A model generated the notes under the pieces. The model searched no databases. It was not told where the DNA came from and worked only from the letters and a program-made list of their open reading frames with translations. The position numbers and the translations under genes are program-made. Shown piece after piece: positions 1 to 64,000 of a stretch of 64,000 nucleotides of DNA (position 1 is its first letter; each line of letters starts with the position of its first letter). This DNA comes from Caldisericaceae bacterium (GTDB lineage: Bacteria; Caldisericota; Caldisericia; Caldisericales; Caldisericaceae): NCBI GenBank assembly GCA_027023025.1, contig JALVXB010000017.1:56077-120076 (forward strand), read 5' to 3'.

Positions 1-984
1 AAATGTGACTATTGGGGTCTTGCCCGGTATCGAACTGAACGCATCGTACTTTATCGTTTTGTAGTAGGTGAAGTCGGTGAAAAAGTCGTGGAATTGATTC
101 GTCTTAAGGTAAAGAAAATCTCCTCTTATGCCGACGAATTTTTCTGGCCCAAATAAAGTATCCGAACCTATGGGTTCAAGATAGATCGTACTTTTAGCCA
201 TTCCAGAGGTAATGCCAAAGTTATTAGTTTGGAAGATGGGAAATAATTTTTGTTTTCCGTTCTCTACTTTCCACTTTCTTCCGTCAAAGTAAGCATAGTG
301 AAGTCCGGATAAGTAAAGCGGAGGCGTGAAATTTTTTGCTACTACCCTCATAACAATTTGGTTATTTAAGTCTACTTTTCCTTTTTCTATAACTACTTGC
401 TTTGAAAACCCGCTCTGTGTGTTGGCTCTGAGGTTTATACCGTGCAGATATCCTAATGACAGACGGGGTATTGAGAAAAATACGGCAAGTGCAAATAGCA
501 TAGATAGTATAGAAAATGCCGATACGAAGAGAACGAGTTTACGACTAAGAACAATATTCTCTTTGAACTGGGATAGGATGAGCATTAGTGAACCTAGCAC
601 GAGGAATAAGTATAGAAGAATTACGAAGCTTATTGATATCGTTGAAACAGAAGTAAGTAAAATTAATAATATACTTACTATGAATATTTCGTAATAATCC
701 CTTGCTTTCTTTTCTAATACAAACTTTGCCGTCATTACGATGATGAGTAGCGTTGAAAGCACATAGAACAGTTCGAGGCTCAACAATATTGCTAAGATAA
801 AGTAAATGAGAGGTAATGCTTCTATTGTCTTTTTAAGCATATTGTTTTTTATTTTTCCTTCGATAGGTATTAACAGTATTAAAATTGCTGCTGCAATAAG
901 AAAGTGCTTGTCGGTTAAACTAACGAACATTATAGAAATAAGAATAAAAAGTAATGCCGTGTATATACGAGCGTCTTTATACAT
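1..984 (-). CDS. TgpA-like transglutaminase-family membrane protein, N-terminal part (runs off left edge)
   Basis: Reverse-strand frame is open from an ATG at 984 to the window edge: MYKDARIYTALLFILISIMFVSLT..., several TM segments, then LSGLHYAYFDGRKWKVENGK. It overlaps the DUF58 stop by 8 nt. DUF58-transglutaminase pairing is common. Confidence 0.6.
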   Translation of the reverse strand, partial: MYKDARIYTALLFILISIMFVSLTDKHFLIAAAILILLIPIEGKIKNNMLKKTIEALPLIYFILAILLSLELFYVLSTLLIIVMTAKFVLEKKARDYYEIFIVSILLILLTSVSTISISFVILLYLFLVLGSLMLILSQFKENIVLSRKLVLFVSAFSILSMLFALAVFFSIPRLSLGYLHGINLRANTQSGFSKQVVIEKGKVDLNNQIVMRVVAKNFTPPLYLSGLHYAYFDGRKWKVENGKQKLFPIFQTNNFGITSGMAKSTIYLEPIGSDTLFGPEKFVGIRGDFLYLKTNQFHDFFTDFTYYKTIKYDAFSSIPGKTPIVTF

Positions 985-1936
985 ATTCTATATCCTCTGG
1001 TAATATTGCTGAGTCTATTTTTTTAATTGGTAAACTATCCTTTAGTTTTACAGTAGATAAAAAATTAAAAATACTTTTAAAGTGTGCGGTAGATTTTGCA
1101 AAGGGAAGTGTAATCTCGGATATAAGTGATACTTTTGTACCACTTTTATAGCACTCATAAACGAAAGAACTTACTTTTATAACTGTATTTTCGAATTCTT
1201 CTATACTGTTATAAAGGTATTTTGAGTTATCCAGTACTATTAAAGCACGGTTGTTTTCTGTAGATGTATATTCCGTCACCATAATTTTCCCAAGCTTTGC
1301 AGATGCTTTCCAGTTAATTATCTTACTGTTATCTCCGTTTTTGTATTGCCTGATTGAGTAAAATTCGTCACTCTCTTGTTTTACCAAACGACTTATTTCA
1401 TTATTTGATTGACCGGTTTTCGCGCGTATTTTTAAAGCTACTTTTTTAATCTGCGGATAAACAACAACATCCCTTTTTAGTCTTATCGTTCTACTCCTTA
1501 CAAAAAAATTGAATGGAAATGTAGATATTATTTTTACGGACTCTAAAGTAAATTTTCCTCGTTTTTCGAATTTAATCTTTAAAGTCTTGATGCTTTTTTG
1601 ATCGATTTCTTCGAAGTACGCTTTTTTATTCAGCACCTCCAAAGTAAGAAAAAATTTTGGAATTGGTGATTTATTAACTATTTGTGCAGAAATCGTGGTG
1701 TTTTCTCCTGCAAATATCATGTCTGGCAAGTTAATAATTACTTCAATGTTTCTTTGGTTGTAGTACGAAAGTAAACCTGAAAGAATAAGAAACGAAAGTA
1801 CCACACTAAAAGTTAGATAAACGAGGTTATTGCCAGAATTGACTGCAATTGCCCCAACTAAAATGGTAAAAAGAAAAAACAACAAGCCAGAGCTTTTAAT
1901 TTTTGTGTTTGTTTGTTTACAAGGGAACTTGAACAT
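977..1936 (-). CDS. DUF58 domain-containing protein
   Basis: 319 aa ORF; two N-terminal TM segments; DUF58-like YSIRQYKNGDNSKIINWKASAKLGKIMVTEY; next to MoxR. Confidence 0.85.
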   Translation of the reverse strand: MFKFPCKQTNTKIKSSGLLFFLFTILVGAIAVNSGNNLVYLTFSVVLSFLILSGLLSYYNQRNIEVIINLPDMIFAGENTTISAQIVNKSPIPKFFLTLEVLNKKAYFEEIDQKSIKTLKIKFEKRGKFTLESVKIISTFPFNFFVRSRTIRLKRDVVVYPQIKKVALKIRAKTGQSNNEISRLVKQESDEFYSIRQYKNGDNSKIINWKASAKLGKIMVTEYTSTENNRALIVLDNSKYLYNSIEEFENTVIKVSSFVYECYKSGTKVSLISEITLPFAKSTAHFKSIFNFLSTVKLKDSLPIKKIDSAILPEDIEYV

Positions 1937-2840
1937 TTTGTAGTATTTGGTGAATTATTTCTTTTGCAAATCTTCGTTCCGTTTCCTTTAGTACTATTCT
2001 ATGAGAAAGTACTGCAGGTGCAACTGTTTTTACATCGTCTGGTACTACAAAATTTCTCTCGCTTATGTATGCATAACCTTTGGCTGCTCTTACGAAGTCA
2101 ATGCTTCCTCTGATACTTACACCTATCCTTATAAATCTGTTGTTCCTCGTTTCTCTTACAATTCGCATAATGTAGTCTATAATGGAATCTTCTGTGTATA
2201 TACTTTTTACGGTGCTTATGATTTCAAGAATCTCTTTTCTCGTTAACACAGGTTCCAGTTCTGATGCTTTTTTCTGCTCTGACTCTTTTATGATATCTTT
2301 TTCTATATCTTCTGGTGGGTATCCCATTGTAAGCGACATCATAAATCTGTCTAACTCATTTTCTGGTAAAGGATAAGTGCCGGAAAATTCGATTGGATTT
2401 TCTGTAGCAATAACGAAAAATGGTTTTGGGAGTTTATAAGTTACTCCGTCTATTGTAACGGTGCGCTCGTTCATTGCTTCAAGTAATGCAGATTGTGTTT
2501 TTGGAGATGCCCTATTTATTTCGTCGGCAAGGATGATATTTGCGAAAATTGGCCCCTTTTTAAATTCGAACTCTTCGCTTTTTCTTTTGAAAATCGTTAT
2601 ACCAGTAATGTCCGAAGGGAGCATGTCTGCCGTGAATTGAATGCGTCGGAAAATTCCGTCAATTGAGCGTGCAATTGCTTCTGCAAGAGTAGATTTTCCC
2701 ACACCTGGTATGTCTTGGAAGATAAGGTGAGATTCTGTTATTAGCGGGATTAGAGACATTATAATGACATCTCTTTTGCCTTTTATAACTGTTTCGACAT
2801 TATTTACGATTTTCTTTATCTTTTTATTCATTCCATTCAT
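1917..2840 (-). CDS. MoxR family AAA+ ATPase
   Basis: 307 aa ORF; Walker A GVGKSTLA; ILADEINRASPKTQSALLEAMNE; ATENPIEFSGTYPLPENELDRF. Confidence 0.93.
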   Translation of the reverse strand: MNGMNKKIKKIVNNVETVIKGKRDVIIMSLIPLITESHLIFQDIPGVGKSTLAEAIARSIDGIFRRIQFTADMLPSDITGITIFKRKSEEFEFKKGPIFANIILADEINRASPKTQSALLEAMNERTVTIDGVTYKLPKPFFVIATENPIEFSGTYPLPENELDRFMMSLTMGYPPEDIEKDIIKESEQKKASELEPVLTRKEILEIISTVKSIYTEDSIIDYIMRIVRETRNNRFIRIGVSIRGSIDFVRAAKGYAYISERNFVVPDDVKTVAPAVLSHRIVLKETERRFAKEIIHQILQNVQVPL

Positions 2841-5439
2841 ACCTTTCTTTGTTTTTTATTATATACGAAATAGCATCTTTTTTGGAATACACTTTCCCTT
2901 TTGAATGTAGATAGGCTATTTCGTCAAAAATCTCTTGATATTGCTTTCCTTCTTTTAGTTTTATTTCTTTAAGGTCTTTTCCAGTAATTAAGTTCCTGGT
3001 ATTGTACACTCTATTGGCAGTTTTTACTACTTCTTCCCTGTATTTACTACCTATTAGTGTGATAATACCGGCAATGAGGTTTTTATCTGTATGCCTTAAG
3101 ATTTTAAATAGTTCAAAAGCATCCTTCTTTTTCAATGCTGTTTTTATCTTTTTTATTTCTTTTTCCGATTTTAGTATTTTGTTGATCATTTTCTTTTTTA
3201 AATCAATGCGCTGCAGCGTTTTAATTATTACACTTTCTTTTTTGTTATGCATGAGAATCAACAAATAGGTGTGTAGAGGATTTGTGCTAAATTCTTTAAT
3301 GTATTTATTTGCGATTTTTATTGCCGTTTTTTTTGTTTTGGATAAGCGTTTGATGTTGAAGAAAATTTTTAGTATTCCTCTTTTTTCCATCTTCTCTATT
3401 GCTTGTGCGGCGTAATCTGCAGAAAGCAACTCTATTAGTTCGTTTGTGATGCGTGAAGAATGCTTATTGGTTAATACCCCTAGTTCTATTGCTTTGTTGA
3501 ATAAAAACTCTGTTTCGGGCGCAAGTTTGAAGCCTAACTTCACTTCGTATTTTATCGCTCGGAATAATCTGGACGGGTCTTCTATAAACGAAATTGTGCT
3601 TAGCGTTCTTATTATTCTTTTTTCTAAATCTGAAAACCCATTGTAAAAATCTATTATTAATCCAAGTTCATCTGGCATAAGCGAAATAGCTATAGCATTT
3701 ATCGTAAAATCCCTTCTACCGAGGTCTTCTTTAAGCGACGCCTTTTCTACTACAGGTAGTACTGAATTTTTATTGTAGTACTCCCTCCTTGCTGTGACGA
3801 AGTCGAGATGGTATCCTTTGTAAACCAGATGGGCAGTGTTAAATTCTTCGTATATTTTAATTTTCTCTCCTACTTTTCCTTCAAGTGTTTTTCCAAAAGT
3901 CGTGGCATCCTCTGTGAGCACAAAGTCAAAGTCAAGGCTTTTTGCTCCTAAAAATAAATCTCTTACTGCACCTCCGACGAGATATACCTTTTGGCCTGTT
4001 TGTTCTGCGCATTTCCCTATAAGATGTAATAATTCGCTTATATCTTTTGGAAAAGTTTCCTTTATAAGATTTTTTACTTCTTCTTTTGACGGTAAAAGTA
4101 GATTGTTGCTCGGTGTCTCTGTACCAATTCTATTGTTCTTTATAAAGTATGCTTTTAGTAAGTCGCTTCGCGAAATGATTCCAACAACTTCTCCGTTTTC
4201 TTTTACCAATACTCTTCCAACATTGTTTGTAGCCATAATGTTTTCTACTTTTCTTAAGTCGTCTTCTGCATCTACTACGAAAACATTTGGTGATAAATAC
4301 TGTTTTACTGGTCTATTTCGCTTTTCAAGCATCATTATCTTCTCGATATCTCTTTTTGAAATAATACCTATTACTTTATTGTTTTCAGTTATGGGCAGTC
4401 CAGAAAAACCCATTTTTACCATTATGTTTAATGCTTCTTTTATCCCTGTTTTTGCATCAATCATTTTCACTGGATAACTCATTATGTATCTTGCCTTTAA
4501 TATCTGATAGTTAGATTTCTGAATTTTATCTACGAGATACGATTTAATTTCTTCCACAGATTTATCCTTTACAAATGCTGTTGCTGCATTGTAATGGCCA
4601 CCTCCGCCTATCGGGAGAAGTATTTCTTTTACATTGTATTCTGGTGCATTGCTTCTTCCCATAACAAATGTGCCGTTCTGGAATTTAATAATTGCAAACA
4701 GAAAGTCGCTGTCTATTATTTCTCGCAACCTGTGCGTTACGACTGAAAGACCCTGAACATACTTTTTCATTATTGCAGTTGCTATTGAGATGCGAATGCC
4801 GTTAACAGAAACTTCTTCCATGTTGGACATCAGTGATTTAAGCAGTTCAACCTGTGATTTTGAAAGAAAAGGTGAAACAAAGTGCCGAATAATCTGCATA
4901 TTTATTCCAAATATTGAAAGGAATGCTATTGCTTCAAAGTCTTCTGATGTTACGCCTGGAAACATAAAACTACCTGTATCTTCATATATACCCAGAGCAA
5001 GTAGTGTTGCTTCAAAAGAATTCAGGACGGTTTTCTTTCTTTTCAGCAAGTTTACGAGAATTGTTGTGTTTGCACCTACATCCCTGTGAATGATTTTTGC
5101 ATTCTTTATGTCGTTTTCTGATCGTGGATGGTGGTCAAAAATAATAACCTCTGGATTTCCGTTTTTGAGTAGCTCTTTCCCTTCACCGAGTCTTGCATAT
5201 ATTTTTGTATCTACGATAATAACTCTTCCAATATTGTTCTTTATACTATTTGGTAGTTCTCTGAGTTTTATAAAGTTCAGCGTTTCTCCGAAAAAGTTTG
5301 CAAGTTTTTTTGCGCTTACATCGAGCGAGCCTGGATGAATAAGAAAAGCGCCGGGGTATAATTTCCCGGCGGCATACATTGAGCTAATGGCATCGAGGTC
5401 TGCCCCTGCATGCGTTAATATAGCTGTATAATTAGCCAT
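2824..5439 (-). CDS. DHH-CBS-CBS-CCA tRNA nucleotidyltransferase fusion protein
   Basis: 871 aa ORF: N-terminal DHH phosphoesterase (THAGADLDAISS, VDTK, DHHPRSEND, GGGGHYNAATAF); two CBS repeats; class II nucleotidyltransferase (VYLVGGAVRDLFLGAKSLDFDFV, RRDFTINAIAI, DPSRLFRAIK). Confidence 0.93.
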   Translation of the reverse strand: MANYTAILTHAGADLDAISSMYAAGKLYPGAFLIHPGSLDVSAKKLANFFGETLNFIKLRELPNSIKNNIGRVIIVDTKIYARLGEGKELLKNGNPEVIIFDHHPRSENDIKNAKIIHRDVGANTTILVNLLKRKKTVLNSFEATLLALGIYEDTGSFMFPGVTSEDFEAIAFLSIFGINMQIIRHFVSPFLSKSQVELLKSLMSNMEEVSVNGIRISIATAIMKKYVQGLSVVTHRLREIIDSDFLFAIIKFQNGTFVMGRSNAPEYNVKEILLPIGGGGHYNAATAFVKDKSVEEIKSYLVDKIQKSNYQILKARYIMSYPVKMIDAKTGIKEALNIMVKMGFSGLPITENNKVIGIISKRDIEKIMMLEKRNRPVKQYLSPNVFVVDAEDDLRKVENIMATNNVGRVLVKENGEVVGIISRSDLLKAYFIKNNRIGTETPSNNLLLPSKEEVKNLIKETFPKDISELLHLIGKCAEQTGQKVYLVGGAVRDLFLGAKSLDFDFVLTEDATTFGKTLEGKVGEKIKIYEEFNTAHLVYKGYHLDFVTARREYYNKNSVLPVVEKASLKEDLGRRDFTINAIAISLMPDELGLIIDFYNGFSDLEKRIIRTLSTISFIEDPSRLFRAIKYEVKLGFKLAPETEFLFNKAIELGVLTNKHSSRITNELIELLSADYAAQAIEKMEKRGILKIFFNIKRLSKTKKTAIKIANKYIKEFSTNPLHTYLLILMHNKKESVIIKTLQRIDLKKKMINKILKSEKEIKKIKTALKKKDAFELFKILRHTDKNLIAGIITLIGSKYREEVVKTANRVYNTRNLITGKDLKEIKLKEGKQYQEIFDEIAYLHSKGKVYSKKDAISYIIKNKERYEWNE

Positions 5440-6767
5440 TAAAACAGTTTTTCAATACCCTCCCTGGAAACTTTATAATAAATGAGGGGAAGCGGTTCTA
5501 CTTTACTACTTGAGAACTCTAAAAGTTTCAGTAATTCTTTTGCAGCTTGTTCACCCTTCTCTTTATTGTTTGCAAGAATTGTTGCAATGGTTTCTCCTTT
5601 TTCAATATAATCTCCTATTTTTTTAGGGAACATTATTCCCACAGCAAGGTCAATTTTATCGCCTTTTTTTGTCCTGCCTGCTCCCAGGAACGCGGCGAGC
5701 TTTCCTATCTCTTCAGTCTGCATACTCTTTATATAGCCACCCTCTGGAGCTTTTACAGAGAGTTTGAATTGTGCCTGTGGTAGCTTCGAGAAGTCGTCAA
5801 CAAATGAAGGATCTCCACCCTGGGCTTTTACGATCTCTTTAAATTTTTCCAATCCACTTCCGCTATCAATTGCTTTTTGAATTAATTCTTTTCCTTCTTC
5901 GCTATTTTTTGCTTTACCGCCGAGGTATAACATCTCTCCTCCAAGAGTTTTTATAACTTCTACGAGTCTTTTACCACCCTGCCCTTTGAGCACGCTTACT
6001 GCTTCTTCTATTTCTATGGAATTTCCTATTGCATCTCCCAGTGGTTGGTTCATATCTGTAATGTAGGCAACTGTATCTCTTCCGACAGAATCCCCTATTT
6101 CAACCATTGTTTTTGCCAGTGCTTTTGCGTCTTCCAGGTCTTTCATAAATGCACCGTCGCCTACTTTTACATCCAGTACGATTGCGTCTGCTCCTGCGGC
6201 AATTTTTTTACTCATTATACTCGATGCGATAAGGGGAATGCTGTCTACTGTACCCGTTACATCCCTTAGCGCATACATCTTCTTATCTGCAATTACGAGT
6301 TCACTGCTCTGTGCTATGATAGCTCCGCCTACATTGTTTACGATTTCTATGAACTTTTCAATTGGAATCTCTACTTTAAATCCTGGAATGGACTCTAACT
6401 TATCGATTGTCCCACCTGTGTGTCCAAGACCTCTGCCGGACATTTTTGCTACGGGGACGCCATTTACTGCAACGAGTGCAACAAGTGGAATGGATACAGT
6501 ATCTGCAACACCCCCTGAGCTATGTTTGTCGACTTTTATGCCGTGAATCTTTGAAAGGTCTATTGTCTTTCCGCTTCTTACCATAGAAAGCGTAAGTTCG
6601 GCAGTTTCTTTTTTATTCATTCCTTTACACCAGATTGCCATAAGCAGTGAAGAAATCTGGTAGTCAGGAATTTCTCCTTTTGAATATCCCTGGACAAAGT
6701 AATCTATTTCTTCTGACGAAAGTTCTTTGCCCTGTTTCTTTTTTTCTATGATGTCTATTATGTTCAT
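5439..6767 (-). CDS. pdp: pyrimidine-nucleoside (thymidine) phosphorylase
   Basis: 442 aa [59 protein letters not shown]. Confidence 0.92.
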
Positions 6768-6771
6768 CGTC

Positions 6772-7560
6772 TTAGGCCTCCTTTATAAATTTTTCAACTA
6801 ATACTGCAATTTTCCTTCCGCATTTTTCTGCAACTTCTATTACTTCTTCGTGCGATACTTCGCCACTTGAAAATACGGAATCTGTAATACAGGATATGCC
6901 TAACACTTCCATTTTTAAGTATCTCGCAACAATTACCTCCGGAACCGTTGACATACCCACTGCATCAATACCTAATCTATTCATTAAATTTAGTTCGGCA
7001 ATTGTTTCGTAGTTTGGGCCTGACACAGCGCAATACACACCTTCTCTTACTGAAACATTTTCTCTCTTTGCAATGGATTTAAACTTTTCTATCATTTTAC
7101 GGTTATATGCATCAGTTAAGTTAACAAAGCGCTCGTTACCTTTTTCTCCACGCAGAGGGTTTTCGGCAAAAATAAAGTTTACATGGTCGTTTATTACCAT
7201 TATGTCCCCTACTTCGAGTGTTTTGTTTACTGCACCAGATGCATTAGTTATGATAAGTTTTTTTGTGCCCAATCCTGCTGCAAGTCGGATTGTTTTAGTG
7301 ACTTCTTTCATACTATAGCCTTCGTAGAAGTGTACCCTGCCATTGAATACGGCAACTTTTTTGTTCCCGATGTGTCCCAGTATAAGTTCTCCTTTGTGTC
7401 CTGCAACGGTTGAAACGGGGAAGTCAGGTAGTTCTCTGTAAGCAAATCTTTCAATGACTTCTACTTTGTCCAGAATTGGACCTAAGCCAGAACCAATAAT
7501 TATTGAAAATTCTGGCTCAAAATCTGTTTTGCTCTTCACGAATTCTGTATACTTTTCCAT
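6772..7560 (-). CDS. punA: purine-nucleoside phosphorylase
   Basis: 262 aa [51 protein letters not shown]. Confidence 0.92.
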
Positions 7561-7580
7561 TTAAATGCCTCCTGAGTTAT

Positions 7581-9197
7581 TTATTCAAGCGAAACGAGAT
7601 AATAATAGAAAGGCTGTCCCCCGTATGTAACATCTACTTCTAAGTCAGGGAACATTTCCTCGATTTTTTTTGCAATTTCTTCAGCGTGTTCTTTTTTTAC
7701 ATTCTTACCATAATAAATCCCCATAACTTCGTAGTCTTTCACCATTTCTTTGTTCATTCTTAAAAGCTCTAACAAAACTTTGTCTGGATCCTGTCCTTTT
7801 ATAATAATCTCTCCGTCCATTGCCCCAAGAATGTCACCTTTTTTAACATTTAAGCCCTTAAAAGTTGTATCACGAACTGAATAGGTGATAGCAAATGAAT
7901 GAATTTCTTTTAATATTTCTTTTGCTCTGTTTATATTCTCTTCGAAAGTTTCCTCCGGATTGAACGAGAGGATTACCGGTACAGCCTGAACCATATTTTT
8001 GGACTCAAGTACTACTACCTTTTTATTCTTTGTGAGCTTTGCAGCTTCTTTTGCTGCCAGTATAATGTTCGAATTGTTTGGCAAAATTACTACCTCGTCT
8101 TTTTTACACTTCTGAATTGCTGAATAGATGTCATTTATTGACGGATTCATCGTTTGACCGCCGCTTACGATAAAGTCAACGCCAAGGCTGAGAAATATCT
8201 TGTCAAAACCTTCCCCCTGCGAAACAGCGATTATGCAGAACGGTTTTTTAATACCTTGAACTATTTCTTCATTGTTTTTTTGCAAGAATTCTTCCTGCTC
8301 TTCCTGCATATTTTCAATTCTTGCTTCTTTTAAGTCTCCAAATTGCATGATGTAGCGCATTACTTCGTATGGCTCGTTTGAGTGTATGTGGATTTTTGTG
8401 AGATTCCCAGCTTTTGCTACTACAATACTATCGCCAAACTTGCTTAATTCTTCTTGCAATTTGACAGGATCCAGATCCTTTGCTGACGAAAGGAGTACCG
8501 TATCGTACTTGAATTCAAGTTTTCTGCCCAGCGTTGCTTTGTCCATTTCTTCTATCTCCTCTTCAAATGTTTTCTCAAATGTAAGTTCCCCTTTAAGTCC
8601 TTTTAGCATTCCTTCTACGATAAATACTAACCCCTGTCCTCCGGAATCAACGACGCCGGCTTCTTTTAAAACTGGCAGGAGTTCAGGTGTCCTTTTCAAG
8701 ACGATTTCCGATTCTTTGTATAGTTCTTCAAGCAAGTGAACAAAGTCGTTTTCTTCGAAGCGAAGTAGCATTGCTTTTTTAGCAATAGCATTCATTACTG
8801 TAAGGATCGTGCCTTCTACTGGCTTAATAACGGCTTTATACGCAGTTTTTGAGCCTTCTGTTAGGGCTTCGGCAAATTCTGGAATAGTGATTTCTTCTTT
8901 TCCGTCAATTGAATCGAAGAAACCTTTAAGTATTTGTGAAAGCAATACTCCAGAGTTACCTCTGCCACCTATTAACGCGCCTTCGCATATTGCTTTACCG
9001 AATTCTTTTAAGTCTTTTGGATTTCTTTTTTTTGCTTCGTCAACTGCAGTTTTTAAAGTGAGAAACATGTTACTTCCTGTGTCTCCATCTGGTACAGGAA
9101 AAACATTCAGTTTGTTCACTATTTCTTTTTTATTTCCAAGATTTGTAAGTGCACCCTGAAACATCTTTTGGAACTCAGATAGACCAAGAATGTTCAT
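7581..9197 (-). CDS. DAK2/DegV-type YloV (FakA-like) family protein
   Basis: 538 aa ORF; NKLNVFPVPDGDTGSNMFLTL, GGRGNSGVLLSQILKGF, VVDSGGQGL; adjacent to an Asp23/YloU gene. Confidence 0.9.
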   Translation of the reverse strand: MNILGLSEFQKMFQGALTNLGNKKEIVNKLNVFPVPDGDTGSNMFLTLKTAVDEAKKRNPKDLKEFGKAICEGALIGGRGNSGVLLSQILKGFFDSIDGKEEITIPEFAEALTEGSKTAYKAVIKPVEGTILTVMNAIAKKAMLLRFEENDFVHLLEELYKESEIVLKRTPELLPVLKEAGVVDSGGQGLVFIVEGMLKGLKGELTFEKTFEEEIEEMDKATLGRKLEFKYDTVLLSSAKDLDPVKLQEELSKFGDSIVVAKAGNLTKIHIHSNEPYEVMRYIMQFGDLKEARIENMQEEQEEFLQKNNEEIVQGIKKPFCIIAVSQGEGFDKIFLSLGVDFIVSGGQTMNPSINDIYSAIQKCKKDEVVILPNNSNIILAAKEAAKLTKNKKVVVLESKNMVQAVPVILSFNPEETFEENINRAKEILKEIHSFAITYSVRDTTFKGLNVKKGDILGAMDGEIIIKGQDPDKVLLELLRMNKEMVKDYEVMGIYYGKNVKKEHAEEIAKKIEEMFPDLEVDVTYGGQPFYYYLVSLE

Positions 9198-9530
9198 TTA
9201 TACCTCCCGTTTGACTCCTACTACGATGACATTTACTTCGAGATCTTTAATGCCGGTTAATTTTTTAATTTTATACTCAACTTGCGAAACGATTGTATTT
9301 GCAACTTCTGATACTTTTATGCCGCTTTGTAAAACTACATAGATGTCAATAATAACTTTTTTATTGTTTATCTTTACTGTTGCGGCTTTGGTAAGCTCTG
9401 CTTTTCCTAATAAGGAAAGCACTTTACCTGTAAATGTAGTGGGTACTAGTCCTACTACTCCGTAGCATTCCATTGCCGATAGTGTTGCAAGCTTTGCAAT
9501 AGCATTTTTTGTAACGATAATTTTACCCAT
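9198..9530 (-). CDS. Asp23/Gls24 (YloU-like) family protein
   Basis: 110 aa ORF; AIAKLATLSAMECYGVVGLVP and C-terminal EVNVIVVGVKRE; upstream of the YloV-like gene. Confidence 0.88.
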   Translation of the reverse strand: MGKIIVTKNAIAKLATLSAMECYGVVGLVPTTFTGKVLSLLGKAELTKAATVKINNKKVIIDIYVVLQSGIKVSEVANTIVSQVEYKIKKLTGIKDLEVNVIVVGVKREV

Positions 9531-9627
9531 ATCAAAGCCTCCTCGTTAGTATTATATCAAAAAAGTATTGCATGAAAAGAAAATTTGTTTAAAATATGTA
9601 GGTTGAAATTTCGACAAGGAGGTCATA

Positions 9628-9813
9628 ATGAGCAGAAAGTGTGAAATTTGTGGTAAAGGTCCAATGGTTGGCAACAACATTAGCCACTCTCACAGAAGGA
9701 CGAAGAGGAGATACTTACCAAATTTGCATAAAGCAAAAGTTAAAATAAATGGGAAAGTAAAAGTAGCTTGGGTCTGCACGGATTGCCTTAAAAAATATAA
9801 GGTAGCAGAGTAA
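9628..9813 (+). CDS. rpmB: 50S ribosomal protein L28
   Basis: 61 aa: [44 protein letters not shown] upstream. Confidence 0.97.
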
Positions 9814-9816
9814 AAA

Positions 9817-10851
9817 ATGGAAATCAGGTCTTTAAGGTTTGACGGGGAAGTTTTGCACATACTTGATCAAAGAAAACTTCCCTTTGAGTTTATTGATGTC
9901 TCTTGCAAGAGTGATAAGGATGTATGGGAAGCAATTAATAAAATGATGATCCGCGGAGCACCCGCAATTGGTGTTGCTGCTGCCTATGGTATGTATCTTG
10001 GCATTAAGAATTTTACTGGCACTAGCGAGGATCTACTAAAGAGACTTAAGGAAGTTAAAGAATACTTAGACACGGCAAGACCTACTGCGGTAAATTTGAA
10101 GTGGGCAACTGAGCGTATTCTAAAACTTGCAGAGAAATTTAAGAATTTGCCACCTGAAGAACTAAAGCAGGCAATTCTTTCTGAAGCAATTGCAATGGAA
10201 AAAGAAGATGCAGAAAGAAACTTTAAGATTGGTGAGTTTGGCTCTGCATTGTTTAAGGATGGCGACACCATTATGACTATTTGTAATACTGGAGCCCTTG
10301 CAACGGTAGCGTATGGGACTGCTTTTTCCGTAATCAGGCGTTCTTTTGAGAAATACAAAGATATAAAAGCAATTGCTCTTGAAACGCGTCCTTATCTTCA
10401 AGGCGCAAGACTTACTGCCCTTGAGCTCAAGGAAGCAGGGATTCCATTTCACTTAGTAACAGACAACATGAGTGGGTTTATTATGTCCAAGGGTTTGGTA
10501 AGTGGCATAGTGGTTGGTGCGGATAGAATCGCTTCAAATGGAGATACTGCTAACAAGATCGGCACTTATACACTTGCAGTGCTTGCTATGTATCATAAGA
10601 TACCATTCTATGTTGCAGCTCCAATATCCACCATAGATCCTCACATTGAGAGTGGGGCCGAGATTCCAATTGAGGAACGAAATCCCGATGAAGTTACTCA
10701 TTGCGGTGGAAAGAGGATTGCTCCTGAGGGAATAAAGGTTTATAATCCCGCTTTTGATGTTACCCCTAACAGACTAATCGACGCAATAATTACTGATAAG
10801 GGAATAATCAGGAAACCATTTAAAGAAAGTATTAAAGATATTCTAAAGTAA
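9817..10851 (+). CDS. mtnA: S-methyl-5-thioribose-1-phosphate isomerase (aIF-2B-like)
   Basis: 344 aa; MIRGAPAIGVAAAYGMYLG, ETRPYLQGARLTALEL, VVGADRIASNGDTANKIGTY. Confidence 0.93.
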   Translation: MEIRSLRFDGEVLHILDQRKLPFEFIDVSCKSDKDVWEAINKMMIRGAPAIGVAAAYGMYLGIKNFTGTSEDLLKRLKEVKEYLDTARPTAVNLKWATERILKLAEKFKNLPPEELKQAILSEAIAMEKEDAERNFKIGEFGSALFKDGDTIMTICNTGALATVAYGTAFSVIRRSFEKYKDIKAIALETRPYLQGARLTALELKEAGIPFHLVTDNMSGFIMSKGLVSGIVVGADRIASNGDTANKIGTYTLAVLAMYHKIPFYVAAPISTIDPHIESGAEIPIEERNPDEVTHCGGKRIAPEGIKVYNPAFDVTPNRLIDAIITDKGIIRKPFKESIKDILK

Positions 10852-10852
10852 T

Positions 10853-11380
10853 TTATAGTATTTTCTTACAAAACTCAGCGCCTTTCCAGGCGCTGAGTAC
10901 TCTTTCTAATATAATATACGAGTATCCTCTTTCGCAGATTTTGTTGCTTATTAGTGCACTGAGTTCTGGTAAAAAATCTATACTCGTGTGAAATAATCTA
11001 AGTATACGCTCATCAGAAAGTAAAATTGCGCTTTCCTTATCTTGCTCGTAAACGGAATTACTTAAGAAGTTTAAGTTTTTCGGGATAATTGTTTTTATCG
11101 TGTGATCTAATTTATTTTCTGAAAAAATGGGTACACGGTGTGTGATTAGTTTTGCCTGTTTTTCCGTTTTTACGAATGGTGTGACGAAGATGTCCATTTT
11201 ATCTTTCAGGTATTGAAAGAGTTTTAGTCGGTTTTTAAATGTGCTTCCGTAGATAAGAACGCCGTTTGCTCCGTCTTCGCTTAATTTGTAAGAAGCGTTG
11301 ATAGCATTCTCGAAATTAGCGCTGTTTTCTTCGTAAATAAATAGATGCTTGAGATTTAGCAATCCTATTATTTTAATCAT
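10853..11380 (-). CDS. hypothetical protein
   Basis: 175 aa ORF overlapping the upstream TPR gene by 8 nt; no recognised family. Confidence 0.6.
   Translation of the reverse strand: MIKIIGLLNLKHLFIYEENSANFENAINASYKLSEDGANGVLIYGSTFKNRLKLFQYLKDKMDIFVTPFVKTEKQAKLITHRVPIFSENKLDHTIKTIIPKNLNFLSNSVYEQDKESAILLSDERILRLFHTSIDFLPELSALISNKICERGYSYIILERVLSAWKGAEFCKKIL
10873..10898. terminator. strong hairpin ACTCAGCGCCT-TTCC-AGGCGCTGAGT, probable terminator between convergent genes
   Basis: Perfect 11-bp inverted repeat with a 4-nt loop. On the minus strand it is followed by TTTTG. It lies inside the 3' end of the 10853..11380 ORF. Confidence 0.65.
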
Positions 11381-12092
11381 CTACTGAGTATATCTTTTCT
11401 TTTAGCTTTTGGAGTTCAGGAAAAGTTGGATTGTATTGTTTTGCTTTTTTGTAGTATTTTTCTGCCATATCAAGGTCGCCTTTACCTGCATAGGAAAGTC
11501 CCAGTCCTACGAGAATTGCAAGATCCTTTGAAGAAAACACACCTTCTTTTTTTTCTTTCTTCTTAAACACTTTGATTGCCTCGTTAAACTTATTTTCTTC
11601 TAACAATATAGTTCCAAGTAATCTAACTATCTCTACATTATACTCCTTTTCGTTTACTTCACTTAGGATTTTATCTGCTTCTTTTAAGTTTCCTATACTG
11701 TAGTAAATGCTCGCAATTATATATCTTAAGTGTGTCTTATCTTTTATTGTATCAAGTTCTTTTTGCAAGACTTTGGCTAATTTTTTGTAAAAAGGAAAAG
11801 CGCGTTTTGAATTACTTAGTAAGTAACCCGTCAGTGTGTAATTCTTACTTAGTTTTACTGACTTTAACACGAACTCTTTGGCTTTTTCTATGTTTCCTAA
11901 TTCAGTTTGTCTTCTAGCATTTAACATGCTTACGGCTGCTCGTTGGGGTGGAGAGAAAGTATAGACGATGTGTGCTGCAATGGCTGCTATAAGAATGCCT
12001 GCTCCATAGTCTCTGTAAGGGCCTATAAAGTAAAGTATAAATCCCACTGCATACAAAGAAAAAATTACAAGGCCAAACTTGTTTCTACTCAT
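11373..12092 (-). CDS. membrane-anchored TPR-repeat protein
   Basis: 239 aa; N-terminal TM segments; TPR-like repeats (AILVGLGLSYAGKGDLDMAEKYYKKAKQYNPTFPEL). Confidence 0.75.
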   Translation of the reverse strand: MSRNKFGLVIFSLYAVGFILYFIGPYRDYGAGILIAAIAAHIVYTFSPPQRAAVSMLNARRQTELGNIEKAKEFVLKSVKLSKNYTLTGYLLSNSKRAFPFYKKLAKVLQKELDTIKDKTHLRYIIASIYYSIGNLKEADKILSEVNEKEYNVEIVRLLGTILLEENKFNEAIKVFKKKEKKEGVFSSKDLAILVGLGLSYAGKGDLDMAEKYYKKAKQYNPTFPELQKLKEKIYSVDD

Positions 12093-12163
12093 TTTTACCT
12101 CCGCTTTAGTTTTTACATCTCTGAGATTATAGTGTGGATTTTAGAAATTAGCAAGGAGTATAT

Positions 12164-12192
12164 TTGACAAAGTTAAATTATATGAGTATAAT
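12164..12192 (+). promoter_or_regulatory. consensus sigma-70 promoter TTGACA-N17-TATAAT
   Basis: TTGACA 12164-12169, 17-nt spacer, TATAAT 12187-12192, upstream of the 12222 gene. Confidence 0.8.
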
Positions 12193-12221
12193 TAACAAAA
12201 ATACTTAAAAAGGGGGTTTTT

Positions 12222-12569
12222 ATGGATCATTATTCTGTGATGTCAAGCTCTACAGTATGGATTATCTCCATTGCATCTTACATTTACTTTTCCTATTCGC
12301 TCTATGTAATTGCTCAAAAAACTGGACACGAATCCAATGCGTGGATGGCATGGATACCTATAGTGAATACATTTTTAATGCTTCAGATTGCGAACGAACC
12401 TATGTGGTGGTTTATACTTTTATTGATTCCTATTGTTAACATCGTGATTATAATAATTGTCTGGATGAAAATTGCTGAAGCAAGAAATAAACCAGATTGG
12501 TGGGGACTTTTGCTATTAGTTCCAATCGTTAATCTTATTGTGCCTGGATACCTCGCATTCTCAGACTAA
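12222..12569 (+). CDS. small membrane protein, DUF5684-like
   Basis: 115 aa with four TM segments and repeated W-x-x-x-L-I-P-I-V-N motifs (AWMAWIPIVNTFLM, WWFILLLIPIVNIV, WWGLLLLVPIVNLIVPGYLAF). Confidence 0.75.
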   Translation: MDHYSVMSSSTVWIISIASYIYFSYSLYVIAQKTGHESNAWMAWIPIVNTFLMLQIANEPMWWFILLLIPIVNIVIIIIVWMKIAEARNKPDWWGLLLLVPIVNLIVPGYLAFSD

Positions 12570-12585
12570 AAGACTTTATATAAGC

Positions 12586-12602
12586 CTTTGCCTGAAAGGC
12601 AA
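12586..12602 (+). terminator. short hairpin TTTGCCT-GAA-AGGCAAA between the 12222 and 12612 genes
   Basis: Perfect 7-bp inverted repeat; no strong T-tract, so function is uncertain. Confidence 0.35.
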
Positions 12603-12611
12603 ATTTGCTAA

Positions 12612-14090
12612 ATGGGGGATACAAATATGAGCATGGTAAGTGTGAGAAAAACTTTATTGGTTTTCCTTCTATCTGTATTTATTTTTTTAATTTTTCCAAC
12701 TCGTATTGTTTTTGCGCAGGAAGTCAATGCTACTATTAAGTCAATAGAGTTTGACGGTAAGGAATACATTATAAAAGGCCATGTCGTAATAACTGGCGCA
12801 AATAAGGGTGGGTTGCCTGAAAGGGATACAGTTTTTATTTTTATGGATGTTTTACAAGGAAAAAATGGTGTATACCCGGTTATGCCCGACACTTACTCTA
12901 TTGCTAATGGTAAGTATGTTGCTGGCGGAAAACTACTAACCGATGCAGAGGCAAATGGTACGAATTGCAAAACATATTCGCTCTGGAAGTGGACGGCGGA
13001 AATAAATGCCTGGCAGAAAGGTGCAAGTGAGGGATCAGATGGACGATTTCATTACGATGCGTCTAAAGTACCTTCGACATACGAAAATGATTTTGAAGTA
13101 AAAATTGACAAGCAATTTATGGATAAATCTATCCGGGTCCGTGTTTATTATGAACACATTATTGGAGGTCCATTTGCAGCCTGGCCGGGCTTTATATTTA
13201 AGCACCAGGTTCTCTATCAAGGAATATTGAAGAAAATTTCTGGTATTGACGCAGGGAACAATGATGACGCAAAGTCTAAGGCTGAGGCCATCGTAAATTC
13301 TGAACCTCCTGATTCTGTTGCAAATTCTGTAAAGAATAAGGACGCAGAACGAAAGAAAAAAGGTATGTATATCTTTAATAGCCGTGAGAAGCCTGTTAAA
13401 AACCCACTTGCACAAAAGTATAGGAATAGAATTAATCAAATAATCAATAAGCATAAACTGTCTGTTGTAAAGGTTAAAAAAGGTGATTCCACTACAAAGC
13501 AGAAAATACCTCACTATAAAAACAATATTAGCTTTTGGGATAAGGTTAAGTACTATGGGAGTAAATTGATAGGAAAGGGTGCTGGCAAAGTTCCTGGTGT
13601 GAAGTATGTGAGCAACAAGGTGGAGGATAAAGCCGTCTCGTTGAGCGGCCTTGATAATGTAAAGAAAACCCAGATTGACTTAGGCGTGGATAGGATTGCG
13701 GCGGACCTTTACAATTCAATGAGTGTATATCCAGAAAGAGAGAAAAAGTACGCGACTGTGATAAATGTTGTGAAAACTTTGTCATCAAGTGCTGCAAACT
13801 ATGTTTCCTCTGTAATTGATGGTGCTGGAAAATCTGTTAAGAAAAAGACAGCTATATATTACGAAGATGAATATAAAAAAGCGATTAACCTGGTTAAGCA
13901 AAATGGTGGAAATGTAGATCTTGTAAAAAGGGACATTGAAAACGACGGGGTTATAGATAGTGAATATGATCCTACAACTGGGGCGTGTGTCTCTGATGTG
14001 GTTTCTAATGGCAGCAAAGGTGAATTCAAAGATCCGGTAAAACGCTTTAAGTACTATATTGAGGTTGCTAAAAAGCGGGGTGACTTATGA
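12612..14090 (+). CDS. secreted protein of unknown function (signal peptide, basic coiled C-terminal region, DxDxDG-like motif near C-terminus)
   Basis: 492 aa; signal peptide (TLLVFLLSVFIFLIFPTRIVFAQE); C-terminal DIENDGVIDSEYDPTTG; stop overlaps the next start. Confidence 0.75.
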   Translation: MGDTNMSMVSVRKTLLVFLLSVFIFLIFPTRIVFAQEVNATIKSIEFDGKEYIIKGHVVITGANKGGLPERDTVFIFMDVLQGKNGVYPVMPDTYSIANGKYVAGGKLLTDAEANGTNCKTYSLWKWTAEINAWQKGASEGSDGRFHYDASKVPSTYENDFEVKIDKQFMDKSIRVRVYYEHIIGGPFAAWPGFIFKHQVLYQGILKKISGIDAGNNDDAKSKAEAIVNSEPPDSVANSVKNKDAERKKKGMYIFNSREKPVKNPLAQKYRNRINQIINKHKLSVVKVKKGDSTTKQKIPHYKNNISFWDKVKYYGSKLIGKGAGKVPGVKYVSNKVEDKAVSLSGLDNVKKTQIDLGVDRIAADLYNSMSVYPEREKKYATVINVVKTLSSSAANYVSSVIDGAGKSVKKKTAIYYEDEYKKAINLVKQNGGNVDLVKRDIENDGVIDSEYDPTTGACVSDVVSNGSKGEFKDPVKRFKYYIEVAKKRGDL

Positions 14091-15661
14091 AAAAGATAAT
14101 TGTGTTCTTTGTTTTGGTTACTATTTTTTGCTCGCTTTTTATAGTTTCTGCGTTTGCAGATACTGAAATGGATGTGTTTAATGCACTGAAAGAAAGCGGC
14201 TTCACAACGAGCTATGTGGCAATTACTGGAGATACGCTGTTAATCCGCGTGGGTTTTGACATTATGCCAGAGAATGCAGGGGACTTGCTGTTTCAAGTCG
14301 CATTGTTAGGATATAAAAAAGACCCAGATGCTAAGAAAGTATATGTGGAGTTTTACCAGGACGATGCTCCAGTAATAGGCATATTCCTGCGTGGCGAAGA
14401 TCTATATGCCTATACGAAAGGTGCTTTATCGGATGCTGATTTGGGTGAGCGTGCTGTTTTCTTTGATTTGCGTACTCCTGAGGGGGAAATCTCTCAGGAT
14501 TTTTTGAATAATTACAATACACTGGTTAGAAATGTTACTCTGGATAACAACAATACACTTTTGCTTGACCTGGAGTATATGGGGGATAACGATAAGTTTA
14601 AAGATGTTGTGGTACCTATGCTTTTCTCCGCTATTAACGACTACGAAGGTGCAAATGCCGTCGCTTTAAAGTTTCGTGAAAATAACGGTGAAAAATATTT
14701 TGTAGTCCGAGCTGAAACTAACGACATCCTCTCTCTTGTGAATGGAGATATGACTATCGACGATTTTACGAAGAAGGCGAAGATATATGAAGCAAGTATT
14801 AATAAAAGCGGTTTAGGCTCGAACTTCCTGAGTAACTTATTTAATAAAGCGTTGGGCATTTTTGGTGGTGGAAAATTACTTTCTGGAAAAGGCTCAGCAT
14901 CTACATCAAGCTCTCTGAGCGGCTCAAAAAAAGGCAACGCTCTTTTTAATGCAATTTTACTTGCTGTGTTTTTTATACTATTTCTTATATTTATTGCTGC
15001 TTCAAAGAGTGTAAAAAGGAAAATTGCCCACATTTTACAAGCGAAAAAAGTGGATTTATCTCGTTTCCCTAACGGCAAAAAACGCGTTTATGGAAAATTC
15101 GTTGGCATCATCCAGTCCAATTCTCCGCTTACTGCCCCATTTAGTAAAAAGCAGGTTGTTATGTATGAAGCAAGGCTTGATCGCCTGGACAGCGAAACGG
15201 ATGCAGACGATGAGGGAACGCACTCAGTCTGGAATACCGTATGGAAAGACAACAAGGTCACTGATTTCTCTGTAAAGCAGCTAAACGCAGATGAAGAATT
15301 GCACTTTATACATACTTCACCTTTGCCTGCAATCTCTTTACCTAAAACATTTAATCGCTCTGTTAATGAAAGGGATTTTCCTATTGTAAGCCAGTTCCAG
15401 GCGCGTGTATTTAAAAAGAGGTTTAGAGCAGTGGAAAAAGCATTGGAGATAGGCAGAAAAGTATTTTTTGTGGGTGGTATCGAAAAAACTGACAACGGTT
15501 TTATATTTGTTCCGCGTCCCGGGTACCTAAATAGTATCTTTCTACACAGCGAGAGAAAGCTTACTTCTCACTATGTAAAAGTTTCAAGGATTTTTAGCTT
15601 CCTTGCATTGGTTTCTCTTATCGTTGCGCTTTACTTTGGTTATCTATTGTTATTTGGGTAA
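14087..15661 (+). CDS. membrane protein: secretion signal, unknown N-terminal domain, TM, cytosolic GIDE-like domain, C-terminal TM
   Basis: 524 aa; signal peptide MKKIIVFFVLVTIFCSLFIVSAFA; TM NAILLAVFFILFLIFIAA; GIDE-like GKFVGIIQSNSPLTAPFSKKQVVMYEARL ... ALEIGRKVFFVGGIE ... FIFVPRP; C-terminal TM. Confidence 0.75.
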   Translation: MKKIIVFFVLVTIFCSLFIVSAFADTEMDVFNALKESGFTTSYVAITGDTLLIRVGFDIMPENAGDLLFQVALLGYKKDPDAKKVYVEFYQDDAPVIGIFLRGEDLYAYTKGALSDADLGERAVFFDLRTPEGEISQDFLNNYNTLVRNVTLDNNNTLLLDLEYMGDNDKFKDVVVPMLFSAINDYEGANAVALKFRENNGEKYFVVRAETNDILSLVNGDMTIDDFTKKAKIYEASINKSGLGSNFLSNLFNKALGIFGGGKLLSGKGSASTSSSLSGSKKGNALFNAILLAVFFILFLIFIAASKSVKRKIAHILQAKKVDLSRFPNGKKRVYGKFVGIIQSNSPLTAPFSKKQVVMYEARLDRLDSETDADDEGTHSVWNTVWKDNKVTDFSVKQLNADEELHFIHTSPLPAISLPKTFNRSVNERDFPIVSQFQARVFKKRFRAVEKALEIGRKVFFVGGIEKTDNGFIFVPRPGYLNSIFLHSERKLTSHYVKVSRIFSFLALVSLIVALYFGYLLLFG

Positions 15662-15693
15662 TAGGCGTTAGGTCTGAAAATGTTTTAATAATG

Positions 15694-15721
15694 AGCGCGG
15701 GAAGTTCCTTCCCGCGCTTTG
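15694..15721. terminator. bidirectional terminator between convergent genes
   Basis: AGCGCGGGAAG-TTC-CTTCCCGCGCT perfect 11-bp stem followed by TTT on +, AT-rich tail on -. Confidence 0.8.
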
Positions 15722-15743
15722 ACATCGAATATTTTTAATTATT

Positions 15744-16796
15744 CTATTCGGTAGTAATAAATCTAATCCATTCTTTGAGCCATTCTTTACTCTTTGCCTG
15801 AATCTTTTCCGGTGGAATGGAAACATATTTGTTTGTGCGTGCTGCGTACTTGAAACATTCTGGAAGTTGAATGGACTTATCTATAGGGAATGTCCACTGG
15901 TGCAACGGGATTTCTTTCTGGAATGCTTTTGACAGCATAAAATTGACATACTCTTCGGCGAGCTTCTGGTGTTTTGCTCCTTTCACTACTCCGACGAACT
16001 CGAGTTGAAGCCAGCCGCCTTCAGACGGGATTACGGCCTTATAGCGTGTAGATTTGTTTTCGTTATAGAAGTAAGCGGGATCTGCATCGTAGCTAATCAT
16101 CATTGGGGCTTCTCCTTTCGTAAATGCAGTAAATGCGGAGTCCCAATTAGGGTATATGTGATAGATCGTTGGCTTTAGTTTTTTCCAGTAATTTATAAAA
16201 CCGTTTTCTCCGAACACTCCAACAGTCCAGAGGAGAAATCCCATTCCTGGGGATGAAGTGCGCGGGTCTTCCAGTATTAGTTTGCTTTTGTATTCTGGTT
16301 TCAGTAAGTCTTCAAAACTTTTCGGAGGATTTTTTAACTGTTGCGAGTCGTAAATTATCGCAAGGGAGTTAGGTCCATCAAACGGGATAACTCTCCATTC
16401 TTTGTCTATACGATATCGTTCTGGGATAACATTGTAATTATCGGGCTTATAAGAAATAAAAAGATCTTCGTCAAGCGCTTTTTGCAAGTTGTTCATATTT
16501 AATCCTACAAATAGATCGGCTTGGGGATCGGACTTTTCCAGGATCAATTTATTTAGAGTAGCGCCTACGCCACCAAATGTTCTATACTCAATTTTGCAAT
16601 TGTGCTGCTTTTCAAAAATAGCGTTGGTTGCCTTGGGCAGTCCGTAGGAAACAAAGCTGTCGTAGGAGTAAATTACGAGCGTTGGCGTGTTTGCACTTTG
16701 ATTTGATTTGTTTTCTTTATTTGCTGAATTGGAGCAGCCAAAAAACAGAGTACTTGCTACAGCAAAAACGAGTAGGATAAGGATTATTTTTTTCAT
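15744..16796 (-). CDS. thiamine ABC transporter substrate-binding lipoprotein (TbpA/ThiB-like)
   Basis: 350 aa; lipobox STLFFGCSN; VIYSYDSFVSYG, ADLFVGLN, DGPNSLAIIYDSQ, PNWDSAFTAFTKGEAPMMISYDADPAY; downstream of the TPP-riboswitch operon. Confidence 0.88.
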   Translation of the reverse strand: MKKIILILLVFAVASTLFFGCSNSANKENKSNQSANTPTLVIYSYDSFVSYGLPKATNAIFEKQHNCKIEYRTFGGVGATLNKLILEKSDPQADLFVGLNMNNLQKALDEDLFISYKPDNYNVIPERYRIDKEWRVIPFDGPNSLAIIYDSQQLKNPPKSFEDLLKPEYKSKLILEDPRTSSPGMGFLLWTVGVFGENGFINYWKKLKPTIYHIYPNWDSAFTAFTKGEAPMMISYDADPAYFYNENKSTRYKAVIPSEGGWLQLEFVGVVKGAKHQKLAEEYVNFMLSKAFQKEIPLHQWTFPIDKSIQLPECFKYAARTNKYVSIPPEKIQAKSKEWLKEWIRFITTE

Positions 16797-16816
16797 TACT
16801 TTACCTCCCTATATTT

Positions 16817-17089
16817 TTAATTTTTAGTTTCATGGATAGTCCATTTTTTCTTATCGTCTATCTTTATAATAATTGTAACGACATGCTCGGAGCCTTTATC
16901 CCGTGCAACGATGTGTGCTTGCTTAATTACTTCAAGTACTTCATCCAGGTCTCCTTCAATGGTTGTACTGTTTGGCTCCACTTCGTACTTCAATCCGGAA
17001 TTTATTACAACGCTAATTGCTCTGTCTACTAATTCATTAACTTCGTTGTCGTTTACGAGTGGCAAAAAGGAAAGTTCAACTGTTGTCAT
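16817..17089 (-). CDS. MTH1187/YkoF-like thiamine-binding protein
   Basis: ATG at 17089 preceded by GAGGAGG. MTTVELSFLPLVNDNEVNELVDRAISVVINSGLKYEVEPNSTTIEGDLDEVLEVIKQAH is characteristic of the family. Confidence 0.85.
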   Translation of the reverse strand: MTTVELSFLPLVNDNEVNELVDRAISVVINSGLKYEVEPNSTTIEGDLDEVLEVIKQAHIVARDKGSEHVVTIIIKIDDKKKWTIHETKN

Positions 17090-18029
17090 TAAGTACCTCC
17101 TCAAAATCAAAATAAACATTCTGGCCTATTTTGAACTTTCTGATATTTCTTAAGAAATCCAATGCTTTGACTCTCCCAAAGTCTGTATTTATAAATATTT
17201 CTGCCGTGCTTCCCTGATAAAGTATTTTCTCTACAATTCCTTGATATTTTCCGCTTTTTTTAATTTTTACATTTTCCTCCCTTACGTAAATAGTTCTACC
17301 CTGAATGTGGAGAATGTTAATTTTTCCTATGAACGAGCGAGCAAATGGAGTTCTGGGGTGTTCATAAAGTTCTAGCGGCGTACTTATCTGGTCAATTCTT
17401 CCATTGTTGATTAGTGCAACTCTATCTGATAAAAACATGGCTTCGTTCTGGTCGTGCGTTACATAGATAATTGTAACTCCAAATTCTTTATGGAACTTTT
17501 TAAGCTCGTCCATTAGTTTTTCCCTTATTTTTGCATCAAGGGATGAAAGTGGTTCGTCCATCAGCAGGACATCTGGTTTTACTATCATTGCCCTTGCAAG
17601 TGCGGTGCGCTGTTTTTCTCCTCCTGAGATCATATCTGGGTATTTGTTTAAGATTTTCGAAATTCCAAATATCCTGGCAATCTCTCGCACTTTCCTGTCT
17701 ATTTCTTTTTTGTTTATTCCTTTCTTAAGCTTCAGGCCAAATGCAATGTTATTATATACGGTAAGATATGGAAATAATGCGTAATCCTGAAATACGATGC
17801 CAATATTTCTTTTGTCTGGGGGAAGATAAGTAATGTCAGTTTCATTTTTTAAAATTCTTCCGCTATCTGGAGTTACAAATCCACCTATTATGTGTAGGAG
17901 AGTTGTTTTACCCGAACCTGAGGGCCCGAGCAACGAAAAAAATTCCTTGTCTTTTACGGTGAGTGAAACTTGCAATGAAAAGTGCGGAAAAGTTTTTGTA
18001 ATGTTAATTAATATAAGTTTGTTAGGCAA
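17076..18029 (-). CDS. thiamine ABC transporter ATP-binding protein (ThiQ-like)
   Basis: Walker A GPSGSGKTT, signature ISGGEKQRTALARA, DEPLSSLDAK. Likely TTG start at 18029 (AGGAGGtatcaaTTG) rather than the ORF-track start at 18062. Confidence 0.9.
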   Translation of the reverse strand: MPNKLILINITKTFPHFSLQVSLTVKDKEFFSLLGPSGSGKTTLLHIIGGFVTPDSGRILKNETDITYLPPDKRNIGIVFQDYALFPYLTVYNNIAFGLKLKKGINKKEIDRKVREIARIFGISKILNKYPDMISGGEKQRTALARAMIVKPDVLLMDEPLSSLDAKIREKLMDELKKFHKEFGVTIIYVTHDQNEAMFLSDRVALINNGRIDQISTPLELYEHPRTPFARSFIGKINILHIQGRTIYVREENVKIKKSGKYQGIVEKILYQGSTAEIFINTDFGRVKALDFLRNIRKFKIGQNVYFDFEEVLNDNS

Positions 18030-19713
18030 TTGATACCTCCTTGTTGATATGGTCCATTGCAATAAATGCGAGTATGCTTATAAATGCAAGTAGTGCACCC
18101 ATTGCAGATGCTATTCCGAAATGCCTTCCGGATAGAAATCTATACAAAGCAACCGGCATTGTGATGTATGCATTTCTGTAGAGCATTAGTGTTGCGCCAA
18201 ATTCTCCTATTGAAATTGCAAACGAAAAAACTAGTGATGCAAGAAGAATTTTTTTAAGTATGTTTAAGTCGACGGAGAAAAAAGTTCTTATTCTGCTCAT
18301 TCCAAGACTTTCTGCTGCATACACATAAGATAGCGGCATTGAATCTACTGCGGGGGATAAAATTTTTACTGCAAAGGGCAATGCTATGAGAGTATGTGCA
18401 ACAGCTATTGCAATAAATGTATTTAATACCCAATTGATTCTTTGAAAAGCAATTAAAAACGAAAGTGCAATGGTTACAGGGGATACTGCTATGGGTAGCA
18501 TTATGAGCGATAGAAAAATATTTTTTCCTTTCTTTAAATTTCTAATTCCATACGATATTCCAAGACTAAGCGAGGTTGAGAGAAACATTGTTAAAATTGC
18601 AAAAATAAAACTATTTAATATCACTCGAATTTGTGAAACTCCAGTAATGTAGTTAAATTTTGATGAAAATAGGTTGAGAAAATTACTCAAGGTAAACTTA
18701 TGAGTAAAAGGTATGTAAAACGCGTTGAGAAAAATTATAGCGATTGGTAGCAAGATGAGCACGGTGACGAGCAAAAAATACGCAAAAGATAAAGAAAAGT
18801 CCTTCGGGGAGTGAAATAGGTTTTTTTTAGGCAAAAGTGTCCTTGAAAATGTTCTGCTGCGAATTAAACTTCCACTTTTCATGTATGCATAGACGAATAC
18901 AATCGAGAAAAGAGCCTGTAAAAGTGCAAGGGCGCTTCCCATATGAAAGTCTGAAAAAATGTTGTAGTAGGTGTATATAGAGACTTCAATTGTTGCAAAC
19001 CTTGCGCCTCCTATTACAAGGATGATTACAAAACTCAGAAAGCAGAACATGAATACGAGAGTAAACGAGGATACAATTGCAGGCAAGAGCATGGGGAATG
19101 TAACCTTCCAGAAAGTTTGGAAGCGATTTGCGCCAAGGCTTTGTGCTGCAAACAAAAGTTTGTCGGGCAACCCGTCCCAGGCAGAACCGACTACGCGAAG
19201 TATAATTGGAAAATTATAAAATGCATGAACCATTACTATTGCAGAGAAAGTGTATAGTATTGATACAGGATTTTTAAAATGAAGCACATTGATCAGAAAG
19301 TTGTTCAGGTATCCGTTTTTTCCGAACAGAACTATAAACCCAAGAGCTACTAAAACGGATGGCAAAACAAACGGGACGGTTGTAAGGGACAGAATAAGAG
19401 ATTTTCCTTTGAATTTATAATGTGAGATTATAAATGCGCCAGGGAAACCTATAATTAGAGTTATAAGTGCACTAATAAATGCTTCTTTGAATGTAAATTT
19501 TAAGATGAAAAATGTATAGGGATCTTTGAAAATGGCACCAAAGTATTGCAATGTGAATAAATTTTTATCTGTAAAGAATGCAAATTTAATAATCCAACTG
19601 ATTGGATAATAAAAGAAAAAACCTATAAATAACAAAGGTATCGATAAAATTAAAATCTTACTTAAAAATTCTTGCTTCCTTACTTCGTGAAGGAAGCCTC
19701 TGTTAATTTTCAT
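18022..19713 (-). CDS. thiamine ABC transporter permease, two fused permease halves (ThiP-like)
   Basis: 563 aa with ~12 TM segments and two EAA loops (AAQSLGANRFQTFWKVTFPMLLPAI; AAESLGMSRIRTFFSVDLNIL); directly downstream of the TPP riboswitch. Confidence 0.9.
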   Translation of the reverse strand: MKINRGFLHEVRKQEFLSKILILSIPLLFIGFFFYYPISWIIKFAFFTDKNLFTLQYFGAIFKDPYTFFILKFTFKEAFISALITLIIGFPGAFIISHYKFKGKSLILSLTTVPFVLPSVLVALGFIVLFGKNGYLNNFLINVLHFKNPVSILYTFSAIVMVHAFYNFPIILRVVGSAWDGLPDKLLFAAQSLGANRFQTFWKVTFPMLLPAIVSSFTLVFMFCFLSFVIILVIGGARFATIEVSIYTYYNIFSDFHMGSALALLQALFSIVFVYAYMKSGSLIRSRTFSRTLLPKKNLFHSPKDFSLSFAYFLLVTVLILLPIAIIFLNAFYIPFTHKFTLSNFLNLFSSKFNYITGVSQIRVILNSFIFAILTMFLSTSLSLGISYGIRNLKKGKNIFLSLIMLPIAVSPVTIALSFLIAFQRINWVLNTFIAIAVAHTLIALPFAVKILSPAVDSMPLSYVYAAESLGMSRIRTFFSVDLNILKKILLASLVFSFAISIGEFGATLMLYRNAYITMPVALYRFLSGRHFGIASAMGALLAFISILAFIAMDHINKEVSIA

Positions 19714-19719
19714 TTTGCC

Positions 19720-19811
19720 TCCCTTCGGTAGGATTACCTACATCAGGTTCAATGGGTTGAGGCATTATGCCTCTCTCAGCCTACTTGCCTGCAGCTTTCA
19801 GCACCCCCATG
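19720..19811 (-). ncRNA. TPP (THI-element) riboswitch
   Basis: Minus strand GGGGGTGCTGAAAGCTGCAGGCAAGTAGGCTGAGAGAGGCATAATGCCTCAACCCATTGAACCTGATGTAGGTAATCCTACCGAAGGGAGG contains the canonical CTGAGA, ACCC, GAACCTGAT and TAATCCTACCGAAGGGA elements. Confidence 0.97.
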
Positions 19812-19819
19812 TTTTTAGT

Positions 19820-19847
19820 ATTTTATACCAATTAAGTATTTTGTCAA
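19820..19847 (-). promoter_or_regulatory. promoter for the thiamine operon
   Basis: Minus strand TTGACA (19847-19842), 16-nt spacer, TAAAAT (19825-19820), just upstream of the TPP aptamer. Confidence 0.7.
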
Positions 19848-20982
19848 ACGAACGAATTTTCCTCTACTCAAGATATGTGCAAAAACTAGGTTTTGGTTTT
19901 ATCGGCGCGGTGAAAAGGGTGTAAGGTGAAAAAGTAAAAGTAAGTGTTTGCTGAAAAGCGCTCAATATGCGGGCTTTGAATTAAGAGTTAAGAAAATTTT
20001 TACTGAGTTTTACCTCAGTTGGTGTAAAATGCTTTTTGCTATAAAAAGTTTTGTAATACATACGACGGAAATTTTATTTAATGAAAGCGTTTAAATAGCA
20101 AAGCAAGTTTGTACTTTTTGTACTATGCAATAACGGAAAAAATTTTTATGCACTCTGTGTTTCAATGTCCAGTCTTTTATTACTACTCTAAGAGAGGCGG
20201 GACATCCGTTTTAAAGGCTTTTGTACTTGAGTTATTATCCCAAATCCTGTTAGAAAGTTCCTGTCTTAATTATTAAACATTTTGTTAACATTAAAAACGC
20301 AAAAATCATTTGCTAATTACTATAAGGTTCTATGCGGAAGCGGCTCTGAATGGCAAAATTACCCTCAACGAACACTGAATTTACCATTGTTTGTTTAAAA
20401 ATCGCTAATTTAAGGCCCATAGACGCAAATCTTGAGAAAAATCGGGTAATTATACCTGTAAAACGCGTTAAACGGCCTTATTTTAGGGCATACGAAAATT
20501 GCAATAAAACCTGTTTTTATCTATGTTTACGAAAAATCACTTTGAAATTATCAATTTGAATAAAATCACTGAAAATAAGAACCCGCATAAATAGAGGCTT
20601 TCTTAATGGTCAAAAATGGGCAAAATTCGTCCGAAAAGCGAAAAGTTGTTCGTATACGGTAGAAGTGTTAGCGAGATAAGTACTTATAAGGATAAAACTC
20701 ATTTTATTTGCTTTATAACACTTGTATAGTTTAAAACATCGGTCGTTTATCAAAATCTATTATAGTTGAGTGACTTCACAAGTATTAGTGCTTTTAGGTG
20801 AACGAGGTTGTTGTTTCAATATAATAGGTTCACTTCACGAAAAAATTGCTTTTACGAACAGTTTTAATTCTGATCATTGATGCATTTGAGTAAACTCTCC
20901 TTGACGAAAATTAATAACGGATGGAATCATTTATCCGTATGAGTACATTTTTCTTTACGATAAATTTAATTTTTATTAAGGC

Positions 20983-21011
20983 TTGTAAAATATGACCCAT
21001 CTTGTTATAAT
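20983..21011 (+). promoter_or_regulatory. promoter TTGTAA-N17-TATAAT for the DUF438 gene
   Basis: TTGTAA 20983-20988; TATAAT 21006-21011; SD GGGAGG before ATG 21040. Confidence 0.65.
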
Positions 21012-21039
21012 TTATTAAAAAGTTTTTAGGGAGGTTTAA

Positions 21040-22326
21040 ATGAGTGAATTTTTATCGAGTAAAGATATTAACAGGGAGGAGCGCATTTCTCTCATGAAGA
21101 AACTTTTAGTAGATATGGATAAAGGGAACATTACTCCTGAAGAAATTAAGACGAGATTTAAGAAAATCCTGGAAAATATGCATCCTGTTGAGATTGCAAT
21201 TATTGAGAACGCACTCATAAATGATGGTTTTCCTGCAGAAAAAATACACAATTTGTGCGATGTGCACATCGATATCTTCAGGGAATCAATAGAAAATGAG
21301 AAACCTATCGTAGAAAAAGGACATCCATTATACTTGCTAATGGCTGAGCACATTGCACTTTTAAAACTTTTTGGTAGAGCGAAGTCTAAATCTAAAGAAC
21401 TTTTACAGTTTAATGATTTTAAGGAGGCAAATAATGTGATAAACGAACTAAAAGAAATTGCTAACGAGATGAGTGGCGTAGAAAGCCACATGTTAAGGGA
21501 GGAAAATGTTTTATTTCCTTATCTTGAAAAGCACGAGATCATACAACCTGCAAAAATTATGTGGACCGAACACGATTCCCTGCGTGCAAGACTTAAAGAA
21601 CTTATTGCTAATTTAAATGAACCCATAGAGGTATATAGTGAGTTTGCAAAGCACATGGACTCCCTCATTCTTTACATTGTTGATTTGAAGTCGAACCACA
21701 TCTATAAAGAAAATAAAATTTTATATCCTTCTGCTATTTCCAAGTTAACTGAGGAGGAATGGGCTGAGATCTGGGAACAGATGGACGAAATGGGCTATGC
21801 GTCGTTTACACCAAACGAAGCAAAATGGCACGAAAAAAAGACTGCCAGTTCTGTAGATAATAAAGTTCAGGAAAAATTGATGGAACTCACAGAACTTCTA
21901 AGTAGCAAAGCAAATGGTGGCAAAATAAAATTTGATTACGGTGAATTAGAAATTCCGCAACTTCTTGCAATTATGGATTTATTGCCAGTTGAAATTACTT
22001 TCATTGACGATAAAGATGTGGTAAGATATTTTAATCGAGCAGAAAACAGGGTGTTTCCCAGAACAAAGGCTGTTATAGGCAGAACGGTGCAAAATTGCCA
22101 TCCGCCAAAGAGCGTACACATAGTAGAGAAAATACTTTCTGATTTTAAAAGCGGGAGGCGTGATCGTGCCGACTTCTGGATAAATATGAGAGGTAAGTTT
22201 GTTTATATTAGATATTTCGCAGTACGCGATAAGAATAATAAATATCTAGGTACATTGGAAGTTACACAGGATGTTACGGAAATTCGCAATTTGCAGGGAG
22301 AGCGAAGAATATATTCTGAAGAGTAG
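21040..22326 (+). CDS. DUF438/hemerythrin-like/PAS domain protein
   Basis: 428 aa; N-terminal DUF438-like helices; hemerythrin-type H...HxxxE/EENVLFPYLEKHE; C-terminal PAS (DLLPVEITFIDDKDVVRYFN...GRTVQNCHPPKS). Confidence 0.88.
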   Translation: MSEFLSSKDINREERISLMKKLLVDMDKGNITPEEIKTRFKKILENMHPVEIAIIENALINDGFPAEKIHNLCDVHIDIFRESIENEKPIVEKGHPLYLLMAEHIALLKLFGRAKSKSKELLQFNDFKEANNVINELKEIANEMSGVESHMLREENVLFPYLEKHEIIQPAKIMWTEHDSLRARLKELIANLNEPIEVYSEFAKHMDSLILYIVDLKSNHIYKENKILYPSAISKLTEEEWAEIWEQMDEMGYASFTPNEAKWHEKKTASSVDNKVQEKLMELTELLSSKANGGKIKFDYGELEIPQLLAIMDLLPVEITFIDDKDVVRYFNRAENRVFPRTKAVIGRTVQNCHPPKSVHIVEKILSDFKSGRRDRADFWINMRGKFVYIRYFAVRDKNNKYLGTLEVTQDVTEIRNLQGERRIYSEE

Positions 22327-22334
22327 GAGGAAAT

Positions 22335-22640
22335 ATGATTAAAAAAGAGGACATTATCGAAGCATTAAAAAATGTTTACGATCCAGAGATTCCTGTTGAT
22401 GTCGTAAATTTAGGATTGATTTACAACATTGAAATTGACCAGGAGAAAGGCCTCGTCACTATAACGATGACGCTTACTGCGCAGGGCTGCCCTCTGGGGA
22501 ATTACATTTTACACGATGTTGATATGGTTACTCGTTCTGTGGAAGGAGTTAAGGATGTAAAAATTAATCTCACCTACGATCCCCCTTGGAGCCCGGATAT
22601 GATGAGCGAAGAGGCAAAAAAGAATCTTGGATACGAATAA
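22335..22640 (+). CDS. MIP18/DUF59 family (SufT/PaaD-like) metal-sulfur cluster assembly factor
   Basis: 101 aa; IIEALKNVYDPEIPVDVVNLGLIYNIEID, MTLTAQGCPLG, LTYDPPWSPDMMSEEAKKNLGY. Confidence 0.92.
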   Translation: MIKKEDIIEALKNVYDPEIPVDVVNLGLIYNIEIDQEKGLVTITMTLTAQGCPLGNYILHDVDMVTRSVEGVKDVKINLTYDPPWSPDMMSEEAKKNLGYE

Positions 22641-22674
22641 ACAATAAAGCCCGCATCTGCGGGCTTTATTGTTT
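22639..22674 (+). terminator. Rho-independent terminator
   Basis: AAACAATAAAGCCCGC-ATCT-GCGGGCTTTATTGTTT, 16-bp perfect stem starting within the stop codon. Confidence 0.9.
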
Positions 22675-22810
22675 AAGTAAACCATTCTTCATATAGCAAG
22701 TTATTTTTACATTTTTAAGTTTTTATTTGATCGTTTTTATCTGGAAACTTTAAATGGAACTTTTTCGTCTTTCTTTATCTAATTATAAATAACATAGAGG
22801 GGGCATTAAA

Positions 22811-23716
22811 GTGAAAAAGTTTTTCAAAAATGGTATTATCCTGGGTATTATTGCGTTACTTCTCTTATCTACGGGGTTCTTTGTTGGAAAAATGTTTTTG
22901 GGACATTCTGGACGGATAAATGCTCTTCTTCCAGAAAATGCGAGCACTTTAAAAGAATGGTCAGATAATGCCATAAGTTCAGTTAGTCTTGAAACACGGA
23001 ATTCCAGGGGAGTATATAAAAGTGGAAGCCCATCTGATGTGCAAGAGGAATCTAAATTTGGATTAAAGATTGAGAAACATGGATTCGTTTCTATTACCGT
23101 AGAAAAAGGTTGCTTTATGGAATCATGGAACGATATTACTTCTTTCTCTGAAGCGATAGGAGGAAAAGTTGTAAATTCTAATTATTCAAAAAATGGGGAG
23201 TTTTATAACGGTACAATCACCGTAATGGTTCCGTCCAACCAGTTTGATAGTTTTATCAATAAAATTTCAGAATTCGGAAAGGTTAAAAATCTTGATATAA
23301 AATCTGAGGACCGGACTGGCGAATATGTGGATTTAAATTCACGGTTGAAAGTTCTTGAAGCACAAAGAGATCTTCTGCTTAACTGGCTAAAAAATGCTAA
23401 ATCGGTAAGCGATATGCTTAAAATACGCTCCCAACTTTCCTCTGTTGAGCAGCAGTTAGAAACAATTAAGGGAAGACTTAACTACATTGCTTTCCATGTA
23501 GACTTTTCAGATATCCACATTACCCTAACGGAAAATCCGCATAGTGTTTCTACGAGCCCAATTATAATTGAATGTAAACATTATCTAAATGTTACGATTC
23601 TTGCATTCATATATTCTGTAATGGGTATGCTTATTATTCTGGTATTTATCCTGCCATGGCTACTCCTTGGATTTGGTATTTATAAAATTTTTGTACACAA
23701 AAGAAAGGGGAATTAA
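22811..23716 (+). CDS. DUF4349 domain-containing protein
   Basis: 301 aa; N-terminal TM, DUF4349-like (TVMVPSNQFDSFINKISEFGKV...SEDRTGEYVDLNSRLKVLEAQRDLL), C-terminal TM; GTG start after GAGGGGG. Confidence 0.82.
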   Translation: MKKFFKNGIILGIIALLLLSTGFFVGKMFLGHSGRINALLPENASTLKEWSDNAISSVSLETRNSRGVYKSGSPSDVQEESKFGLKIEKHGFVSITVEKGCFMESWNDITSFSEAIGGKVVNSNYSKNGEFYNGTITVMVPSNQFDSFINKISEFGKVKNLDIKSEDRTGEYVDLNSRLKVLEAQRDLLLNWLKNAKSVSDMLKIRSQLSSVEQQLETIKGRLNYIAFHVDFSDIHITLTENPHSVSTSPIIIECKHYLNVTILAFIYSVMGMLIILVFILPWLLLGFGIYKIFVHKRKGN

Positions 23717-23762
23717 TGTAATGTTTGTTGACAGATAGAAGTCCTATTTATATACTAAAACA

Positions 23763-24800
23763 ATGATAGATAAAGTAATTAATGTTAAGGATATCTCAAA
23801 AGTATTTAATCCGTTTCCTTTAAGAAAGAAAGAGCGCGGCCCGGGTTTATGGGTCGCGAATCTCGTTAGATTGAGACGCATAAAGGAAAATGAAATTGTA
23901 GCATTACGAGAAGTCGATCTTTCCGTTAGTCGTGGTGAAATTTTTGCGATAATAGGCCCGAATGGGGCAGGAAAAACAACGCTCATTAAGATATTGTCTG
24001 GTTTGCTGTATCCCACAAAAGGCAGTGGAACTGTAGCGGGGCTTGACATTATACATGATCACGAAGAGTTGAAAAGTATAATTTCGTTTGTCTCTGCTTC
24101 TTTTTGGATGGGGCTTGAATGGCAGTTTACTGCTTACGAGAACATTCTTCAATACGCGACAATGCTTGGGGTACCAGAAGATACAGCCAAAAAAAGAATT
24201 AGAGAATACGGAGAATTTTTTCACATTGATTACTTTGACAAAAAGGTTCCTGCACTTTCTGCAGGAATGAGGCAGATTATTTCAGTAATAAGGGGCCTTG
24301 TAGTGGATCGCCCTATTCTGTATCTGGACGAGCCATTTGTGAGCCTTGACCTAGAGAAAAGAATGGCTTTGTCGAAGATAGTAAAGGCTCTGGCAAGTAA
24401 GGGGAAAACAATTCTTATATCGTCCCACGAATTTACCGACCTTGATGTTTTTCATCCCCGCTCTTTAATGCTTTACAAAGGAAAGACTATAGGCTATGGC
24501 TTTGCTGAAGAATTACTTCCAGAAAAAGGTATAATCCCTTATTCGCTAAGGCTTTCTGAATTTCCGGCAGATTTAGAAAGCGTACTCTTTAAAAGTGGTG
24601 TAATTGTATGCAAGGTGCCAAAGGAACTTATCGTGCTTGATAGAGTTTTTAATGTCCGCCTCCTCCTAAAAAGTGGAAGAGTAAACGATCTGATAAGCGA
24701 AATCCTTAAAAGAAAAATTAAAATTTTGGACATAAAAAAAGAAAGCATAAGTTTAAAAGATGCATATCTTTATAAGGTGAACAATGAAATACTTGATTAA
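23763..24800 (+). CDS. ABC-2 type transporter ATP-binding protein
   Basis: 345 aa; Walker A GPNGAGKTT; signature-position ALSAGMRQ; Walker B PILYLDEPF. Confidence 0.92.
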   Translation: MIDKVINVKDISKVFNPFPLRKKERGPGLWVANLVRLRRIKENEIVALREVDLSVSRGEIFAIIGPNGAGKTTLIKILSGLLYPTKGSGTVAGLDIIHDHEELKSIISFVSASFWMGLEWQFTAYENILQYATMLGVPEDTAKKRIREYGEFFHIDYFDKKVPALSAGMRQIISVIRGLVVDRPILYLDEPFVSLDLEKRMALSKIVKALASKGKTILISSHEFTDLDVFHPRSLMLYKGKTIGYGFAEELLPEKGIIPYSLRLSEFPADLESVLFKSGVIVCKVPKELIVLDRVFNVRLLLKSGRVNDLISEILKRKIKILDIKKESISLKDAYLYKVNNEILD

Positions 24801-25656
24801 CCAGGTGCGTTCCGTAATTGCTTTCTCTAAAAGAGAGTACATTATCTGGACCTCTTACAAAGTGAATATCGTAACATGGATTCTGGATGTATTTATAAAC
24901 TCCACTTTGTTTTTTATGCTGAGTTTACTTATGGGCAAGAATACAAATATTGCGCCTTACGGTAGCAACTATGTTTCTTTTGTCGTTCTGGGACTATCTG
25001 CGTATTATATTTCTTATACGAATTTAGGGGATCCATACGACCGTGTGGCAAGAATCTACTGGAACGGAACAATGGATTTATACTTGCTGAGTCCTCTTTC
25101 CCTTATTACGCCCATAATTGGCATTATGTACAGATCTGTTCTTGACGACTATCCGCGTGTACTTCTTGCATTTTTATTTGGCTGGCTGTTTTTTGGTGCG
25201 CATTTTACATTTTATCAACCCGTAACAATTATTTTAGTCGTAATTCTTTTAGGAATTTCAACATTTGGTATAGGCATGATCAGCGCAAGTTCATTTTTCT
25301 TGCTGAATTTAAAGGTAGGCACTGAACCAATTAAGTTTATTTTTCAGGACATTATAATTGCGCTTGCTGCAGGCTACTTTTATCCCATTTCAATTTTGCC
25401 GTATTCTCTTCAAATTTTGTCGCTTACACTCCCGCACACTTATGCGCTGGATGCACTAAGAAGGTTAATGGTGCCGGGTGCAAATGTAACTGTCCCCGTT
25501 CTTCCACTGCAAAAAGTGTTAAACATCCGCCCAATTTCTCTTGACCTGATTATGCTCACTGTAATGTCGTTCTTGTTTATTTACCTAGGCTTTTTCCTGT
25601 ACATCAAAGGTATAGAAAAGGCAAGAAGGAATGGCACACTGACGAGGTGGCAATGA
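24784..25656 (+). CDS. ABC-2 type transporter permease
   Basis: 290 aa with about 6 TM segments; overlaps the preceding ATPase gene. Confidence 0.85.
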   Translation: MKYLINQVRSVIAFSKREYIIWTSYKVNIVTWILDVFINSTLFFMLSLLMGKNTNIAPYGSNYVSFVVLGLSAYYISYTNLGDPYDRVARIYWNGTMDLYLLSPLSLITPIIGIMYRSVLDDYPRVLLAFLFGWLFFGAHFTFYQPVTIILVVILLGISTFGIGMISASSFFLLNLKVGTEPIKFIFQDIIIALAAGYFYPISILPYSLQILSLTLPHTYALDALRRLMVPGANVTVPVLPLQKVLNIRPISLDLIMLTVMSFLFIYLGFFLYIKGIEKARRNGTLTRWQ

Positions 25657-26621
25657 GTAATTTTGCAGAAAATATAATAAACCTGTCGAACATTACTAAA
25701 CGATTTGGTTCCGAAATAGCCTTAAATAATGTAAATATATCAGTGAAAAAAGGTGAAATATTTACGGTTCTTGGCAAAAACGGTGCGGGGAAAACGACAC
25801 TTATTAAAATCATTTGTACCCTTCTTCTGCCCGATAGCGGTAAAGGCACAGTTTTAGGATACGATCTTTTGAAAGAAGATAAAAAAATAAGGGCAAATGT
25901 AAGCCTTGTTGCTCCAACTGTTGATGTGGGAGTAGACCCCGTTCTTACTGTGTACGAAAATCTTATGTTCTGGGCAGTTGTTTATGGATTGGAAGGAGCC
26001 GAGGCGGAAAAGCGCGTTAAGGAAACTCTGAAAATTTTGGGTCTTTATGAAGCAAGAGATCGCTGGGCAATGGAGATTAGTGCGGGTATGAGGCAGAAGT
26101 TAGGTATTGGGAGGGCAATTCTCGTGAGGCATCCTATCCTATTTTTAGACGAGCCCACCGTAAAGCTTGATGTAGAATCAAAGTTTACAATTCGCAACTT
26201 TATAAAAGATGTACGCGAGCGTTTTGGTACTACTATATTGCTTACCACTCACTACTACGACGAAGCTGAAGAGCTATCTGACAGAATAATGATTATCGAT
26301 AAAGGCAATGTGCTTACGGTAGATACCTTACAAAGTTTAAAGGCAAAGCTCTCAAGTGCTGAAACGGTTTACATCAAAGCTGAAGCGAGTAATGAACAGG
26401 TAAAAAGTATCTTATCTATGTTTTCTCGTTTTATGCCTCAATATAAAAATGGGATATTTATATTTAAAGTCCCGATCTTTACGAACGGAATGGAAGAGAT
26501 TTTAAAAGTTTTTGTGGAAAAGCGCATTAACATCGTTGAAATTTCCGGGAAATCGCCGGGTCTGGAAGAGATTTTCTTTTTTGTAGTAGGTACAGGATAT
26601 AAAAAAGATGAAAAACTTTAA
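25647..26621 (+). CDS. ABC-2 type transporter ATP-binding protein
   Basis: 324 aa; Walker A GKNGAGKTT; EISAGMRQKLGIGRA; LFLDEPT. Confidence 0.92.
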   Translation: MAMSNFAENIINLSNITKRFGSEIALNNVNISVKKGEIFTVLGKNGAGKTTLIKIICTLLLPDSGKGTVLGYDLLKEDKKIRANVSLVAPTVDVGVDPVLTVYENLMFWAVVYGLEGAEAEKRVKETLKILGLYEARDRWAMEISAGMRQKLGIGRAILVRHPILFLDEPTVKLDVESKFTIRNFIKDVRERFGTTILLTTHYYDEAEELSDRIMIIDKGNVLTVDTLQSLKAKLSSAETVYIKAEASNEQVKSILSMFSRFMPQYKNGIFIFKVPIFTNGMEEILKVFVEKRINIVEISGKSPGLEEIFFFVVGTGYKKDEKL

Positions 26622-27429
26622 AATAGTTCTATTATTTATGAAGCTGCACTTGCGCTCTATGCTATTGTATCCTACTGGCCTAGTATTGGATATCGTAAGG
26701 GAGTATGTGAACATAGGCATCTGGCTATTTGTTGCTTTGTTTATAAAAAGCGTTTCACTATCGGTGCAGCAAACATTTAACAACTATGAAGGGTATGTGT
26801 TTATAGGTGTTCTTATTTTTCAGAATGCAGATAAACTGATTAAACAGCCGTTTTTATCGTTATCAAAAGCATTTTGGGAAAAGAGGCTTGAAATCTATAA
26901 TACTTCCCCATTTGGAATGTGGGGGCTCGTAATTGGTGAATTTTTGTTTACATTTATCTTCAACGGACTGATACAATTTTCCATTTTGCTTTTGCTTGCA
27001 CGCTTTGTAAAGTTGCCATTTGTTTCATTAAAAGCTATACTGATATTTACTGTAGACTATTTAATATTCATTATAGGAATCTTTGGGCTTTCCCTGCTTA
27101 GCGCATCTACATTTTTTACTCTGGAAGTAAAGCAGGGCAGAGAGCCTGTGAGCTGGACGGTGGGAACACTTGTGCGGCTATTCTCTGGGATTTATTATCC
27201 AATCACTTTATTTCCAGTTTATCTGAGGTGGATTGGGAAAATATTCCCTCACTACTACATATTGCGCGTTGCTCGTTCTCTGCTTGGCCTTTCTGCTACG
27301 GTAAATTATGGAGCTACATTTATTATTCTTTTAACATTCGCCGTAGTTTTGCTGTTTTTAGGCATTCGTGTCTTTAAAAAGTCAATTTTAATTGCAGAAA
27401 AGCGTTCCGGAATGAGCGTGCTCGTTTAA
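26608..27429 (+). CDS. ABC-2 type transporter permease
   Basis: 273 aa polytopic; overlaps the preceding ATPase gene. Confidence 0.85.
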   Translation: MKNFKIVLLFMKLHLRSMLLYPTGLVLDIVREYVNIGIWLFVALFIKSVSLSVQQTFNNYEGYVFIGVLIFQNADKLIKQPFLSLSKAFWEKRLEIYNTSPFGMWGLVIGEFLFTFIFNGLIQFSILLLLARFVKLPFVSLKAILIFTVDYLIFIIGIFGLSLLSASTFFTLEVKQGREPVSWTVGTLVRLFSGIYYPITLFPVYLRWIGKIFPHYYILRVARSLLGLSATVNYGATFIILLTFAVVLLFLGIRVFKKSILIAEKRSGMSVLV

Positions 27430-28376
27430 CTATTTTCTAAAATTAATTTTAATCCGCGCCGCAAAATTTGCTTTTTATAAAATATTGCTGTAATGTGGTC
27501 TGCGAATAGCCAATATCTTTCCGGCTTTCCCATTTCTTCCCACAATTCTTTGGAAGCTTCTCGGGGAATTATCTCGTCAAATAATGCGCTGTACATCACG
27601 ACTTTTCTTCCTTTTATAAAGTGCGCAAAGGTTAATGGATCGAACAAAAAACATTCTTTTTTGTATGGAACAGTATCTATGTCTTTAGGCGTTTTTAATT
27701 TATGAATGTAATCAAAGTAGTGTTTATGGATTTCAACGCATTTTTTTTCTGTGCATCCGTAAACATCCGTATTACTCTCCATTTCGTACTTTTTGCGTAA
27801 AATTCTCGTTGCAAGGCTTTTCCAGGTGATGTATCTGAAATTTCCCCCAGTAATTACGAAGATACCTTTTTCAATACGCTCGTCTACTCCCATTGCAATA
27901 GTCCCGACCATTCCTCCGAAGCTTACACCCATTAAAGCGAACTTTCCGTTTGACAGTCCTTTCTTTTCAAGGTAGTCCATACTTGTTCTTACGTCGATCA
28001 CGGATTGCCTGAAGTCCTGGATGGTTTCGTCCATATCGTCCAGCAAAACTTTTTTACCGCTTTTCATGCCTTTTGGTGTGCGTTCAAAGTGAAACGGCAA
28101 AATCATCAGGAATGACGGAATGCCATTTTTCGCAAACTCTCTTGGAAACCAGCTCAAAGGCACGAGATTTCTGTCGCCCATGCCGTGCAAGAATACGAGC
28201 GCGGTATTGGTCTTCTTTTTCTTTGGTTCAAATAAGTATCCTACTACATTATTTGCTTTTGCGTACGGTGTTTGAATAAAACTCTCGTAAGTTACTCTGG
28301 TTTTTGTAACTTTTTCGCTTTCTTCAATAAGATCTTCTTTTGCTTCAAAATCCTTTTTTGTGTAGTCGTATAGCAT
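27426..28376 (-). CDS. alpha/beta hydrolase
   Basis: LVFLHGMGDRN; nucleophile elbow GVSFGG. Start refined to ATG 28376 (AGGAGAAAGTatATG). Confidence 0.82.
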   Translation of the reverse strand: MLYDYTKKDFEAKEDLIEESEKVTKTRVTYESFIQTPYAKANNVVGYLFEPKKKKTNTALVFLHGMGDRNLVPLSWFPREFAKNGIPSFLMILPFHFERTPKGMKSGKKVLLDDMDETIQDFRQSVIDVRTSMDYLEKKGLSNGKFALMGVSFGGMVGTIAMGVDERIEKGIFVITGGNFRYITWKSLATRILRKKYEMESNTDVYGCTEKKCVEIHKHYFDYIHKLKTPKDIDTVPYKKECFLFDPLTFAHFIKGRKVVMYSALFDEIIPREASKELWEEMGKPERYWLFADHITAIFYKKQILRRGLKLILENS

Positions 28377-28878
28377 ATACTTTCTCCTATCTTTGATTTG
28401 CATTAAGAATTTTGTTTTTGTTTATAAGCAGTGGGATTGTCCAAAACTTTTTTTCTATGAATGACCTTACAAAAGTGGCGTTTTTGTATAATGGATAATA
28501 GTTTTGAGGCGAGGATGGAGTTTCACAGAAATTTCCTGAACCAAATCTTTTTTTAGAGAGTTTTTTACGGGGCGAAGAACCAACAGCATTAATAAAATTG
28601 TGTATAATCAGCAAACTGTTGTTCTGTACTTTTTCAGGCACATTTTTAGAAGATGCTTTGAAATTTTTGTAAATATTTACAGTATTTACTATGTATCTTA
28701 TACTTTTAAGGTAATTTTGTCCGGAATAACTTTTATACCCAATTTGTATATTTATTCTATCTGTATTTATATTCATTATTTTTATTATATTCTATAGCGA
28801 ATTACAAAATAATCAATTTATTTGAACGCATTTTAAATTTTTGCTTTTTGTTTATTATTTATATAGGAGGTGATTTAA

Positions 28879-29271
28879 ATGGATATAAAAGAACTTTACT
28901 CAAAAGTAGAGCACATAGTAACTACAGCTATCAGTTCTGGACAGGATGTTGAGCAGATTATAGAAAAAGAAGTTGAAAAAGTGGCTAAGGAATTTTTCTC
29001 TAAAAGCGGTGGCAAGCTGGATGAAATGCAGAAGGTTTCTTTTGATGTAATAAAAGATGTAAAAGAAAAAACAGGTGATAATAAGGATGTTTTAAAAGGA
29101 GTTGCAGTGGGTATGCTAAAGGGTGCTCAGGAAGGCGCTAAACTCTCCATGAAAACTGCAAAGGACATGGCTACTCACCTTGTGAAACAGTGTATTTCGA
29201 TAGGTATTGACTTAAAAGAGATTCCTTTAACTTTATTTAAGGACTTTAAAAAGGGATTCCTGGATAAATAG
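28879..29271 (+). CDS. conserved hypothetical helical protein
   Basis: 130 aa; good SD (AGGAGGTGATTTAAATG); charged amphipathic composition. Confidence 0.7.
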   Translation: MDIKELYSKVEHIVTTAISSGQDVEQIIEKEVEKVAKEFFSKSGGKLDEMQKVSFDVIKDVKEKTGDNKDVLKGVAVGMLKGAQEGAKLSMKTAKDMATHLVKQCISIGIDLKEIPLTLFKDFKKGFLDK

Positions 29272-29368
29272 AGTTTTACGCCTGAAACTAGAAAGCAATT
29301 ACATTTTACTTTACTGTTTTGTTCTATTAGGAAATTAGGAAATTGCTCTACGGCAAGAAAGTTAATTT

Positions 29369-30007
29369 ATGGGCAAAAAGCACATCCTTTACTATACAAT
29401 TGTAGAATTTCTTGAAAACGGCAAATGCCCTGTTTGCGGTCTTATTAAAAAACGCAGAGAAGAATACTTTGAACATATCCTTTTTGAGCAAGTAAACGAC
29501 ATTGGGTTTAGGAAAAAGCTGCGTGCTACTAATGGGTTTTGTAATTATCATACTTACAAATTTTTATCTTACCACGACAGTTTGGGTACTGCGCTAATAT
29601 ATCAAGATTTATACCTTAGTGATATAAAAAACTTAGAGCACGGTAAGATTGTAAAGTCTCCTGAAAATTGTGTGGTTTGTGATATCGAAAAGGATGCAGA
29701 AAAAACAGCACTTGATATAATTTTTTCTTTTTTAAGCGATTCTGAATTTAAAGAAGTGGTTATACGCTCCAAAGGGATGTGTTTGCCTCACTATAAAAAA
29801 ATGCTTCTTTTGCATGGCGATATACCCCAATGGTTTAAAGAATTTCACATTAGCAGATTTAAAAAAATAGCAGAGACACTACACAAATTTATCGACAGCG
29901 AAAATGTTTCTCTGGGCAATAGAAGACCAATCTTAACTAAAGAGGAAGATCGTATTTGGAAAGAGGCAGTAGAGTTTTTTGCTGGCGTTGAGGGGTTAAA
30001 GTGGTAG
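29369..30007 (+). CDS. DUF6062-like protein with CxxC and CNYH/CxPHY motifs
   Basis: 212 aa; NGKCPVCGLIKKR...GFCNYHTYKFL...NCVVCDIEK...GMCLPHYKK, two similar C/H-rich repeats. Confidence 0.75.
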   Translation: MGKKHILYYTIVEFLENGKCPVCGLIKKRREEYFEHILFEQVNDIGFRKKLRATNGFCNYHTYKFLSYHDSLGTALIYQDLYLSDIKNLEHGKIVKSPENCVVCDIEKDAEKTALDIIFSFLSDSEFKEVVIRSKGMCLPHYKKMLLLHGDIPQWFKEFHISRFKKIAETLHKFIDSENVSLGNRRPILTKEEDRIWKEAVEFFAGVEGLKW

Positions 30008-30477
30008 ATAAGTTTATGCAACTTGCCCTTGAAGAAGCAAAAAAAGCAGAGGCAGAAGAAGAGATACCTGTTGGGGCCGCAATTGTTTGTAACGGAGAAG
30101 TTATTTCTTCTGCTCATAATATGCGGGAGCAATTAAAAGATGCAACAGCCCATGCAGAGATTCTTGCTATACGCAGAGCGGGAAGTTATCTTAACAATTG
30201 GCGTTTGAATGACTGCACTATCTATGTAACACTTGAACCCTGCCCAATGTGTGCCTCTGCAATAGTACTTGCCAGAATTGCCAAAATTGTTTTTGGTGCC
30301 TACGACTACGATAACGGTGCATGCGGAAGTAGAATAAATATACCTGTTTCTCTACCTATTTTTGGGTATCGTGCAGAAGTTATTGGGGGAGTTATGGCAG
30401 AGGAAAGCCGAGAGATTTTGCAGGGGTTTTTCAAAAAAAGGAGAAATTTATATAATAAAGCACGGAGAGATGGCTGA
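30001..30477 (+). CDS. tadA: tRNA-specific adenosine deaminase
   Basis: 158 aa; TAHAEILAIRRAG, LEPCPMCASAIVLARI, FGAYDYDNGACGS. Confidence 0.92.
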   Translation: MVDKFMQLALEEAKKAEAEEEIPVGAAIVCNGEVISSAHNMREQLKDATAHAEILAIRRAGSYLNNWRLNDCTIYVTLEPCPMCASAIVLARIAKIVFGAYDYDNGACGSRINIPVSLPIFGYRAEVIGGVMAEESREILQGFFKKRRNLYNKARRDG

Positions 30478-30555
30478 GCGGTTGAAAGCGCCTGACTCGA
30501 AATCAGGTAGAGGGTTTGCGCCCTCTCGTGGGTTCAAATCCCACTCTCTCCGCCA
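30464..30555 (+). tRNA. tRNA-Ser (anticodon CGA), CCA encoded
   Basis: GGAGAGA...TCTCTCC acceptor; anticodon arm CCTGA-CTCGAAA-TCAGG; long variable arm GTAGAGGGTTTGCGCCCTCTC; T arm GTGGG-TTCAAAT-CCCAC; G + CCA. Confidence 0.96.
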
Positions 30556-30584
30556 TTTTTGTCTTAGGATTTAGCGGAGGGTAA

Positions 30585-31694
30585 ATGATCTTTACGGATG
30601 TTTTAATTATAGGTGGAGGTCCTGCAGGTGCTTCTCTTTCACAGTTTTTAAAAGACCGTGATATTTCTTCTATAATTGTCGAGCGTTTTGGTCATCATAG
30701 GGATAAAGTTTGTGCTGGCGGAATACCTCTTGCGATTAACGCATTATTACCTCAAAGATTGCAAAATTTTGAAAGAGTAGAGTACGACTCCTTGGAAATA
30801 TTCTACAAAAATAACTTAACTGCTCGCTCAAGCAAGAAAGTCCTGTTTTCTTATGGAGTAAAGCGCCCCGATTTTGACTCGTATTTACGCATAGGTATTG
30901 ATGTTCGTTATCACGAGAATTTTCTGAATTTTGAGGAAACAAACAATAAGATTCTAGCAAGAACTGATAAGGAAACTTACAGTGCAAAATTTCTTATTGG
31001 TGCAGACGGTGTTGGGAGCAGAGTTTCCTTATTAAGTGGCCTTGCCCCTAAAAGGCGTTTCATCGTTGCTGAGGAAGCAGAAGTGCCTGCTGAAGTAGGG
31101 AATAAGAATACGCTGAGAATTTTTCTTGGCTATAATTCTATTGGTTATGGATGGATTTTTCCTAAAAGTGGTTTTTTGTCTGTTGGGAGTGGCTCGTTAA
31201 AAAATCGTTTCAGGAAAGGGAGAGTTTTTAGTTTTTATCCAGGACAGTATAAAACGAAAATTTATCCTATTTCTTTATGGGGTGGTGAGGAAGTACTCCA
31301 CAAAGGGCGTGTTGCACTTGTTGGGGAAGCAGCTAACCTCGTTGATCCATTTTCTGCTGGCGGAATTTATCCAGCAGTCCTTTCTTCTTTTCTGCTGAGT
31401 GAAGTAATTGCTAAATCCTTGAAAAATGGCAAAACTTCACTTGAAGAATACGAAAAATTGCTAAGTGATAAACTCTATCCAAATTTCAGATATGCACTTT
31501 TCCTCTCGAGGATGTTTTATCCTTTCTTACCGTTAATTAAAAGGTATATTGTTAAATCTTCTACTATAGATTTAGCACTTGAACTTACATCAAAAGGCTA
31601 TATTTCTTATGAGGAGTTTTACAAAAAGGTGCACGCAAGCAAACATTTCGCTTTGAAGGCTGCTTACTTTATCATTAAAAAATTTTTCGGTTAA
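30585..31694 (+). CDS. geranylgeranyl-reductase-like FAD-dependent oxidoreductase
   Basis: 369 aa; DVLIIGGGPAGASLSQFL, FLIGADGVGSRV, VALVGEAANLVDPFSAGGIYPA. Confidence 0.88.
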   Translation: MIFTDVLIIGGGPAGASLSQFLKDRDISSIIVERFGHHRDKVCAGGIPLAINALLPQRLQNFERVEYDSLEIFYKNNLTARSSKKVLFSYGVKRPDFDSYLRIGIDVRYHENFLNFEETNNKILARTDKETYSAKFLIGADGVGSRVSLLSGLAPKRRFIVAEEAEVPAEVGNKNTLRIFLGYNSIGYGWIFPKSGFLSVGSGSLKNRFRKGRVFSFYPGQYKTKIYPISLWGGEEVLHKGRVALVGEAANLVDPFSAGGIYPAVLSSFLLSEVIAKSLKNGKTSLEEYEKLLSDKLYPNFRYALFLSRMFYPFLPLIKRYIVKSSTIDLALELTSKGYISYEEFYKKVHASKHFALKAAYFIIKKFFG

Positions 31695-31751
31695 TTTTTT
31701 TGTAAACTATTGACAAAAAGGTAAAATTCAATATCTTATAAGCGAGCAGGT

Positions 31752-31827
31752 TCCCCGTTAGCTCAATTGGCAGAGCGGGTGGCTGTTAACCACTAGGTTG
31801 TAGGTTCGAGTCCTACACGGGGAGCCA
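31752..31827 (+). tRNA. tRNA-Asn (anticodon GTT), CCA encoded
   Basis: TCCCCGT...ACGGGGA acceptor; anticodon loop CTGTTAA; T arm TGTAGGTTCGAGTCCTACA; G + CCA; 76 nt. Confidence 0.97.
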
Positions 31828-31952
31828 GTTTTTATTTATACGCTGTTTATCAAAAGTTTATATCTTTCATTAATCTTTAATTTCTGTTTAATGATTTTTA
31901 TATCTAACATCTCCTTATAAAATGTAAACATAGAACATAGTAAAAGACACAT

Positions 31953-31980
31953 ATTGATTACACAAAATTGATTACACAAA
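31953..31980. repeat. perfect tandem duplication of ATTGATTACACAAA (2 x 14 bp)
   Basis: Two identical adjacent 14-mers read directly from the sequence. Confidence 0.9.
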
Positions 31981-32196
31981 TTTGTTAAGTTAATTTAAAA
32001 CGGTGATTGATTAACTTGGTGTTTGTAAAGTTTAAAGATTTGACAGAGTGTTTTGCAGAAAAAATTATGAACTGGTATTTTCTATAGCGAACTTAAAATT
32101 TAAATTTCCCGGGATCTTATATTTATTCATTATTCTTTCCAGCAAAATCTACTATTTTTAACTACTAGTGATTAGGTAGGAATTTTTGAGAAACTA

Positions 32197-32224
32197 TTGA
32201 CACAAAATCTGTTATGTGTAAAAT
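32197..32224 (+). promoter_or_regulatory. promoter TTGACA-N16-TAAAAT upstream of the PadR gene
   Basis: TTGACA 32197-32202; TAAAAT 32219-32224. Confidence 0.7.
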
Positions 32225-32241
32225 TCATATAGGTGAATAAG

Positions 32242-32622
32242 ATGAGAAATAAGAAAATTGGATGCGCAAAATTTGGATTTAAGATGAGCAATATATTGTA
32301 CGCAGTATTTCTGTATTTGCTGATGGATAATTCTTTGAGTGGTTATACGCTAACCGAGGAACTTTCTAAAGTGGGAATAGACCCTTCATACATTCCTACG
32401 GGTATAACCTATCGTTTGTTGCGAGATATGGAAGCAAACGGCTTGCTCGTTTCTAAGTGGGAAACATCGGGAACAGGTCCTGCAAAAAGGGTTTATAGAA
32501 TAACTGAGTCAGGTAAAAAGTATCTTGAAGCATGGATTGTCAAGGCAAAAAGAAATTTAAATACTATGCAGAATCTCATAAGTTTGATCGAGGGGAGGCT
32601 AAAAGATGAGCAAAATAAGTGA
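32242..32622 (+). CDS. PadR family transcriptional regulator
   Basis: NSLSGYTLTEELSKVGIDPSYIPTGITYRLLRDMEANGLLVSKWETSGTGPAKRVYRITESGKKYLEAW. Start either GTG 32233 or ATG 32242. Confidence 0.88.
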   Translation: MRNKKIGCAKFGFKMSNILYAVFLYLLMDNSLSGYTLTEELSKVGIDPSYIPTGITYRLLRDMEANGLLVSKWETSGTGPAKRVYRITESGKKYLEAWIVKAKRNLNTMQNLISLIEGRLKDEQNK

Positions 32623-33244
32623 GTACTGGCATGGCATTCCACGAAAGGAGATTCCATGGTACCCTACGGTAGATAAAAATAAATGCATTGGATGCGGACT
32701 CTGTTTTGTTACCTGCGGAAGGAATGTCTATGAAATGAAATATGGCAAGGCAGTTGTAGTCCACCCGTTTAACTGTATGGTTGGCTGCACTACCTGTGAG
32801 ACTGTGTGTCCCGTAGGGGCAATAAGTTTTCCTGATAAAGAAGTTGTGCATAAGATTGAAAAGGAGTATGCTATTTTACGAATTGTACAGGAAGAACGGA
32901 AGAAGAAAGGCGCAAAAATTGAACTCAGCAAGGCGCGTGCTGAAGCAGAGAAAGTTGTTTCTCAATCTCCACATCGTGCAGAATTCGTGATAGCAGGCCA
33001 CATTTTAGAAAAGGACATACCTAAAAAACTTTTGGATCTCGTTTCTCAATGTAGTTGTGATATAGTTAATTTTAAATTAGAAACTCCGTCTTTAAAGGTT
33101 TGTTTTGATGAAAAAGCGCCTTCAAGTGCGACTTTTACCCTTGTTTCTCAAAGGTTTGAAGATGTAACGGAATGCGTTGAAAGAATCGATAAACTTTTGA
33201 AGGAAAACAACATTATCGTCATAGAGCACAAAAAGATTTCTTAA
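32606..33244 (+). CDS. 4Fe-4S dicluster ferredoxin-like protein
   Basis: 212 aa; CIGCGLCFVTCGRN and CMVGCTTCETVCPVGAI; overlaps the PadR gene. Confidence 0.87.
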   Translation: MSKISEYWHGIPRKEIPWYPTVDKNKCIGCGLCFVTCGRNVYEMKYGKAVVVHPFNCMVGCTTCETVCPVGAISFPDKEVVHKIEKEYAILRIVQEERKKKGAKIELSKARAEAEKVVSQSPHRAEFVIAGHILEKDIPKKLLDLVSQCSCDIVNFKLETPSLKVCFDEKAPSSATFTLVSQRFEDVTECVERIDKLLKENNIIVIEHKKIS

Positions 33245-33413
33245 AACAAACCGAAGAGTAAGAATACTAATGAAAGCTAAAGAGTCATCCTGCATAAAAG
33301 CGAAGAAGTTTAAAAGTTGTACATGCTTAATGATGTATAAAGGTCCATAGCTTGTAGCCTCGTTGAATAAATTAGTTATGAATGAGGTTTTAATTTTTAG
33401 GGAGGTTATAAGT

Positions 33414-34502
33414 ATGGAAAATAGAAGCAAATTAGTTGCTTTAAAAGAGCACTTAGATAAATTTTTGCCACTCTATGTGACTGTTGCAATAATCGCAGGT
33501 TTTATATTAGGGCTTCGTATGAATGTGAAGGCTCACAGCAGTCTTTTCAAAACACTTAATATGATAGTTGTAATAAGTATGATTTATCCTATGATGATAA
33601 ACTTGAGAGTCGAGGCATTAAAAGACACCTTTAAACTGTGGAAGGGTTTACTGATTGCATTACTCGTAGGACTTGTATTTGCACCGTTGCTCGTGTATGT
33701 ACTTGCATTAATATTTCGCATTAATCCGTCGCTTTCTTTAGGACTTGTTCTTGCAGTTGTGGTTCCATGTTCGTCTATGGCAATTGCTTATACGGGCTTG
33801 TCTGACGGGAATTTGGAGCTTGGCACGATCATAGTTGCAATCAGCTTTACACTTGCAATTGTTACAGTTCCGGGGTGGCTTAAACTGTTTGCAAGTGCGT
33901 ACCACCTGAATGTTTCTGCATGGCTTCTTATTAAAACTATTTTAATAGTCGTGTTTATTCCGTTCTTCTTTGGCTATCTTACGCGAATATACTTACTAAA
34001 GAGGGTTGGAAAGGAAGGATTCATCAAGATAAAACCATTGTTCCCTTCTATTTCTCTGCTTGGTATGTACACAATTGTATTTCTTATTTTTATGGAAAAA
34101 GCGAAACTCATTTATGCCAAGTTAAACATAGTACTTATTGCTTTAATTCCATTAGTATTATACTATGTAATTGGGCTGTTGTTCCTTACTTACTTTGATA
34201 AGTGGATTGGGCTTAAATACAAGGACCACATGGCTGTAGTGTTTACTTCGATTGGGAAAAACGAAGGCACTGCTATGGCGATTGCACTTTCTGCAGGTAT
34301 GGGGCTTATGGCTGTTCCTCCAGCGATTGTACCAATTTTGCAAATTTCATTTCTTATTGGCTATGTAAAAATTGCAAATAATATTAAAATGCTTTATGGA
34401 GAGATGCAATTGGTTGGAAAATTCGTTCCTGATTATTCTCACGAAAGTTTGGAGGATGCTCTGGAAGAAGTGGAAATTAAAGAAGAGAAAGAAAAATTTT
34501 AA
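33414..34502 (+). CDS. ACR3/BASS superfamily transporter (arsenite permease-like)
   Basis: About 10 TM segments; VVPCSSMAIAYTGLSDGNLELG and FTSIGKNEGTAMAIAL. Start refined to 33414 (GGAGGTTATAAGTATG). Confidence 0.85.
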   Translation: MENRSKLVALKEHLDKFLPLYVTVAIIAGFILGLRMNVKAHSSLFKTLNMIVVISMIYPMMINLRVEALKDTFKLWKGLLIALLVGLVFAPLLVYVLALIFRINPSLSLGLVLAVVVPCSSMAIAYTGLSDGNLELGTIIVAISFTLAIVTVPGWLKLFASAYHLNVSAWLLIKTILIVVFIPFFFGYLTRIYLLKRVGKEGFIKIKPLFPSISLLGMYTIVFLIFMEKAKLIYAKLNIVLIALIPLVLYYVIGLLFLTYFDKWIGLKYKDHMAVVFTSIGKNEGTAMAIALSAGMGLMAVPPAIVPILQISFLIGYVKIANNIKMLYGEMQLVGKFVPDYSHESLEDALEEVEIKEEKEKF

Positions 34503-34526
34503 CCGACATTATAAGGAGGCGACATT

Positions 34527-35003
34527 ATGAGAATTTGTTTTACATCAGATCAGGCAAATGGGCTTGATAGTGTGGTGAGTTATCACTTTGGGCATTGCCC
34601 GTACTTTATCCTCGTAGATGTTGAAGAAAATAGAGTGGTAAATGTTGAATCAATATCAAATCCTTTTGCTAACGAGCACAATGCAGGGGATTTACCTTCA
34701 TTTATGCATAGTAAGGGAGTAAATGTGATTATTACTGGCGGTATGGGTCCAAAAGCGCAGCAATACTTCGCGGATTACGGAATTACTCCCGTGATTGGCG
34801 CGTACGGTAAGATAAGAGATGTGCTTGAAGAGTATCTAAAGAGTAAAGTTGAAGTTACAAAATTTGTCGATAGACCTGTTTCTGAGCAAGAAAGCAAAGA
34901 AGATGAAGAAGTGGAGCGCTTAAAAAAAGAAGTAACTGCACTTAGGGAGCAGATCGCAGATTTAAAGTCTTTGCTTAAATCTCTGGAGGAAAAAATTGGA
35001 TAA
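34527..35003 (+). CDS. NifX/NifB-like (dinitrogenase Fe-Mo cofactor biosynthesis) domain protein with C-terminal coiled coil
   Basis: 158 aa; MRICFTSDQANGLDSVVSYHFGHCPYFILVD..., FMHSKGVNVIITGGMGPKAQQYF; C-terminal heptads EVERLKKEVTALREQIADLKSLLKSLEEK. Confidence 0.88.
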   Translation: MRICFTSDQANGLDSVVSYHFGHCPYFILVDVEENRVVNVESISNPFANEHNAGDLPSFMHSKGVNVIITGGMGPKAQQYFADYGITPVIGAYGKIRDVLEEYLKSKVEVTKFVDRPVSEQESKEDEEVERLKKEVTALREQIADLKSLLKSLEEKIG

Positions 35004-35505
35004 GTCTTTGCTTTTGATGCTTGTAGCCTACGGAGTTCTAGTCGTTGCAAGTTATTTTTATGCTTTTAAAAAAGACGAGAACAAAGCAAAAAAGGGCATA
35101 TTAAAAGGGTGGAAACAATTTCTGAATCAGATACCTCTACTTGTGGCAATTTTTCTTTTAGTTGGTATATTTGATAAGTTTGTACCAAAGAGTATTGTAA
35201 TAAATTTAGTTGGAAAAGGTAAAGGATTTATGTCTGTTTTAAGGGCATCCATTCTTGGCTCCATCATTATGGGTCCTGCTTCTTCTGCATACCCATTTGG
35301 TGCTGTGCTACTTAATAAAGGAGCGACAATTGCTGCGACTGCAGTGTTCTTAGATGCTTGGGTAATGGTTGGTGTGGTTACTTTTCCATTTGAAGTTTCT
35401 GTATTTGGTAAGAAATTTGCAGTTATACGAAATGTACTTGCGTTTGTTGGTGCAATAGTAGTAGGAATTATTACTGGTCTTTTAATCGCGGGGAGTGCAT
35501 TCTAA
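34996..35505 (+). CDS. half-size permease (COG0701/DUF318-like)
   Basis: 169 aa membrane protein; GKGFMSVLRASILGSIIMGPASSAYPFGAVLLNKGAT; TTG start overlapping the NifX-like gene. Confidence 0.8.
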   Translation: MDKSLLLMLVAYGVLVVASYFYAFKKDENKAKKGILKGWKQFLNQIPLLVAIFLLVGIFDKFVPKSIVINLVGKGKGFMSVLRASILGSIIMGPASSAYPFGAVLLNKGATIAATAVFLDAWVMVGVVTFPFEVSVFGKKFAVIRNVLAFVGAIVVGIITGLLIAGSAF

Positions 35506-36014
35506 TGAAAAAATACATTAAAAAACACTTATTTGAATTTCTCACTTTTATTTTTACTGGGATACTTTTTGTATTTTATCCTGATAAAACGCTTGCAGCG
35601 GTGAAAGAAGGTGCAATACTATTACTTAAGATGCTTCCTATGTTTCTTTGTGTAGTGTTTTTCTCCTCTTTTCTTGCATTGTTTTTATCTCCCAAAACTA
35701 TACAAAAGTATCTCGGTAAAGAAAGTGGGTTCTGGGGTATTGTTGTTGCTGCGATACTTGGAACTGTAATTGTGGGTCCGCTCTGGATTCTATTTCCTTT
35801 GTTTGAAACGCTTCTTAAAAAGGGTGCTCGCATATCGATTGTGGGGGCAATGGTAGGAGCATTTGCAATTAAAACCCCCTGGATTCCTTATGCAATTTCC
35901 TTTCTTGGGCTAAAGTTTATCCTTATTTCTGTAATACTTATACTTGGATATGCGGTTCTTGAAGGATTGCTTATGGAGAAGATCCTTTTAAAAGTAAATT
36001 ATCAGCCCAAGTAA
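35505..36014 (+). CDS. half-size permease (COG0701/DUF318-like)
   Basis: 169 aa membrane protein; GKESGFWGIVVAAILGTVIVGPLWILFPLFETLLKKGARI parallels the preceding gene. Confidence 0.8.
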   Translation: MKKYIKKHLFEFLTFIFTGILFVFYPDKTLAAVKEGAILLLKMLPMFLCVVFFSSFLALFLSPKTIQKYLGKESGFWGIVVAAILGTVIVGPLWILFPLFETLLKKGARISIVGAMVGAFAIKTPWIPYAISFLGLKFILISVILILGYAVLEGLLMEKILLKVNYQPK

Positions 36015-36036
36015 TTTCAAAATTTTGGTAATTTTG

Positions 36037-36042
36037 TATAAT
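36037..36042 (+). promoter_or_regulatory. -10 box TATAAT 6 nt upstream of the ATG at 36049
   Basis: TATAAT 36037-36042, then AATGGC, then ATG 36049. Confidence 0.55.
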
Positions 36043-36048
36043 AATGGC

Positions 36049-37821
36049 ATGAAAAGAAATTACGCAATAAGGAAAACTTTAGTTATCTTATTAATTGCTT
36101 CGATACTCGTCATTCCTCTTTCTGGGTGCAATTCTCATCTCCAGAAGAAATACTTCAAAGTAAAAGTCTCCAACGGAGTGAAAAGTTTTGATGGTGGATC
36201 GCTAAAGTATGAGTATGGCATACCTATTTTAATATTGAAAGGTACACACTATGAAGCAGGTCTTGAATACGGCGTTTTGATGAGGGATAGATTGCAAGAA
36301 GTGTACGACCAATTGGGTGAAATAGAAAAATCAATTTTGAGAAAATTTCCCGTTTATATGAAGTTTTTTGTTAAGGTTCTCGTATTCGTAAAACTATTTT
36401 TGATAAAATCCCGACTCTCTAAAAATTACATTGACGAGCTAAAAGGAGTTTCTGATGGTTCTGGGATACCTTTTAACCAACTTCTTATTGCCTCCTTTAT
36501 ACCGGAACTTTTTACATTTTCCTGTACTTCATTTGTAAAAAACATAAATGGGTCTTTAATCCACGGAAGAAACCTTGATTATTATTTCCCTTTGATTGGA
36601 GAGAATCCTATTATCGTAAGATATCTTCTAAACGGGGAAATTCCTTACACAACAGTGGGTTGTGTTGGTTATTTAGGTGCATTTACCGGAATGAATGATA
36701 AAGGTATTACTATAACAGTGAACGCTGCGCCTACTGTAAACTCTAATGATGGAGGCGGAAAGCCTATTACATTTGAAGTGAGAGATTTGCTTGCTCACTC
36801 AGAAACTCTTACTGATGTTTCTTTTAATTTAAAGGATTATCATTCCATTAAAGGATGGATGCTTACGATAGGTAGCAACCTGGAGAAGAAGGCAGTTGTT
36901 TATAATATTGCGGAGACACATCTAAAACCTACATTTATGAATGGAAGCGAAATTTTTGTAACGAATACTTTTATAGATAAAGAATTTGCCCATAAGTATA
37001 TGAGTCTACACGAAGCGGGAAGTGAAAGCAGCGTGAGTAGGTATGTAATGGCAGAGAATCTAATAAAAAAAGTGGATTCTATTCAAACTGCTATAGACTT
37101 CCTAAGTAACGCAGACTTTTTTGGTTATAAGAATATTATTGGCGCAGGTGATGTTACCTTAAATAACGAGGGCACGCTACAGTCTGTTATTATGGATCCT
37201 TCTAATCTTAACATTTATTTTTCTTCAAGCGGCATGTATGCAGGTTTCTTTGACTTTTATAAATTTGATGTAAAAAGAAGCGAAATTTCTCTATACAAAG
37301 AAAAAAATACGCTAACGAGTTTGGACTCTTTCAAGCAGTTCTCCAAATGGTTTAAAAAAGCTGAGTTGTTGTATCTGGAAGGCAATTTTAAAGGTGCCTA
37401 TAAATTTGCCAGAGGCCAAAAAATTTCGTATTTAATACAACTTGAAGGTATGTTTGATATAATGAGACGATTGAAAATACTTAGTAAAGAAGGGGTATCA
37501 TTGCTTAATAGTGCTGACAGGCTAATAGACGAATATCCTGATTATGCACTTTTATACCTTATAAAGGCAAAAATATTTTTTGCGCAAAAAGACTTTAAAA
37601 ACGCCGCTTTCTATGGTGAGAAAGCATTGGAAGCAAGAATCATATTCCCATATATGAAAGCAGATGCTCTATCTGTTGTGGCTGAATCGTATTACAAACT
37701 CCACAAAGCTGATCTTGCAAGACGGTACGCAAAAAAGAGTAAAAGTATTATTGAGCAGTATGCTATAGGAACTCATGAGAAGAAAATTCTATCTGAGTTA
37801 AATAGAATTTTATCACATTAA
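36049..37821 (+). CDS. lipoprotein C45/acyl-CoA:6-APA acyltransferase (AAT)-family Ntn hydrolase with C-terminal TPR-like region
   Basis: Lipobox IPLSGCNS; CTSFVKNINGSLIHGRNLDYYFP with candidate catalytic Cys; GCVGYLGAFTGMNDKGITITVNA; repeat-rich C-terminus. Confidence 0.85.
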   Translation: MKRNYAIRKTLVILLIASILVIPLSGCNSHLQKKYFKVKVSNGVKSFDGGSLKYEYGIPILILKGTHYEAGLEYGVLMRDRLQEVYDQLGEIEKSILRKFPVYMKFFVKVLVFVKLFLIKSRLSKNYIDELKGVSDGSGIPFNQLLIASFIPELFTFSCTSFVKNINGSLIHGRNLDYYFPLIGENPIIVRYLLNGEIPYTTVGCVGYLGAFTGMNDKGITITVNAAPTVNSNDGGGKPITFEVRDLLAHSETLTDVSFNLKDYHSIKGWMLTIGSNLEKKAVVYNIAETHLKPTFMNGSEIFVTNTFIDKEFAHKYMSLHEAGSESSVSRYVMAENLIKKVDSIQTAIDFLSNADFFGYKNIIGAGDVTLNNEGTLQSVIMDPSNLNIYFSSSGMYAGFFDFYKFDVKRSEISLYKEKNTLTSLDSFKQFSKWFKKAELLYLEGNFKGAYKFARGQKISYLIQLEGMFDIMRRLKILSKEGVSLLNSADRLIDEYPDYALLYLIKAKIFFAQKDFKNAAFYGEKALEARIIFPYMKADALSVVAESYYKLHKADLARRYAKKSKSIIEQYAIGTHEKKILSELNRILSH

Positions 37822-38005
37822 TAGATATAGAGATATTGCAAAGTGTTCTAAAGAAGTTTTAAATAGTTTAATATAGTTTAATTATATTGCATTTTAAAGT
37901 TAATCTTTTTGGCATCAACCATAGATAAAAATATTTTAGATAACTCATAACTAAAAAGTGAGTGAGTTGCTTACCCTATGAATATGTATCTCTCCTGCTG
38001 AAGGC

Positions 38006-38224
38006 TTACTTGTTTCGTTCCGATTTTACTTTTTCTCTGAAGTATTTATCTTCTTCCTCAAGCTCTTTAAGCCAATCTTTTACTTTCCACTCTAATGCCG
38101 TTTCCGTAACACTTGCTAAAATTACACGCGGCAAATTTTTATTTTGTTTATACCAGCTGAGGAATTCTCTAATTTCTTCGTTTGTAAACCCACTTAAAAG
38201 TATTGCTTTTGGTACTTTTTCCAT
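38006..38224 (-). CDS. DUF3783-like small protein
   Basis: 72 aa; LPRVILASVTETALEWKVKDWLKELEEEDKYF; SD GAGGTG. Confidence 0.75.
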   Translation of the reverse strand: MEKVPKAILLSGFTNEEIREFLSWYKQNKNLPRVILASVTETALEWKVKDWLKELEEEDKYFREKVKSERNK

Positions 38225-38242
38225 TTACACACCTCACTAAAA

Positions 38243-38278
38243 ATAATGTGGCAGGTATTTTTCTGCCTGCCACATTAT
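38243..38278 (-). terminator. terminator after aldehyde:ferredoxin oxidoreductase gene
   Basis: ATAATGTGGCAGG/CCTGCCACATTAT 13-bp perfect stem; T-rich tail (TTATTTTTAG) on the minus strand. Confidence 0.85.
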
Positions 38279-38303
38279 AAGACAAAGGAATACAAATCAA
38301 AAA

Positions 38304-40121
38304 TTATTCTTCAAGGCCTAATTCTTTTAGTTTTTCTTTGGTAGGTACTCCATTTTCGTCCCAGCCTCTGAGTTTGTAGTACTCTGGTAACATTACATCA
38401 AGATGTACAATTTGTCCTTTTGATGCACCGTCGGGCATAGGTTCTTTGAGGAATCTTGGCGGTAGAGTGTCGTCTGCTTTGGTAAGTCCTGCTTTTAGGT
38501 TCCATAGTCTTTCTAAATTCCAGATTCTTTCACCTGCTTTTAATGCTTCTTCTGTAGAATATTCAATTCCAGTAACTGCCGAAAGAAGTTGTGCATAATC
38601 GTCTGCGTCTAATGCAAATGAGCTGAACAGGCATAATCCTTCAGAATCTATTACTGCGGTAAGATCCTGGAATGTTTTTACCCATTGAGGTTTTCCTTCT
38701 GTAGTGAATGGGTCGATTTTTTGGGGCGTACCAAGAATTTCTGGAGAGATCATATAACCTCTTACATGACAGCCGCCGCGGTTTGAAGTTGCGTACTCAA
38801 GAGCGTGTCCCTGTGCGCCTCTTGGATCGTATGCTGGAATATCTTGCTTCTTTACGCTCATCGAAAGCTCAGGGTGTCCGTGTGCTTTCGCAAATTCATA
38901 AGAACCCTCAGCTAATTTATCACCTATACCTTTTCTATATGCGATTGCTTCTGGATAGTAAAGAATTGTCTCTGTATTGCCGAATTTTAATTCAGGAGCA
39001 CCGTTTAATTCTTCTTTTTTTAAGTAGCCTCTTTCGTAAAGCTCCATTGCACAAGCGATTGTGGCACCTGTGGAGATTGTATCAAGACCTAACTTATTGC
39101 AGGCATTGTTTGCTTTAATTACTGCGACGAGATCGTCTATTCCACAATCTGCGCTGAATGCCCAGCTTGTTTCGTACTCTGGTCCTTCTCCTTCTTCACC
39201 GTCTGGTAGTTTTGTTACACGGCCGCATCCTATTGGACATCCAAAGCAGGGTTTATTTCTTACGAGATATGTTTCTCTGAGTTTTTCTCCTGATACATTA
39301 TCTACACCTTCAAATACACCTGTTTGAAAGTTTCTCGTTGGATATAAGCCGTGTTCATCGATAATGTGGTTCAGAACCATTGTGCCGTAGAGTGGCAAGC
39401 CCTGAGAGGTAACACCATTTGCTTTGATTTTGTCCATTGTTAATTTTAGAATTTCTTTAAACTTTTCAGGGTTTGCAATTTCGGGCCTTTTATGCCCCCG
39501 TGTTGCAATTGCTTTTAACTTCTTGGATCCCATTACTGCCCCAACACCTGTTCTTCCGGCTGCTCTTGCTTTTTCATTTATAATTGCTGAAAATTTAACG
39601 AGGTTTTCTCCTGCCGGACCTATGCATGCTACTTTTATTTGATTATCTCCACCGAGTTCTTCTATAATTTTGTCCGTCGTTTCGTATGTATCTTTTCCCC
39701 ATAAGTGTGAAGCATCCTTTATTTCTACCTTGTCCTCTGTAACCCATAGATACACTGGTTTTTCTGATTTTCCCTCAATGATCAGAATGTCGTAACCTGC
39801 TTTTTTGAGTTCCGGCCCCCAAAAACCTCCAGAATTTGATCCTGCAATTACTCCATTTAATGGACTTTTTGTTACGACATCGTACCTTCCGCTTGTGGGT
39901 GATGGAGTAAGAGTTAATGGTCCTGTAGCAAAAATAAGTTTGTTTTTCTCTCCCAATGGATCTGCATCTGGTGAAACTTCGTCGTAAAGAATTTTTGCTG
40001 CATATCCTCTTGCACCAATAAACTTCTTTGCGATTTCTTCGTTGATCGGTTCTTCGCCAATCTCTCCTGTGGAAAGATTTACTCTGAGAATCTTTCCCAT
40101 GTAGCCTCCTAACATATCCAC
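38304..40121 (-). CDS. aor: aldehyde:ferredoxin oxidoreductase (tungsten/pterin enzyme)
   Basis: 605 aa; GYMGKILRVNLSTGEI, GPLTLTPSPTSGRYDVVTKSPLNG, GRTGVGAVMGSKKLKAIA, PCFGCPIGCGR. Confidence 0.95.
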   Translation of the reverse strand: MDMLGGYMGKILRVNLSTGEIGEEPINEEIAKKFIGARGYAAKILYDEVSPDADPLGEKNKLIFATGPLTLTPSPTSGRYDVVTKSPLNGVIAGSNSGGFWGPELKKAGYDILIIEGKSEKPVYLWVTEDKVEIKDASHLWGKDTYETTDKIIEELGGDNQIKVACIGPAGENLVKFSAIINEKARAAGRTGVGAVMGSKKLKAIATRGHKRPEIANPEKFKEILKLTMDKIKANGVTSQGLPLYGTMVLNHIIDEHGLYPTRNFQTGVFEGVDNVSGEKLRETYLVRNKPCFGCPIGCGRVTKLPDGEEGEGPEYETSWAFSADCGIDDLVAVIKANNACNKLGLDTISTGATIACAMELYERGYLKKEELNGAPELKFGNTETILYYPEAIAYRKGIGDKLAEGSYEFAKAHGHPELSMSVKKQDIPAYDPRGAQGHALEYATSNRGGCHVRGYMISPEILGTPQKIDPFTTEGKPQWVKTFQDLTAVIDSEGLCLFSSFALDADDYAQLLSAVTGIEYSTEEALKAGERIWNLERLWNLKAGLTKADDTLPPRFLKEPMPDGASKGQIVHLDVMLPEYYKLRGWDENGVPTKEKLKELGLEE

Positions 40122-40144
40122 CTCCTTGCTTTAAAGTATGCCCC

Positions 40145-40256
40145 CAAATAAAAATAGAGGCCGATTTGGCCCCTTTGCAAAGATGGCAGGCTTGCCAGTT
40201 ACCCAGCAAACCCTATCGTCTGCACTTCCCGGAGGGATAGATACAGATCGGAACCT
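40145..40256 (-). ncRNA. structured leader resembling the Moco/Tuco (molybdenum/tungsten cofactor) riboswitch
   Basis: Minus strand GGTTCCGATCTGTATCTATCCCTCCGGGAAGTGCAGACGATAGGGTTTGCTGGGTAACTGGCAAGCCTGCCATCTTTGCAAAGGGGCCAAATCGGCCTC: CCTCCG, GCxGACGA and GGCCTC blocks as recalled for the Moco motif; outer helix CCGAT/ATCGG; upstream of a pterin-enzyme gene. Confidence 0.65.
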
Positions 40257-40262
40257 TAATTA

Positions 40263-40290
40263 ATTCTAATACTAAATATAGTGTTGTCAA
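40263..40290 (-). promoter_or_regulatory. promoter for the aor leader
   Basis: Minus strand TTGACA (40290-40285), N16, TAGAAT (40268-40263). Confidence 0.7.
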
Positions 40291-40301
40291 GTTAGTATTT
40301 A

Positions 40302-40329
40302 TTGAAAAAAAATTTAAGTGTAATATAAT
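40302..40329 (+). promoter_or_regulatory. promoter TTGAAA-N16-TATAAT for the MoxR-DUF58 operon
   Basis: TTGAAA 40302-40307; TATAAT 40324-40329; SD GAAGGAG before the start. Confidence 0.7.
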
Positions 40330-40361
40330 ACACGAGTGTCAAATCCTTATGGAAGGAGATA

Positions 40362-41312
40362 ATGCTTATGCTAAAAGAACTTAAAAAGAATCTTGGAAAA
40401 GTCATAATAGGGCGTTCTGAAGTAATTGATAAAGTTATAGTTGCAACCTTAACGGGTGGTCATGTACTTTTGGAGGATGTTCCTGGAACCGGCAAAACTA
40501 CACTTGCGCGTGCTCTTGCGCTCTCGTTTTCTGCACAATTTAAGCGAATACAGTTTACACCGGACTTATTACCAACTGACATTACTGGTATTACGATATA
40601 CGATTTAAAAACAAAGGAATTTAAGGTTCGCTTTGGTCCGGTTTTTTCTAATTTCGTCCTTGCTGATGAAATTAATAGAGGAACCCCTAAAACTCAATCT
40701 GCTTTGCTTGAGGCAATGTCAGAAGGGAAGGTTACGATTGAGGGGCAAAGTTACGAACTGAGTAGACCTTTTATGGTTATAGCAACTGAAAATCCTATTG
40801 AGTTTGAAGGAACTTTTCCATTGCCGGAAGCGCAACTTGATAGATTTATAATGAAATTTTCTATGGGGTATCCAAGCAGAGAAAAAGAAAAGGAAATTTT
40901 AATTAAAAAGAAGGAAAAGTTGCCTATTGACGAACTTAGACCTGTTAGTGATGTGGGTGAATTATTGAAAGTTCAGGATGAAGTGAAAAAAGTTTTTGTC
41001 CATCCCGAGGTTGCAGGGTACATTGTTGATGTGATCCGGGCAACGAGAAACCATAGGGACCTTTATCTTGGTGCAAGTCCCAGAGCGTCTTTATTCTTAA
41101 TGAGAACTTCTCAAGCCTGGGCATATTACCAGGGAAGAAATTTTGTTTTACCTGACGATGTCAAACGAAGTGTAGGTGATGTATTAAATCATAGAGTCGT
41201 CCTTCGTGCTGATGCAAAGCTTAGAGGAATTAAGATTTCTGATGTAATGGATGATGTAGTAAAAAGCGTAGAAGTCCCCGTATTGGAAAACTATTCTAAA
41301 GAAGGTGCATAA
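40362..41312 (+). CDS. MoxR family AAA+ ATPase (second copy)
   Basis: 316 aa; DVPGTGKTTLARALA, LADEINRGTPKTQSALLEAMSE, ATENPIEFEGTFPLPEAQLDRF. Confidence 0.94.
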   Translation: MLMLKELKKNLGKVIIGRSEVIDKVIVATLTGGHVLLEDVPGTGKTTLARALALSFSAQFKRIQFTPDLLPTDITGITIYDLKTKEFKVRFGPVFSNFVLADEINRGTPKTQSALLEAMSEGKVTIEGQSYELSRPFMVIATENPIEFEGTFPLPEAQLDRFIMKFSMGYPSREKEKEILIKKKEKLPIDELRPVSDVGELLKVQDEVKKVFVHPEVAGYIVDVIRATRNHRDLYLGASPRASLFLMRTSQAWAYYQGRNFVLPDDVKRSVGDVLNHRVVLRADAKLRGIKISDVMDDVVKSVEVPVLENYSKEGA

Positions 41313-41314
41313 AT

Positions 41315-42523
41315 TTGACGAAAAGTTTTAAGGTACTTCTTGTCGTATTTGCGGTTCTCGCGCTTTTTTTGGGAGGTATTTCATATGTGATACTTAGCCT
41401 TGCCGTAATTTACGGTTTATTGTATGGCATTGCAATAAAGCGTGGTAAGGCTTCTTTGAAGGCAGATGTAAATACATATACGATTAAACAGCGCGATAAA
41501 CTCGATTTTACATACGATTTATGTGTGAACTTTTTTCTTCCGTTTGTGTTTCAGATATCTCTTGAAAGTCCGTATTACTTCGTTCCTGTGAGTGGCGAAA
41601 AAACGAATAAATTGATTGCTCGCAAACAATGCTTGCGGGGCACTATACGATATTCTGGTAATAGAAGGGGAGTTTATAAAATAGGTCAGTTTAGCATTAA
41701 TATTTCGGATCCTCTTGGATTTTTTAAAAGAAAAGTTCAAATAAATGATACAAAAGAAATTTATGTTTTTCCATATCTTGTACCATTTGAAAGATTGAAT
41801 ATTTACCTTTCTGACCCAATCAACGGACTAAAGGCGAAATATCAATTAAATATGGATTATACCTCGATTGCAGGAGTAAGAGATTATACTACAGAAGATC
41901 CTTTGTCTATGATACATTGGAAACAAACTGCCCACAGAGATAAACTTATGGTAAAAGAGTTAGACTTTACTGCATCAAAAAGAATAGAGATAGTAGTAAA
42001 CTTTTACAAGAAGAAATTGCAATTTCAGGATTCTGCCTGTGCAATTGCTGCTTCAATAGCAAATTACGCAAATGACTACCATTTACCATTTGGTCTAATT
42101 GTTAATGGGAAAAACGGGATTGATGTTTCTGTAGGTAAAGGTGACTTTCACCTTATACAACTTTTTAAGGCTCTTGCTACGGCAGACGAATCGGATGCAG
42201 AGGAAACAATTGCTTTTATTAACAAACTTCATACTAAAGTTGAATTTGGGAGTGAGATGTTTTTTATAGATCAGGATATTAGCGAAGAGTCAATGCTTGC
42301 TCTTATGAAAGTAAAATATTTCCTTTCGAGACTTAATATAGTTTTGCTTCCTGACGGTACATTTGTTCTTCCAAACGAAAAACCGCCACACTACTATTTT
42401 AAGGAAGCATACTACATGACGGTGCTTGGTAGGTCTAAGGAATCTTTAGCAAAGGAAGGAATTTTCGTTTATCCTATTTTAGGAAAAGATTATGCGAGTA
42501 AATTGGAGATGATAAAACGATGA
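41315..42523 (+). CDS. DUF58 domain-containing protein (second copy)
   Basis: 402 aa; SIAGVRDYTTEDPLSMIHWKQTAHRDKLMVKEL; downstream of MoxR. Confidence 0.85.
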   Translation: MTKSFKVLLVVFAVLALFLGGISYVILSLAVIYGLLYGIAIKRGKASLKADVNTYTIKQRDKLDFTYDLCVNFFLPFVFQISLESPYYFVPVSGEKTNKLIARKQCLRGTIRYSGNRRGVYKIGQFSINISDPLGFFKRKVQINDTKEIYVFPYLVPFERLNIYLSDPINGLKAKYQLNMDYTSIAGVRDYTTEDPLSMIHWKQTAHRDKLMVKELDFTASKRIEIVVNFYKKKLQFQDSACAIAASIANYANDYHLPFGLIVNGKNGIDVSVGKGDFHLIQLFKALATADESDAEETIAFINKLHTKVEFGSEMFFIDQDISEESMLALMKVKYFLSRLNIVLLPDGTFVLPNEKPPHYYFKEAYYMTVLGRSKESLAKEGIFVYPILGKDYASKLEMIKR

Positions 42524-43875
42524 TAGAGAGCATTATGTACTTTTTACTTTTGTTTCAAATTTTCTTTCTTCTGGATGAGCTATTAATTAGATATGTGCAT
42601 ATTTTATCACCTATCTGGCTAACTTTAATCGCTCTGGGAATTGTTTCTGTTTTTGGACTTATTCTATTTGTCGTGCGTTTTAGCAAGCTTTTTACATTTG
42701 TACTAATAATATTGATGGATTTTACGATAATTCACTATACTGTGTTTGTTAACCTTATTCCTTTTATAGCCTTGTATTTATACATTATAGGGCTACTTAA
42801 AGATAGGGAAGTTCTTAACAAAAAAATTGCTTTGTTTATTTCACCAATTATTGCATTTGGGTTTCTTCCCATTTTCAGTAAAGGTATTCTGGAGAGTAAT
42901 CTGTGGAATAAGATCCACAGCTTCTTATATTCTACTGGTAATTTTTCTCTTTCGAATCCTACTGTAAATCATATAAATTCTCAGGTCCTGAATAATGCGA
43001 GCAAGACACAAATTGTCAGAAAGGTGATGCCTGAAGTAGCTAAAAAGCTGCCGGGCTTTCAATCTTTTATAATATTCCTCGTACTGTTATTAGCAGTAAG
43101 TATTGGAATTTTATTCCTTGCTAAATTTTATCAGACAGAAGGCAAAAAAACATTTTATAAAACTCTTATTACAGGATTGTTAGGAATAGCTGTTGTAATA
43201 GTTGTTGCAAGTTTTGCATTCTTTAAATTTATCCATGCTGTACGATTTGCAGTTGAAAAAGCTGCGAGAAACTCTAATGTGCCACAAATTGGAAATGGGA
43301 ATAAGGTGCCAGGTTCAGGCTTAACGGTTTCGGTTAAAGAGATTCTTTCGCAACTAAATACTAAAGCTCTAAGCCATTTGCTGAATAACCTTGGGCTTCT
43401 ATTGGGAATACTTACGATTATCGGTGGTGCAATACTTTTTTACATCGTTTATAAGACTTTCTTTGTGGAGGATGTAAAGACTACATTCGTTTCTAAAAAG
43501 GAAGCAAAAAAGTTTGTAGATAACATCCGAAAAAAAGGCATAAAACAGACTCTGAGTGAAATTAATAACAGAGAAGAGTATGTGAGGTTTTTTTACTTTT
43601 CAATAATATATCTTCTACAAAAGAAGAAAATTAGAATTCTCAAGTACGAAACTCCAAATGAGTTTTATGGGCGTTTACAAAAAATTATCGAGGGAAGTCT
43701 TCCTTACTTTGACTTCCTTACTTTACTCTTTAATAAGGTGAAGTACGGTAACTCTTCAGTATCTGATAGTGAGTTTAGCTTTTTGAAAAAACACGAAGAC
43801 GAACTAATAGAGGCTGCTAAGAAAGTTGATTTGAAAGATAGAAGAGAAAAAAGAACTGGCAAGAATATTGCTTAA
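42520..43875 (+). CDS. polytopic membrane protein, DUF4129-like C-terminus
   Basis: 451 aa; N-terminal TM cluster and FYFSIIYLLQKKKIRILKYETPNEFYGRL C-terminal helix bundle typical of MoxR-DUF58 operons. Confidence 0.65.
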   Translation: MIESIMYFLLLFQIFFLLDELLIRYVHILSPIWLTLIALGIVSVFGLILFVVRFSKLFTFVLIILMDFTIIHYTVFVNLIPFIALYLYIIGLLKDREVLNKKIALFISPIIAFGFLPIFSKGILESNLWNKIHSFLYSTGNFSLSNPTVNHINSQVLNNASKTQIVRKVMPEVAKKLPGFQSFIIFLVLLLAVSIGILFLAKFYQTEGKKTFYKTLITGLLGIAVVIVVASFAFFKFIHAVRFAVEKAARNSNVPQIGNGNKVPGSGLTVSVKEILSQLNTKALSHLLNNLGLLLGILTIIGGAILFYIVYKTFFVEDVKTTFVSKKEAKKFVDNIRKKGIKQTLSEINNREEYVRFFYFSIIYLLQKKKIRILKYETPNEFYGRLQKIIEGSLPYFDFLTLLFNKVKYGNSSVSDSEFSFLKKHEDELIEAAKKVDLKDRREKRTGKNIA

Positions 43876-43880
43876 ACTTT

Positions 43881-44978
43881 TTACTTTGCAAGCGGAAATT
43901 TCACTATAAATTCACTACCTTTTCCTACTTTGCTTTTTACGCTAATAGTCCCGTCCATTGCTTCAACTAATTCTTTAACGATAGTAAGTCCTACGCCGAG
44001 CCCACCCTTTTCAGCCGAGTTTACTTTTGAACGAGAACGCTCTTCTCTGAAAAATCTATCGAAAATCTTCGGAATGTCCTCTTCTTTTATGCCTCTTCCT
44101 GTATCTTTTACGGAAAATATTGCGTAACCTTTTTCTTTTTTAACTGATATAGTAATCTCTCCTTTTTCTGTAAATTTGATTGCGTTACTCATTAAGTTAA
44201 TTGCAATTTCTTTTATTCTTTCTTTGTCGCCTACAATAAACACATCGCCATTATAAACGAAGTTAACTTTCAAATTCTTTGATTTTGCGTTAATCTCCAT
44301 TAGCTCCACAGCGTCTTTAACTGCTTTAGTTAAGTTTATCTTTTCGTGTTTCAATTCGTAATGTTTACTGTCTATCGCAGAGAGCCTGCTGAGTTCTTCT
44401 AACATACTCTCCATTCTCTCTATTTCAAGTTTTATGACTTTTATTGCTTTTTGTTTTTCCTCCTTTGTAAATTCTGGATCAGTAACCATTTCTATATATC
44501 CCTTCAAACTTGTTAAAGGTGTTCTTAAGTCGTGAGATACATTTTGCACAAGAGATTTTCGCATATTTTCAATTTCGCGCAAACTTTCAGCCATCTTGTT
44601 AAGTGTTTTTTCCAGATGTCCAAGTTCGTCTTCCTGGTTAACATTTATCCTGGCAGTGTAGTCTCCTTCTGAGATGCGCTTTGCAAAGTTCTCCATTTCT
44701 TTTAGTGGTGAAGATACGATTTTAGATAAGAATAGGGCAAGCAGGGTTCCCATCAGAATTGTTATAATTCCAGACCATATAAGGGCGTTTTTCATTGCGT
44801 GCAAAAACGAACGGCCCTTTGGAGTAACAAAGATAAGATAACCTTCACCCATTCCGCCCTTTATAATAATTTCTGAGAACTGTTTACCCAGATACATGTT
44901 CACGAAGAAGAGAGCAAAGAAAATTACTACTATTACGATGAGGATGTAACTCAGAATAAGTTTTGTTCTAAATTTCAT
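43881..44978 (-). CDS. sensor histidine kinase (HAMP, HisKA, HATPase_c)
   Basis: 365 aa; NVSHDLRTPLTSLKGYIEM, DTGRGIKEEDIPKIFDRF, GGLGVGLTIVKELVEA. Confidence 0.95.
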   Translation of the reverse strand: MKFRTKLILSYILIVIVVIFFALFFVNMYLGKQFSEIIIKGGMGEGYLIFVTPKGRSFLHAMKNALIWSGIITILMGTLLALFLSKIVSSPLKEMENFAKRISEGDYTARINVNQEDELGHLEKTLNKMAESLREIENMRKSLVQNVSHDLRTPLTSLKGYIEMVTDPEFTKEEKQKAIKVIKLEIERMESMLEELSRLSAIDSKHYELKHEKINLTKAVKDAVELMEINAKSKNLKVNFVYNGDVFIVGDKERIKEIAINLMSNAIKFTEKGEITISVKKEKGYAIFSVKDTGRGIKEEDIPKIFDRFFREERSRSKVNSAEKGGLGVGLTIVKELVEAMDGTISVKSKVGKGSEFIVKFPLAK

Positions 44979-45646
44979 TTTTTAAGTCTGTAGCCTGCTC
45001 CGTAAACTGACTCTATGTACTTAGGGGATTTAGGATTATCACCCAATTTTTTTCTAATGTTTTTGATGTATACATCGATCGTTCTGTCAAATACGACATC
45101 GTCGTATTCCGTATATATTGCGTCCATTATGTTTTCCCTGCTAAAAACTGTACCTGGTTTTTGTGCCAACGCAAAAAGAATTTTAAACTCTTTTACCGTA
45201 AGGGGAATTTCTTTGCCGCTCTGGTATACTCGCATTTCTCCTGGATGGATTTCGAGATCTTTGAACTTTATGATTTTTTCGTCAGGATATGTGCGTTTTA
45301 TCAAGTTCTGAATTCTTAAAACGAGTTCTTTAGGGCTAAATGGTTTAGTTACATAGTCGTCTGCTCCCGTTTCCAGACCTTTAATCCTGTCGTATTCTTC
45401 AACCTTTGCGGTGAGCATAATAATTGGAACATTTGAATTTTTTCTAATTTCTTTTGCAACTTCAATTCCGTCTACTAAAGGAAGCATCAAATCCAGGACT
45501 ATAAGATGGGGTTTTTCGCTTTCGAATTTGTTCAAGGCCTCAGCTCCATTGCATGCTTTAATTACTTCGAAACCTGCCTTCCTGAGGTACATCTCGAGTA
45601 AATTTTGAATGTTTTCGTCGTCTTCTACTATAAGTATTTTTTTCAT
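44975..45646 (-). CDS. OmpR-family response regulator
   Basis: 223 aa; KILIVEDDENIQ, LIVLDLMLPLVDG, winged-helix C-terminus YIESVYGAGYRLKK. Confidence 0.96.
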   Translation of the reverse strand: MKKILIVEDDENIQNLLEMYLRKAGFEVIKACNGAEALNKFESEKPHLIVLDLMLPLVDGIEVAKEIRKNSNVPIIMLTAKVEEYDRIKGLETGADDYVTKPFSPKELVLRIQNLIKRTYPDEKIIKFKDLEIHPGEMRVYQSGKEIPLTVKEFKILFALAQKPGTVFSRENIMDAIYTEYDDVVFDRTIDVYIKNIRKKLGDNPKSPKYIESVYGAGYRLKK

Positions 45647-45724
45647 ACTTTTATATTATAGCAAAATTATGAATAAATTTTGAATGTAGAGTAGAAGAAT
45701 TACCAGTGTTTCTAGCGCTTGATG

Positions 45725-45752
45725 TTGACGAAAGATTCGTTTATGATATTAT
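45725..45752 (+). promoter_or_regulatory. promoter TTGACG-N16-TATTAT upstream of efp
   Basis: TTGACG 45725-45730; TATTAT 45747-45752. Confidence 0.6.
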
Positions 45753-45793
45753 TATTAACGAGATAATTTACGATATAGTAAGGAGGAAAACTT

Positions 45794-46357
45794 ATGATTT
45801 CGGCAAATGATTTAAGAGCAGGTGTAACTTTTGAACTTAACGGTGAATTGTATGTAGTTATATCATTTCAACACATAAAGCCTGGAAAAGGCTCTCCTTT
45901 TGTAAGGCTAAAAATTAAAAGCCTTGAAAGTGGAAATGTAATTGAAAAGACATTTAGGCCAGAAGAAAAGTTTAAAAAAGCTTTTCTTGAAAGAAAAACT
46001 ATGCAGTACCTCTATAGGGAGGGTGAGAACTTTGTTTTTATGGACATGAATACCTACGATCAGGTATACCTATCGCCACAGGAAGTAGGTGATGCAGTTA
46101 ACTACCTTAAGGACAATCTTGAACTTACGATAGTCTTTTACCAGGAAAGGCCAGTTTCCGTAGAACTTCCAACATTTGTGGAATTAGAGGTAACGCATAC
46201 GGAGCCTGGCGTAAAAGGTGATACCGCAACTACTGCGATGAAACCTGCAATCCTGGAAACAGGATATAAAGTTAATGTTCCCCTGTTTATAAATGAAGGT
46301 GATGTGATAAAAGTAGATACGAGGACAGGAGAATACCTTGAAAGGGTGAGTAAGTGA
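45794..46357 (+). CDS. efp: elongation factor P
   Basis: 187 aa; ISANDLRAGVTFELNGELYVVISFQHIKPGKGSPFVRLKIKSLESGNVIEKTFRPEEKF. Confidence 0.97.
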   Translation: MISANDLRAGVTFELNGELYVVISFQHIKPGKGSPFVRLKIKSLESGNVIEKTFRPEEKFKKAFLERKTMQYLYREGENFVFMDMNTYDQVYLSPQEVGDAVNYLKDNLELTIVFYQERPVSVELPTFVELEVTHTEPGVKGDTATTAMKPAILETGYKVNVPLFINEGDVIKVDTRTGEYLERVSK

Positions 46358-46686
46358 TGGGTAAAGTTGTGATAACTGACGATGCTATAGAATCTATAAT
46401 TTTGAATGCTACGCTTTCAGTGGAGGGCGTGGCAGATACCTGGAGAGGGATAGAAGAATACATACCTTACTTAAATAAAGATAAGAAACATACACACGGT
46501 ATTGACTTTGTTCTTCAGGATAATATCGTAAGTGCAAATGTGTTTGTCGTAGCAAAATACGATTTTAACTTAAAGAAAATTGGGGAAGACATTCAAGCAA
46601 ATATAAAGTCGCAGGTAGAAAGTATGACTCCTTTTAAAGTGGGTACAATAAATGTAATAATAGAAGACATTGCTTATGAAAGTTAG
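46357..46686 (+). CDS. Asp23/Gls24 (YqhY-like) family protein
   Basis: IILNATLSVEGVADTW and C-terminal TINVIIEDI; between efp and nusB as in B. subtilis yqhY. Confidence 0.82.
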   Translation: MGKVVITDDAIESIILNATLSVEGVADTWRGIEEYIPYLNKDKKHTHGIDFVLQDNIVSANVFVVAKYDFNLKKIGEDIQANIKSQVESMTPFKVGTINVIIEDIAYES

Positions 46687-47089
46687 AAAAAAAGCGCGAG
46701 AGGTTGCCTTTAAGATACTTTTTGCCGTTGATGTGGGCAAGAACGCATTGCCAGATGTAGTGGCTTCTATGCAAAACGAGTCGCCTGTAGTTATGGAACT
46801 TGCTTTAAAACTCGTAAAAGGTGTTCTTGGGGACATTGTAAAACTGGATAATAAAATAATACCACTGTTAGAAAATTGGGAATTTAACAGGATCAGTGCA
46901 ACTGATAGAAACTTGTTGAGACTTGCTTTGTACGAAATTGATTATATGAAAAATGAAGATCCCGGACTCGTCGTATACGAGGCAGTTGAACTATCTAAAA
47001 AGTACGGTACCGAAAAGTCCAGAGAGTTTGTCAATGGGATTCTAAGGAGTTATTTGAGGCAAAAAGAAAGTGAAAAAGAAAAGACTTGA
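46676..47089 (+). CDS. nusB: transcription antitermination factor NusB
   Basis: [18 protein letters not shown]...[19 protein letters not shown]...[24 protein letters not shown]. Confidence 0.94.
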
Positions 47090-47345
47090 AGCGCGTGTGT
47101 ATGGATTTGTTCAGGGTGTAGGGTTTCGCTATTTCGTTAAGCGTAATGCGTTAAGGCTTGGCCTTAACGGATATGCTAAAAATCTTCCTGATGGAAGTGT
47201 GGAAGTAGTTGCTGAAGGAAGCGAAGAATCTCTTCTGAAACTTTTGGAATACTTGAGGCAAGGAAACTCTTACTCCAGAGTAGAAAGAGTGGATTACTCG
47301 TTTAAAGATGCTCGCAATGAAGTAATAGGTTTTGAAACTTATTAG
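47070..47345 (+). CDS. acyP: acylphosphatase
   Basis: 91 aa; [43 protein letters not shown]. Confidence 0.95.
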
Positions 47346-47359
47346 GGGGTGAGCGAGAT

Positions 47360-48250
47360 ATGGATATTAAAGTATATCTTGAGGATAAGAAAAAGTTCTT
47401 CGATAATGTAATCGAAACGATGATAGAACCTTTAAAGGAACATTCTGTTCTTTATGCTGCGATGTCCTATAGTTTGCTCTCAGGTGGAAAAAGAATCAGA
47501 CCCATTCTTATGTATTCGACATTTAAGTCGCTTAGTGAGAACGAGGAGGCTATACTACCGTTTGCGGTTGCTATAGAAATGATTCACACTTACTCTCTTA
47601 TACACGACGACTTACCTATTATGGATAACAGTAACTTAAGGAGAGGTAAACCTACCTGCCATAAGGTTTACGGCGAGGACATGGCGTTACTTGCTGGTGA
47701 TGCTTTAATTTCGCTTGCTTTTGAGATAATTTCAAATCCGTCCAATCAAAAGAACTTCTCTTCTGATAAAATTCTTTCGGTTGTTTATGATTTCGGCGTA
47801 TTAACCGGAATAAAAGGGTTGGTAGGTGGACAGGTTATGGACATCGTAACGAGTGGCGCAGAGAGCGTAGACGAAGAAACTATATTGTACATAGAACGAA
47901 AAAAAACCGCGTCTCTTATAACGCTTGCCGTTAGAAGCGGAGGTATTCTTGGCGGAGCAGACGATAAAGAAGTTGATGCCTTAACGAATTTCGGTACTAA
48001 TCTGGGCATAAGTTATCAAATTGTAGACGATATTTTAGATGCTACTTCTACTGAAGAGGTTTTAGGAAAGGATACTGGACAGGATAAGAAAAACTTAAAA
48101 GCTACTTTTGTTGCTCTTTATGGGGTTGAGCGGGCTAAGGGAATTGCCAATGAATTTGTAGAGAAGGCAATTAGTTTTTTAGAACCGTATGGTAAAAAGT
48201 ACGATCTCCTTGCTGAAATTGCAAGATTCTCTCTGGAGAGAATTAAATGA
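47360..48250 (+). CDS. ispA: polyprenyl (farnesyl/geranylgeranyl) diphosphate synthase
   Basis: 296 aa; GGKRIRPIL, HTYSLIHDDLPIMDNSNLRRGKPTCHKVYGEDMALLAGDAL, YQIVDDILD. Confidence 0.94.
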   Translation: MDIKVYLEDKKKFFDNVIETMIEPLKEHSVLYAAMSYSLLSGGKRIRPILMYSTFKSLSENEEAILPFAVAIEMIHTYSLIHDDLPIMDNSNLRRGKPTCHKVYGEDMALLAGDALISLAFEIISNPSNQKNFSSDKILSVVYDFGVLTGIKGLVGGQVMDIVTSGAESVDEETILYIERKKTASLITLAVRSGGILGGADDKEVDALTNFGTNLGISYQIVDDILDATSTEEVLGKDTGQDKKNLKATFVALYGVERAKGIANEFVEKAISFLEPYGKKYDLLAEIARFSLERIK

Positions 48251-50082
48251 GCGATAAAGAGGTTTTGCCTCGGATAAATTCGTCTAGTGATGTAAAGAAG
48301 TTATCTATTGAGGAACTGAAAATTCTGGCTAACGAAATTAGAAAGAAGATTATTGATACTGTTTCTGTAACAGGCGGACATCTTGCATCTAATCTGGGTG
48401 CAGTAGAACTTACACTTGCACTTCACAAAGTTTTTGACTTTCCTAAGGACAAACTGATTTTTGATGTAAGTCATCAGATTTATACTCACAAACTCATAAC
48501 AGGAAGAAAGAATGAGTTTCGCACCTTAAGGCAATATGAAGGTATAAGTGGATATGCGAATCCTGTGGAAAGCGAGTATGATACATTTATTGCAGGCCAT
48601 GCTTCTACATCACTCGCTCTTGCACTTGGTTTTGTTGAAGCGAGAAAGATTAAAAAAGAAAAATTCGAAGTTGTCTCCGTTATAGGAGATGGGGCATTTA
48701 CTGCAGGTGAAGCGTTTGAAGGATTAAATAATTTAGGGCGTCTTAACGAAAAGGTAGTCGTCGTCTTAAACGACAACGAGATGTCTATTGCAAAAAATGT
48801 AGGTGCCCTTTCTCAATATTTCTCACACATCAGAACTTCTTCCTGGTATCAACGTCTCAGGTCACGGTTGCCGCGGACTACTCTGGGTAACAAGATTAAA
48901 ATGGCCGTAAAAGATCTGATTCTTCCCGTAGTATTTTTTGAAGAATTTGGTTTTACTTACTTGGGTCCCGTTAACGGGCACGATTTAAAATCGCTTATAG
49001 ACATTCTTCGGCGTGCAAAGAATCTAAATTTTCCTGTAGTAGTTCATGTAATTACTAAAAAGGGAAAAGGGTATTCATTTGCGGAAGATAATCCTACGAA
49101 GTATCACAGCGCTCATCCATTTGTGATCAAAACTGGAGAAAATAAGAAACGAGCACAAAATGCATCGTTTTCTGAGGTTTTTGGTAGCGAACTCGTAGAG
49201 CTGGGGAAAAAGAATCCCGAGCTATTTGTAATATCGGCTGCTATGCCAGACGGCACAAAGACAAAACTGTTTAAGGATGTATTCCCTGACAGATTTCTTG
49301 ATGTAGGTATAGCTGAGCAGTGTGCAGTAACTGCTGGTGCTGCAATGGCAAAAGCAGGCCTAAAACCCGTCGTTGCAATATACTCTACTTTTATGCAAAG
49401 GGCTTACGACCAACTCGTTCACGATGTGGGTATACTGGACCTTCCTGTAATTTTTGCACTTGATCGTGCCGGGGTAGTCTCACAGGATGGCCCCACTCAT
49501 CAAGGAATTTTCGATCTTTCTTTTATGAGGACGATTCCTAATTTTGTCGTGATGGCTCCTAAAGACGCAAACGAACTTAAAGCAATGCTTGAGTTCTCTA
49601 TAAAGTGCAGACATCCTGTAAGTATTAGATACCCAAAAGATGTTGCACTGCTTACGGACAAACCGAATTCAAAAATTTCTCTTGGAAAGGCAGAACTTAT
49701 AAATCGTGGAAAGGATGTTTTAATTGTTTCAATTGGAGTGATGTTTTCTGAAGCAATTAAAGCGAGAGATTCTTTAAGAGAGCGCGGAATATCGGCAGGT
49801 GTTATAAATGCGCGTTTTGCAAAGCCCATAGATGAGGATCTTCTACTTCAAGAGTCTAAAAGTGTAAAAGGTGTTATTACGATAGAGGATAATACGGTTG
49901 TTGGTGGATTTGGTGCAGCCGTTAAGGAATTGCTTTCCCCGGTGGGTGTCAAGGTATATTCTATTGGCATAGACGACTTTTTCCCTGAACAGGGTGAAAG
50001 GGGATTTTTGCTTAAGAAGTATGGGCTTTCAAGTGAGCACTTAGTGGAGGTTGCAGAGAAAATTGTCGAAGAAAAGAATTGA
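48247..50082 (+). CDS. dxs: 1-deoxy-D-xylulose-5-phosphate synthase
   Basis: 611 aa; GHLASNLGAVELTLALH, VIGDGAFTAGEAFEGLNN, AEQCAVTAGAAMAKAGLKPVVAIYSTFMQRAYDQLVHDV. Confidence 0.97.
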   Translation: MSDKEVLPRINSSSDVKKLSIEELKILANEIRKKIIDTVSVTGGHLASNLGAVELTLALHKVFDFPKDKLIFDVSHQIYTHKLITGRKNEFRTLRQYEGISGYANPVESEYDTFIAGHASTSLALALGFVEARKIKKEKFEVVSVIGDGAFTAGEAFEGLNNLGRLNEKVVVVLNDNEMSIAKNVGALSQYFSHIRTSSWYQRLRSRLPRTTLGNKIKMAVKDLILPVVFFEEFGFTYLGPVNGHDLKSLIDILRRAKNLNFPVVVHVITKKGKGYSFAEDNPTKYHSAHPFVIKTGENKKRAQNASFSEVFGSELVELGKKNPELFVISAAMPDGTKTKLFKDVFPDRFLDVGIAEQCAVTAGAAMAKAGLKPVVAIYSTFMQRAYDQLVHDVGILDLPVIFALDRAGVVSQDGPTHQGIFDLSFMRTIPNFVVMAPKDANELKAMLEFSIKCRHPVSIRYPKDVALLTDKPNSKISLGKAELINRGKDVLIVSIGVMFSEAIKARDSLRERGISAGVINARFAKPIDEDLLLQESKSVKGVITIEDNTVVGGFGAAVKELLSPVGVKVYSIGIDDFFPEQGERGFLLKKYGLSSEHLVEVAEKIVEEKN

Positions 50083-50857
50083 CGAAGTATTAGTAGAAAG
50101 AGGTATTTTATCTACTCGCTCTGAAGCAAAACGATTTATTATCGAGGGAAGAGTTTTATTGAATGGAAGTGTGGTAAGAAAAGCAGGTGAAAAAGTTTCT
50201 GACTCTGATTCAGTTGAGCTTAAAGAGGCTAAACGGTTTGTTGGGCGAGGAGGCGAGAAGTTATCTTATGCCCTCGATGTGTTTAATGTAGATGTAAAAG
50301 ATAAAGTGGCTGCTGATATTGGGGCATCTACCGGAGGATTTTCAGATTGCCTTTTACAGAGAGGAGTTAAAAGAATTTACGCAGTAGATGTTGGATACGG
50401 ACAATTTGACTATACATTGAGAAACAATCCAAAAATTATGCTTCTTGAGCGCACAAATGCTCGATATCTAACGAAAAAAGAAATTCCAGAAGTTTTAGAT
50501 GTCGTCGTTATGGATGTGTCGTTTATATCAATTATAAAAATTTTACCGGCTTTAAAGCCTTTAACTGACAGTGAAGTTGACATTGTTTCACTGGTAAAGC
50601 CTCAGTTTGAGGGTAAGCGCGAATATCTTAAGAAAGGCATCGTAAAGGAAAAGCGTTTTCATTACGAAATTTTAAAGGACCTTTTACATTCTATTATCGA
50701 CATAAATTTGCATGTCGTTGATGCTACTTACTCTCCTATAAAAGGCGGCAAGGGTAATATAGAATTTTTCTTTCACATCAAAGAAAGTGGTGATGTAATA
50801 GAGCCAGAAGTGATTGATAAAGTGGTGGATGAGGCATGGGAAAAATTGCAAAGGTAG
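50051..50857 (+). CDS. tlyA: TlyA family rRNA (2'-O) methyltransferase
   Basis: S4 domain RIDEVLVERGILSTRSEAKRFIIEGRVLLNG; GGEKLSYALDVF, ADIGASTGGFSDCLLQRG. True start may be TTG 50063. Confidence 0.93.
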   Translation: MQRKLSKKRIDEVLVERGILSTRSEAKRFIIEGRVLLNGSVVRKAGEKVSDSDSVELKEAKRFVGRGGEKLSYALDVFNVDVKDKVAADIGASTGGFSDCLLQRGVKRIYAVDVGYGQFDYTLRNNPKIMLLERTNARYLTKKEIPEVLDVVVMDVSFISIIKILPALKPLTDSEVDIVSLVKPQFEGKREYLKKGIVKEKRFHYEILKDLLHSIIDINLHVVDATYSPIKGGKGNIEFFFHIKESGDVIEPEVIDKVVDEAWEKLQR

Positions 50858-51657
50858 GAATCTTTTATCTGGAAAATAACGGGATAGAAGAGATTGCGCA
50901 CGAACTCGAAGCGTTCCTAAAAAATAAGGGCGTAAAGGTGTTAACTGCTTCTGAATTAAAAAGCATAAAAAATACGCGTGGCCTCGTTATAATGAGCCTT
51001 GGAGGGGATGGTACATTTCTTCGTGCTTCTCACTTAGGAATGCTTTTAAATGCACCTGTGATAGGAGTTAACCTTGGCAATCTCGGTTTTTTAACTGATG
51101 TTGAGGCACGGGATTTATTTGATGCGGCAAACGAGATGTTGAAAGGGAATTTTATAGTTGAAAAACGCATGACGCTCAAACTCGTATTAACGAAACCATC
51201 GGGAAAAAGTGAGGAATTTGTGGCCATTAACGATTTTGTGTTACATAGAGAACTTTCAAGTAAAATTCTTGACCTTGGAATATTTGTCAATGGAATGAAT
51301 GCTGGTTTCTTTCGTTCAGACGGCTTAGTAGTTTCTACTGCGACAGGTTCTACGGCATACGCTCTTTCACTTGGAGGTCCTATTATAACTCCTACTTCTA
51401 ATGTGTATTCCCTTACCTTCATTGCACCGCATCGTCTTACGGCTCGCCCGGTAGTATTCTCTGAACTTGACAGGTTATCTATTCAGATTAAATCGAATGG
51501 AAAGGCGCGTTTAAAAAGAGACGGGGAAGAAATTGCTTTAGCTTCTAAATTTGATAGGTTAGAGATTTTTAAAAATAAGAATCTATTAAACATCTTGCAT
51601 CTCAGAAAAAAGAATTTCTTTGAGGTACTGAACAAAAAATTTGGGTGGGGAGGGTAA
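50836..51657 (+). CDS. nadK: NAD kinase
   Basis: 273 aa; SLGGDGTFLRA, GVNLGNLGFLTDV, FRSDGLVVSTATGSTAYALSLGGPI. Confidence 0.96.
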   Translation: MGKIAKVGIFYLENNGIEEIAHELEAFLKNKGVKVLTASELKSIKNTRGLVIMSLGGDGTFLRASHLGMLLNAPVIGVNLGNLGFLTDVEARDLFDAANEMLKGNFIVEKRMTLKLVLTKPSGKSEEFVAINDFVLHRELSSKILDLGIFVNGMNAGFFRSDGLVVSTATGSTAYALSLGGPIITPTSNVYSLTFIAPHRLTARPVVFSELDRLSIQIKSNGKARLKRDGEEIALASKFDRLEIFKNKNLLNILHLRKKNFFEVLNKKFGWGG

Positions 51658-53364
51658 ATGCTTATAGGACTGTTACTTACCGACTTTGCGATTGCAAAAA
51701 AGGTAGAAGTTGCTTTTAATTCGAATTTGATAGTAATTACTGGCGAAACAGGTGCAGGTAAAACAATTCTTATGAAAGCGATATCTGCAGGTTGCGGAGG
51801 TCCTGTGAGCGGTGATGTAATCCGAAGCGGTTCGGAAAGCGCGAGAGTAGAAGTAAGCTTTACAATTAACAATGATGATCAAGCGTGGAGCATTTTGAAA
51901 AGTTACGAATTATTGGACGAAGAGGACTTAGTCATACTTACGCGCGTGGTTACTAAAAATAGAACTAAGGCTATTATAAATGGCCACTTTGTGCCACTAA
52001 AAATACTGTCTCGGGTTGGAAGAAGTTTAATAGACATGCATGGGCAGCACGATGTTCAGTCTTTGCTTAATCCAAATACACACATAGATGTACTTGACCG
52101 TTTTGGTGGTAAGGAACTTTTTGAATTGCGAAGTGAAGTTGAGCTTAAAATCAAACGGCTTAACGAAGTTGTTAAAAGACTCGTTGAGTTAAAAGAGAAC
52201 GATAAAAAGTATAGCGAAGAAAGAGAATTTATTGCTTTTGAGATCAAGGAACTTGAAGATGCAAACCTATCAGCAGACGAGGAAGAATCTCTACTCAAGG
52301 AAGAAAAGTTACTTTCAAATGCACAGGAATTATCCAGTCTTCTGGAAGAATCTCGCTTGCTCCTTTCACAATCTGAAAATGGCTCTTTAATAGATCTTAT
52401 GGAAAAACTTTCTGAGAATCTATTGAGTGCTGCTCGTATAAGTGAAGAATTTTCTGATGTCGCGAGTCAGAGCGAGAATGTCGTTTCTCAACTTAAAGAC
52501 ATAGACAGAAGCCTGTCTGAGTTTGCTTCAGATAGCTTATTTGACCCAAAAAGGCTTGCAGAAGTGCAGGAAAGACTTTCGTTTCTTTCGACTTTGAAAA
52601 TTAAGTATAAACGCACTATACCAGAGCTTATTAGTTATTTGCAGGAATTAAAAGACAAACTCTCTTCGTTTAATTCTCTTGACGAGAGAATCGAAGCATT
52701 AGATAAGGAGCGAAGAAGTCTTACCGAAGAGCTTTCAGTAAAATGCAAGAAGCTTTCAATCTTGCGAAGAACAGCTGCAGAGAGGTTTGAAAAACTTATA
52801 AAAGGTGAGTTAGCCGATCTTGCAATGGAAAATGCCCAGTTTAAAGTTTTAATAAAGCAAGTACCAGACAAAAATGGGTTAAAAGTCGACGATAAAGTCT
52901 TAAGGCTCTTTTCTAACGGTATTGATAAAGTTGAATTTCTTATAGCGCCCAATCCTGGGGAAGGTTTTAAACCACTTTCTTCTATTGCTTCTGGGGGAGA
53001 GCTATCCCGTGTGATGCTTGCTATAAAGCATGTGATTGCTGAGGTGGATAACATCCCGACCCTTGCATTCGACGAAGTTGACGCAGGAATTGGTGGAAAA
53101 ACAGGTGAAAAAGTTGCAAGGAAACTTCTTGAAATTTCAAGATATAGACAGGTAATTTGCATTACGCATCTGCCACAAATTGCCTCGTTGCCTGCAGAAC
53201 ACTTTGTAGTAAATAAAGAGGTAAAGGGTGGAGAAACTTATCTGACTGTTAAGAAGTTGGGCGAAAAAGAAAGAATCGAAGAAATTGCAAGGATGATTTC
53301 AGGTAGCAATATTACTCACACAACTATAAAACAGGCAAAAGAACTAATAAGGAGGTGGGTATGA
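51658..53364 (+). CDS. recN: DNA repair protein RecN
   Basis: 568 aa; VITGETGAGKTILMKAI, DMHGQHDVQSLL, ASGGELSRVMLAIK, FDEVDAGIGGKTGEKV. Confidence 0.96.
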   Translation: MLIGLLLTDFAIAKKVEVAFNSNLIVITGETGAGKTILMKAISAGCGGPVSGDVIRSGSESARVEVSFTINNDDQAWSILKSYELLDEEDLVILTRVVTKNRTKAIINGHFVPLKILSRVGRSLIDMHGQHDVQSLLNPNTHIDVLDRFGGKELFELRSEVELKIKRLNEVVKRLVELKENDKKYSEEREFIAFEIKELEDANLSADEEESLLKEEKLLSNAQELSSLLEESRLLLSQSENGSLIDLMEKLSENLLSAARISEEFSDVASQSENVVSQLKDIDRSLSEFASDSLFDPKRLAEVQERLSFLSTLKIKYKRTIPELISYLQELKDKLSSFNSLDERIEALDKERRSLTEELSVKCKKLSILRRTAAERFEKLIKGELADLAMENAQFKVLIKQVPDKNGLKVDDKVLRLFSNGIDKVEFLIAPNPGEGFKPLSSIASGGELSRVMLAIKHVIAEVDNIPTLAFDEVDAGIGGKTGEKVARKLLEISRYRQVICITHLPQIASLPAEHFVVNKEVKGGETYLTVKKLGEKERIEEIARMISGSNITHTTIKQAKELIRRWV

Positions 53365-54419
53365 GAATACTCGTAATAAATCCAGGTTCTACATCTACAA
53401 AAGTAGCCGTATACGATGACGAAAAAGTTTTATTTGCAGATTCTGTTCATCATTCTGCAGAGGAACTTTCCCGGTTTAATTCGTTACTGGACCAAAAAGA
53501 CTTTCGAAAAGAAAAGGTATTAGAGATGCTTAAACTGCACGGTGTCGATGTGCACTCTCTGGATGCCGTAATTGGCAGAGGGGGCATTTTGAAGCCAATC
53601 GAGGCTGGTACTTACCTGGTAAATGAATCTTTGCTTAACGACTTGATTCATTCAAAGGTGGAACATGCTTCAAATCTCGGCGGTATTATTGCATACGAAA
53701 TTGCAAAGCCACTCGGAATACCTGCATTTATAGCAGATCCTGTTTCTGTTGACGAATTTGACGATCTTGCGCGCATTTCTGGCTTAAAAGAAATCAAGCG
53801 CCTTTCTTTGCTTCACACATTAAATGTAAGGGCTAATGCGTACAGATATGCTAAGGAACACGGCAAGAAATTTTCAGATTTGAATATTATCGTCGCACAC
53901 CTTGGTGGAGGTATCTCGATAGTACCTGTACGGAATGGCAGACTGATAGATGTAAATAATGCAAACGAAGGCGGGCCATTTTCTCCAGAGCGTGCAGGTG
54001 GTTTACCTGCTATAGATGTAGCAAAAATGGCTTATTCAGGTAAGTATACAGAAAAAGAGCTAAAAAAACTTTTAACAAAACGGGGCGGCATGATTTCGTA
54101 TATGGGAACAAATGATATGAGGGAAGTTATTGAAAAGGTCCGCAGTGGTGATGAGTACGCAAAACTAATTTTTGAAGCAATGTGCTATCAGATAGCAAAG
54201 GAAATAGGTGCAATGGCTACCGTTTTGAAAGGAAATGTTGAGGCAATTATTTTAACTGGCGGTATATCGTTTAATAAAGAGGTAGTAGAAGAGGTAAAGA
54301 AAAGAGTTGATTGGATTGCTCCAGTAGTAGTTTATCCGGGAGAAAAAGAACTTGAAGCTCTTGCGTTTGCAGCATTAAGAGTTTTAAGAAAACAGGAAAA
54401 GGCTAAGATATATATGTAA
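53361..54419 (+). CDS. buk: butyrate kinase
   Basis: ILVINPGSTSTKVAVYDDE, VIGRGGILKPIEAGTYLVN, VAHLGGGISIVPVRNGRLIDVNNANEGGPFSPERAG. ATG 53361 after GGAGGTGGGT. Confidence 0.96.
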   Translation: MRILVINPGSTSTKVAVYDDEKVLFADSVHHSAEELSRFNSLLDQKDFRKEKVLEMLKLHGVDVHSLDAVIGRGGILKPIEAGTYLVNESLLNDLIHSKVEHASNLGGIIAYEIAKPLGIPAFIADPVSVDEFDDLARISGLKEIKRLSLLHTLNVRANAYRYAKEHGKKFSDLNIIVAHLGGGISIVPVRNGRLIDVNNANEGGPFSPERAGGLPAIDVAKMAYSGKYTEKELKKLLTKRGGMISYMGTNDMREVIEKVRSGDEYAKLIFEAMCYQIAKEIGAMATVLKGNVEAIILTGGISFNKEVVEEVKKRVDWIAPVVVYPGEKELEALAFAALRVLRKQEKAKIYM

Positions 54420-54432
54420 GGAGGACATACAG

Positions 54433-55332
54433 ATGTTCAGAACATTTGATGAATTATTTAATCATTTGAAATCTAAAGGTACCGAAAGAATCGTCGTAGC
54501 AGGGGGAGAAGACCCTGAAGCGTTAAAAGCCGTAAAGAAGAGTTTTGAATATGGTTTTGGCAAAGGCGTTCTCGTAGGAAACAAAGAGAAAGTAGAAGAT
54601 GCGCTTAAAAGCATCGGCGACAAGGATTTTGTCGAAGACATTATAGATGTGCAGTCCGAAGTGGAAAAAGGGCGTGTGGCGGTAGAAGAAGTTAAAAAAG
54701 GAGGTATTTTATTAAAAGGACAGATTAAAACTGCATATCTTTTAAAAGCAGTCCTTGATAAGAACTTTGGACTGCGAACTGACCGTCTGATAAGTGATGT
54801 TTTTTTATTTGAAGATGCTTCTGTTTCAAACAAGTTAGTGCTTATGAGTGACGGAGGGGTCAATATAAAGCCCGACCTTAACGCCTTAATTGATATAATT
54901 AATAATGCCGTTGAGGTTGCGCATAAATTAGGGAATCAAAACCCAAAGGTTGCGCTGCTTTCTGCGGTGGAAGTAGTGAATCCTGATATGGACGATACAA
55001 TTAATTGGTCTTTAATTTCAAAAATGAACGAAAGAGGCCAAATTAAGAGGTGCACTATTGATGGTCCACTGGCCTTAGATAATGCGATCTCAGAGTATGC
55101 TGCAAAGAAAAAAGGCATTAAGTCAGAAGTTGCAGGAAGAGCAGACATTCTTATCGTGCCAAATATTGTCGTTGGAAATGTCTTTGGAAAGGCGCTTGCC
55201 TACTATGCAAAATTTAAAAATGCTCATATAATAGTAGGAACAAGTGCTCCGGTTTTAATTCCGTCGCGAGCCGATAAAAGCGAGGTAAAATTTAACTCAA
55301 TTGCACTTGCTATTGCTTCAAAAAATAATTGA
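54433..55332 (+). CDS. ptb: phosphate butyryltransferase (copy 1)
   Basis: 299 aa; PKVALLSAVEVVNPDMDDTINWSLISKMNERGQIKRCTIDGPLALDNAIS, KSEVAGRADILIVPNI. Confidence 0.92.
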   Translation: MFRTFDELFNHLKSKGTERIVVAGGEDPEALKAVKKSFEYGFGKGVLVGNKEKVEDALKSIGDKDFVEDIIDVQSEVEKGRVAVEEVKKGGILLKGQIKTAYLLKAVLDKNFGLRTDRLISDVFLFEDASVSNKLVLMSDGGVNIKPDLNALIDIINNAVEVAHKLGNQNPKVALLSAVEVVNPDMDDTINWSLISKMNERGQIKRCTIDGPLALDNAISEYAAKKKGIKSEVAGRADILIVPNIVVGNVFGKALAYYAKFKNAHIIVGTSAPVLIPSRADKSEVKFNSIALAIASKNN

Positions 55333-55353
55333 ACTTAAAGGAGGTAAGTAAAA

Positions 55354-56259
55354 ATGATAAAAAGTTTAAAAGATGTAGTAGAGGAGGTTAAACGCAGAGA
55401 AAAAAGGACTGTGGCTGTTGCATACGGGCAGGATTTGCATACTTTGCAGGCCATTGAAAAAGGCGTTAAAGAGGGTATGTTTAATGCAATTGTATACGCA
55501 AGTAAAGCAGAAGTTGAAAGAATTGCAAATGCTAATGGTATAGATTTATCTTTATTTGAAGTGGTGGACACACCTGACGAGAACGAGGCAATAAAACAAG
55601 CCGTTAGAGCTGTAAGGGAGAAGCGTGCCAATGTTCTTATGAAAGGTCTGTGTCACACTGCAAACTATATGAGAGGAATACTTAATAAAGAGGAAGGTTT
55701 ACTTTCCCCAGGTGCAATTCTTTCTCATGCTTTTGTTTTGGAAATTCCTACTTACCCTAAACTTATGATAGTTTCTGATGCGGCTGTTATACCACAACCA
55801 GATCTGAAAACGAAGCAAGCGATGATAAATTACGATGTAGAGATTGCTCACAAATTAGGAATTGATACGCCAAAGGTAGCTGTGATTGCTGCAGTTGAAA
55901 CGGTAAATCCCAAAATGCAGGCTACAGTAGATGGAGCTATACTTTCCAAGATGAACGAAAGAGGGCAAATCAAAGGATGCGTAGTTGACGGCCCACTTGC
56001 ACTGGACTTGGCAGTTTCCAAAGAGGCGGCAGAGATTAAGAAAATAAAGTCAGAAGTTGCAGGTGACGCAGACATCCTGATTTTCCCGAACATAGAAACG
56101 GGAAATGCATTTTACAAGTGTAATACAAAGCTTGCCAATGCAACGATTGCAGGGATTGTTACTGGTACCACTGCACCTGCTGTACTTACTTCTCGGGGCG
56201 ATAGTGAGGAGTCAAAATTCTATTCCATTGCTTTTGCTGCACTAATTGCTGAGAAGTAG
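55354..56259 (+). CDS. ptb: phosphate butyryltransferase (copy 2)
   Basis: 301 aa; PKVAVIAAVETVNPKMQATVDGAILSKMNERGQIKGCVVDGPLALDLAVS, KSEVAGDADILIFPNIETGN. Confidence 0.94.
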   Translation: MIKSLKDVVEEVKRREKRTVAVAYGQDLHTLQAIEKGVKEGMFNAIVYASKAEVERIANANGIDLSLFEVVDTPDENEAIKQAVRAVREKRANVLMKGLCHTANYMRGILNKEEGLLSPGAILSHAFVLEIPTYPKLMIVSDAAVIPQPDLKTKQAMINYDVEIAHKLGIDTPKVAVIAAVETVNPKMQATVDGAILSKMNERGQIKGCVVDGPLALDLAVSKEAAEIKKIKSEVAGDADILIFPNIETGNAFYKCNTKLANATIAGIVTGTTAPAVLTSRGDSEESKFYSIAFAALIAEK

Positions 56260-56321
56260 TTTTGTTATTTTTTAAGTTTATATATAATAATTAGAAGCGA
56301 AAAAGACGGAAAATAAGGAGA

Positions 56322-57572
56322 GTGAAAATGGGCGAAATGGGAAAAAAGGATGTATATAGTGAAGTAAATCCTGATGATGTGGAATCAATTCTTAAGGCGG
56401 TAAGTGTTGAGAAATTGCCGAGAAGCAAAGCCAGTGAGTCTAATGTGGGTAATGAAACGAGTGTATCTGAAAGCAAGGAAGATTCACAAGACAAAGAAGG
56501 CAATTTTGACTCTATGAATCTGGCAAAACACTATGTTCCCAAGACTTTGAGGCGCGGTGATGTGATTCAAGTTACTGTAGTGAAGTTAGAACAGGATGGG
56601 GTAATGGTAAATGCTGGAGGAAAAGGGGATTACTTTATTCCTCTTCGTGACCTATCATTAAGACCTATCTCTTCACCAGAAGAAGTTGCAAAGGTTGGAG
56701 ACAAGATAGATGTATTTGTAGTAAAAGACCGTGACTCAAAAGGCAATGTAATACTCTCCAAAAAGAGAGCAGACTACATCAAAAAGTGGCAGGAACTGAA
56801 AGCAAAATTTAATAAAGGCGAAACCGTAACTGCAAAAGTTATTAAGGCAATAAAAGGTGGTTTGTTAACGGATGTGGATGGTGTAGTGGCGTTTTTGCCA
56901 CAGTCTCAAGTAGGGCTTGCTAAGGGAGAAAAGCTAGAAGATTATGTAGGTAAAGAACTACAAGTTAAGATCTTAGAAATAGATTCCACAATTAGAAGAA
57001 TGGTCGTTTCCCGCAAGAAATTCCAGCAAGAGCAGAGAGAAGAGGAAAGAAAGCGTGCTCTCGTAAACTTAAAGAAGGGAGACATAGTGGAAGGTACTGT
57101 AAAAACGATAAAGGATTTTGGCGTATTTATAGATATTGGTCACGGAATTGACGGATTTGTCCGACTTGGCGACTTAACCTGGGGCAGGAGAAGGCCACCG
57201 AATGAAGTTGTTAAAAGGGGAGAAGTTGTAAAGGCAAAGATTCTTAATGTAAACTTAAATACAGGGAAAGTGCTGCTTAGTATAAGAGCAACAAAGCCTT
57301 ATCCGTGGGATGTAGTTGAAGAGAAGTTTCCCGTAGGAAGTGTCGTGGAAGGAACGGTAATTCGTATTCACCCGTTTGGGGCAGTTGTAGAATTGGACGA
57401 CGGCATTACGGGCCTAATTCACATTTCTCAGCTTGATACAAAGCGCGTGAATAAAGTTGACGATGTCGTGAAATTAGGAGATAAAGTAACGGTAAAAGTA
57501 CTTAATATAGATAAAGAAAATAAAAAAATGAGATTGAGTAGAAAGGCGGTTTTGGAGGAGGATAATGCCTGA
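56322..57572 (+). CDS. multi-S1-domain RNA-binding protein (RpsA-like)
   Basis: 416 aa; repeated S1 motifs (KKGDIVEGTVKTIKDFGVFIDIGHGIDGFVRLGDL; PVGSVVEGTVIRIHPFGAVVELDDGITGLIHISQL). Confidence 0.92.
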   Translation: MKMGEMGKKDVYSEVNPDDVESILKAVSVEKLPRSKASESNVGNETSVSESKEDSQDKEGNFDSMNLAKHYVPKTLRRGDVIQVTVVKLEQDGVMVNAGGKGDYFIPLRDLSLRPISSPEEVAKVGDKIDVFVVKDRDSKGNVILSKKRADYIKKWQELKAKFNKGETVTAKVIKAIKGGLLTDVDGVVAFLPQSQVGLAKGEKLEDYVGKELQVKILEIDSTIRRMVVSRKKFQQEQREEERKRALVNLKKGDIVEGTVKTIKDFGVFIDIGHGIDGFVRLGDLTWGRRRPPNEVVKRGEVVKAKILNVNLNTGKVLLSIRATKPYPWDVVEEKFPVGSVVEGTVIRIHPFGAVVELDDGITGLIHISQLDTKRVNKVDDVVKLGDKVTVKVLNIDKENKKMRLSRKAVLEEDNA

Positions 57573-58029
57573 GGTCCTTCATCTTGACAAAGAACAAATT
57601 AAAAAAATATTGCCACATAGAGAGCCCTTTCTTTTCGTTGACGAGATTTTAGAGGTTCTTCCTGGTGAATATGTGATAGGAAAGAAGATAGTCAGAAAAG
57701 ACGAAGTTTTTTTTAAAGGGCACTTTCCTGGGTTCCCGATTTTTCCCGGTGTTCTTATTGTGGAAACTGCTGCACAGATTTCAGCATTTATTATTCTTAC
57801 TATGCCTGAAAAAGAGAATCTATTTGGATACTTTACTGGAATCGAAAATTTTCGGTTTAAAAAAATAGTAAGACCTGGAGATATACTTATCGTAAAGTCT
57901 GAAGTCGTTTCTTACGGACATGGGATAGCGAAGAGTAAAGCTAAAGTATTTGTAAAAGAGCAATTAGTTGCAGAAGGTATTGTATCTGCAATGTTTGTTG
58001 ATAAAAAGAATGTTCTTGGGAAGGAGTAA
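57565..58029 (+). CDS. fabZ: 3-hydroxyacyl-ACP dehydratase FabZ
   Basis: 154 aa; IKKILPHREPFLFVDEILEV, FFKGHFPGFPIFPGVLIVETAAQ. Confidence 0.96.
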   Translation: MPEVLHLDKEQIKKILPHREPFLFVDEILEVLPGEYVIGKKIVRKDEVFFKGHFPGFPIFPGVLIVETAAQISAFIILTMPEKENLFGYFTGIENFRFKKIVRPGDILIVKSEVVSYGHGIAKSKAKVFVKEQLVAEGIVSAMFVDKKNVLGKE

Positions 58030-58032
58030 TTT

Positions 58033-59016
58033 ATGAGTAATGTAGGAATAATTGGGCTGGGAAGCTATGTTCCCGAAAAAGTAGTTACAAACTTTGACAT
58101 GGAAAAAATCCTCGACACTTCTGACGAGTGGATAAGGACGCGAACTGGCATTGTTGAAAGACGGTTTGCCGATGATAGCCAGACTACGAGTGACCTTGCT
58201 GCTATTGCGGCAAAGCGTGCTATTGAAGATGCAGGTGTTTCCCCAGAAGACATTGGGCTTATAATTGTTGGAACCAATTCTCCTGACATGAGGTATCCTG
58301 CGACTGCATGCCTTGTACAGGATAAGATAGGTGCAAAAAATGCTGCGGCGTTTGACTTACAAGCTGGTTGTCCAGGCTGGATATTTGCTACTACCGTCGG
58401 GGCACAATTCGTAAAAACAGGGATGTATAAGTATGTGCTTACAATTGGTGCTGAAGTTATAACCAGAATGATGGATAAAACAGATCGTGGTACTTATGTA
58501 TTGTTTGGTGACGGTGCAGGTGCCACTGTTTTGGGTAATGTTGACGAAGGCGGCTTTAAGTCGTTTGAACTTTATGCAGATGGTAGTCTTGCTGAGTATC
58601 TTACACTACCAGCAGGTGGATCTAAAATCCCATTTAGTGAAGAGGCCCTAAAAAAGAGACTGCACTATACTAAAATGAATGGGCGTGAAGTGTTTAAGTT
58701 TTCCGTGCGTGAAATTGGCAGAATATCAAAAATAGTTATGGAAAAGGCCAACTTAAAACCAGATGATATTAAGTGGTTTATTCCTCATCAGGCAAATTTG
58801 CGGATCATAGAAGCAGGAATGAAGCGCCTTGGTATTCCTGAAGATAGAGTTGTCGTAACGATTGATAAGTATGGTAATTCCTCTGCTGCTTCAATTCCAG
58901 TTGCGTTGGACGAAATTTACAGGAATGGCAAGCTTAAAAAGGGAGACAATGTTCTTATGGTCTCTTTTGGCGCAGGTATGACTTCTGGTGCATTTATCGT
59001 GGAGTGGTCAAAATGA
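58033..59016 (+). CDS. fabH: 3-oxoacyl-ACP synthase III
   Basis: 327 aa; GLGSYVPEKVVTNFDME, RTGIVERRFA, QAGCPGWIFA, FIPHQANLRIIEAG, YGNSSAASIP. Confidence 0.97.
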   Translation: MSNVGIIGLGSYVPEKVVTNFDMEKILDTSDEWIRTRTGIVERRFADDSQTTSDLAAIAAKRAIEDAGVSPEDIGLIIVGTNSPDMRYPATACLVQDKIGAKNAAAFDLQAGCPGWIFATTVGAQFVKTGMYKYVLTIGAEVITRMMDKTDRGTYVLFGDGAGATVLGNVDEGGFKSFELYADGSLAEYLTLPAGGSKIPFSEEALKKRLHYTKMNGREVFKFSVREIGRISKIVMEKANLKPDDIKWFIPHQANLRIIEAGMKRLGIPEDRVVVTIDKYGNSSAASIPVALDEIYRNGKLKKGDNVLMVSFGAGMTSGAFIVEWSK

Positions 59017-59912
59017 AAGCATTTGTTTTTCCAGGCCAGGGTTCACAATATGTGGGTATGGCAAAAAAAATACCTGATTCTTCCTTAAAGAAAGAGTTGT
59101 TTACAAAAGCATCGGAGATTCTAAATTTTGACTTACTTGAACTTTGTGATAATGGTCCAAACGAAAAACTTACTTCTACTGAAAACACGCAACCTGCATT
59201 ATTTACGGTTTCAAGTATTTATGATTTAATGTTTAAAGACAAAAATATTAAACCAGAAATTGTAGCAGGCCACAGCCTGGGTGAATACTCTGCACTTTTT
59301 TCTGCTGGTGTGTTTACTTTTGAGGATGGTGTTAAACTCGTGCGTAAGAGAGGTTTGCTTATGAAAGAAGCTTCTGAAAAAGCACCTGGAAAAATGCTTG
59401 CCGTAATTGGACTATCAGATGATAAAGTTGAGAGTGTCGTTAACGAAGCTTCTAAATTTGGTGTTATTGTTGCTGCCAATTTCAATTCGCCCGGCCAGGT
59501 TGTGCTCTCTGGTTCTGATTCTGCAATTACTAAAGCTGCGACTATCTCAAAAGAACGCGGTGCACGGCTTGCAAGAATCTTAAATGTTTCAGCACCTTTT
59601 CACTCACCCTTGATGGCTCCTATAGTAGAAGAGATGAGTCAATATATAGATTCAGTGCACTTTAGTGATCCTGAAGTTCCTGTAGTACAAAATGTAACTG
59701 GTGAAGTCACTACAGATGCTTCCGAAATAAAGGAAAATCTTAAAAAACAACTTACTGGAGCCGTACTCTGGACGAAGTCAGTGCTAACTATGCAAAAAAA
59801 TGGAGTAAACGAATTCTACGAAGTGGGACCTAAAAATGTACTAAAAGGCTTGATAGGCCGAATTATTAAAGGAGCAAGTATTATTACTGCGGAGGCGTTT
59901 TTTAATGCTTAA
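59013..59912 (+). CDS. fabD: malonyl-CoA:ACP transacylase
   Basis: FPGQGSQYVGMAKK, VAGHSLGEYSALFSAG, FHSPLM. Start likely ATG 59013 (MKAFVF) rather than 59004. Confidence 0.96.
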   Translation: MKAFVFPGQGSQYVGMAKKIPDSSLKKELFTKASEILNFDLLELCDNGPNEKLTSTENTQPALFTVSSIYDLMFKDKNIKPEIVAGHSLGEYSALFSAGVFTFEDGVKLVRKRGLLMKEASEKAPGKMLAVIGLSDDKVESVVNEASKFGVIVAANFNSPGQVVLSGSDSAITKAATISKERGARLARILNVSAPFHSPLMAPIVEEMSQYIDSVHFSDPEVPVVQNVTGEVTTDASEIKENLKKQLTGAVLWTKSVLTMQKNGVNEFYEVGPKNVLKGLIGRIIKGASIITAEAFFNA

Positions 59913-60660
59913 AGTAGATTTAAGTGGGTTAAAGGCGGTTGTAAGTGGTGGTTCTCGTGGCATAGGGCGAGCTATTGCTGTTACTTTTGCTGATTGTGGT
60001 GCAGATGTTGCAATTCTATATGCACATAATAGAGATGCTGCAGAAGAAACTGTAAAATTAATACAGGAGAAAAAGAGAAAAGCCAGTGCTTTTAAGTGTA
60101 ATGTTGCAAGTGAAGACGATGTCGTGCATACCGTAGAGGATGTTGTGAAGAAATACGGTAGAATTGACATTCTCGTTAATAATGCAGGCATTACGAGAGA
60201 CGGTTTAATTATGCGTATGCCGCACGACGATTGGGAAAATGTATTGAGCACTAACTTAACTGGAGCATTTTTCCTTACGAAGCATGTGCTTAAGTATATG
60301 ATTAAAAATCGTTTTGGTAGGATTATAAACATTTCGTCAATTGTGGGGCTTACTGGAAATTTAGGACAGGCAAATTATGTTTCTTCTAAGGCTGGATTGA
60401 TAGGGTTGACGAAAGTTACGGCTATCGAATATGCTTCAAGAAACATTACTGCGAATGCAATAGCTCCAGGCTTTATTGAAACAGATATGACTAAAAAACT
60501 TTCACAAAAAGTTAAAGAGGAATTTTTGAAGAAAGTGCTTAAAAAAGCACCGGGCGAGCCGCAGGATGTTGCTAATGTAGCTGCATTTTTGGCTTCCCCT
60601 CTTGCGTCGTACATTACGGGTACTACTATAATTGTTGATGGTGGTTTAAGTTTAGGATAA
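59905..60660 (+). CDS. fabG: 3-oxoacyl-ACP reductase
   Basis: 251 aa; VSGGSRGIGRAIA, LVNNAGITRDGLIMRM, NYVSSKAGLIGLTK, ANAIAPGFIETDMT. Confidence 0.97.
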   Translation: MLKVDLSGLKAVVSGGSRGIGRAIAVTFADCGADVAILYAHNRDAAEETVKLIQEKKRKASAFKCNVASEDDVVHTVEDVVKKYGRIDILVNNAGITRDGLIMRMPHDDWENVLSTNLTGAFFLTKHVLKYMIKNRFGRIINISSIVGLTGNLGQANYVSSKAGLIGLTKVTAIEYASRNITANAIAPGFIETDMTKKLSQKVKEEFLKKVLKKAPGEPQDVANVAAFLASPLASYITGTTIIVDGGLSLG

Positions 60661-60682
60661 AATTTTTTAAGGAGGTTTATTT

Positions 60683-60925
60683 ATGGACGAAAAGGAAATT
60701 AGAGCAAAGGTTGTAGAAATTGTCAAAGACAAACTTGGTATTGATGATGACAAAATTACGGACGATGCCAAGTATGTTGAGGATCTTGGTGCCGATTCTT
60801 TAAGTCTCGTTGATGTGGCAATGGCACTGGAAGACGAATTTGGCATGAAGATTCCGGACGAAGATATTGAGAAAATTACCACGGTCGGTGCCACAGTAGA
60901 GTACATTAAGGAACACCTGAAGTAA
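60683..60925 (+). CDS. acpP: acyl carrier protein
   Basis: 80 aa; VEDLGADSLSLVDVAMALEDEFGMKIPDEDIEKITTVG. Confidence 0.97.
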   Translation: MDEKEIRAKVVEIVKDKLGIDDDKITDDAKYVEDLGADSLSLVDVAMALEDEFGMKIPDEDIEKITTVGATVEYIKEHLK

Positions 60926-60926
60926 T

Positions 60927-62168
60927 ATGAAAAGAAGAGTTGTCGTAACCGGTTTAGGGGCAGTAACTTCTATTGGCATCGGCAAAGACAATTTTTTTAA
61001 AGGATTGTACGAGGGACGCTCTGGGATTTCCCGGATCTCCCTCTTTGATCCTGCCGAATTCTCGGTACAAATTGCGGGTGAAGTTAAAAATTTTAATCCC
61101 GAAGACTACTTCGATAAAAAGGAAATAAGAAGACTTGATCGAGTTGAGGAATTTGCTTTTGTTGCTGCTAAAGAGGCTATTGAAGACTCTGGTTTAGATG
61201 TAGAAAACGAAGATAAAGAGCGAATAGGTGTGTATGTAACTTCAGGGATTGGTGGTCTTACTTCTTTATCCGAGCAATTTAATGTCTTAAAAGAAAGAGG
61301 GCCAAGAAGAGTTAGCCCTTTTTTGATCACTCAGCTTATTATTGATGCAATTCCAGCCTACATTGCGTTGCAGTATGGTTTTAGGGGGGCTACGCTTTCT
61401 GCTGTTGCAGCATGTGCATCTGCTACCCAGACTATAGGAGAAGCGATGCTTGCTATTCAAAGGGGTGATCTCGATGTAATAGTCGCTGGGGGTGCAGACG
61501 CACCTATAGTAGAACTTGCTGTTGCTGCGTTTGCGTCAATGCGTGCTTTGTCAAAGAGAAATGATTCTCCTGAAACAGCTTCCAGGCCGTTTGATAGAAC
61601 TCGTGATGGGTTTGTTATGGGAGAAGGTTCAGGAATCTTACTTTTAGAAGAACTTGAGCATGCAAAGAAGCGTGGAGCACACATATACGCAGAACTTGTA
61701 GGATATGGAACTACCACTGACGCATATCACACTACTGCGCCCGATCCGACTGTCACCCAGATTAAGCGTTCTATGCTAATGGCAATTGAAAGTGCGGGTA
61801 TTGATAAAAACGACATTGACTATATAAATGCACATGGAACATCTACGCCGTTAAACGACAAATACGAAACAAAAGCAATTAAAGAAATTTTTGAAGATCG
61901 TGCATATCAAATTCCAGTGAGTTCTACAAAGTCAATGATAGGACATTTACTGGGTGCATCCGGTGCTGCCGAATCTGTTGCTACAGTTCTTACGATAGAT
62001 AAGGGAATTATATTTCCCACTATAAATTATTCTGAACCTGATCCAGAATGCGATCTTGATTATGTTCCAAATAAGCCACGGGAAAAGGAAGTCCATGTGG
62101 CCCTAAAAAATTCTTTTGGCTTCGGTGGCCACAATGTTTCACTTATTTTTAAGAAATTTAAGGAATAG
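60927..62168 (+). CDS. fabF: 3-oxoacyl-ACP synthase II
   Basis: 413 aa; RRVVVTGLGAVTSIGIGKD, SAVAACASATQTIGEA, NAHGTSTPLNDKYETKAIKEIF, SFGFGGHNVSLIFKKF. Confidence 0.97.
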   Translation: MKRRVVVTGLGAVTSIGIGKDNFFKGLYEGRSGISRISLFDPAEFSVQIAGEVKNFNPEDYFDKKEIRRLDRVEEFAFVAAKEAIEDSGLDVENEDKERIGVYVTSGIGGLTSLSEQFNVLKERGPRRVSPFLITQLIIDAIPAYIALQYGFRGATLSAVAACASATQTIGEAMLAIQRGDLDVIVAGGADAPIVELAVAAFASMRALSKRNDSPETASRPFDRTRDGFVMGEGSGILLLEELEHAKKRGAHIYAELVGYGTTTDAYHTTAPDPTVTQIKRSMLMAIESAGIDKNDIDYINAHGTSTPLNDKYETKAIKEIFEDRAYQIPVSSTKSMIGHLLGASGAAESVATVLTIDKGIIFPTINYSEPDPECDLDYVPNKPREKEVHVALKNSFGFGGHNVSLIFKKFKE

Positions 62169-62205
62169 TTATATTTATAATTAATCCGAGGTAAGTTTAT
62201 AATAT

Positions 62206-62234
62206 AAAGCCTGGCGTTTAAATACCCAGGCTTT
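62206..62234. terminator. bidirectional terminator between fabF and gpsA
   Basis: AAAGCCTGG-N11-CCAGGCTTT perfect 9-bp stem between convergent genes. Confidence 0.8.
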
Positions 62235-62238
62235 AATT

Positions 62239-63234
62239 TCAGGAATTTTCCTTCTTTAGTGGGCGCTTCATTAGTTCGTTTAGCGCTTTTAAAGGAATTT
62301 CGTTCTCGTAAATTATTTTATAAGTTGCATCTGTAATTGGCATGTAAATGTTGTTTTTTTCTTTTATTTCGTACACTGATTTTACCGTATACATACCCTC
62401 AACCACCTTTGTCGTAAGTTCCTCTATTTCTTCTTTGGTTCGCCCTTTACCAATTTCTTCTCCTGCCCATCTGTTCCTGCTATTTTTACTAAAAGATGTT
62501 GCTATAAGATCGCCTATGCCTGATAAACCGTAAAATGTTTCTTTTTTTCCACCTAACATTGTGCCAAAGCGAATTAATTCGGTAATACCTCGCACTATAA
62601 GTGAGGACTTACTGCTGTCCCCAAATCCTAAGCCATCGCTTATGCCAGCGCTTATTGCAAGAACATTCTTTAGAGAGCCTCCTAATTCCACTCCGATTAA
62701 ATCTAATGTGTAATATACTCTGAAGTACCGAGTGGTAAATATCTTTTGCACTTCCTTTAAGAAGTTTTCATTTATACCGCCTATTACTGTTGCAGCAGGC
62801 ATCTCCTGGGCAATTTCGATGGCAAAGTTTGGTCCGGACAGGCTCATTATATTTTCAGGGCTTAGTGAGTCCCAGATTTCGGCAATAACCTCTGACATTC
62901 TTTTATTTGTATTGTTTTCTATTCCTTTTGCAAGATTTACGATTAAAGGATTGTTATTGGGTTTTGTTTCATTAAGGATGTGTCGCAATTTTTGTGCTGG
63001 AACGGCAAGAACGATGACATCTTTCTCTTTAAGTGCTACTTCTAAATCCATAGTTAATGTCTTTATGTGTTTTACTTTGATTCCTTTTAAGTAGAAAATA
63101 TTTTCCTGCCAATTTTTTATTGCATCGTAAGTTTTTTTGCTGTGTACCCACAGGGTGGTGTCAAATCCTTTTTTACCTAACATTTCAGCTATAGTAGTGC
63201 CCCAGCCGCCTGCACCTATAATACTAATTTTCAT
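62239..63234 (-). CDS. gpsA: glycerol-3-phosphate dehydrogenase [NAD(P)+]
   Basis: 331 aa; ISIIGAGGWGTTIAEMLGKKG, LSGPNFAIEIAQEMPAATV, GLSGIGDLIATSFSKNSRNR. Confidence 0.96.
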   Translation of the reverse strand: MKISIIGAGGWGTTIAEMLGKKGFDTTLWVHSKKTYDAIKNWQENIFYLKGIKVKHIKTLTMDLEVALKEKDVIVLAVPAQKLRHILNETKPNNNPLIVNLAKGIENNTNKRMSEVIAEIWDSLSPENIMSLSGPNFAIEIAQEMPAATVIGGINENFLKEVQKIFTTRYFRVYYTLDLIGVELGGSLKNVLAISAGISDGLGFGDSSKSSLIVRGITELIRFGTMLGGKKETFYGLSGIGDLIATSFSKNSRNRWAGEEIGKGRTKEEIEELTTKVVEGMYTVKSVYEIKEKNNIYMPITDATYKIIYENEIPLKALNELMKRPLKKENS

Positions 63235-64000
63235 TGCAGAAGCCTCCTTATCACATCTTCAATCAGCCATTTTGGTGTAGATGTTCCGGAAACTACGCCA
63301 ATCTTTTTACACTTATCTAAATTTATTTTTTTGAGGTCATTTACATCGTGGACGAAAAAGCTGTCTTGGTTTATTTTTTTCACTAATTCAAATAATCTGT
63401 TCGAATTTGCACTGGACTTTCCACCTATTGCTATTACACAATCTGCTGATTTCGCTATTTCAGCAGCTTCTTTTTGCCTTCTTATTGTTTCGCCACATAC
63501 TGTATTGTAAAAACGGACTTCTTTTGATAACTCTATAAATCTTTTTGCTACTTCAAATAAGATAGTTTCAAATGTGGTAGATTGTGATACGATTCCCACC
63601 TTTCCGTAGCTCTTTTCTTTTATTTGTTTTCCTGATTGATAGACTCCTAATAAGTTTTTACCAGCTACTTCTGACAGTACTCTCGTTTCCCGATGACCTT
63701 TGTCACCTACAATTACGATTTTGAAGTTTTCTCTCTTAAGGCTTTTAATAATTCTTATTGTGTTAAGTACGAATGGGCAGGTTGTGTCTATCACATTCTT
63801 AAACTTTTTCTTCGCGAGTGTTCTTTCTTGAGTCGTTGCTCCGTGTGCTGGAAGCAAAAGGACTTCACCATTCTTGCTCTCGATATCTTTGATAGGTATG
63901 ATTTTTTTCTCTTTTAATCTTTTTATTTCGGCTTCATTGTGTAATAACTGATCTAATGTATATACATAATTATACTCTCTGGAAAGGTCTTCAGCGATAC
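63231..64000 (-). CDS. ispH: 4-hydroxy-3-methylbut-2-enyl diphosphate reductase (partial, N-terminus beyond window)
   Basis: Frame extends to the window edge: AEDLSREYNYVYTLDQLLHNEAEIKRLKEKKIIPI...LLLPAHGATTQ...VIDTTCPFV...SQSTTF...CGETIRRQ...IGGKSSANSNRL...GVVSGTSTPKWLIEDV. Confidence 0.92.
   Translation of the reverse strand, partial: IAEDLSREYNYVYTLDQLLHNEAEIKRLKEKKIIPIKDIESKNGEVLLLPAHGATTQERTLAKKKFKNVIDTTCPFVLNTIRIIKSLKRENFKIVIVGDKGHRETRVLSEVAGKNLLGVYQSGKQIKEKSYGKVGIVSQSTTFETILFEVAKRFIELSKEVRFYNTVCGETIRRQKEAAEIAKSADCVIAIGGKSSANSNRLFELVKKINQDSFFVHDVNDLKKINLDKCKKIGVVSGTSTPKWLIEDVIRRLLQ

Follow-up and report, generated by a model that had tools for sequence, protein, structure and literature searches.

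The minus strand of the window (the whole stretch of DNA that was analysed, 64 kb in length) carries an aor gene behind a structured leader, and the question posed by this locus is whether the leader is a riboswitch and, if so, which cofactor it senses and in which direction it acts. A sequence-only reading had proposed a candidate of the Moco family on the basis of several leader elements, all of which are present on the minus strand. The proposed promoter, TTGACA-N16-TAGAAT, was confirmed as a sigma-70-type promoter at 40263 to 40290 (TTGACA at 40290 to 40285, a 16-nt spacer, and TAGAAT at 40268 to 40263), which matches 11 of 12 consensus positions, and transcription is predicted to start at approximately 40257 to 40255, coinciding with the first base of the aptamer helix P1. 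The Shine-Dalgarno (SD) sequence AAGGAGG, read directly at 40121 to 40127, lies outside P1 and outside the terminator described below; from its spacing, the ATG at 40115 was picked as the start of a 603-residue protein encoded at 38304 to 40115 on the minus strand. The downstream gene had been taken for a tungstopterin-enzyme gene, and matches to PF02730 (1e-85) and PF01314 (1.2e-158) indeed identify its product as an AOR-family (tungstopterin) oxidoreductase.

Family membership and aptamer architecture

All Rfam families were searched against the 64-kb window. RF01055, the molybdenum/tungsten riboswitch aptamer known as Moco RNA or Molybdenum riboswitch (Weinberg 2007; Regulski 2008, PMC2408646), matched the minus strand at 40265 to 40154 with a score of 47.4 bits (E value of 3.3e-8), the gathering score of the family being 36. 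The covariance-model check suggested in the earlier reading thus gave a significant match, and the leader also precedes the orthologous aor gene in a further ten genomes from the phylum; both results support the riboswitch candidate, and, judged by its sequence, the leader is a genuine member of the Moco/Tuco family. A search of the 1.66-Mb genome with RF01055 returned this match as the sole copy, and no second riboswitch was found upstream of wtpA when the genome was searched with the family and subtype models. The family model R1 scored 102.6 bits at 40259 to 40168, with the window RNA itself among its training sequences. Elsewhere in the window, a TPP riboswitch (RF00059) was detected at 19703 to 19819 on the minus strand (59.8 bits; gathering score, 54.3).

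The architecture of the aptamer (40154 to 40265) was derived from the family-model alignment and from pair counting. P1 is formed by the 5′ arm GGUUCC (40250 to 40255) and the 3′ arm GGGGCC (40168 to 40173), and it is this helix, rather than the previously suggested outer helix CCGAT/ATCGG, that closes the RNA. The latter pairing was rejected; it does not belong to the P1 of the family, the sister genome is the only relative to retain it, and its ATCGG portion falls within the loop and the 3′ arm of the terminator hairpin. P2 (40219 to 40247) consists of UCUGUA/UGCAGA and an apical hairpin UCCC-UCC-GGGA, and is followed by the linker CGAUA (40214 to 40218), which leads to P4 in place of P3, all P3 positions of the model being gaps. 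The conclusion of the sequence-only reading that P3 is absent therefore stands, whereas the place to which it had assigned the gap does not: the block CCTCCGGGAAGTGC forms the tip of P2, and the gap is located between ..UGCAGAC and the AGGG of P4. The possibility of a P3 hidden in CCTCCGGGAAG was considered and rejected, this sequence being the apical hairpin of P2. P4 (40188 to 40213) comprises 11 pairs and is capped by the tetraloop GUAA (40202 to 40199), which is of the GNRA type and reads GYAA across the subtype; in the alignment, 100% of the P4 cells are paired and 5 pairs have changed on both sides. The remaining helix, P5 (40177 to 40187), is a two-pair GC/GC helix which, like most of the apical P2 hairpin, is invariant within the subtype. 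The tetraloop receptor block CCUAAG..AUGG, a usual although not universal feature of RF01055, is absent from P2 of the window subtype. Four Moco RNAs with GCAA loops have likewise been described without a tetraloop receptor (PMC2408646).

Compared with the Moco RNA of E. coli moaA, the window RNA has the same P1, P2, P4, and P5, the same conserved junction blocks, and a GNRA loop on P4, and it likewise lies in the 5′ leader of a gene connected with the cofactor. The moaA RNA, however, possesses P3, a tetraloop receptor, an SD sequence within P1, and translational OFF control, none of which is found for the window RNA. Considering also that the latter scores 47 bits, whereas typical members reach up to 92, one might regard it as the decayed relic of a riboswitch fold or as a protein-regulated leader, with the gene being controlled by an ordinary attenuator or a metal-responsive protein. 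We consider this highly improbable: every conserved unpaired block and all 29 of the 29 aptamer pairs are intact in the window RNA, the divergence is common to the whole subtype, unlike what random decay would produce, and covariation among the relatives is strong. Across nine orthologous aor leaders, 93.4% of the aptamer cells are paired and 10 pairs have changed on both sides, values that none of 500 shuffles reached.

A terminator sharing a strand with P1

The sequence GGCCAAATCGGCCTC and the T-run after it, which had gone unrecognised in the earlier reading, constitute an intrinsic terminator at 40146 to 40174 on the minus strand (AGGGGCC-AAATC-GGCCTCT, then ATTTTTATTT). Comparison of the strands in relatives identified its 5′ arm with the 3′ arm of P1 (GGGGCC), the proposed switching strand, so that closure of the aptamer and termination exclude one another. 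Dinucleotide shuffles of the downstream stretch yielded such a terminator in 0.1 to 1% of trials per locus (15 of 3,000 for the window), and RNAfold favoured the terminator fold over the P1 fold by 5.6 to 11.3 kcal/mol in nine of nine leaders, the difference being 6.3 kcal/mol for the window RNA. Transcription would thus end here by default unless P1 were held by a bound ligand. The shared strand is not fixed in sequence and reads GGGGCC, GGAGCC, GAAGCC, or GGAGUC, with its partners in P1 and in the terminator both following the change; in G007 and G011, for example, the second base has changed from G to A, which is matched by a change from C to U in P1 as well as in the terminator. A G run (GGGGGC; 40139 to 40146 in the window) follows the T-run here and in several of the aor relatives; it could pair with the 3′ arm of the terminator, which would perhaps stabilise the read-through form.

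The overlap was traced through two sets of RNAs. The first search covered 54 RNAs from the phylum of the window and the nearest sampled genomes. All nine orthologous aor leaders that were examined initially, among them that of the window, had the 3′ arm of P1 built into a terminator with a T-run, which was seen in none of the 44 RNAs belonging to other subtypes. The tenth aor leader of the subtype, that of G005, has the hairpin, with the T-run missing, and a search with the subtype model added one more aor leader with the overlap, from G013. Altogether, of the ten relatives whose aor leader belongs to this subtype, nine keep the P1/terminator overlap, and one has the hairpin without the T-run. 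When RF01055 and the subtype model were run against 384 genomes, four distant P3-less, receptor-less RNAs of the GCAA type were found, all of which precede formate dehydrogenase (fdh) alpha genes; in two of these leaders (G293 and G158) the P1 3′ arm enters a terminator of 14 pairs, and a third has a hairpin whose T-run is not clear. A P1-sharing terminator with T-run was thus found in 12 of 135 RNAs, each of them upstream of aor or fdh, compared with 18 of the 123 others (Fisher p of 2e-9, ignoring relatedness). Being orthologous, the ten terminator-bearing aor leaders may go back to a single origin; a conservative count gives two origins of the overlap, one in an aor lineage and one in an fdh lineage. 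The fdh alpha genes behind these subtype-B Moco RNAs (L131 to L134) contain an in-frame TGA after EHQARI, which is presumably read as selenocysteine, as expected for selenocysteine enzymes; one of them, scanned past the TGA break, matched TIGR01553 with 1,028 bits.

The strand arrangement expected of a transcriptional ON riboswitch is thus present, GGGGCC being common to P1 and terminator in the window, with the overlap occurring in 10 aor and 2 fdh leaders. Since closure of P1 and the terminator exclude one another, bound cofactor should turn aor ON, and we propose that the leader is probably a P3-less, receptor-less Moco/Tuco riboswitch acting as a transcriptional ON switch for the tungstopterin oxidoreductase. 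RNA polymerase would start at P1, and the cofactor, most likely in its tungsten form, would bind the nascent aptamer and hold the P1 helix GGUUCC/GGGGCC closed. With the GGGGCC strand occupied, the terminator would be blocked and aor transcribed; when the cofactor is lacking, GGGGCC would pair with GGCCUC and transcription would stop at the T-run. The predicted outcome is that the AOR enzyme is made only when its cofactor exists. While the common strand and its conservation are directly visible in the alignments, the direction of switching, and termination at this site as such, are deduced from them.

The same aptamer could conceivably serve as an OFF switch, with the cofactor repressing aor as in E. 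coli moaA and the hairpin functioning only as an insulator or coming into play after some other rearrangement. The best-studied member of the family is indeed an OFF switch (PMC2408646), the P3-less RNAs of the phylum that precede WtpA or TupA genes carry the SD sequence inside P1, which predicts OFF control, and in the window and the sister genome CCGAU could pair with AUCGG or AUUGG and thereby disrupt the terminator when no ligand is bound. This pairing, however, is not kept in other relatives, and the SD sequence of the window gene lies outside P1. Moreover, closure of P1 removes the terminator, whose 5′ arm is common to both, and, with a start apparently located at P1, nothing lies upstream that could supply the strand of a separate antiterminator. 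We therefore regard repression by the cofactor as unlikely and retain the ON switch as the preferred reading.

Transcriptional ON riboswitches are known in which aptamer strands stabilised by the ligand compete directly with a terminator, as in the adenine (pbuE) and fluoride riboswitches. The window RNA would follow the same exclusion logic, the resemblance being one of mechanism only, as aptamer and ligand are unrelated. Pairing of a P1 strand into a terminator also sets it apart from the moaA RNA of E. coli. Regulski et al. mentioned terminators after some Moco RNAs without an ON logic based on P1 sharing (PMC2408646), and neither a Moco/Tuco ON switch nor a P1-sharing terminator was found described in the literature searched. 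What appears to be new at this locus is accordingly the P1-sharing terminator with the ON logic that would result from it, the aptamer family and the proposed Tuco subclass being already known.

The cofactor sensed and the sister RNAs of the phylum

P3-less Moco RNAs, 58 of 176, have been proposed as Tuco sensors; Regulski et al. (2008) tied this architecture to the tungsten cofactor by deduction from gene context, and direct binding could not be demonstrated for any Moco RNA (PMC2408646). The window RNA shares with these candidates the absence of P3, replaced by the 5-nt linker, and the association with tungsten genes, having an AOR gene downstream. Its genome encodes WtpA (368.8 bits; cut-off, 355), three AOR-family proteins, and a tungsten-oxidoreductase maturase (TIGR04317, above cut-off), which makes the use of tungsten likely and suggests Tuco as the favoured ligand. 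One molybdopterin oxidoreductase of the formate dehydrogenase type is encoded as well, so a molybdenum cofactor is also conceivable. An ON switch of the proposed kind might respond to the molybdenum cofactor or to a shared precursor or MPT form, an option that we rate as possible but rather doubtful. In its favour, metal discrimination by P3-less RNAs rested on gene context alone, and deletion of P3 from the E. coli RNA abolished regulation instead of switching specificity (PMC2408646). In addition, P3-containing RNAs of family f7 in the phylum precede TupA-like genes (best match TupA, below the curated cut-off), which violates the rule relating P3 to the metal and indicates that it is not strict. 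On the other hand, the P3-less RNAs of the phylum adjoin WtpA, TupA-like transporters, and AOR-family enzymes, and both WtpA and the maturase are present in the window genome itself, all of which is in better agreement with Tuco. At L052, L056, L060, L064, and L070, TupA-like genes are preceded by Moco RNAs that contain P3 and lack the receptor, which makes them apparent exceptions to the equation of P3 with molybdenum.

The other P3-less RNAs of the phylum are organised differently. They keep the CCUAAG..AUGG receptor and the GAAA loop, as do most P3-less relatives; in the window subtype, both are missing and a P1-sharing terminator is present. These RNAs are located before tungstate-transporter genes (WtpA or TupA-like), and they have AAAGGAGG..ATG within or just past the P1 3′ arm. 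A ribosome-binding site buried in P1 predicts translational OFF control, as is the case for E. coli moaA (PMC2408646). The aor type and the transporter type occur together in several genomes, e.g., G007, G003, and G014. On balance, we favour the view that the RNAs without P3 and receptor, with a GYAA loop and a strand common to P1 and terminator, form a distinct subtype that turns AOR and formate dehydrogenase ON, and that their sister RNAs turn tungstate uptake OFF. Repression of uptake and activation of the enzyme by one cofactor signal would represent a coherent scheme.

Two further groups of RNAs were noted in the course of the analysis. At L022 (G039:C183), L024 (G021:C80), L045 (G052:C104), and L040 (G038:C25:203271), P3-less Moco/Tuco RNAs precede genes for a tungsten-independent, NAD-type aldehyde dehydrogenase (PF00171), possibly a tungsten-free backup of AOR that is repressed by the cofactor. 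At L034, L035, L042, L048, L055, and L059, which lie before ferredoxin-AOR operons, the RNA has an ACCUCCC where P4/P5 ends that is complementary to GGGAGG, the SD sequence downstream. This complementarity is possibly a translational ON switch and is given here as a lead only, CCUCC being anti-SD by nature.

In the literature searched, neither the direct binding of a ligand by Moco/Tuco RNAs nor their choice of metal is proven, the instability of the cofactors being one reason. A compact, natural, terminator-based ON version would provide a gain-of-signal readout, in which the cofactor yields a full-length transcript, and would thus be easier to test than repression. For the organism, the combination of OFF RNAs on uptake with ON RNAs on the enzyme would amount to a simple logic, by which an anaerobe commits to tungsten enzymes only with the cofactor at hand.
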